DNA of 35,802 nucleotides from NCBI GenBank assembly GCA_937870845.1, contig CALMZR010000286.1, forward strand, positions 1 to 35,802. Reading direction: 5' to 3'. This document shows positions 1 to 35,802 of this stretch, one piece after another. Position 1 is the first letter of the stretch. Each line of letters opens with the position of its first letter. A program made the position numbers and the translations under genes. The notes under the pieces are model-generated. The model did no database searches. It was not told the DNA's origin and was given only the letters and a program-made list of their open reading frames with translations. Source of the DNA: an uncultured Chloroflexota bacterium. Lineage in GTDB: Bacteria; Chloroflexota; Chloroflexia; Thermomicrobiales; UBA6265.

Positions 1-2
1 CG

Positions 3-656
3 CCGATCGGGTTGGCGGTCCCCACGCGGGCCGCCCTGACGGTTCGCGATCTTCGCCTGACCCCGGGCCAGAGTGGCGCGGTCGTGGCTTGGGAAGCGGG
101 ACTCGATGTCGCGGTGCTGGCGGCGATCTCGGCGGCGTGGCTGGCGCTCGGCGGGCTGGAGCTCGTGCAGGCGCTTGATATCGATGGGCGCGCCGTACTG
201 CTTGCCGCAGGCGCACTCATGATAGGCGCTGTGGGAGCCGTAGCCATTTCGAGGGTCGCTGTCGTACGGCGGCGCGTGGCGCCGTTCATGGGCAATCTGC
301 TATCCGGGCCGAGGCGGCATCCGGCGCTGGCGGTGCTGGCCGTGCTGCTGACGGTGATCTTCTGGGGCGCGCAGATTGGCGTGATGGCTGGGCTGCTGGG
401 TATCTTTGGCGTGTCCCCGTCGCCACCATTGCTTGTGGGCGTGATGGGACTCCCGGTGCTGATCGGGATGCTGAGCCCGGTCCCCGGCGGGGCCGGGGTG
501 CGCGAGGCGCTGATGGCGGCGGTCGCCGGGTTGAGTGGGTTTGCGGCGGGGCCGGTGATCCTGGCGGCCGTTGCGTATCGCCTGGCGCTGTTTGCCGTGA
601 CGCCGCTCGTCTGGATCGCGGTGCGATTAGTCCGAACCGTCATGAACCGGCGATAA
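3..656 (+). CDS. Flippase-like / lysylphosphatidylglycerol synthase TM-region (UPF0104-type) membrane protein, 5' partial
   Basis: Frame is open to the window edge upstream of the TTG at 12; multiple hydrophobic segments; 'SPVPGGAGVREALMAA' resembles the conserved PxPGGxGxxE motif of the family. Confidence 0.7.
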   Translation, partial: PIGLAVPTRAALTVRDLRLTPGQSGAVVAWEAGLDVAVLAAISAAWLALGGLELVQALDIDGRAVLLAAGALMIGAVGAVAISRVAVVRRRVAPFMGNLLSGPRRHPALAVLAVLLTVIFWGAQIGVMAGLLGIFGVSPSPPLLVGVMGLPVLIGMLSPVPGGAGVREALMAAVAGLSGFAAGPVILAAVAYRLALFAVTPLVWIAVRLVRTVMNRR

Positions 657-708
657 TGCGCGCATCGCGGCGCAAGACCCCAAGATTGCGAAGTGGAGCA
701 TTCCCCGC

Positions 709-1335
709 ATGAATCTCGAAGCGCATGCCCGGCTGTCGAGCAATTACCGCAAGCACACCGCGGCAAACCCGATCCAGCGGGCGTTGATCGAGCGCTTTCA
801 CGGCAAGATCGTTTCGGAGATCGCCGCGCTCTCGCCCCGGACGTTCCTCGACGCGGGGTGCGGCGAGGGGTTCGTGGCGCGGCGGGTGTTGCGCGAGATT
901 CCGGGGATCGCGCTGACCGGCTGCGACGTCTCCGATACGGCGTTGGCCGTGGCCGCCCGGTCGAATCCGGATGGTCGATTCGTTTCAGGAAGCGTGGTTT
1001 CCCTGCCATTCGCGGACAAATCGTTCGACATCGTCGGCTGCTTCGAGGTGCTGGAGCATCTGCCTGGCGATCTGCCGCGTCAGGCGCTGGCCGAGATGGC
1101 GCGGGTGGCGCGGCGCTCGGTGGTGCTCAGCGTGCCCCACGAGCCGGTCTTCTGCCTGGCGAACGCGGCGCGCGGCAAGAACTGGGACGTGCGCCCGCGC
1201 GGCAGCGATCCCGACCACAAGCAGTTTTGGTCGCGGGCCGCGTTTGGCCGGCTGGTGGAGGAGCAGCTTCGCGTGCGCAAGTTGGAGGGCTCGCTGCCGT
1301 GGACGATCTGCGTCGCGGACGTGCCCGAAGCCTGA
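709..1335 (+). CDS. Class I SAM-dependent methyltransferase
   Basis: 'FLDAGCGEGFVARRVLREIPGIALTGCDVSDTAL' motif I and 'FDIVGCFEVLEHLP' motif. Confidence 0.85.
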   Translation: MNLEAHARLSSNYRKHTAANPIQRALIERFHGKIVSEIAALSPRTFLDAGCGEGFVARRVLREIPGIALTGCDVSDTALAVAARSNPDGRFVSGSVVSLPFADKSFDIVGCFEVLEHLPGDLPRQALAEMARVARRSVVLSVPHEPVFCLANAARGKNWDVRPRGSDPDHKQFWSRAAFGRLVEEQLRVRKLEGSLPWTICVADVPEA

Positions 1336-1406
1336 CCGCGACCCACACGACCCGCGGCCTGGGCTGAGGCCGCCCGCAAGCTCCGCGGCGGATCGGATGA
1401 CGTGAC

Positions 1407-3035
1407 ATGGATGCCCGAGAGCGTCGCTGCGGTCTCTGCGGACACGTGAATCCCGCGGTGGCGGAGTTCTGCGCCGATTGCGGGATTCTGCTGTCGAGCG
1501 TCGCGGTTGCCGAATCGGCGCGGGCGCGGCAGACGCAATTCGCGCTGCCCGATTATCTCCTGGCCGCGAGAGAGCGAGACCGTGAGGAGCGGCGGCGGCG
1601 GTTGGCCCTGGAGACCGGCGAAGGGGTCGGATTGCTCTGGACGGGCGCCATTGCCGCGGTATTCGCGCTCTGGTTCGGCGGCGGGGCCGGGATCGGGGCG
1701 CCGGTCTTCGCGCTGGGCGTGCTGGCGCTCCTGACGGGGTTCTGGCGGCTGCGCCGCGACGCGCGCAACATGGCGCGGGCGGGAACGGCGACGGTGGTGA
1801 TCTCGGCCGTCGTGCTTGGCGCCGCGTTGGCCCAGACGCTTGGATATGGCGACACACGAATCCCTACACCGACCCCAACGCCGGCGGCGCCGACCCCGAC
1901 GCCCGATCCGGCCGAGGAGCCCGGCGCGCTACTGACGGCAGGCGCGGTGGCGCCCATGCTGCGGGGCAACGCGGCGCGCACTGGGGCGCTGGCCGGTCCG
2001 GCGCCGCTGGAGCGGCCAGTCGTGCGCTGGAAGGCGTTCGTCGGCGGGGAGAGCTACGCCTCGCCCATCGTGGGCGAAAGCGCGGTCTACATTGCGACCA
2101 AGGCCGGAAGCGTCGTCGCTCTCGGATTGGCCACCGGCGAAGAGGTCTGGCGGGCCGACGTCGGCGACTACATCGCACGCTCCACGCCAGCGCTGAGCGG
2201 GGACACGCTCTACGTTGCCGCCGGGTACTCGCTGCTCGCCCTCGATGCCGAGACGGGGCGGGAGCGCTGGTCCGTGCCGTTGCGCTTCGCCGGCTCCTGC
2301 TCTCCCGTCGTGGTCGGGGACCTTCTCTACGTCGCGACCCAGGAGGGCCACGTCTCGGCGTTCACGACTGCGTCAGGCGACGAGGTCTGGCGCTACCGCA
2401 ACGACAACCTGCTCTTCGGCTCCCCGTCCGTGGCCGAGGGTGTCGTCGTCATCGGCGACGAGGCCGGGATTGTGACCGGGCTCGATATCGGGACGGGACG
2501 GGAAGTCTGGCAGCAGCCGGTGGGCGGGGAAATCTTCGCCACCCCGGCAATCGCCGACGGGGTCGTTTACGTCGCCACCACTGCGCCGTCGCTGGTCGCG
2601 CTCGACGTTCAGACCGGGGAGGAGCGATGGCGGCGCGGTGTCGGGGGTGAATCGTCGCCGGCGTTGGCAGGCGAATCGGTCTACCTGGGGGGCGACGACC
2701 AGTCGGTGCGTGCACTCGACCGGGAAACCGGAGAGATTCGTTGGAGCAGCCCGCTGGGGTACGCCATCCGGTCGTCGGCGACGGTGACGGACGAGGCAGT
2801 GCTGATCGGCAGCGGGCCGACGCTGAACGCCATCGACCCGCGCGACGGGAGCATCCTGTGGACGCACGTCACGGGCGGCGAGGTCACGGCCGACTTGGCG
2901 GCCGTGGGGGGGATGGTTGTCGTCGGGAGCCACGACGGCTACATCTACGCCCTTGGGGCGCCCGAACCAGGAGGAGCGGAAGGGATGGGGTTGCCAATTA
3001 CCGATGGGGGGGTTTTACTTGCGGGCGGCAGGTAG
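1407..3035 (+). CDS. Zinc-ribbon / TM / PQQ-like beta-propeller protein
   Basis: N-terminal CGLCG...CADCG zinc ribbon, hydrophobic helices, TPTPTP linker, then repeated 'VYVATxxxxVxALDxxTGEExW' PQQ blades. Confidence 0.85.
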   Translation: MDARERRCGLCGHVNPAVAEFCADCGILLSSVAVAESARARQTQFALPDYLLAARERDREERRRRLALETGEGVGLLWTGAIAAVFALWFGGGAGIGAPVFALGVLALLTGFWRLRRDARNMARAGTATVVISAVVLGAALAQTLGYGDTRIPTPTPTPAAPTPTPDPAEEPGALLTAGAVAPMLRGNAARTGALAGPAPLERPVVRWKAFVGGESYASPIVGESAVYIATKAGSVVALGLATGEEVWRADVGDYIARSTPALSGDTLYVAAGYSLLALDAETGRERWSVPLRFAGSCSPVVVGDLLYVATQEGHVSAFTTASGDEVWRYRNDNLLFGSPSVAEGVVVIGDEAGIVTGLDIGTGREVWQQPVGGEIFATPAIADGVVYVATTAPSLVALDVQTGEERWRRGVGGESSPALAGESVYLGGDDQSVRALDRETGEIRWSSPLGYAIRSSATVTDEAVLIGSGPTLNAIDPRDGSILWTHVTGGEVTADLAAVGGMVVVGSHDGYIYALGAPEPGGAEGMGLPITDGGVLLAGGR

Positions 3036-3041
3036 TACAAT
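3013..3041 (+). promoter_or_regulatory. Possible promoter for the 3138 small secreted protein gene
   Basis: TTTTAC-N17-TACAAT; the -10 is good, the -35 is poor. Confidence 0.3.
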
Positions 3042-3137
3042 GCGCTGGGCGCACTGAGCGCCCGGCGACCAGCGGTCGGGGGGCTGCCTGTGTCGTCGGA
3101 CTTGGGCTCGGGGTGAGAGTCGCGGAGGGAAAGGTCA

Positions 3138-3518
3138 ATGAGCAACGTTTCGAAGAAGCGGCTGGGCGGGGCCCTGGTGAGTCTCGCAGTGCCGTTCATG
3201 CTGGCGGCTCCCGTTGCGGCGCAGCCGTCGGCTCCTGAAGTCGGCAACGTCGCGACGACGTGCATCATCGGGTATGTCATCGACATCAGCACCTGCCAGG
3301 GCGCCGTCACCGAGGGCGTCTACGAGGTGGTCGAGGGCGACGTGAACGCGGGTCTGCTCGAAGAGGGCGTGGACTACGTCGTCGATCTCGGCGCGGAGGC
3401 CGGCACGGAACCGGGCGACTTCCCGTACGACATCAACGACATCGCCATCAACCCGCTGCCGCCGCTGCCGCCGGCCCCACTGGCGCCGATCCCGGTGCCG
3501 GGGGTTCCGTTCCAGTAG
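3138..3518 (+). CDS. Small secreted hypothetical protein, Pro-rich C-terminus
   Basis: Signal peptide 'KKRLGGALVSLAVPFMLAAPVAAQ', two Cys (TTCIIGYVIDISTCQG), followed by a clear terminator. Confidence 0.7.
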   Translation: MSNVSKKRLGGALVSLAVPFMLAAPVAAQPSAPEVGNVATTCIIGYVIDISTCQGAVTEGVYEVVEGDVNAGLLEEGVDYVVDLGAEAGTEPGDFPYDINDIAINPLPPLPPAPLAPIPVPGVPFQ

Positions 3519-3534
3519 ATTGCTCTAAGCAGCC

Positions 3535-3570
3535 AAGAGGCCGCGGGATCGATCTCGCGGCCTCTTTGTT
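3535..3570 (+). terminator. Intrinsic terminator
   Basis: AAGAGGCCGCG (3535-3545) / CGCGGCCTCTT (3556-3566), perfect 11-bp stem, followed by TGTT. Confidence 0.85.
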
Positions 3571-3651
3571 GCACTCCCCGCAGGATTCCAGCGCTGATCG
3601 GCGCTACCCGCTCCCTGGCGCCCTCCTCCTCTCGGGAAGGGGTCGGGGCCC

Positions 3652-3915
3652 ATGCGTGATACACGGACCCGCCGCGCCGCGATCGCGGCCGGCGTCCTCG
3701 CTTACTTCGGGTTCATGGCCATGAATCAGGCATTGCCTGCCAGCGCCATGTCCTGCTTCACGATCGTTGGCAAGATGACGTGCATCGATGCGGCGGTCGC
3801 GCCGCCATCAACGCTCATGCCTCCCGCCATCACGCCGGTCGGCGGTGGGGAGGACGAAGAAGATCACCACATCGTCATCGAGGATGACGGCAGGCGGAGG
3901 GTGGCACGCGGATAG
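3652..3915 (+). CDS. Small exported hypothetical protein
   Basis: Starts MRDTRTRRAAIAAGVLAYFGFMAMNQALPASA (signal-like), two Cys, acidic/His tail; no family recognised. Confidence 0.5.
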   Translation: MRDTRTRRAAIAAGVLAYFGFMAMNQALPASAMSCFTIVGKMTCIDAAVAPPSTLMPPAITPVGGGEDEEDHHIVIEDDGRRRVARG

Positions 3916-3930
3916 CGCCCGCCGAGCCAA

Positions 3931-4021
3931 CATCGTTTCGTTCCGAGCGCCGCGAGGAATCTCGGCGTCAGGGACCTGAGCCAACTGGCAAAGCCGAGCT
4001 TCCTTCTCCGTTGAAACGACA
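3931..4021. repeat. Palindromic intergenic repeat, copy B
   Basis: Core TTCCGAGCGCCGCGAGGAATCTCGGC (3941-3966), distal arm GCCGAGCTTCCT (3993-4004), outer TCGTTTC/GAAACGA (3933-3939/4013-4019). Confidence 0.7.
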
Positions 4022-4054
4022 CGAAGTCCACGCGCGTCTGCTTCCGACGCCGAG

Positions 4055-6808
4055 CTATCCCGTGCTCTTCAAGCCGCCGGCGATGCCGTTGACGGTGCGC
4101 AGGATCGCGCGCAAGGTTGCGTCCTGGGCGTCCCCGGAGCGAAGGCGGCGCAGCAGCTCGACCTGGACGAATGACATCGGATCGACATAGGGATTGCGGC
4201 GGTCGATCGAGCGGCGCAGGACGGGCTCGCGGTCGAGCAGGCGTTCCTGACCGGTCAGGCGCAAGATCTCTTGCGTGGCGCGATCATGCTCGTCCCGGAT
4301 GCGGTCCCAGATGCGTTGCCGCACCGCCGCATCCGAGACGAGGTCGGCGTAGCGCGCGGCGATGTCAAGATCCGACTTGGCGAGGGCCATCTCGGCGTTG
4401 CCGATCGTGGCCGCGAAGAATGGCCATTCCCGCTGCATCGCTTGCAGAAACTCCAGACCGAATTTCCGGCGCCCGCGGTGCAGTCCCTCGCCGAGCCCGA
4501 ACCATCCGGGAAGCACGAACCGCGACTGCGTCCAGGCAAAGACCCAGGGGATTGCGCGCAAGTCCTCGATGCGGCGCGACTGCTGGCGCCGCACGGGCCT
4601 GGAGCCGATCTGGAGGCGGGCGATCTCGGAGAGGGGCGTCGCCTCTTCGAAGAATCGGGCGAAGTCCTCGTCGCCATAGACAAGCTCGCGGTACGCCGAG
4701 ACCGATGCCGCCGCCATGTGAGCGATTGCGGCCTCGAACTCGGCGAGCCGACCGGGATTGGGCGAAGCAAGGACGCCGACCGTGCTGGCCAGGGATGCGC
4801 CGACGACCAGCTCGAGCTCACGGTGAGCGACGGGGGTGGTCGCGTAGCGGGAGGCGATGACCTCGCCCTGCTCGGTCAGCTTCACCCGGCCCATCACCGA
4901 TGCTGGAGGCTGGGCGAGGATGGCGATGTTCGTTGGTCCTCCGCCGCGGCCGATGGCGCCGCCCCGGCCATGGAAAAAGGTGTGGCGCACGCCACGTTCG
5001 GCGAAGAGCCGGGTCAGGTCGCGTTGCGCCTCGTAGAGCGCCCAGGCCGACCCGAGATAGCCGATCTCTTTGTTTGAGTCGGAGTAGCCGACCATCACCT
5101 CCTGAATCTCACCCGCGCTGTCGAGGGCGCGGCGATAGGCGGGGGTGTCCAGGAGCGTGGTCATGGTCTCCGGAGCGTGGCGCAGTCCCTTTTCCTGCTC
5201 GAAGAGGGGGGCGATCGCCAGGCGCGCATCCGCGCCGCCGGGTTGGGCGAGCCCGGACTCCTTCATCAGGAGGAGCACGGCCAGCACGTCGGACGGCGCC
5301 TCGGCGCCGGAGACGACGTACGTTTCGATGGCCCCATGATGCGCGCCGGAGAGCGCCTCGGCGATGAGCCGGAACGTGCCGACGACGTCATGGGTCTCCG
5401 TGGTAAACCCATCGAGGCGCGTCGGGATCAGCGGGCGCGGGTTGTCGATCTCCTGGATGAGGAGGGCGGCGCGTTTTCGCTCCTTGAGGGCGAGATAGTC
5501 GCCGCAGACGCCGGTCTGGCGGAAGATGTCGGCGAGGGCAGCCGCGTGGCGCTTCGCGTGGTCCCGCACGTCCATGATGGCGAGGTGGAATCCGAAGACC
5601 TCGACGACGCGGATGACATCGCGGAGATCGCCGTCGGCGATCAGGTCCGCGCCTTGTGAGCGCAGCGAGGCGTCGATGAGGCGAAGATCGTCGAGCAGCT
5701 CGCGTGACGTGACGTATCCGCCGGTATGGAGTTCGCGGGCGGCGCGCAGGCGCTCCCGCATCAGCGTCAGCGCCTGCCGGTACGGCTCGCCGGCGTTGGC
5801 CCGCTGCACCTGCGCCGCGGTTTCGGGGAACATGGCAGCAAGTCGATCGACGAGAGGTTGGAGTAGCTCGGCCGGACCAGCCACGGCCTCAGCGACGGAG
5901 AGGCGGCCGGCCAATTCGATGAGGCGGTGTTCCAGTAGACCGAGCGCGGCCGAGCGCATCAGCCCAAGCGCCTCGCGTGTCACCTCGGGAGTCACGTTCG
6001 GGTTGCCGTCGCGATCGCCGCCGATCCAGGTGCCGAGCATCAGCAGCGGGGGCACGGCGATATCGGCGCCGGGGTAATGCCTGGCGATGGCGTCCTCGAG
6101 GTCGCGGTAGAGGCGGGGGATGACGTCGACGAACGTCGAAAGCAGGTAGACCAGGCTGGTCCGCACCTCGTCCAGGACGGTCAGCTTCGTGGCGCGCACC
6201 TCCTCGGAGTACCAGACCTCCTCGATGGTGTGGGCCAGCAACTGTCGGGCGCGCGTCGTTTCGGTGGGGAGCATGGCGCGCTCGTCCAGGTCGCGCAGGA
6301 CGCCGAAGATGCGGGCCAACTTGGCGATGATCGTGCGCCGCCGCGCCTCAGTCGGGTGCGCGGTCAGCACCAGACGAATCTGGGCCAGCTCCAGCAACTC
6401 GCTGAGACGCTCGGCATCGACGCCGCGGGATGCCAGGAGGCCAATCGCCTCGTCGATCGAGCCGCGCCGGAACCCGCCGGATTCCGCTTCCCGGCGGCGG
6501 ATGCGACGGATGCGCTCGCTGTCCTCGGCCAGGTTGATGAGCTGAAAGTAGCTGGTGAACGCGCGCACCAGCGTTTCCGCCTCGTCGTCAGGTAGCTCGC
6601 GCACGAGCGCGTCGAGTTGGACGCCCGTCTGCAGGTTGCCGCCGCGCAACTCCTTGGCGAGGCCCCGCGCCGTCTCCGTCTGTGCGAACGCCCGTTCCCC
6701 GCCGGAGGCGCGCAAGACGTCGCCAAGCATGCCCGCGAGAAGATAGATGTCGTCCGAGAGGGTTCGTGGCTCGCCCTTTGGACGCTGCGTCGATTCCGTC
6801 TCAGCCAT
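4055..6808 (-). CDS. ppc: Phosphoenolpyruvate carboxylase
   Basis: 'VLTAHPTEARRRTI', 'GYSDSNKEIGYLGSAWALYEAQ', 'FHGRGGAIGRGGGPTN' signatures; 917 aa. Confidence 0.97.
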   Translation of the reverse strand: MAETESTQRPKGEPRTLSDDIYLLAGMLGDVLRASGGERAFAQTETARGLAKELRGGNLQTGVQLDALVRELPDDEAETLVRAFTSYFQLINLAEDSERIRRIRRREAESGGFRRGSIDEAIGLLASRGVDAERLSELLELAQIRLVLTAHPTEARRRTIIAKLARIFGVLRDLDERAMLPTETTRARQLLAHTIEEVWYSEEVRATKLTVLDEVRTSLVYLLSTFVDVIPRLYRDLEDAIARHYPGADIAVPPLLMLGTWIGGDRDGNPNVTPEVTREALGLMRSAALGLLEHRLIELAGRLSVAEAVAGPAELLQPLVDRLAAMFPETAAQVQRANAGEPYRQALTLMRERLRAARELHTGGYVTSRELLDDLRLIDASLRSQGADLIADGDLRDVIRVVEVFGFHLAIMDVRDHAKRHAAALADIFRQTGVCGDYLALKERKRAALLIQEIDNPRPLIPTRLDGFTTETHDVVGTFRLIAEALSGAHHGAIETYVVSGAEAPSDVLAVLLLMKESGLAQPGGADARLAIAPLFEQEKGLRHAPETMTTLLDTPAYRRALDSAGEIQEVMVGYSDSNKEIGYLGSAWALYEAQRDLTRLFAERGVRHTFFHGRGGAIGRGGGPTNIAILAQPPASVMGRVKLTEQGEVIASRYATTPVAHRELELVVGASLASTVGVLASPNPGRLAEFEAAIAHMAAASVSAYRELVYGDEDFARFFEEATPLSEIARLQIGSRPVRRQQSRRIEDLRAIPWVFAWTQSRFVLPGWFGLGEGLHRGRRKFGLEFLQAMQREWPFFAATIGNAEMALAKSDLDIAARYADLVSDAAVRQRIWDRIRDEHDRATQEILRLTGQERLLDREPVLRRSIDRRNPYVDPMSFVQVELLRRLRSGDAQDATLRAILRTVNGIAGGLKSTG

Positions 6809-6923
6809 GGCGTGGGTATCCGTGCCTTTCGCGCCGCCGCGACCGCCCTCAGCATTCTATGCGGCCTCCGTGCCGCCGCCTTATCATGGGCGCACAAGGA
6901 CGCCCGTGCCGATCTGGCGCGCC

Positions 6924-8909
6924 ATGATGGAGGAACCGTTGGTCACGAAAACCCTGGCCGTCGAACGAGTCTCGGTGGAGGCGGTTGCCGCTCCCGCGGC
7001 AGTCATTACCCCGGAGGAGCTTGCCGATCGCGTCGTGCCGTCCGATCCGCGCATCTCGCCTGACGGCGACCGGGTAGCGTTCGTTGCGGCGCACGTCGGC
7101 AAGAAGGGCGAGCATCGGGAGCGCGCCATCTGGATCGGTCAGGTTGGGGAGCCGGCGCGTCCGCTCACGGCCGGGACGGCCAACGATCATTCGCCGCGCT
7201 GGGCGCCCGACGGCGCGCGGTTGCTGTTCCAATCCGACCGACTCAAGCCGGGAGACGATGAAGAGCGGCTCTTTATTCTCCCGGTTGGCGGTGGAGAGGC
7301 CCAACCGCTCGGCGACATCGGCGGCGAGATGAGCCAGCTGGAATGGTCGCCAGATGGCCGCTTCGTGGCCCTGCTGCGCCGGGATCCGGTCCCGGAAGCG
7401 GTCACGGCGCGCAAGAAGGAGCGGGACGACGCCGTCGTCGTCGAAGAGGAACCTCGCTATACCCGCCTCTGGGTCATCGACGTCGAAAGCGGCCGGGGGC
7501 GCTGTCTCACGTCCGGCGAGCGGGAGATTCGTTGCTTCGGCTGGGTCCCCGATGGTGAAACGCTCGTCGCCGTTTCGACGGATGCAGCCGAGTACGATGC
7601 GGTGCTGGGCGCCGCAGAGCTCTGGCAGGTTCCCGTAACTGGAGGGATGCCGCGCCGCATCGCCCGCCTGCGCACGACGCCGTCGCTGCCGGTCGTCACC
7701 GAGACATCGGCGGGACCCGTTGTGGCGATGCGGGCAGACGGCCACCGTGAGCAGCCATCCGATTCGGTCTGGGTCGTCCCCCTATGCGGCGGAGAGGCGC
7801 GCAACCTGCTGCCCGAGCTTTCCGGCACTGTAGAGGAGCTGGCGCCATTGCCGGCGGTATCGGGGCACGTTGCGGCGCGAGTCATCGAGCGCACGCACGG
7901 CCGAATACAGGCGGTCGACGTGATGGATGGAAAAGTGACGCCGCTGACGCCGCTGGCGCTCGCGGAACGGGGAAGTGTGCTGCACGGCATCTCGTTCTCC
8001 GAGGACGGTTGCAAGGTGGCCGCCATCTGGAGTGACGCGACGACGCCGGAAGAGGTCTACCTGGGCGGTGTCCAGGGTTCGGTCGAAGCGGTGACGACGT
8101 TCGGTGAAACCTTCCAGGGGCGGCTGCAACCGACCGAGCACGTGACGTGGCTGAGCGACGATGGCGTCGAGATCGAAGGGCTCCTCACCTACCCGATAGG
8201 CTATCAGCCCGGTCATCGTTATCCCCTGATCGTCGAGGTCCACGGGGGTCCGTCCTGGCAGTGGGAAGATCGGGTCATGCTCGACTGGCACGACTGGGCG
8301 CAGATGCTGGCCGGCCGCGGGTATGCGGTGCTGATGCCTAATCCCCGCGGCAGCACCGGATACGGGCACGCCTTCCAGCAACTCCTGCAAGACGACGTCG
8401 GCGGCGGCGAGTCGCGCGATCTGGTCGCGGGGGCGCTGGCCATGGTTGAGCGCGGCATCGCCGACCGGGACCGGCTCGGCATCGCGGGCTGGAGCTGGGG
8501 CGGCTACCTCACCGCCTGGACCATCACTCAGACGGATATCTTCGCCGCGGCGGTGATGGGCGCCGGGCTTTCCAACATGATCTCGGACCACGGGCAGGGC
8601 GACATCCCCTCTGCCAACCTGCTCTACTATCCCGGCCAGCCGTATGACCACACGGACAGCTATTGGAGATCATCACCGATCCGTTACGCCGCGGCCGTGC
8701 GCACGCCGACGCTGATCGTGCATGGCGATGAGGACGCTCGCGTCCACCCCGCGCAAGGGATGGAGTTCTTCCGCGCCCTGAAAACGCGCGGCGTTCCGGT
8801 GCGCTTCGTCCGCTACCCGCGGGAGAAGCACGGATTCGAGGAGCGCGCTCATCAGATTGACCTGATGAATCGGATTCTGGACTGGTTCGGGCAGTACTTG
8901 CGTGGGTGA
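6924..8909 (+). CDS. S9 family peptidase (acylaminoacyl-peptidase / prolyl oligopeptidase type)
   Basis: N-terminal propeller ('RISPDGDRVAFV'), C-terminal alpha/beta hydrolase with 'GIAGWSWGGYLTAW', 'VHGDEDARVHPAQG'. Start set downstream of the listed 6747 because that one overlaps ppc. Confidence 0.9.
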   Translation: MMEEPLVTKTLAVERVSVEAVAAPAAVITPEELADRVVPSDPRISPDGDRVAFVAAHVGKKGEHRERAIWIGQVGEPARPLTAGTANDHSPRWAPDGARLLFQSDRLKPGDDEERLFILPVGGGEAQPLGDIGGEMSQLEWSPDGRFVALLRRDPVPEAVTARKKERDDAVVVEEEPRYTRLWVIDVESGRGRCLTSGEREIRCFGWVPDGETLVAVSTDAAEYDAVLGAAELWQVPVTGGMPRRIARLRTTPSLPVVTETSAGPVVAMRADGHREQPSDSVWVVPLCGGEARNLLPELSGTVEELAPLPAVSGHVAARVIERTHGRIQAVDVMDGKVTPLTPLALAERGSVLHGISFSEDGCKVAAIWSDATTPEEVYLGGVQGSVEAVTTFGETFQGRLQPTEHVTWLSDDGVEIEGLLTYPIGYQPGHRYPLIVEVHGGPSWQWEDRVMLDWHDWAQMLAGRGYAVLMPNPRGSTGYGHAFQQLLQDDVGGGESRDLVAGALAMVERGIADRDRLGIAGWSWGGYLTAWTITQTDIFAAAVMGAGLSNMISDHGQGDIPSANLLYYPGQPYDHTDSYWRSSPIRYAAAVRTPTLIVHGDEDARVHPAQGMEFFRALKTRGVPVRFVRYPREKHGFEERAHQIDLMNRILDWFGQYLRG

Positions 8910-9025
8910 CGGGACGGGTATCGGGTGAGTGGTGACGCGTTTTGGGCGGCCAGAACCGAGACGAGAAGCTGGCTTCCGACAGTCGTGAGACCGACCCGAC
9001 ACCTGTCAACCGAAACCCGTCACCC
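8904..9025. repeat. Inverted repeat between convergent genes; left arm is G-quadruplex-like
   Basis: GGGTGACGGG (8904-8913) / CCCGTCACCC (9016-9025); GGGTGACGGGACGGGTATCGGG at 8904-8925. Confidence 0.6.
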
Positions 9026-10187
9026 TCGTGATTGTCTCCACGTACACCCGCGCCTGGGTTACGAGGTCGTCGATGTAGACGGCCTCGTTGGCGCCGTGGG
9101 CGTTTTCGCCGCCGGGGCCGTAGCCGACCGTGTCGATGCCGGCCTGGCGGTAGAAGCGGCCGTCGGTGGCCCCGGCCCAGGCGACGAAGTACTCTGGCTC
9201 CTGACCGGTGACGGCGCGGACGCTGGCCTGGACCGCCTGCACCAGCGGGGAACCATCGTCGGTGATGTTGGCCGGGATGTGGTCGTCCAACGGATCGATA
9301 TCGAGCACGTAGCGAAATGCGGGATCCTCGGCGGCAATGGCATCGAGCGTGGCGACGATCTCGGCGACGGCCGAGTCGCGTGTCTCGCCGGGGATGAGGC
9401 GGCGGTCGATCGAGAAGATGCATTCACCTGGCACCACGTTGTGGGCGACGCCGGCCTGGATGGTGTTGATGCTGATGACCGGCTTGCCGACGGCGGGGTG
9501 GAAGCGGTCGATGTCGCCTTCGAGGGCGAGGATCGCCTTCGCGGCCTTGGCGATGGCGTTGACGCCTGTGACGCGCGCGGCCGCGGTATGGGAGGCGCGG
9601 CCGAGGACCTTCACGTTGACGGCGAGCAACCCCCGCTCGGCGTTGCGGACCTTGAGGTCGCTCTTCTCGCCGATGAGGCAATAGTCCGGCCGAGGGAGAC
9701 GCCCGGCCGCGATCTCGTCCAGGACGTGGAGCGTGCCGTACTTGCCGCCCACTTCCTCGTCGCTGACGACGTGGACCTGAGCGCAGCCTCGCAGCGGCGC
9801 GTCCTTCAGCACCTCGGCAACGTGGAGCATGACGGCGACGGAGCTTTTCATGTCCGAGGCGCCCCGCCCGACGAGCTTGCGGCCGTCATCGGACACGGTC
9901 GGATCGTACGGCCCCGATGTCCAGGACTCCAGGTCGGAGACCGGGACGGTGTCGAGGTGGCCGTTCATGACGATCGTCGGGCCGGAGGCCGGATCTCCGA
10001 TCGTGACAATGACGCTGGGCCGCCCCGGGTCCAGGGCGACCGTCTGGTGGCGAAGCCCGACCTCGTCGCACCAGCGGGCCACATCTTCCATGATGTCGCG
10101 CTCTTCACCGCTGGTGCTGGGGATGGCGATGAGCCGGCTGGCTAGCGCCACGATCGCCTCGCGGCTCACTCGGTCGGACAAGGGCAC
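9006..10187 (-). CDS. M20 family metallopeptidase (ArgE/DapE-type)
   Basis: 'VMNGHLDTVP', 'GRGASDMKSSVAVMLH', 'VVSDEEVGGKYGT' metal-site motifs. Confidence 0.9.
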   Translation of the reverse strand: MPLSDRVSREAIVALASRLIAIPSTSGEERDIMEDVARWCDEVGLRHQTVALDPGRPSVIVTIGDPASGPTIVMNGHLDTVPVSDLESWTSGPYDPTVSDDGRKLVGRGASDMKSSVAVMLHVAEVLKDAPLRGCAQVHVVSDEEVGGKYGTLHVLDEIAAGRLPRPDYCLIGEKSDLKVRNAERGLLAVNVKVLGRASHTAAARVTGVNAIAKAAKAILALEGDIDRFHPAVGKPVISINTIQAGVAHNVVPGECIFSIDRRLIPGETRDSAVAEIVATLDAIAAEDPAFRYVLDIDPLDDHIPANITDDGSPLVQAVQASVRAVTGQEPEYFVAWAGATDGRFYRQAGIDTVGYGPGGENAHGANEAVYIDDLVTQARVYVETITRVTGFG

Positions 10188-10210
10188 TGGCGTTCAGCTC
10201 CTCAACGCAC

Positions 10211-10316
10211 GGTGACGGGTAGCGGGGTGTCAGGGTGACAGGAGATGCACGGCCCGATCAGGGGCAGCGTTGGGACATCCCTCCACGCTTCCCTGACACC
10301 CTGCTACCCAGTCACC
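10211..10316. repeat. Long imperfect inverted repeat built of roughly 8-nt degenerate units
   Basis: GGTGACGGGTAGCGGGGTGTCAGGG (10211-10235) vs CCCTGACACCCTGCTACCCAGTCACC (10291-10316): one G-T mismatch and one bulged A. Confidence 0.7.
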
Positions 10317-10328
10317 CTGTCACCCTCG

Positions 10329-10658
10329 CTACAAGCGTTCGAACCGCGAGACGTCGATGACGAAGACCACGGCGCCGCCAACTTCGACCTCGAAGTTTTC
10401 GGGCATGTACAGCAGCCCCGGTTCGAGGGCGGGGGAGTAGGGAACCGCGACCTGGGTCCGGCGACGGCAGGTGCGGCGCAGGATCCCCATAACGGCGGGC
10501 ACCTGATCGTCTTCCACACCGATGAGCAGACTGGTGTTGCCGGTGCGCAGGAATGAGCCGGTGGTGCTCACCTTGGTGAAGCGGTGGCCTGCCGCAACCA
10601 ACGCGTCGGTCAGGGTTGGCGTGTCTTCGTCCTGGACAATGGCGACTACGAGCTTCAT
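10329..10658 (-). CDS. Cyclic-di-AMP receptor, PII-like (DarA/PstA family)
   Basis: 'MKLVVAIVQDEDTPTLTDALVAAGHRFTKVSTTGSFLRTGNTSLLIGVEDDQV'; SD AAAGGAGGGG just upstream of the ATG. Confidence 0.88.
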   Translation of the reverse strand: MKLVVAIVQDEDTPTLTDALVAAGHRFTKVSTTGSFLRTGNTSLLIGVEDDQVPAVMGILRRTCRRRTQVAVPYSPALEPGLLYMPENFEVEVGGAVVFVIDVSRFERL

Positions 10659-10772
10659 TGATCCCCTCCTTTCGGGGGCGGCGCGCGGTGGGTTCGCGTC
10701 GCTCCATGGAGGCATCGCCGTGCCGCATGGGCCGCGCCATGATAGCCGATGGGATGCGTGGGGCTCCTTGGA

Positions 10773-11603
10773 TCATGCGCCCAGTTGGATGGTGGCCGGA
10801 GGCGCATCACCGAACGGATGGCGCCCTATCACGGCCAGGAGTTGATCGTGGAGCGAACCGTTGGAGGCGAGGATCTCACGGTCATCAGAGCGATAAACGC
10901 CGCCGGCGAGATCGGACACCGTTCCGCCGGCCTCGACAACCATCAAGGCTCCGGCGGCGACGTCCCACGGCTGTATGCCGCGCTCCCAGTACCCATCCAG
11001 GCGTCCGGCGGCGATGTAGCAAAGGTTGAGCGCGGCGGAGCCGGTCTGCCGAATTGCCTGCACCCGGGTCAGAAAATCGCGCCAAATCTCAGCCTGATGC
11101 GCGCGCCTGGCGAAGTCGTATGAGAACCCAGTGACCAGGATCGAAGAAATCAGCGCATCGGTGTTGGAAACGCGGATCGGGACGCCGTTCAGAAACGCGC
11201 CCTGGCCACGGCGAGCCGTGAACAGCTCGTCGCGCATGGGATCGTACACGACCCCGATCACCGGGATCCCCGACGCTTCGAGCGCGATAGAGACGGCAAA
11301 CGTCGGCAGGCCATGGGCGAAGTTGGTGGTGCCGTCGAGCGGGTCGACGACCCAACGGTAGGTCGACGGCAGCGCCGCCCCGAGACTCCCCTCCTCGCAA
11401 AGCAGCTCGTGGTCCGGGCAGGCCTCGCGCAGACGTCTGGCGATGAGGTCTTCCGCGGCGCGATCCGCGTCCGTGACCAAATCGATGGCCCCCTTGAAGC
11501 GAATCTCGTGCGGCTGGCCGAACCGATCGCGCAAGATGGCGCCGGCTTCTCTTGCCGTCTCCTCGGCGTGTCGCGCGTACTCGTCCAGAATCGTCGCGTC
11601 CAT
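10773..11603 (-). CDS. suhB: Inositol monophosphatase family protein
   Basis: 'WVVDPLDGTTNFAHGLPTFAVSIAL', 'IQPWDVAAGALMVVEAGG' signatures. Confidence 0.92.
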   Translation of the reverse strand: MDATILDEYARHAEETAREAGAILRDRFGQPHEIRFKGAIDLVTDADRAAEDLIARRLREACPDHELLCEEGSLGAALPSTYRWVVDPLDGTTNFAHGLPTFAVSIALEASGIPVIGVVYDPMRDELFTARRGQGAFLNGVPIRVSNTDALISSILVTGFSYDFARRAHQAEIWRDFLTRVQAIRQTGSAALNLCYIAAGRLDGYWERGIQPWDVAAGALMVVEAGGTVSDLAGGVYRSDDREILASNGSLHDQLLAVIGRHPFGDAPPATIQLGA

Positions 11604-11631
11604 CCCCTCCCCGCATGTCTTCGCCGTCGAG

Positions 11632-12738
11632 TCAGGCGCTGCCGAGCGGCAGCCGAGGCGCTACGTCGGCTTCCCAGCCCGCAAGATCTCCTCGACGAAT
11701 AACCCACGCGGCGGCCCCGGCGACCATGGCCGCGTTGTCGGTACACCAAGTGAGCCGGGGGAAGCTGACTGCCACGCCGGCGCCGATGCGCTCGCAGACC
11801 TCCTGTTGCAGCCGCTCGCGCAGCAGTGCGTTCGCCGCGACGCCGCCGGCAAGGACGATGGTCCTGGCCCCGAATTCCGCTGCGGCTTGCGCCGTCTTGG
11901 CCGCCAGAGGCTCGACGATGGCGATCTGGAACGACGCGGCGAGGTCGGCAATCGGTGTATCGGGGCGGTACGCGGGCGGCACGTGCTCCCGAAATGGCCC
12001 GGAGGGGCCGCCAGGGGAGCCGGCCGCCTCGCGGTCGGCAGCGGGCGCTCGCATCGGTTCGGTCAGCCGCAGCAGCGCGGTCTTGAGCCCGGAGAAGCTG
12101 AAATCGTACGAACCGGGCAGCCAGGCGCGGGGCAGGGCGAATGCCTCGGGATTGCCCGTCTGTGCGGCCTCCTGGATGGCGGGGCCGCCGGGAAACCCGA
12201 GACCCAGCAAGCGGGCGCCCTTGTCGAAGGCCTCTCCCGCCGCGTCGTCCAGCGTGCGTCCCAGGTGGCGGAACCGGCCGTGTCCGCTCATGAGGATCAG
12301 CTCGGTGTGGCCCCCGGAGACAAGCAGGCAGATGAGTGGAAACCCCGGCTCGGGCGGTTCCTGCCCAGATTCGCCGAGCCAGTTGGCGTAGATGTGGGCC
12401 TCGAGGTGGTTGATGCCGACGAGCGGCCGACCCAGCGCGTAGGCCATGGCTTTGGCCACGTTCATGCCGACCACCAGGGCGCCGGCCAGCCCAGGGCCTT
12501 GCGTCACCGCGATGGCGTCGAGGTCGCCGCGCTCGATGCCCGCGTCCCGCAGCGATTGCTCGACGACCGGGATGATGGCGGTGACGTGGCGCCGTGCAGC
12601 CAGCTCGGGCACGACGCCGCCGTGGGCGCGATGCAGCTCGATCTGCGAAGAGACGACCGAGGAAAGCACGCTGCGCCCGTCGCGGACGACGGCAGCGGAA
12701 GTCTCGTCGCACGAGGTTTCGATGCCGAGCACGATCAC
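11632..12738 (-). CDS. tsaD: tRNA N6-adenosine threonylcarbamoyltransferase
   Basis: 'VLGIETSCDETSAAVV', 'GVNHLEAHIYA'-type motif (GINHLEAHIYANW), 'LVSGGHTELI', 'LAGGVAANALLRERL'. Confidence 0.97.
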   Translation of the reverse strand: MIVLGIETSCDETSAAVVRDGRSVLSSVVSSQIELHRAHGGVVPELAARRHVTAIIPVVEQSLRDAGIERGDLDAIAVTQGPGLAGALVVGMNVAKAMAYALGRPLVGINHLEAHIYANWLGESGQEPPEPGFPLICLLVSGGHTELILMSGHGRFRHLGRTLDDAAGEAFDKGARLLGLGFPGGPAIQEAAQTGNPEAFALPRAWLPGSYDFSFSGLKTALLRLTEPMRAPAADREAAGSPGGPSGPFREHVPPAYRPDTPIADLAASFQIAIVEPLAAKTAQAAAEFGARTIVLAGGVAANALLRERLQQEVCERIGAGVAVSFPRLTWCTDNAAMVAGAAAWVIRRGDLAGWEADVAPRLPLGSA

Positions 12739-13505
12739 GGCGCAACCGTCTGCGACATTGGCCCTTCAAACGGGACGAGGTCTCCGGCCAGGATTCTTTC
12801 GCCGAGCCGACGCTGGAGATCACCGCGGCGCGCCTCGATGATGGCGCGAAATTCGTGGTCGTCGAGCGCCGGAGACCACATGATCAGCGCGTCTTCGTTG
12901 TTATCGCTGTAGTAACGCTTCCGGGAGCCGCGCACCGAAAAGCCGTACTTGCGATACAGGGCCTGCGCGGCCACGTTCGAGACGCGAACCTCGAGCGTCA
13001 ACCACCTGGCGCCGCGGGCAATGGCCACGTCGGCCATGCACAGCAGCAGCAGTTCGCCGAGCCCGCGGCCGCGATGACCGGGATCGATACCGATGGTGGT
13101 GATGTGCGCCTCGTCGAATGCCAGCCACATGCCGGCGAACCCGATGAGTGACACGGGCTCGTGCCCGTTTGGTTCCTGGCGGCGACCGAGGACGATCGGG
13201 AACAACGAGCGCCGGGGCAATGCCTTGGCTGAGGCGTTCCTGACAACCTGGATGTGCTCTGCGCCGATGCCATTCTTCGCCACGTGAACGCTGCCTTCAA
13301 CGGCGCGCACCACGACATAGACGTTCTGCGCCGGGTTTTGCAGTTCGCGGCGGTAGGCGGAAGAGGGCCAGGGGTTTGGAAAGCAGCGTCGCTCCACTCG
13401 GCTGACGTCGGACACGTCGGCCTGGGTCATGAGGTCCAGTCGGTACGTCGGTTCGCCTGCTTCCACGATGGCCGTGCCAGCGTGATGGCGCCGCTGGGTG
13501 ATCAT
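12735..13505 (-). CDS. GNAT N-acetyltransferase, RimI-like
   Basis: 'ITTIGIDPGHRGRGLGELLL', 'LEVRVSNVAAQALYRKYGF'; 4-bp overlap with tsaD. Confidence 0.85.
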   Translation of the reverse strand: MITQRRHHAGTAIVEAGEPTYRLDLMTQADVSDVSRVERRCFPNPWPSSAYRRELQNPAQNVYVVVRAVEGSVHVAKNGIGAEHIQVVRNASAKALPRRSLFPIVLGRRQEPNGHEPVSLIGFAGMWLAFDEAHITTIGIDPGHRGRGLGELLLLCMADVAIARGARWLTLEVRVSNVAAQALYRKYGFSVRGSRKRYYSDNNEDALIMWSPALDDHEFRAIIEARRGDLQRRLGERILAGDLVPFEGPMSQTVAP

Positions 13506-13575
13506 GGCGTGGACGGTAGCATCCGGCGGCGTTGCGGGGCAAACCGGGAGTCGCGAAAGCGATCTACTCTCTACT

Positions 13576-13655
13576 CCGTCATTCCGAGCGGAGCAAGGAA
13601 CCTCGGCGCCGAAGGCGGCGCCGTTCCATGCAGCCGAGATTCCTCCTTATGACGG
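13576..13655. repeat. Palindromic intergenic repeat, copy A
   Basis: Outer CCGTCAT/ATGACGG (13576-13582/13649-13655); core TTCCGAGCGGAGCAAGGAA (13582-13600); distal GCCGAGATTCC (13633-13643). Confidence 0.7.
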
Positions 13656-13682
13656 CCGGACAGGATGGTTGCCGGAACGGCG

Positions 13683-14369
13683 CTACCGAGAAGAATAAAT
13701 TGGCTCCAGCGCCGTGGCGTCGTCGGGCTGGCCGGCCAGCCAGCGCCTCCAGCCCAACTCGGCCAGGCTTGCCGGGTTGCGCCATCGCAGCGTCGCGGGG
13801 GGAACGATCGCGCCGGCTATGCCGGAGAGCGTCTCGATCTGATCAGTGTCGAGCTCGCCGGTGACGATGACGCTGCCGGATAATGCCAGCTCGTCGGCCA
13901 GCTCCAAGATCGTGCCATTGCGCGGAGGCCGCGTCTCGGTGATGCCGGCGCCCTCCGCCCGAACGTGCGCCCACACCAGGCGGCCGCGGCCGGCAGCGAC
14001 TGCTGCAACGAGTGGCCGACCGCATGAGACAAACGGCAGGGCGGCGGCTTCGAGGGTGGAGATGCCGAGCAAGGGCGCGCCGGTCGCCAGGTGAAAGCCC
14101 TTGGCGACGCCGATGCCGACGCGCAAGCCGGTGAAGGCGCCCGGCCCGATGGCGACGGCGATGGCGGCGATATCGAGTGGGGCGAGTCCGTCGGCGTCGA
14201 GGAGATGGTGGATCTCCACGAGCAATGTCGTCGTGTGCGACCGGTTCGCCGGCCACGAGCGGCTCGACAGGCGCTGGCCGTCGTACCATGCGATGCCGCC
14301 CTGAGCGCTCGAGGTATCGATAGCCAGGATCGGTCCTCGCTGCGTTGGCGATAGTGCGGCGTCCGACAT
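13683..14369 (-). CDS. tsaB: tRNA threonylcarbamoyladenosine biosynthesis protein TsaB
   Basis: 'ILAIDTSSAQGGIAWYDG', 'AIAVAIGPGAFTGLRVGIGVAKG'. Confidence 0.93.
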   Translation of the reverse strand: MSDAALSPTQRGPILAIDTSSAQGGIAWYDGQRLSSRSWPANRSHTTTLLVEIHHLLDADGLAPLDIAAIAVAIGPGAFTGLRVGIGVAKGFHLATGAPLLGISTLEAAALPFVSCGRPLVAAVAAGRGRLVWAHVRAEGAGITETRPPRNGTILELADELALSGSVIVTGELDTDQIETLSGIAGAIVPPATLRWRNPASLAELGWRRWLAGQPDDATALEPIYSSR

Positions 14370-14494
14370 GCCCTGCTCGCGAAGCGCGATCCGTGAGGAA
14401 TCCCCGCGGGCAGTCTACCCGAGGCGCCGATCGCGACATCCGCCGTCATACTGCGAAGCATGGAGCGTGTCGAGTTTGGAGAAGGAGATTGGCC

Positions 14495-15301
14495 GTGTTG
14501 CTGCGGGCCGCGAGCGGGAGGAAAGTGCTCTGGCAGGAGATGCTGCGCCACGAGCTGCTGGATGCGTCAGAGGACCGGCCGGTGGTGATCGTACCGGTGG
14601 GATCGGTTGAGCAGCACGGGCCGCACTGCCCCCAGGACGTGGATATCAGCATCCCGTACCACCTCTCGCTGCGCGCGGCAGAGGCGATCGAGGAGTTCCC
14701 GGTGCTCGTGGCGCCGCCCGTCTCCTTCGGGTTTACCCACTACAACATGGGTGAGGTCGGCACGATCACGCTGAGTCTGGAGACGTTCATCGCCGTGCTG
14801 TGCGACGTGTCGCGCTCGATCTGGGCCAACGGGTTCGAGCGGATCATCCTCCTCAACGGGCACGGCGGCAACCAGCAGCCGACCTGGAGCGCCGCGGTGA
14901 AACTCGCCGCAGAGGACGTCTGGCCACTGGCCTTGACCTACTGGACCATGGCTTCGGACGAGCTGGCCGCCTGGAGCGAAGCCGACGAGGGGAGCATCGG
15001 GCACGGAGGGGAGTGGGAAACGAGCCTCCAGCTCTTTCTGCGACCGGAGTTGGTCGACATGTCGCGGGCGGTCAAGGACGAGTGGCGCCTCAAGTTCGGG
15101 GCGGAGGTCGGCCGCTACGCCACGTTTCCAGAGCGGCGGCGGGAGATGAGGCACGGGGTGATGGGGGATCCGTTCGCGGCATCGGCGGAGAAGGGGAGGC
15201 GGCTCTTCTCAGTCTTGTTGGAGCGGCTGGTCGCACTCTGTCGGGAGTATCACGACATCGAACCACCGCGCTACCGGGAGTTCGGCAGTCATTGTCCCTG
15301 A
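14495..15301 (+). CDS. Creatininase family protein
   Basis: 'VIVPVGSVEQHGPHCPQDVD', 'LLNGHGGNQQ', 'GSIGHGGEWETSL' motifs; GTG start preceded by GAAGGAG. Confidence 0.9.
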   Translation: MLLRAASGRKVLWQEMLRHELLDASEDRPVVIVPVGSVEQHGPHCPQDVDISIPYHLSLRAAEAIEEFPVLVAPPVSFGFTHYNMGEVGTITLSLETFIAVLCDVSRSIWANGFERIILLNGHGGNQQPTWSAAVKLAAEDVWPLALTYWTMASDELAAWSEADEGSIGHGGEWETSLQLFLRPELVDMSRAVKDEWRLKFGAEVGRYATFPERRREMRHGVMGDPFAASAEKGRRLFSVLLERLVALCREYHDIEPPRYREFGSHCP

Positions 15302-15825
15302 TGGCCGCCGTTGGCGGCGTTGACGGCATCGAAACGTCTGCGCAGATCCGCAAACCGCGGCGACCAGGTCTCGTCATTCGGCGACGGCGCCATTCGGAGC
15401 TGGCGGCGATCCTCCCCGATAGCGGTGATCTCGACAAGGAGATACCGTTCGGGCAGCGACCCAGAAGCTCGTTCCGGCCATTCAATCACGGTGACGCCGT
15501 CCATTCGGGAGATGTAGTCCTCGTATCCGATCGACGCGAGTTCGTCGACGCCCTGGAGCCGGTAGAGGTCGAGGTGGTAAAGCTTCGTCACCGGGGCGAG
15601 CAAGCCGCCGTCGTACTCGTTGACAAGGGCGAAGGAGGGACTCGACACGACGTCGATCACGCGCAGGGCCGCAGCGATTCCCTTGACGAGCGTCGTCTTG
15701 CCCGCGCCGAGGTCGCCGTGGAGCAGCACAACGTCTCCATCGCGGAGCCAATCGGCCAGTGCGGCGCCAAGCGCCGCGGTGTGGGCCGGGTTCTCGGAGA
15801 TGACGTTGAGCGTTGGCGCAGTCAC
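15289..15825 (-). CDS. tsaE: tRNA threonylcarbamoyladenosine biosynthesis ATPase TsaE
   Basis: 'VVLLHGDLGAGKTTLVKGIAAAL' Walker A, 'YHLDLYRL', 'VIEWPERA'. GTG start chosen; ORF is open to 15873. Confidence 0.95.
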   Translation of the reverse strand: MTAPTLNVISENPAHTAALGAALADWLRDGDVVLLHGDLGAGKTTLVKGIAAALRVIDVVSSPSFALVNEYDGGLLAPVTKLYHLDLYRLQGVDELASIGYEDYISRMDGVTVIEWPERASGSLPERYLLVEITAIGEDRRQLRMAPSPNDETWSPRFADLRRRFDAVNAANGGHQGQ

Positions 15826-15847
15826 ACCGCGTCGAACCGTGGTCGGG

Positions 15848-17551
15848 TCACGGGGCCGCATCCTCGCTTGCATCCGGCGGCGGCAGGGACGGGTTTTCTG
15901 CCGGCGGCAACGCGGCGGCGGGCGCCCACTGCGGCGGGGAGATGAACGGCGGGCTGGCGTCGAACTCGAAGCTGACGGTCGAGACGTCGCGCTCTGATCC
16001 GGAGAGGTCGAGGAGGATGGTGGTGGAGTCGGCGTCCCACGGCGCGAGGAGGAGCGCCGTGCCGTCCGGGCTCCACGTCAGCTCGCCGGAAAGCGGCTCG
16101 CCGGAATCGAGCGTTTCCATGGTCCCCTCGGCATCGGACAGGACGATCGTTTCCTCTTGCGCGGTAAAGGCGAATCGCGTCCCGTCCGGCGACCAGACGG
16201 GCGTGGTTGGTTGGACATCGATGCCGGCGATCTGGTCGATCTCGCCGGTCTGCAGATCGAGCAGCCGGATCGACGTGGACGGCGGCTCATACCAGGTCTG
16301 GCCGAAGAGGCTGTAGAGCAGCAGGTCATCACCCAGCGGCGACCAGGCGACGCTCCAGACATCGCGCACGGCGCCTTTGGTGAGGTTCTCGAATTCGCCG
16401 CTGCCCAGGGTGGTGACCACGACGTCCCCTGGCGCGTGCTGCGGGCGCTCGCCGAGACCCTGGTGCTTGACGATGAAGGCGATCTCCGTCCCGTCCGGAG
16501 ACCACGCCGGGTTGAAGGCGAGGAGGTGTTCGTCGCCGGTGACGTCGTATTCCTCGCGCGATTCCAGGTCAAAGACGCGGACGCCGATGTGACCTGTCTC
16601 GTACACCGGGTCGTAGGCGGCGAAGCTGGTGTAGGCGATGCGAGAGCCGTCCGGACTCCACGAGGGCGGAGCGTGGGCGGAGACGCCATCCGCCAGCCGC
16701 TCCGGGCCGGAGCCATCGAGCGCGATCCGGTACAATGAGGTGTTTCCCATGGGGTCGTCCGGGTCCGGGGCAAGGAACGCGATCTGCGAGCGATCCGGGC
16801 TCCAGACGGGCCAGATGACGTGCAGCGCGTCGGTGATCTGCCGCGGCTCGCTGCCGTCCGGCTCGACGATCCAGAGGGCGCGGTCGTTGCCGAGCACGAT
16901 CGGCCCGTGCTCGCGTTGCAGGGAAGCCAAGCGTTCCCGGGCGCTCGCATCGACCGGGTCGAGGTTGACCAGCTCGCGCAGCAGCCGCTCGGCTTCAGGC
17001 CAGTTCTGGACCGTCTCCGCCGCGTCGACGTCCCTGCGCAAATCACCGGCCAGGAGGCGGCGCGCGTCGTCCAATCGGATGACCACGTCTTCGAGCCCAG
17101 GCGCCTGCTCCGCGACCGGGGCAAGCATGGCGACCGCTTCAGCGTACTCGCCGCGCTCGATGGCGCGGAGACCTTCAATGTAGTCGGCCTGGAGTGGTTC
17201 GAGCTGGTTTTCCATCTCCGTGGCGCGGGACGTCGCGTCGCGGTAGCCGGCGATGGCGGCAAAGCCGTCCCGCGCCGAAACCAGGTCCCCGGCGATGGCC
17301 GCGTCCTCGGCCGCGGTATAGGCGGACGCTAGCCATTTCTGCTCCGAGGTATGGCGTTGCACGAATCCCCCGGCGACGGCGAAGACGAGCAGGATCGGCG
17401 CGATGTACAGGCAGCGGACGAGAATGGGACGTTGGGATGGGGGAGATGCGTGGGCGCGTTGCAGGGTGGCAAGGTCGCGCCCCTCTCCGCACACGGGGCA
17501 GGCGGTGACCGTGGGATCCAGCGGTGAGGCGCAGGCGGTGCAGAATGTCAT
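15848..17551 (-). CDS. Zinc-ribbon / TM / TPR-like / TolB-type WD40-like propeller protein
   Basis: N-terminal CTACAS...CPVCG, a TM segment, helical repeats, then repeated 'WSPDGTxIAF' PD40 blades. Confidence 0.85.
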   Translation of the reverse strand: MTFCTACASPLDPTVTACPVCGEGRDLATLQRAHASPPSQRPILVRCLYIAPILLVFAVAGGFVQRHTSEQKWLASAYTAAEDAAIAGDLVSARDGFAAIAGYRDATSRATEMENQLEPLQADYIEGLRAIERGEYAEAVAMLAPVAEQAPGLEDVVIRLDDARRLLAGDLRRDVDAAETVQNWPEAERLLRELVNLDPVDASARERLASLQREHGPIVLGNDRALWIVEPDGSEPRQITDALHVIWPVWSPDRSQIAFLAPDPDDPMGNTSLYRIALDGSGPERLADGVSAHAPPSWSPDGSRIAYTSFAAYDPVYETGHIGVRVFDLESREEYDVTGDEHLLAFNPAWSPDGTEIAFIVKHQGLGERPQHAPGDVVVTTLGSGEFENLTKGAVRDVWSVAWSPLGDDLLLYSLFGQTWYEPPSTSIRLLDLQTGEIDQIAGIDVQPTTPVWSPDGTRFAFTAQEETIVLSDAEGTMETLDSGEPLSGELTWSPDGTALLLAPWDADSTTILLDLSGSERDVSTVSFEFDASPPFISPPQWAPAAALPPAENPSLPPPDASEDAAP

Positions 17552-17678
17552 CGTTCACCCCGTGAACGGCCGGTTTCCAACCGGCGATGCCGGGATTGTC
17601 AGGGCAATCGTAACGGATCGGCGGTCTCCTTGACTCGGTAGGTGTACGGATTTTCTCGCGCACGGAGGATTCCTGGCG

Positions 17679-17948
17679 ATGCGGCGCGACAATGATGCGG
17701 CCAGATACGGCGCGCGGCTGGCCGCGGGCGCCATCTTCGTCGCGCCGTTCATTGCCCTCCTCTACCGTGCCGAAGCTGGGCTGGTCGTGATGGCGTTTGC
17801 CCTCGGGGCCGTCTCGTTGCTGCTGCGTGACGCGATCAGCGAGGCGCCTCGGCAATCGAGGATTCGGCTTCGCCTGGTGCTTGGTTTCAATATCGTGCTG
17901 GCCGTGGCGTGTTTGGCGCTGGCAGGGTGGCTGCTGCTCGGGAGATAG
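17679..17948 (+). CDS. Small two/three-TM hypothetical membrane protein
   Basis: ATG ORF of 89 aa with hydrophobic segments; no family recognised. Confidence 0.5.
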   Translation: MRRDNDAARYGARLAAGAIFVAPFIALLYRAEAGLVVMAFALGAVSLLLRDAISEAPRQSRIRLRLVLGFNIVLAVACLALAGWLLLGR

Positions 17949-18044
17949 CGCAAGAGTTTGCCGTGCCGCTCGTGGGCAGGGAACACGCGACAGGTGGGTC
18001 GCGTTTCCCGCGTCAGGCTCGTTCCGAGGCAGCAAGGTGAGCTG

Positions 18045-18710
18045 ATGCCACCGATTTCGCGACGCAACGTCATGACGGCGGGAGTGATCCGCGGTGGCGG
18101 CGGCTTGCTCCTTTTTGTCGACGGTCAGGGGAAGCCGCCGACCGCCGCCTGGGTCCGGGAGCGGCTGTGGGGCGACAATCTGCTCGCCTACGAGGTCTGG
18201 GACGGCGCGCCGCGGGCAGTCCTGCGCATTGGCAACCGGGTCCGGTACGACCTGATGATTCCTGGCGACTGGTTCTGGCCGAACTGGCCGCCCGCGCCGC
18301 AATGGCAGTTGCTGGGGGCAGGCTATTCCATCGGCTCCTCGGACGCGCCGGCGACGGCCGGGTTCGCCCCCTGTGTCGGGATGCGCGGGGAGCGGCGCCG
18401 GCGGGACGTCGAACTGTTTGGGCAGGTCAACGATCCGGAAATCGTGGCCATGGAGGTGCTGATGGACGGCGCCTGGAAATCCTTCCCCGTCGCTGCCACG
18501 GGCTATGTCATACGAGTCGATGGGCTGACCGGCCCTCCGGCGAAGTATCGCTGGCTCGATGCTGGGGGCAGGGTGATTCGGGAACTCGCGGACCTTGCGC
18601 CGACCAAGCCTCAGGCATCTCCCGACAGACGCATGGAGCGATACGAACGGCGAAGCGGGCGACGATCAGCGGATCGCGATTCCATGCCGAGCCGCAGCGC
18701 CGACCCTTAG
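18045..18710 (+). CDS. Hypothetical protein
   Basis: ATG with an AAGGTGA SD; Trp-rich 'GDWFWPNWPPAPQWQLLGAGYSIG'. Start set downstream of the listed 17958. Confidence 0.55.
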   Translation: MPPISRRNVMTAGVIRGGGGLLLFVDGQGKPPTAAWVRERLWGDNLLAYEVWDGAPRAVLRIGNRVRYDLMIPGDWFWPNWPPAPQWQLLGAGYSIGSSDAPATAGFAPCVGMRGERRRRDVELFGQVNDPEIVAMEVLMDGAWKSFPVAATGYVIRVDGLTGPPAKYRWLDAGGRVIRELADLAPTKPQASPDRRMERYERRSGRRSADRDSMPSRSADP

Positions 18711-18814
18711 GAGCCTGCTCCGAAATTCGAGTAATGGATGGCGCCATGGCGTGCCGCGAAGAATGCGAAGAATGCGAAGAATAGCAGCGTTGGCGGGGAG
18801 CGCCGGGCGCCCGT

Positions 18815-18896
18815 GTCGTGCTGAGCGGAGCGAAGCATCTTGGCCGCGGGCCGCGCCCGATCGTTAGCGCCGAGATGCTTCGGCCCGCGGCCTCAG
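18815..18896. repeat. Palindromic intergenic repeat, copy C
   Basis: Core TGCTGAGCGGAGCGAAGCA (18819-18837), distal GCCGAGATGCTT (18869-18880), perfect 11-bp GGCCGCGGGCC/GGCCCGCGGCC (18842-18852/18882-18892). Confidence 0.7.
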
Positions 18897-18918
18897 AACG
18901 TTGCGATTGGGGACCACT

Positions 18919-21900
18919 TCAGTCGCGGCCCGGTGGAGAGTTTCCCTTGCGGGAGCGGGTCGAGCGAGCAGGTCTCTTGCTTGGTGAGACCTCATCGGGC
19001 GAGGACCGGGGCTGCTTTCGGCCATTGCGGCCGGGGGGCGAGTTCTTTACCTCGGCGGGCTCGCGGCGGGACCGTTCGGCGCGGGCTGGCTTGGGGCGGC
19101 TGTCTGCTGGACGAGGCGCTTTCTTGGCTACCCTCGTCTGATTTGACCGGGTGCGCGCTCGCGGCGGCTCGGGGCGCTCGGCCCGGGCCGCTTCGATCTC
19201 GCCGCGGGCAATCTCGGGGAGCTCGATGGGGGCGTAGCCCAAGGCGAGGGAGTGCTCGACGATGTCGCGGCGCAGGAGCAACTCGGCCTGGCGGAGGCGC
19301 GGGATGAGGGGGTGCGCCGTCCGCACGTCGGTCAGCATCTCGTAAACCTGGCGCATCAGATCGATGGTCTTGTTGATGGTCATCACCAAGTCGCCTTCGG
19401 ACAGCTCGATCTGGTCGCCGATCTCGAGCATGGTTGCGCCGCGGGCCCAGGCGCGCACGGCGCCGTAGAAGTTGGGGTTGTGCCCTTCCGAGACGGCGAG
19501 CCCCTCGCCCCGCTCTTCGCTGAGGACGGCGTGCTCGACGTCCTCGATGCGGCGGCGGGCCAGCACCAGGCGGTCGGGCAGGATGAAGCGGTTGCCGTAG
19601 CGGAACTCGCGGTCGAACGAGAACCAGGAGAAGACCTCGGCCACGTCTTCCGGTGACAGACTGTCGAGCACGCCGCGGTCGATCATTTCGCAGAGGATGA
19701 GGCCGTCGTTATCGAAGACCTCAGCCAACATGTCCGCCTTTTCGGTCGGGTAGCCGCGGTGCAGGTAGCCAAAGCGGTGCAGGACGTTGCGGATGCCGCG
19801 GATGACGTTGCGCAGCCGCTCCTCTTCGAGGTCGATCTCGCGGCCGAGGTGCTCTTCGAGCCCGCGACGCTCTTTCTCCAGCCGATCGACGAGCACGAGG
19901 TAGTCCCGGTGTTCGTTGCGGCGGGTGCAGGCGTGGCAGGGGTGCTCCTGGCGCTCGCGCCAAAGCGTCTTGACCTGCGCCGACGCTTGCTCCAGGTCGT
20001 CGTCGAGCCCGCGGATGCGGGAGGCGGATCGCTCCTCTTCGATGGCGCGATGCTCCGCGGCCATGGCGTCCAGATCGGGTAAGTCGAGCGCGTCGACGCG
20101 TTTCCAGAGTGTCGTCAGCCGGCGCTTGCCGCCCAGATGTGTCCCGTCGGCAACATCATCCGGGGGATTGGCGAACTGCTCGGCGAGCTCGATCTGCTTG
20201 TCGGTCAGGTGGTCGATCTCGCGGTACTCGGTCAAGAGCCGGATCGTCCCGTCCCGGAAGAGGAAGCGGCCGACCCCGCCGCGCGTGCCCTTACCGAGGA
20301 AGATGGCCCAGCCGCCGTCGCGGGCGTGGGCGACCGTTCCCGGCTGGGCGGAGCGGAACGCGCGGCGGAGGGCCTGGCGGCCGGGCTCGGCCCAGGGGGT
20401 GGAGGTCGACAAGGTGCGCCGGATGGTGATGCGCTCCCCTTCGAGGCGGCGCTGCTTGTTCTGAGCCGCGGTCAGGGAACGGTTGGCCCGCCGGTAATCT
20501 TCGAGCAGCTCGTCGCCGGCGTCCAGCCCGATAAGGCATCCTTGCGGGATGCGGTCGATCTCCTCGCCCATGGCGATGATCTGGTCCTCCAGGCCGCGGA
20601 TGCGCTGGCTACTCTGAAATTGGGCCAGGCTCTGTTGCAGCAATGTCCGCACGCGCTCCCCGTGCGGGGGATCCCAGAGGTTGAGGACGGTGTTGTAGCG
20701 GATGGCGAAGGCGGAGCGCACCGGGTGCAGCTCGCCGGTGGCGATGTCGAGCGTTTCGCGAAACGTGAACCAGGGGGAGTAGGGGACGACGACGTGGCCG
20801 AAGGGGTCCATGCCGCGTCGCCCGGCGCGGCCGGCCATCTGCTGGAACTCGTTGGGAATCAGCATGCGGCGGCGGCGGCCGTCCCACTTGCTCATGCGGC
20901 CGATGACGACGGTGCGCGCCGGCATGTTGATGCCGAGCGCCAGCGTGTCGGTGGCGAAGACGACCTCCATCAGGCCCCGCGAAAACAGGACTTCCACCAA
21001 CTGCTTCAGAATGGGCAGCAGCCCGGCGTGGTGGAACCCGATCCCCTTGCGCGCCAGGGCGGTGATCGTCTGAACCTGCTCGAGCTCCTGGTCCTCCGGG
21101 CGCAGACCCGCCAGGACAGCCTTGATGGTCTGCTCGATGAGGTCGAGTTGGCGGGGGGTGACAAGGTTCGGGCGCATCACGGCGAGGCGTTCGGCGTACG
21201 CTTGGCAGTCGTTGCGGCTGAAGAGGAAGTAGATGGCGGGCAACATGTCGCGGGCGGCGAGGGCGTCGACGATTTCGCGCGGCTGCGGCTCGTCCATCTC
21301 GGGGGTGCTGCGCTCGGCGCGGCGCTTGGCGAAGCCGCCGCGGGCGGCCTGGCGGCGCAGCTCGCCGCCGGTGTGCGGAAAATCGCGCACCTGGGCGCCG
21401 GTATGGTCGACCACGAGGTTGAGCTTGCCGTCGTTGAAGTAGTGCAGAGCCAGCGGCACGGCGCGCTCGGTGTGGGTGATGAGGCGGATGGGGCGGTGCG
21501 TGCGGCTTATCCAGGCGGCGATCTCGTTGGCGTTGTTGATGGTGGCGGAGAGACAGATCAGTTGCACATGGTCCGGACAAAGGATGATCGACTCTTCCCA
21601 GGTGGTGCCGCGCTCGGGGTCGGCGAGGTAGTGGATCTCGTCGAAGATGACGGTGTCGACGTCGTCCAGGTCCCACGGGGTCTGCAACAGCATGTTGCGG
21701 AGGACTTCGGTGGTCATGACGACGACGCGGGCATCCCGGTTCTCTGAGACATCGCCGGTGAGGAGCCCGACCTGATCGCCGTAAATGGCGCGCAGGTCGC
21801 GGTACTTCTGGTTGGAGAGCGCTTTGATGGGGGTGGTGTAGATGACGCGGCCGGCGCCCTTGAAGGCCTCCCAGACGCCGTAGTCCGCGATGATGGTCTT

Positions 21901-22116
21901 TCCGATCCCTGTGGGAGCGGCCACCATGACCGAATCGCCGGCGAGCAGGATGCGAATCGCCTCGCGCTGAAACTCGTCCAAGGCGAAGGGATAGTGCGAC
22001 TCGAACTGTGCGATGGCGTCTTCGAAACGGCTCTGGCCGGCGGTTGGAGACCGCTCACCTGGCTCTTCGGCGAGCGCTATCTCGCCGTCGGCGATGGCGG
22101 TAGTTGAGGCCGTCAG
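18919..22116 (-). CDS. DEAD/DEAH-box helicase, Ski2/Mtr4/HelY-like
   Basis: 'MVAAPTGIGKTIIADYGV', 'VIFDEIHYLADPERGTTWEE', 'LSATINNANEIAAWI', 'QMAGRAGRRGMDPFGHVV', DSHCT-like C-terminus. Start uncertain: CTG at 22116 behind AGGAG is the best candidate; frame is open to 22446. Confidence 0.9.
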   Translation of the reverse strand: MTASTTAIADGEIALAEEPGERSPTAGQSRFEDAIAQFESHYPFALDEFQREAIRILLAGDSVMVAAPTGIGKTIIADYGVWEAFKGAGRVIYTTPIKALSNQKYRDLRAIYGDQVGLLTGDVSENRDARVVVMTTEVLRNMLLQTPWDLDDVDTVIFDEIHYLADPERGTTWEESIILCPDHVQLICLSATINNANEIAAWISRTHRPIRLITHTERAVPLALHYFNDGKLNLVVDHTGAQVRDFPHTGGELRRQAARGGFAKRRAERSTPEMDEPQPREIVDALAARDMLPAIYFLFSRNDCQAYAERLAVMRPNLVTPRQLDLIEQTIKAVLAGLRPEDQELEQVQTITALARKGIGFHHAGLLPILKQLVEVLFSRGLMEVVFATDTLALGINMPARTVVIGRMSKWDGRRRRMLIPNEFQQMAGRAGRRGMDPFGHVVVPYSPWFTFRETLDIATGELHPVRSAFAIRYNTVLNLWDPPHGERVRTLLQQSLAQFQSSQRIRGLEDQIIAMGEEIDRIPQGCLIGLDAGDELLEDYRRANRSLTAAQNKQRRLEGERITIRRTLSTSTPWAEPGRQALRRAFRSAQPGTVAHARDGGWAIFLGKGTRGGVGRFLFRDGTIRLLTEYREIDHLTDKQIELAEQFANPPDDVADGTHLGGKRRLTTLWKRVDALDLPDLDAMAAEHRAIEEERSASRIRGLDDDLEQASAQVKTLWRERQEHPCHACTRRNEHRDYLVLVDRLEKERRGLEEHLGREIDLEEERLRNVIRGIRNVLHRFGYLHRGYPTEKADMLAEVFDNDGLILCEMIDRGVLDSLSPEDVAEVFSWFSFDREFRYGNRFILPDRLVLARRRIEDVEHAVLSEERGEGLAVSEGHNPNFYGAVRAWARGATMLEIGDQIELSEGDLVMTINKTIDLMRQVYEMLTDVRTAHPLIPRLRQAELLLRRDIVEHSLALGYAPIELPEIARGEIEAARAERPEPPRARTRSNQTRVAKKAPRPADSRPKPARAERSRREPAEVKNSPPGRNGRKQPRSSPDEVSPSKRPARSTRSRKGNSPPGRD

Positions 22117-22171
22117 GGTGGTGCTCCTGGGCTGAAGACGGCGGACGCGGAGAGCCGCGCCTCGCGCAATG

Positions 22172-22678
22172 CTACCAACCCTGCGTGCCAGGCTCACCTT
22201 TGAACGGGCCGACGATGTCCGGCGTGATCCATCCACCGTAGAAGCCGCCCGGCTGCGGACTGACCAATACGCTGTCGACCCTGCATTCATCCATCGGCGC
22301 GGGATAGATCGCGATGTGGTTCGCGATGGGCGAGAATGCCGGCGTTGGGCTCGGATAGCTCCACGCCGCATTCGGCGCCACGGCGTTGGCGGAAACCACG
22401 TCGAAGTAGGCCGCGCGCCCCTTCCACTCGCACCACGTCGCGCCATCTGCCGGGATCAGAACGTCTGCACGGACATCGTCGGGAGGGATGTAGTAGACGG
22501 GGGGATGGCTGGTCTCCAGCACGCGCCAGGCTCGTGTGGAATCGGCGATCTTCTCGCCGCCGAATCAGACTTCGATGTGGCGGCTGGTCTGCTCCAGCCG
22601 CGGCGGTCGCGGATAATCCCAGGCCGATTCCTGGTCTGGACCTGGTGGAACGCGGCTGGAGTCAACGGGGAGCGACAT
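22172..22678 (-). pseudogene. DUF427 domain protein interrupted by an in-frame TGA
   Basis: One frame reads MSLPVDSSRVPPGPDQESAWDYPRPPRLEQTSRHIEV*FGGEKIADSTRAWRVLETSHPPVYYIPPDDV...; stop at 22565-22567. The ORF track lists only 22172-22522. Confidence 0.8.
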
Positions 22679-22800
22679 GCGTTACGGTCCTTTCACGCTC
22701 GGATAGCACGCGGCGTTGAACGGCGCCGATGACGGAGCAAGTGTGCGGTGAACCCGAGGACCAAAGGAAGGCGACCGCTACGCACGGGGCGCCGGCAACG

Positions 22801-23841
22801 ATGACTGACGCGGACCTGACGGTTCGGGACATCGGCGAGTTTGGTCTGATCGACCGCCTTTCGGCGGCGCTTCCGCCTGACGTCCGTACGGCCAGTGATG
22901 TCCATGTCGGAATCGGAGACGATGCGGCGGTCTGGCGGCCGGACGCGGGCGAGGACGTGGTGATTACGACAGACAGCCTCGTCGAGGGAATCCATTTCCG
23001 GCTGGATTGGACCGATTGGGAGAGCCTGGGCCACAAGATCCTCGCCGTCAACGTCTCCGATCTGGCGGCGATGGGGGCCGCGCCGAAGCTCGCGGTGTTG
23101 ACGCTCGGTTTGCGCGGCGACGAGTTGGTTCGCGATCTGGAGGCGCTGTACCGCGGGCTTGGCGACCTCGCCCGCCGGAGCAGCATGACCTTGGCTGGCG
23201 GCGACATCGTACGCTCGCCGCACGGTTTGACGTTTCACGTCACCGCCCTCGGTCAGACGCGACAGCAGCGTACCCTGATGCGCTCGGGCGCGTATTCCGG
23301 CGATCTGATCGGCGTGACGGGGACGATTGGAGCGTCGGCGGCGGGGCTGCGGCTCCTTGCTCTGGAGGACGACGATGCTCGCCGAACGGCGGCCACGGCA
23401 GACCTGCTGATCGCCGCTCACCTGAGGCCAGAGCCGCGGGTGGCGCTGGGCGAGGTTCTCCTCGAACGCGGCGCGACGTCGGCGATGGATCTCAGCGACG
23501 GCCTCGCGGGCGACTTGCCGAAGATTCTGACTGCCAGCGGCGTGTCGGCATGGATCGATGAGCGACGGCTCCCGGTCGCGGCCGCGGTGCGGGCGCTCTT
23601 CCCGAACGAGTGGCGCGAGCTTGCCCTGCGCGGCGGTGAAGACTACGAGCTTCTCTTCACCGCGCCGCCGCGCGCATGGGACGCGATCGCGAGCGAGGCT
23701 TCGGCGATCGGGGGACCAGTGACGGCGATTGGTGAGATCCTTCTTCGGGCCGGGACCGCATCGACGCTCGAGATCATCGATGCCCAGGGCGCGAGACGGC
23801 CTCTTCTTCCGGGCGCCTTTGACCATTTCGGGGGCGCCTGA
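22801..23841 (+). CDS. thiL: Thiamine-phosphate kinase
   Basis: 'VGIGDDAAVW', 'TTDSLVEGIHF', 'LAVNVSDLAAMGAAP', 'GGDIVRS'. Confidence 0.95.
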   Translation: MTDADLTVRDIGEFGLIDRLSAALPPDVRTASDVHVGIGDDAAVWRPDAGEDVVITTDSLVEGIHFRLDWTDWESLGHKILAVNVSDLAAMGAAPKLAVLTLGLRGDELVRDLEALYRGLGDLARRSSMTLAGGDIVRSPHGLTFHVTALGQTRQQRTLMRSGAYSGDLIGVTGTIGASAAGLRLLALEDDDARRTAATADLLIAAHLRPEPRVALGEVLLERGATSAMDLSDGLAGDLPKILTASGVSAWIDERRLPVAAAVRALFPNEWRELALRGGEDYELLFTAPPRAWDAIASEASAIGGPVTAIGEILLRAGTASTLEIIDAQGARRPLLPGAFDHFGGA

Positions 23842-23846
23842 GCGGA

Positions 23847-25103
23847 TCAGGCGCAACCGCTGGCAACGGCGACTTCCGCGAGATCCATGGCAACCACCAA
23901 GGCGTCGAAGAGATCCGTGTTCTCGATCGAGCCGGACAGCCGCTCGGCGCCAGGGCCGGCGGCGGTGATCGGCACGGGGGCGGCGGTGTGCCCGGTGGTG
24001 GCCCAGCCGAGGACGAAGCCGTAGCCGGTCCCCGCGACGGGGAACGGGCCGTCTTCACCGGCGAGCATGGTATCGAGGAGGCCACCTCCGGGTTCGTAGG
24101 GGTAAGGTTGATCCAGCGAGCCGGCCACGGCGAGGCCGCCGCACTCGTGGTCGGCCGTGACGACGATCAGGGTGTCGTCTGGGGAGCGGCTGGCGAACGC
24201 GAGCGCGACCTGCACGGCACGATCCAACTCCAGCACGCCCTTGAGGGTCAGCGGGGCGTTGTTCTGATGGGCCATGCGGTCGATGGCCGATTCCTCGACC
24301 ATCAGGAAGAAGCCGTTCGGATTCGAGGCGAGAGTGTCGATGGCGGCGGACGTGAGGTCGGCCAGGGAGACCGGCGGATCGTAGACGGCGCCGAGGCCTT
24401 CCGCAGTCTGGACGAAGAACTCCTGCGCGGCGAACAACCCCAACAGCGGCCCGCCCGGTTCCAAACGGCGGCGGCGCAGGCTCGCTTGAAACGACGCGGC
24501 GTCGCACACGAACTCGTAGCCCAGCTCACGAGCGCGGGCGACGAGGTCGCCGTCTGCGCCGATGCCGCGCCAGTGCGATGCTCCGGCCATCTCGGCAGGC
24601 AGCGCCCTTCCCGTGGGGAACCAATGGGCGCCGCCGCCGCCCAGAATCACGTCGACGCCGACGCGCTCGATGTACTGACGGGCGACTTCGCTCTGGTCGG
24701 CGCGGTGTGGGACGTGGGCGGCGAAAGCGGCCGGGGTGGCGTCGGTGATCTGGCAGGTGCTGATGAGCCCGACCGAGCGGCCCGACGCCTTGGCCAACTC
24801 AAGGATCGTGCGCTGCTGTCGACCATGCGAATCGATGGCGACGCAGCCATTGATCGTCTTGACCCCAGTGGCGATGGCGGTGGCCGCGGCGGCGGAGTCG
24901 GTGACGAACGTCGTCGGATCGACGCACATGGTGTTCATCAGACCGGAGACAGGCAGGCGGTCCATCGCCAGGCGGCCGTCGCGGCCGACAGCGAGCAACT
25001 GGCCGGCGAAGCGGTGGGCTTCGCCCATGCCGTCGCCAATGAGGAGGATCACGTTGCGCGCGATCCGGCGACTTGTCGGTTCGATGTCGATGGCGCTGGT
25101 CAC
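23847..25103 (-). CDS. Alkaline phosphatase (PhoA superfamily)
   Basis: 'NVILLIGDGMG', 'VTDSAAAATAIATGVKT', 'VVTADHECGGLAV', 'TGHTAAPVPI'. Confidence 0.93.
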   Translation of the reverse strand: MTSAIDIEPTSRRIARNVILLIGDGMGEAHRFAGQLLAVGRDGRLAMDRLPVSGLMNTMCVDPTTFVTDSAAAATAIATGVKTINGCVAIDSHGRQQRTILELAKASGRSVGLISTCQITDATPAAFAAHVPHRADQSEVARQYIERVGVDVILGGGGAHWFPTGRALPAEMAGASHWRGIGADGDLVARARELGYEFVCDAASFQASLRRRRLEPGGPLLGLFAAQEFFVQTAEGLGAVYDPPVSLADLTSAAIDTLASNPNGFFLMVEESAIDRMAHQNNAPLTLKGVLELDRAVQVALAFASRSPDDTLIVVTADHECGGLAVAGSLDQPYPYEPGGGLLDTMLAGEDGPFPVAGTGYGFVLGWATTGHTAAPVPITAAGPGAERLSGSIENTDLFDALVVAMDLAEVAVASGCA

Positions 25104-25137
25104 GAATGCCTCGGCCGCTGGGCGGGGGTCACGCGAA

Positions 25138-25169
25138 TCTGGCCTCGCCGCGGCGCCGGCGAGGCCAGA
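25138..25169. promoter_or_regulatory. 13-bp perfect inverted repeat in the alkaline phosphatase 5' region
   Basis: TCTGGCCTCGCCG (25138-25150) / CGGCGAGGCCAGA (25157-25169), 6-nt spacer. Confidence 0.55.
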
Positions 25170-25363
25170 CCGACACGTCTTACTTTCTGTCGCCAGTATC
25201 GGCGCTGGGCTTGGCGATGTCCACCTTGCGGCCGGCGCGACCGCGTCATCGCCACCCCGCCGCCAGGATATCGCTCCCAGGCGGATCGTTCGCTAAGCCG
25301 TCGTCAACCTCGACGAATCTTCATCGAGCTTGCCTTGCCGGGGGAAGATGGCGTACCGTTGGA

Positions 25364-25388
25364 ATATCCGACTCATTTAGTCGGATAT
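25364..25388. promoter_or_regulatory. Candidate Rrf2/IscR-like operator
   Basis: ATATCCGACTCATTTAGTCGGATAT, perfect 10-bp arms, 5-nt spacer, upstream of the iron-type solute-binding protein. Confidence 0.55.
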
Positions 25389-25505
25389 CGGACGCGGTCG
25401 GCCGGCTTCGAGTCGCCGCAGGGCCGCAAGCGAGAAGCGTTCGTCAGGAGGGGCAGACTCGTGGCAAGCAGGAAATCCGGCGCTGATTTTGTTTCCGGGG
25501 GCGAG

Positions 25506-26609
25506 ATGAGCGAGGTTCGATTTGGCCGGCGGGCGCTGGTCGTGGGCGCTACGGGGGTGCTGGCGATTGGGGTCACGAACCCGCTACGAGCAGCCGCGCA
25601 GCCCGCAACGCCCGTGGCCGACCCGGAACCGGACCCCGAGCCAGACCCGGAGGCCGGGACGGACACCGCGTCTGGAACCGGCGCGTTCACGCTCTATTCG
25701 GGCCGCAATGAGGCGCTGGTCGGGCCACTGCTGGAGCAGTACGCGGCGGAGACGGGCGTCTCGGTCGACACGCGCTTCGGGGGCACCGGCGAGCTGGCGG
25801 CAACCCTGCTGGAAGAAGGCGAGAACTCGCCCGCCAGCGCGTTTCTGGCGCAGGATGCCGGCGCGCTGGGGCTGCTGGCCGACGAAGGTCGGTTCCAACA
25901 GCTTCCCGACGAGATTCTGGAACTGGTCGATCCGCGCTTCCGCGACGCCGAGGGTCGCTGGGTCGGCGTCACCGGCCGGGCCCGGGTGCTGGCCTACAAC
26001 ACCGATGTGCTGGCGGAGGCTGATCTGCCGGCATCGGTGAACGATCTGACCGACCCGGTGTGGGCTGGCCGCATCGGCTGGGCCCCGGAGAACGCGTCGT
26101 TCCAGTCGTTCATCACCGCCTTCCGGTTGCTGGAGGGAGACGACGCGGTGCGGGCGTGGCTCGAGGCCATGATCGCCAACGGGACAGTGAACTTCGGCGA
26201 CAGCAACACATCGATCGTGCAAGCCGTGGGCGCGGGCGAGATCGACGCCGGGTTGGTCAATCACTACTACACTTATGTCGTCGGCCGTGAGGAAGGCGAG
26301 GGCTTCCCCGTGGCGAACCACTTCTTCGTCGAAGGCGATCCGGGGTCGCTCATCAACGTGACCGGCATTGGCATTCTCGAAGGCGCCGAGAACACGGATG
26401 CGGCGCTGGCGTTCACGGCATATCTGCTCTCTCCGGCGGCGCAGGAGTACTTCGCGACCGAGACGTTCGAGTACCCCCTGGCGGAGGGCATCGAGGCGTC
26501 CCAGGGCTTGGTTCCCCTGAGCGAGATCGGCCACCCTGAAATTGACCTCGGCGATCTCGCCGATCTGCGCGGGACTCTCGATCTGCTGGCGGAAGTCGGT
26601 CTCCTGTAG
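25506..26609 (+). CDS. Extracellular solute-binding protein, Fe(3+) ABC type
   Basis: Twin-Arg-like 'FGRRALVVGATGVLAIG' leader, 'FTLYSGRNEALVGPLLEQYAAETGVSVDTRFGGTGELAATLLEEG', 'LVNHYYTYV'. The 23988 ORF start is an artefact. Confidence 0.88.
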   Translation: MSEVRFGRRALVVGATGVLAIGVTNPLRAAAQPATPVADPEPDPEPDPEAGTDTASGTGAFTLYSGRNEALVGPLLEQYAAETGVSVDTRFGGTGELAATLLEEGENSPASAFLAQDAGALGLLADEGRFQQLPDEILELVDPRFRDAEGRWVGVTGRARVLAYNTDVLAEADLPASVNDLTDPVWAGRIGWAPENASFQSFITAFRLLEGDDAVRAWLEAMIANGTVNFGDSNTSIVQAVGAGEIDAGLVNHYYTYVVGREEGEGFPVANHFFVEGDPGSLINVTGIGILEGAENTDAALAFTAYLLSPAAQEYFATETFEYPLAEGIEASQGLVPLSEIGHPEIDLGDLADLRGTLDLLAEVGLL

Positions 26610-26664
26610 CGGCAGAATCCGGCCGCCCGCGGCTCAACTGGGCGGCGTCAACGCCGGTGCTACC

Positions 26665-27477
26665 ATGCCGGGCATGATCAAGCGCTGGCTGCGGCGCCGC
26701 CTCGAGGGCCGCGAGGCCGAGGAGGAAGCCGAACCGGAAATCGAGAGCCGGGAGCGCGGCGCGCTCGTGCGCAAGGGGCGGCTGGTGACGCTGCGGGCGC
26801 ACGTCCCCGGCAATCGCGAGTCGTTCCAGCGGTGGTATGCGGATCCGGAGATCGCCGGACTTCTTCGCCACGATCTGGAGCCGCTCACCTCCTGGCAGTC
26901 ACGCGGCTATTTCGACTCGTTCATCCTCCCCTCTTCCGCGCGCGGAACCTGCTTTGCCATCCACGAACGCAAGACGAAACGGCTGATCGGCACGACCGCG
27001 TTGACCGACCGCGTCGGCAGCGGCGACGGCGTTTCGGCGCTCTTTCGCATCGTCATCGGCGAGAAGGACGTCTGGGGAAAAGGCTATGGCACCGAGGCGA
27101 CGAGGCTCATGGTGGAAGAGGCGTTCGACGCCATGGGGCTGAGCGCCGTGCGGCTGGAGGTCTTTCGCCACAATACGCGGGCGATCGCGGCGTACAAGCG
27201 GGTCGGGTTCGAAGTCACCGGGGAACACACGGAGTGGGTGGCGCGCAAGAAGACCGAACTGCGGGTGATGGAGATGCGCCTCACCCGCGAAGCGTACTAC
27301 GCGACGGCTGATGTCGTGGGGCGGCCTGCCGCACACCGGGATGGGCCAATGCGGGAGGAGCGCCGGGAACGCCGAAAGGCGCGCGAGTCGGCGCGGGCGA
27401 AGAGGCGCGATAAGCGGACGGATCGTGCCGGCGAGGCAACGGATGGGGCAGCCGGAGCGCGCGCGGCCACGGATTGA
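26665..27477 (+). CDS. GNAT family N-acetyltransferase (RimJ/RimL-like)
   Basis: 'VTLRAHVPGNRESFQRWYADPEI', 'KGYGTEATRLMVEEAFDAMGLSAVRLEVFRHNTRAIAAYKRVGF'; Arg/Lys-rich C-terminal tail. Confidence 0.88.
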   Translation: MPGMIKRWLRRRLEGREAEEEAEPEIESRERGALVRKGRLVTLRAHVPGNRESFQRWYADPEIAGLLRHDLEPLTSWQSRGYFDSFILPSSARGTCFAIHERKTKRLIGTTALTDRVGSGDGVSALFRIVIGEKDVWGKGYGTEATRLMVEEAFDAMGLSAVRLEVFRHNTRAIAAYKRVGFEVTGEHTEWVARKKTELRVMEMRLTREAYYATADVVGRPAAHRDGPMREERRERRKARESARAKRRDKRTDRAGEATDGAAGARAATD

Positions 27478-27502
27478 CAGAGACGGGATGCGCCCGTACC
27501 AT
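27474..27502 (+). promoter_or_regulatory. Sigma70-type promoter
   Basis: TTGACA-N17-TACCAT; the -35 overlaps the upstream stop codon. Confidence 0.6.
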
Positions 27503-27611
27503 CGGGTTGGCTGACAGCCTGTCGCGGGGATGACCAGGATAGCGACGTGGGAATCGCGATCCACAGGCGCGACATCAGGGGTGGAACGCAACGGGGGAGG
27601 GACCGGTTCTC

Positions 27612-27737
27612 GTGACCGAGAACGAGCGGCGCGCCGCGGATTCGCTGCGCGCATCGGATCTGGTGATTCGAGGGGTTGGGGTCGTCGGGTTGATCACGGC
27701 GGCGCTCGTGCTGCTGCTGGTGCTGTACCCCACCTAA
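27612..27737 (+). CDS. 41-aa single-TM small protein, not in ORF track
   Basis: GTG start behind GGGGGAGGG; MTENERRAADSLRASDLVIRGVGVVGLITAALVLLLVLYPT*. Confidence 0.6.
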   Translation: MTENERRAADSLRASDLVIRGVGVVGLITAALVLLLVLYPT

Positions 27738-27788
27738 TCGTTCGGAGGGCCGACTGTCATACGGCGATGGCTTGGTTTCACGGCATTG

Positions 27789-27813
27789 AACCCGGCGAGT
27801 GGCTCGCCGGGTT
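27789..27813 (+). terminator. Terminator-like hairpin / possible attenuator
   Basis: AACCCGGCGAG-TGG-CTCGCCGGGTT, perfect 11-bp stem; weak T-tract. Confidence 0.55.
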
Positions 27814-27842
27814 TGCTGTATCCGGTTCCGGAGGAATCGGCG

Positions 27843-29003
27843 ATGAGCTGGAATGTTCCAATCAGCGGGTTCTTTCGCGCCGCCGCTCATTTGCTTGTCG
27901 CCGTTGCACTTCTTTTCCCTGCCGCCAATGCAGAAGTCGGCTTTGCAAAGCAGGGATCAACCGAAGCCGGCTCCGCCATTCGCATCGTTCACGGCGTCGC
28001 CAACGCGGGACCGCTCGACGTCTACGTCGATGGCGCGATCGCGCTGATTGGGATCACGTTCGGTGAGACGAGTGCGGACCTGGCGGTCGAAGCAGGCGAT
28101 CACGACTTCGCTGTCGTCCCGACGGGCGCTTCGCTGGATGCAGCCATCGCCGATGGTCTGGTCACCCTGGATCCAGGTACACGCGCTTACGCCGCGCTGT
28201 TGGGAACGGTGGAGGAAGCCAGCGTCGGGTTGTATGCGATCGACGAGCGATCGGTCGATGTGGGCCGCGCTCGTTTTCGCGTTATTAGTGGCGTGCCCGA
28301 TGGCGGGGCAATCACGCCGGCATTCATGAGCGGGGACGCCCTCTCGGAGCCGTTGGAGTTTGGCGATGCCTCGCAGTACGCCGCCATCGACGCCGGCAGC
28401 TACGACCTGGAGATGCTCGACGCGGCGACGGGCGGCTCCCTGCTGTCGCTGCCGCAGACGCCGTTTGCCGAGGGCACGGCGACCGACATCTTCCTGATCG
28501 GGCTGGTGAGCGTCGGCTCGCTGCAGGCGCTGACAGCGTCAAATGCGCTCACCGCCGAATCCATCGATGGGCAGGCAGCACAGGTCGTCTCCGGGTCATG
28601 TGACACACTCGGGCCAGTCGTTGCAGAACTCGGCGCGGTTCAGCCAGGTCAAGGAGCGTCGGTTGGCGTCGAAGATACGCCAGCGGTCGCTCAGGGCTTC
28701 GGCCTGGCGCCGCTAGCATTCACGGCGCTCACGGAAACCCCGCATGCCGTCGCCGTCCTCGATGCCGCGGACGCAGACGGACTCCCGCTCGCGTGCGGGA
28801 CGGTTGGAGGAGCTTTAACCGATACCGGGGCGCTGGTCATCGCCTTGGAGGCCGGCTTCAGGGGCGGCCCTGTCGGCATCGCCGTGCTCGCCCCGTCGCT
28901 CGAGAATCCCGATGCGACGGGAATCTCGATCTTTTTGACGGCGTTCGCGGCCGACGACGCGGGCAACGAGCCTGAGCCAGTCAGCGAGGAGGACGCTGAC
29001 TGA
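27843..29003 (+). CDS. DUF4397 domain-containing exported protein
   Basis: 'AIRIVHGVANAGPLDVYVDGAIALIGITFGETSADLAVEAGDHDFAVV' and second 'RFRVISGVPDGG' unit; signal peptide; GGAGG SD. Confidence 0.85.
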   Translation: MSWNVPISGFFRAAAHLLVAVALLFPAANAEVGFAKQGSTEAGSAIRIVHGVANAGPLDVYVDGAIALIGITFGETSADLAVEAGDHDFAVVPTGASLDAAIADGLVTLDPGTRAYAALLGTVEEASVGLYAIDERSVDVGRARFRVISGVPDGGAITPAFMSGDALSEPLEFGDASQYAAIDAGSYDLEMLDAATGGSLLSLPQTPFAEGTATDIFLIGLVSVGSLQALTASNALTAESIDGQAAQVVSGSCDTLGPVVAELGAVQPGQGASVGVEDTPAVAQGFGLAPLAFTALTETPHAVAVLDAADADGLPLACGTVGGALTDTGALVIALEAGFRGGPVGIAVLAPSLENPDATGISIFLTAFAADDAGNEPEPVSEEDAD

Positions 29004-30459
29004 CGCCCGCCGGGACGGGCAGGTCGCTGATTGCCCCATGCCCTGGTTCCTCGAGCAGCTGCGCGGCGATCGCGGCGGCGCGTTCGCGATCGTCGGGGGC
29101 AAGGTCGCCGTCGATGACCAATTCCCGCAGATGCTCCTTGACGCGCTTGATCCACGGGCCGGGCGGGCGGTCGAAGAGGCGCATCAGCTCGTTGCCGTCG
29201 AGTGGGCTCTCCAGGCTCGCGAGCGCCGCTTGCTCCTGCACCCTCGCGAAATGGGCGCGTAGGCTCTCCACGCGGCGCGCCGCTTCGATCCGCTTTCGCT
29301 CACGGCCGGAGGTTACGTCGGCGGCGGCGAGGTCGAGCAGGTCGTCCCAGACCGGGCCGGCTTCGAGGGCCAGCCGGCGCACGGCGCTGTCGGTCCAGGA
29401 AGCCTCGTAGGCCGTGGGGCGGCTGTGCAGCTCGACGAGGGCGCGCACGGTCGAGCGCAGGGTCTTGTCGGCGTTGAGTCGGGTGAAGATGCGCGCGGCG
29501 AGATCGGCCCCGACGCGCTCGTGGCCGAAGAAGTGGATCTCGCCCTCAGGGCCCACCCCGCGTGTCTGCGGCTTGCCGGCATCGTGCAAGAGCGCGGCCC
29601 AGCGGACGGCGGCACGCGCCGGGGCTTGGCGCACGACCCGCACCGTATGATCCCAGAGGTCTTTTTCCCGGCCAAGCCGCGGCGCCAGGTCCGCGTCGGC
29701 TTCGGCGGCGAGCGGCTGCAGCTCGGGGAGGGCTACGGTCAAGAGCCCCGTACGCCGCAGCACGTCGAGCCCGTGATCGACGTACGGTCCCACGAGGAGC
29801 CGGGTCAGCTCGGCCAGGATGCGCTCATGACTGATGCGGGCCAGGCTCGCCGCCTGGCGCGACACGGCTTGCTCGGTTTCCCAGTCGAGCCGGAAGCCGA
29901 GCTGGGAGACGAACCGGGCCGCGCGCAGGAGCCGTAGCGGATCCTCCGCGAATCGCTCGTCGGGGTCGCCGACCGCACGCACGAGAGCCAGCGCGATGTC
30001 TGCCTCGCCGCCCCAGGGATCGACTCGGGCGCCGGTCGAGGCTTCGACGGCGATGGCGTTCATCGTGAAGTCGCGGCGCGCCAGATCGTGCGCGAGGGTG
30101 GCGTCGAAGGCGACGGCGGGGAAGCGGGTCGCGTCGGGATAGATCTCCTTGCGATAGGTCGTAACTTCCACGGTCGTTGCCCGCGGGTCTTCGCCGAAAA
30201 CGGCGGCAACGGTGCCGAAGCGCTCGCCGACAAGGTAGACAGAGCGCGCGCCGGCCTCTTCCAGAAGCACCCGCGTCTGGTCCGGCGTGGTCGAGGCCGC
30301 GAAATCGAGATCGGCCGGAATCTCCACGCCGAGCAGGGCGTCGCGCACCACGCCGCCGACCAGATACAACTCGGCGCCGGCGCTGGCAAAGGCGTTGGCG
30401 AGCGATTGGGTGATCTGATGCTGCGCCTGGGGGAGGCGATGCAGCGGCGATTCCGTCAC
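28981..30459 (-). CDS. CCA tRNA nucleotidyltransferase / poly(A) polymerase family, HD domain
   Basis: 'LYLVGGVVRDALLGVEIPADLDFAAST', 'RRDFTMNAIAV', 'EDPLRLLRAARF', 'LLHDAGKP'. GTG start chosen. Confidence 0.93.
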   Translation of the reverse strand: MTESPLHRLPQAQHQITQSLANAFASAGAELYLVGGVVRDALLGVEIPADLDFAASTTPDQTRVLLEEAGARSVYLVGERFGTVAAVFGEDPRATTVEVTTYRKEIYPDATRFPAVAFDATLAHDLARRDFTMNAIAVEASTGARVDPWGGEADIALALVRAVGDPDERFAEDPLRLLRAARFVSQLGFRLDWETEQAVSRQAASLARISHERILAELTRLLVGPYVDHGLDVLRRTGLLTVALPELQPLAAEADADLAPRLGREKDLWDHTVRVVRQAPARAAVRWAALLHDAGKPQTRGVGPEGEIHFFGHERVGADLAARIFTRLNADKTLRSTVRALVELHSRPTAYEASWTDSAVRRLALEAGPVWDDLLDLAAADVTSGRERKRIEAARRVESLRAHFARVQEQAALASLESPLDGNELMRLFDRPPGPWIKRVKEHLRELVIDGDLAPDDRERAAAIAAQLLEEPGHGAISDLPVPAGVSQRPPR

Positions 30460-30696
30460 GAACCCGGGTCCGATCGTCGTTTCTCTCCGTCCGCGGCGAT
30501 GACGCCGCGCCGTTTCGAGTTTACCCGTTGGGCCATCGTGGACCCATTTCCGCGGGCTCATTGCGAAGCGATTTTGTGCCCAACATGCGGTATTCTTGGG
30601 GGTACGGCGTGGCGCTCTCACCCGCGACGCACCCCGCGGGCCCGCCCTGGCCGTTCGGCGTTCGGAGAGGGGTCTTCTATTCGTACCTCAGCGTCG

Positions 30697-32058
30697 TTGC
30701 TGGCCGTCATGCTCCTGGTGCTGGCAAACGGCTTTTTCGTCGCGACGGAGTTCGCGCTCGTCTCCGTCCGGCGCACGCGGGTGCAGCAACTCGCGGCGGA
30801 AGGCAACCGCAGGGCGCATCAGGTTCTGGCCGAGCTTCATCAGCTCGACACGTACATCGCGGCCACGCAACTCGGCATCACCATCGCCAGTATCGGGCTG
30901 GGTTGGATCGGCGAGCCCGCGCTCGCGTCGCTCATCGAACCGCTTATTGGCTCGCTGGGTTTCATCCCGGAGGCCACTCGGGGCCCCATCACCCATACCA
31001 TCTCGTTCGTCCTCGCGTTTTCGATTATCACGACGTTGCACATCGTGATCGGCGAGCTGGCCCCGAAGAGCATTGCGCTGCAACGGCCGGAGCAGACGGC
31101 GCTGTGGGCCGCGGCTCCGATTCACCTCTTCTATCTGGCATTGCGGCCGGCCATCGTCTTTCTCAACACGATCGGCAACGCGGTCGTGAGAGCCATCGGC
31201 ATCGAGCCGGCCAGCGGTCATCAGCTCGTGCAGTCGGCCGAGGAGCTGCGGCTGGCGGTGGAGGCGAGCCGCGAGGCGGGGCTGGTGGAAGATTCGGCGC
31301 ACGATCTGGTCGACCGGGCGCTGCTCTTTCCCGATCTGGAAGCGCAGCACGCCATGGTGCCGCGCACCGAGATGGCTGCCGTTCCGGTCGATGCCGACCT
31401 GGACGCGGTCGTGCAAACGGCATTGGAGACCGGGCATACGCGGCTGCCCGTATACGACGGCGACCTCGACCATATCGTCGGCGTCGTCAATGTCAAGCGG
31501 CTGCTGCCGCAGGTGCTGGCCGCACGCAACGGCAACGGACTCACGCCGAGCGCGCCGTTTCGACTGGCTGACGTGATGACCGAGGTCGTCGCCATCCCGG
31601 ATACGGCTCCTGCCTCCGCCCTGCTGCCGCAGCTGCGCGACGCGCACACGCCGATGGCCATCGTCATCGACGAGTATGGCGGCACGGCCGGGTTGATCAC
31701 CCTGGTCGATCTGGTGGAGAGCCTGGTCGGCGAGATCACCGACGAGCTGGAACCGGTCAGCACCAATGGCCGGCTCACCGCCGACGGCAGTTTTTCGCTG
31801 GACGGGCTCACGACGCTCCTGGAGGCCAAGGAGTTTCACCACCTCGACCTGGAGAACGACGCCGATGTCGAGACGGTCGGCGGGTATGTGTTCAGCCGTC
31901 TAGGCCGCCCAGCGGTGGTCGGCGACGAAGTCGTAACGGCGGACGGCCACGTCCTGCGCACCGAAGAGCTCGACGGGCTGCGCGTCGCCCGAGTCCGCGT
32001 GTTGCCACGCGACAAGGCCTCGACGCCGGCGGAAGCGATCCCTGGCTCGGCGGCATGA
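30697..32058 (+). CDS. CNNM-domain / CBS / CorC_HlyC protein (hemolysin family)
   Basis: 'VLANGFFVATEFALVSVRRTRVQQL', 'TYIAATQLGITIASIGLGWIGEPA', 'MVPRTEM', 'IDEYGGTAGLITLVDLVE'. Start uncertain (TTG 30697 or ATG 30709). Confidence 0.92.
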   Translation: MLAVMLLVLANGFFVATEFALVSVRRTRVQQLAAEGNRRAHQVLAELHQLDTYIAATQLGITIASIGLGWIGEPALASLIEPLIGSLGFIPEATRGPITHTISFVLAFSIITTLHIVIGELAPKSIALQRPEQTALWAAAPIHLFYLALRPAIVFLNTIGNAVVRAIGIEPASGHQLVQSAEELRLAVEASREAGLVEDSAHDLVDRALLFPDLEAQHAMVPRTEMAAVPVDADLDAVVQTALETGHTRLPVYDGDLDHIVGVVNVKRLLPQVLAARNGNGLTPSAPFRLADVMTEVVAIPDTAPASALLPQLRDAHTPMAIVIDEYGGTAGLITLVDLVESLVGEITDELEPVSTNGRLTADGSFSLDGLTTLLEAKEFHHLDLENDADVETVGGYVFSRLGRPAVVGDEVVTADGHVLRTEELDGLRVARVRVLPRDKASTPAEAIPGSAA

Positions 32059-32438
32059 CCGGGACGGCCGATCCATCGACCGTCCCGACGCCGCGGCCCG
32101 CCGATGCCGACAGCCGGGCCAGGACCCATTTGGCGAACGAGCGCACCTTTCTGGCCTGGCTTCGCACCGGGTTGAGCCTGGTGGCCGTCGGTCTGGCAGC
32201 GGCCAGCTTTCTGCCGGTCGATCTCGTGCCGGGGTTTCGCTACGTGACGCTCTTTGCCGTTCTGCTCGTGCTGATCGGCACGGCAGCGGCGGTCTATGGC
32301 GCGAACCGCTACGTTGTGGCCTATTGGCAGATCGAAACCGGCTCGTACCGGCCGGCCATCAGCCCAGTGGTGGCCTTCGGGATCGTGGTCGGCGTTCTCG
32401 GACTCATGGCGATCCCGGTGGCGATCTTTCTGCGATGA
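32055..32438 (+). CDS. DUF202 (YidH-type) membrane protein
   Basis: 'HLANERTFLAWLRTGLSLVAVGLAAASF'; overlaps both neighbours by 4 bp. Confidence 0.9.
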   Translation: MTGTADPSTVPTPRPADADSRARTHLANERTFLAWLRTGLSLVAVGLAAASFLPVDLVPGFRYVTLFAVLLVLIGTAAAVYGANRYVVAYWQIETGSYRPAISPVVAFGIVVGVLGLMAIPVAIFLR

Positions 32439-33082
32439 ACCCGCCGCGCGCCGAGCCACCGGATGCCGCGGCCGAAGGATCCCAGTCCGGGATGCCCGCC
32501 GAGCACGCCCTGCTTGGCTTGCTGGCCATGCGCGAAGGCGGGACTGGACATGGTTACGAGCTGGCTCGGAGCTTCGGACCTGAGGCCCCGCTGGGCAGCG
32601 TCATCCGGCTCGAACCCGGCATGGTTTACCACCACCTCAAGAAATTGGAGCGGCTAGGATGGGTGACGGTCGCGCCGGACGCTTCCCCCGACCGTCCGGC
32701 GCGCCGCCCTTTCGCCCTCTCACGTGATGGGCGCGGCGAGCTGCGGCGCTGGCTCATGGAGCCGGTGGCGCACACGAGAGAAATTCGCCTCGAATTTCTG
32801 GTGAAGCTCTACCTGGCGCTCGCGCTCGAGCCGGCGCTGGCGCTGCGGCTAATCGACGAGCAGCGCGGGATCCTGGAACGTCTGATCGACTCGCTCTCCG
32901 AGCAGCGTGAACTTGGCGAAACGGCGGTCAACGCGGAGTCCGGCTCGATTCACTTCGGGGAGATGGTCACGGATATGCGATTGGCGCAGACCGGGGCCGC
33001 GTTGGCCTGGCTCGATCGCGTCAGGACGGAAGCTGCGACCGTCGCCGTCGCGGCCGGACGAAGCGACGCAAGCAGGCGGTAA
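32435..33082 (+). CDS. PadR family transcriptional regulator
   Basis: 'EHALLGLLAMREGGTGHGYELARSF...VYHHLKKLERLGWV' winged helix and PadR C-terminal domain. Confidence 0.9.
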   Translation: MNPPRAEPPDAAAEGSQSGMPAEHALLGLLAMREGGTGHGYELARSFGPEAPLGSVIRLEPGMVYHHLKKLERLGWVTVAPDASPDRPARRPFALSRDGRGELRRWLMEPVAHTREIRLEFLVKLYLALALEPALALRLIDEQRGILERLIDSLSEQRELGETAVNAESGSIHFGEMVTDMRLAQTGAALAWLDRVRTEAATVAVAAGRSDASRR

Positions 33083-33244
33083 GACTGCATGGTCGCGGCT
33101 CAGTTCTAAAATCGGGGATAATCGCCGCAACGTTGCCCCGGGCATGGTCGCCTCGGCGCTGGAAGTGGGTTGCGCTGGGGGACGACGCGTTGACCGCTAA
33201 CCCAAACGGATCGCATAGCCTGAGGTCCTGGCTCGGGAGCCGGC

Positions 33245-35590
33245 ATGCCTAACATCGCGGCGCTGCTGCCTCCCGTGTCGCCCTTGGCCGTTCTTCTGGT
33301 GGCGTTGGCTGGCGCGCCCTTGACGTTGATCCTGGGCTGGGGGCGGCCGCGCGTGGCCGCGGTGGTGTCCGTAGTGTCGGCCATTGTCGCGCTCTTGGCC
33401 GTCGTCGCGGCGTGGCTGGGTGGGGGCGGCTCGCAGAGCTTTGCCTGGGCCCCGAGCTGGAACCTTTCGCTCGCCCTGACGTTCGACGGACTTTCGGCCG
33501 TCTATGGCTTGCTGGCGACGGGCATTGGGGCCGTGGTGCTGGTCTACTCCAGCGCCTACCTGCCGCGGCATTTGCATCACTACGGGCGAGACCCACGCGA
33601 CGCGACCACATTCTACGCGCTCATCCTGCTGTTCATGGGCGCGATGGTCGGGCTGGTTCTGGCCGAGGATCTCATCCTTCTTTTCGTGTTCTGGGATTTG
33701 ACCGCAATCGTGTCGTACTTCCTGATCGGGTTCGACCGCGACGAGCCGGCGTCTCGCCCTTCGGCGTTGATGGCGCTGCTGATCACCGGAGGGAGCGCGA
33801 TCCTGATGCTGGCAGGGATCGTCGCCCTCTGGATCCTCGGCGGATCGACGGCCCTTCCAATTCTCGTGGCGCACGAGCCGCGCAGCGCGGCCTACACGGT
33901 CGCGGTGGCGCTGATCGTTGTCGCCGCGCTGGCCAAGAGCGCGCAAGTTCCAGTGCACTTCTGGCTGCCGCACGCCATGGTGGCGCCGACGCCGGTTTCG
34001 TCGTATCTCCACTCGGCGGCGATGGTGGCGGCCGGCGTCTTCCTCATCGCCCGGATTCTGCCGCTTGTGGAACGTGCCGCCGGAGTGTCGGAGGCGCTGA
34101 TCGCCATCGGCTTCGCATCGACGATGATCGGCGGGTTGCTCGCCCTCGGCCGCGACGAGATGAAGCGGCTCTTGGCGTACTCGACGATCGGGCAATACGG
34201 CTACGTGGTGATGCTGCTCGGCGTCGGTGGCGCGTACGGGGCGATCGGCGCGGCGTTCTATGTCCTGGCCCACGCGCTCGCCAAGTGCGCTCTCTTCCTG
34301 ACCGCAGGGGCGGTGACCGAGGCGACCGGGCGCAAGCGGCTCTCGGAGTTGGGCGGGCTCGGTTCGTCGATGCCGCTGCTTGCTGTAGCCAGCGGGATCG
34401 CCGCGGCGACCCTGGCGGCGTGGCCGCTGACAATCGGGTTCTTCAAGGACGAGGTCTTTTTCGCGGCACTGGCCGGGCGGGGGTCCGCCTTCGCCATAGC
34501 TGCCGTCGTGGCGGCCGGGCTTACGTTCGCTTACATCGGACGGTTCTGGGGGAGCGTGTTTCTCGGGCCGAAGCGTCTAGCAGGCGGCCGCGTACCGCTG
34601 ACGATGATGGGCCCGATCGCGCTGCTGGCCGCGTTCTGCGTTATCGGCGGCATCTGGGTCGAACCGGCGAATCTGCTTGCCAATGCGGCCGGCAGCGCCT
34701 CGCTCGCCAATCCCGTCGAGACGAGGCTTGGCTATCACCTCGACACCCGCCCCGAGAATCTGATGGCGCTGGCCGCGTATGCGCTCGGCGGCGTCCTGCT
34801 CGCAACGGCGCGCGTCTGGACGGCGGCGTCCCGCTCATTCGCTGCGATGACGGAGCAGGTTGGACCTGAGCGGCTCTATCGTGCCTCGTTGGAGCTCCTG
34901 ATTCGATTTTCCGACCGCGTCCATGGGTACGAGGTTCATGATTTGCGCGGGCGCGTGGCATGGGTGCTGGTCCCCGTCGGCGTGTTCGTGCTCATGGGCC
35001 TGCTCTTTACCTCCAACGAGAACGCGTTCCTGGCCAGGCCGATCGCACCAGAGGACTACGTGCTGGTCCTGGTTCTCGTCGTGGCCGCGGGCGCGGCGTT
35101 GACGGCGACGCAGGCGAGCGACCACTTGCCGGCGGCTTTGCTCCTGTCGGCGGTCGGTTTCCTGTTGGCAACGGTGTACGCGTTCCTAGGCGCCCCGGAC
35201 GTAGCGTTCGTCGCCGTGCTGATGGAGACGATGGTTACGCTGCTCTTCCTCGGCTTCCTCTCCGCGATGCGCCACCGGCCGCGCGTCGAGGGATTCGAGA
35301 CCGATGCATCCGTTTCGCATCGCGGCCGCGACCGGGCTATTGGCTTGGCGGCCGGGGCGGCGGCGCTGGTGGTTGTCTGGGGGGTGCTGTCGAAACCGGC
35401 GGCGATCGAGAGCGCGTCGCAGGACCAAATCGCCCTGGCGCCGGACGCCCACGCCCGCGACGTGGTGACGGCGATCCTGTCGGACTTCCGAGGGCTGGAC
35501 ACGTTGGGCGAGATTACGGTGATCGGCGTGGCCATGATCGGCTTGCTGACGCTGATGCAGCGGCCGTACCAGCGGCGGGTCAAGAAGTGA
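33245..35590 (+). CDS. mrpA: Mrp-type Na+/H+ antiporter subunit A (with MbhD/DUF4040 and MbhE-like C-terminus)
   Basis: 'YDLTAIVSYFLIGF'-like proton-conducting region, 'VPVHFWLPHAMVAPTPVSSYLHSAAMVAAGVFL', C-terminal DUF4040 'GAPDVAFVAVLMETMVTLLFL'. Confidence 0.88.
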   Translation: MPNIAALLPPVSPLAVLLVALAGAPLTLILGWGRPRVAAVVSVVSAIVALLAVVAAWLGGGGSQSFAWAPSWNLSLALTFDGLSAVYGLLATGIGAVVLVYSSAYLPRHLHHYGRDPRDATTFYALILLFMGAMVGLVLAEDLILLFVFWDLTAIVSYFLIGFDRDEPASRPSALMALLITGGSAILMLAGIVALWILGGSTALPILVAHEPRSAAYTVAVALIVVAALAKSAQVPVHFWLPHAMVAPTPVSSYLHSAAMVAAGVFLIARILPLVERAAGVSEALIAIGFASTMIGGLLALGRDEMKRLLAYSTIGQYGYVVMLLGVGGAYGAIGAAFYVLAHALAKCALFLTAGAVTEATGRKRLSELGGLGSSMPLLAVASGIAAATLAAWPLTIGFFKDEVFFAALAGRGSAFAIAAVVAAGLTFAYIGRFWGSVFLGPKRLAGGRVPLTMMGPIALLAAFCVIGGIWVEPANLLANAAGSASLANPVETRLGYHLDTRPENLMALAAYALGGVLLATARVWTAASRSFAAMTEQVGPERLYRASLELLIRFSDRVHGYEVHDLRGRVAWVLVPVGVFVLMGLLFTSNENAFLARPIAPEDYVLVLVLVVAAGAALTATQASDHLPAALLLSAVGFLLATVYAFLGAPDVAFVAVLMETMVTLLFLGFLSAMRHRPRVEGFETDASVSHRGRDRAIGLAAGAAALVVVWGVLSKPAAIESASQDQIALAPDAHARDVVTAILSDFRGLDTLGEITVIGVAMIGLLTLMQRPYQRRVKK

Positions 35591-35802
35591 CCGAGCTGGT
35601 CTGCCGCTTGCTGTTCGCGCCGACGCTGATGGTGGCGTTCGCCACGCTCGTCAAAGGCTATGCCGAGGCGGGCGACGGGTTCGCCGCGGGCGTCATCGCC
35701 GGGCTGGCCTTTCTGATGCAGTACGTCGCCTTCGGCGAACGGCGGGTGCGGGGGGTGTTGCACACGCGGTTTGCGCCCGGAGTCGCCGTCCTGGGACTGG
35801 CC
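35587..35802 (+). CDS. mrpB: Mrp/Mnh antiporter subunit B domain protein, 3' partial
   Basis: GTGA overlap with mrpA; VTELVCRLLFAPTLMVAFATLVKGYAEAGDGFAAGVIAGLAFLMQYVAFGERR...; runs off the window. Confidence 0.75.
   Translation, partial: MTELVCRLLFAPTLMVAFATLVKGYAEAGDGFAAGVIAGLAFLMQYVAFGERRVRGVLHTRFAPGVAVLGLA

Follow-up and report, generated by a model that had tools for sequence, protein, structure and literature searches.

The window, a stretch of 35,802 nucleotides, corresponds to contig C286 of an uncultured bacterium of the order Thermomicrobiales (Chloroflexota), the genome of which has a size of 5.09 Mb and is 92% complete. The region of interest lies between two divergent genes and contains the following features:

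23847 to 25103, minus strand: alkaline phosphatase gene, the divergent neighbour (Pfam Alk_phosphatase).
25330 to 25335, plus strand: probable -35 element TTGCCT, with TTGACA at the same position in most orthologous promoters.
25354 to 25359, plus strand: probable -10 element TACCGT, with TACCGT or TAnnnT in relatives (for example at loci L238, L239, L240 and L258).
25364 to 25388, no strand assigned: predicted operator, a 25-bp palindrome of IscR type-1-like sequence, read directly and backed by conservation in orthologs and by further sites in the same genome.
25506 to 26609, plus strand: gene for a predicted FbpA/FutA-type ferric-iron-binding solute-binding protein (SBP_bac_6/8; ferric iron-binding proteins are the top matches in the PDB).
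26665 to 27477, plus strand: GNAT acetyltransferase gene, the conserved next gene (Pfam Acetyltransf_3; the same neighbour is found in five other genomes).

The solute-binding protein is predicted to be an Fe3+-binding protein of the FbpA type. It matches PDB entry 7w3w with E=3.6e-79, further matches are HitA, SfuA and FbpA, and its NHYYTY motif aligns with the NNYY motif (paired tyrosines) of solved Fe3+-binding proteins. The ATG at 25506 is separated from the palindrome by 117 nt; translation might instead begin at a GTG in the same frame, at 25461, which is preceded by a strong AGGAGGGG. The acetyltransferase gene is possibly co-transcribed with the gene for the binding protein, and in several relatives both it and a gene for a DUF4397 protein (27786 to 29003 in the window) follow the latter. 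For the alkaline phosphatase gene, there is no evidence of control by the operator. Two other palindromes occur in the neighbourhood, a GC-rich one (TGGCCTCGCCGCGGCGCCGGCGAGGCCA, 25140 to 25167) in the stretch that separates the operator from the alkaline phosphatase start, and a perfect one (AACCCGGCGAGTGGCTCGCCGGGTT, 27789 to 27813) where the DUF4397 reading frame begins.

Read directly, positions 25364 to 25388 are ATATCCGACTCATTTAGTCGGATAT, arranged as ATATCCGACT-CATTT-AGTCGGATAT, with perfect 10-bp arms around a 5-nt spacer. The sequence agrees with the published E. coli IscR type-1 consensus ATASYYGACTRWWWYAGTCRRSTAT (PMC6599224) at 22 of the 25 positions, the mismatches being at positions 4, 11 and 22. 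Both hallmarks of type-1 sites, the ATA and TAT ends and the GACT-N5-AGTC core, are present. The probable -35 and -10 elements are spaced by 18 nt, and the -10 element ends 4 nt 5' of the palindrome, so that the transcription start is expected inside it. A generic promoter scan did not report this promoter. Its elements were assigned by visual comparison of aligned sequences, in which most of the promoters of relatives have TTGACA, a spacer of 17 to 18 nt, and a TAnnnT that ends 0 to 7 nt 5' of the palindrome. The placement suggests that the site is in a repressor position. An earlier, sequence-only reading of the window had described much of this arrangement, and it stands up well. The palindrome with its 10-bp arms is real and correctly placed, a recount of the matches to the consensus gives the same figure, and the consensus used there is the published one. 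The TTGCCT-N18-TACCGT promoter is present as described, with TTGACA and TAnnnT as the corresponding elements of relatives, and the idea that the position is suited to repression gains from the finding that a conserved promoter is followed by the operator within a few nucleotides. The distance to the ATG, given as about 118 nt, is 117 nt, and the Fe(3+)-type solute-binding protein can now be specified as FbpA-type.

Palindromicity by itself is not beyond chance, as Markov-shuffled windows contain a mean of about 1.3 palindromes of such quality. The site can nevertheless be distinguished from a chance palindrome, which is ruled out by the conservation of the specific sequence and not by the symmetry of the arms. 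Of the 61 genomes searched, 41 contain an ortholog of the iron-binding protein, and 30 loci, from three families of the Thermomicrobiales, were fetched. Lack of conservation in relatives had been named in the sequence-only reading as an argument against a regulatory site. The palindrome is kept upstream of all 30 fetched orthologs, 29 times at no more than 500 nt from the homologous region, and in genome G014 at 187 nt 5' of the ORF, outside the 500-nt window scan. The first matrix predates knowledge of the ortholog sites, yet found them; the second had these sites in its training set and is therefore only descriptive for them. A search with the pattern ATATCCGACT-N5-AGTCGGATAT, allowing up to 3 mismatches, identified 39 sites, distributed over 19 of the 32 genomes that belong to the same family, and none with the reversed pattern as control. 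With a wider pattern, again without hits for the reversed control, 5 to 24 copies were counted per scanned genome, with 5 each for the own genome and G002, 15 for G008 and 24 for G024. In the same-family scan, three low-scoring matches (L046, L058 and L062) lie between convergent genes or distant from iron genes, and may be due to chance.

The family consensus is AWWYCCGAYY-N5-RRTCGGRWWT, with GA(C/T)Y-N5-RRTC kept throughout. The flanks vary in matched pairs, namely ATATCC/GGATAT and AATTCC/GGAATT in family f1, and AATCCC/GGGATT in family f3. Covariation of the arms between lineages could be expected of a palindrome that acts in the RNA, as a leader hairpin, attenuator or stabiliser, and the transcript can indeed form a 10-bp hairpin at this place. 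However, at least one true RNA arm mismatch is present in 27 of 35 sites, with the protein-type half-site kept, and the folding of the leader is ordinary (z = -1.19). Moreover, no terminator was found, and in some genes the site is directly at the -10 element. On the strength of the arm mismatches and the folding score, the RNA hairpin was rejected, and we regard a function in the RNA as extremely improbable.

Of the five sites in the own genome, one is 5' of the gene for the binding protein in the window, and the others are 5' of genes on four other contigs:

Contig C344: ABC transporter operon of the siderophore type (Peripla_BP_2/FecCD).
Contig C353: heavy-metal P-type ATPase gene.
Contig C361: gene for a BFN-domain protein.
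Contig C338 (L386, 7904 to 9577): unlinked gene for a two-domain permease of the iron ABC type, with the operator 48 nt upstream.

The nearest PDB entry to the C338 permease is 9j4r, 'Iron ABC transporter permease' (E=1.3e-96), and it is plausible that this protein is the membrane partner of the otherwise orphan binding protein of the window. In relatives, a first scan detected sites at siderophore-type binding proteins; 17 such proteins encoded near sites group in one cluster. The targets as a whole comprise Peripla_BP_2 siderophore-type solute-binding proteins, a FecCD operon, EfeU/FTR1, siderophore-interacting proteins and P1B ATPases. Also among them are DUF59 Fe-S assembly proteins, imelysin, Fe/Mn superoxide dismutase, NuoG, nitroreductases and DUF3386 proteins. 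The site also precedes suf, rrf2-suf and rrf2-iscS operons in relatives, the rrf2-iscS operons with the site being found in f3, and fur-suf operons with the site in f1 to f3. The genome scan that the sequence-only reading had proposed as a check has thus turned up sites in front of iron-uptake, suf, rrf2-suf and rrf2-iscS genes. The gene for the BFN (bifunctional nuclease) domain protein bears the operator recurrently, in three genera (L376, 809 to 1501; L050; L366). Sites in G006, G011 and G030 had been considered as Zur/znu sites, but the ABC gene beside the regulator gene is sufC in this Fur subfamily, as part of a suf operon.

Members of the Fur family are encoded in all genomes examined, and members of the DtxR and Rrf2 families in most. 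When the motif was sought at regulator genes with a matrix derived from the sites of binding-protein genes, sites of at least 12 bits were found upstream of 11 of the 21 genes for suf-linked Fur proteins (at best 28.9 bits, in G011) and 4 of the 25 genes for IscR-like Rrf2 proteins, and upstream of none of the 31 other fur, 23 other rrf2 and 26 dtxR genes. A DtxR-family regulator was rejected for this reason, despite its wide distribution. In f1 to f3, the suf-linked fur gene is conserved, with sufC and sufB following in a fur-sufC-sufB operon, and the gene for the IscR-like protein adjoins that for an iscS-type desulfurase. Iron regulation usually falls to Fur proteins. A candidate for binding the operator is the PerR/Fur-like protein whose gene opens the suf operon (fur-sufCB...); it would then combine suf autoregulation with repression of iron uptake.

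The tie between the suf-linked Fur and the IscR-like Rrf2 proteins is broken by families outside f1 to f3. In f8, the matches of an unbiased scan (L008 and L009; G068 and G074) are directly 5' of an IscR-like rrf2-sufC operon, and this is also true for G063. The best Fur matches in f8 are only 32-38% identical, in contrast to 64-74% for the suf-linked Fur orthologs in f1 to f3, and f8 genomes that keep the motif lack an ortholog of the suf-linked Fur. For a wider test, 603 kb around 80 IscR-like rrf2 genes from Thermomicrobiales, other Chloroflexota (Ktedonobacterales among them) and Clostridia were scanned with a matrix for which the training set consisted solely of sites 5' of genes for binding proteins. 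This test is independent of both matrices described above. As many as 65 of the 67 matches are within 220 nt upstream of rrf2, and a match is present at 42 of the 45 rrf2 loci from outside the Thermomicrobiales. Column-permuted matrices gave no matches over the same 603 kb, except for one of 20, which gave 2. Accordingly, Ktedonobacterales and Clostridia also have the motif 5' of genes for IscR-like proteins. Fur boxes are A/T-rich 7-1-7 repeats. The operator is instead of the IscR type, with a GACT-N5-AGTC core and CCGACT arms; it does not contain an A/T-rich 7-1-7 repeat, and the motif is not accompanied by a Fur partner wherever it occurs. The site upstream of the suf-linked fur gene can be accounted for if this gene is a target of the IscR-like protein. 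Taken together, control by the suf-linked Fur appears improbable. At the head of the suf operon, the position of the PerR/Fur-like gene in f1 to f3 (contig C191 in the own genome; L142, 36 to 2819) is occupied in f8 by an IscR-like rrf2 gene, which amounts to a regulator swap. The rrf2-suf operator in f8 (L008, L009 and L206) contains a GGAGG that resembles the rrf2 ribosome-binding site, and the two elements may overlap.

The own genome, in which the sequence-only reading had made its proposal conditional on an Rrf2 regulator, encodes three Rrf2 proteins, one of them (contig C213) a three-cysteine IscR-like protein beside iscS. Its Rrf2 domain (PF02082) scores 128 bits, and the YLEQL recognition helix, E43 and R59 are present. 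In the alignment, Y41, E43, R59 and the three cysteines are invariant, also in E. coli IscR, the sequence of which was matched to 4HF1. The invariant cysteines C92, C102 and C108 are spaced C-x9-C-x5-C rather than C-x5-C-x5-C. The fourth ligand, His107, is absent at the aligned position, with Arg in f1 to f3 and Gln in f8 instead. The score of 95.8 bits with the curated IscR model TIGR02010 does not pass the cut-off of 207.55, and the protein also fails the CymR, RirA and NsrR models. The nearest solved relative, aligned over the whole domain, is PDB entry 4CIC (E=6.4e-39), which we take to be Thermincola potens IscR. In view of the score far below the curated cut-off and the missing His ligand, we call the protein IscR-like and not IscR; on present evidence, it probably works like IscR, with a class assignment as IscR-like only.

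The protein scores higher with the CymR than with the IscR model, albeit below both cut-offs, and with two further Rrf2 proteins in the genome, the operator might belong to another paralog, CymR-like or cysteine-free, that senses a signal other than Fe-S clusters, for example cysteine. However, other rrf2 genes never have the site upstream (0 of 23), the three cysteines are invariant, and the targets are iron and Fe-S genes and not genes of sulfur assimilation. In G024, which is 98% complete and has 24 sites, the three-cysteine IscR-like protein is the only Rrf2 protein over the cut-off. We therefore consider it very improbable that such a paralog is the cognate regulator. In four motif-bearing genomes of 65-75% completeness (G011, G013, G018 and G030), no Rrf2 protein over the cut-off was found.

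The palindrome is thus very probably a transcriptional operator for the IscR-like protein of contig C213. Of the original proposal of an Rrf2-type Fe-S or iron sensor, the association of the motif with rrf2 genes and the iron and Fe-S targets are borne out, at the level of sequence comparison. A site at the regulator's own operon is not, because neither rrf2-iscS nor suf carries one in this genome, and the link to the regulator is therefore made by comparison with other genomes. With iron and Fe-S clusters in ample supply, a cluster-loaded homodimer would occupy the operator, over the transcription start and behind the -10 element, and would block RNA polymerase. Under iron shortage, or on damage to clusters, the dimer would lose its cluster and repression would be relieved, so that the ferric-iron-binding protein, the other importers and the Fe-S assembly genes with the site would be made together. 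Binding by the C213 protein, the type of cluster, the direction of the response and its trigger are inferred.

Throughout the Thermomicrobiales, the conserved site marks iron-uptake and Fe-S cluster genes, and the protein that docks to it is most likely an IscR-like Fe-S sensor. A more far-reaching scenario, for and against which the balance is about even, is that the main repressor of iron uptake in this order is IscR-like and not Fur, and that one member of the Fur family has turned into a target within suf. The operator would then derive from an ancestral autoregulated rrf2-suf or rrf2-iscS switch, common to Chloroflexota and Clostridia, and would have spread onto importers, to reach up to about 24 sites per genome. 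The analysis provides a concrete and testable iron and Fe-S regulon for one order of Chloroflexota. It also flags the genes for the BFN-domain protein, DUF3386 proteins and P1B ATPases as candidate iron-stress genes. A search of a collection of open-access papers retrieved none that joins Rrf2 with Thermomicrobi*, or IscR with Chloroflexi and iron uptake.

There are precedents for Rrf2 proteins that control iron uptake broadly. Rhodobacter sphaeroides IscR is a broad repressor of iron uptake that also controls Fe-S genes (PMC4618611), and RirA plays such a role for iron uptake in Rhizobiales (PMC6748827). Both systems are from Alphaproteobacteria, and differ from the one described here in the 19-bp Iron-Rhodo-box and the single Cys ligand of the former, and in the IRO box of the latter. 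T. potens IscR, cited in PMC9338935, differs in that the set of iron-import sites described here is from another phylum. There is close similarity to the type-1 sites of E. coli and Pseudomonas aeruginosa IscR (PMC6599224), with which the palindrome shares the 25-bp frame, the ATA...TAT ends and GACT-N5-AGTC in register, as well as repressing sites near -35, -10 and +1 and Fe-S assembly targets. In contrast to these, the Chloroflexota sites follow the family consensus and are mostly at iron importers, and the regulator lacks the His ligand and is under the IscR model cut-off. Myxococcus xanthus RisR recognizes a GAC-N7-GTC core with the same spacing and AT-rich flanks at isc and suf promoters. 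It differs in the flanking bases, and the accessible part of the report (PMC9973013) mentions no set of iron-import sites. A single operator grammar, GAC-N7-GTC in a 25-bp frame, thus appears to be common to the IscR-like proteins of Chloroflexota and Clostridia and to IscR and RisR of Proteobacteria.
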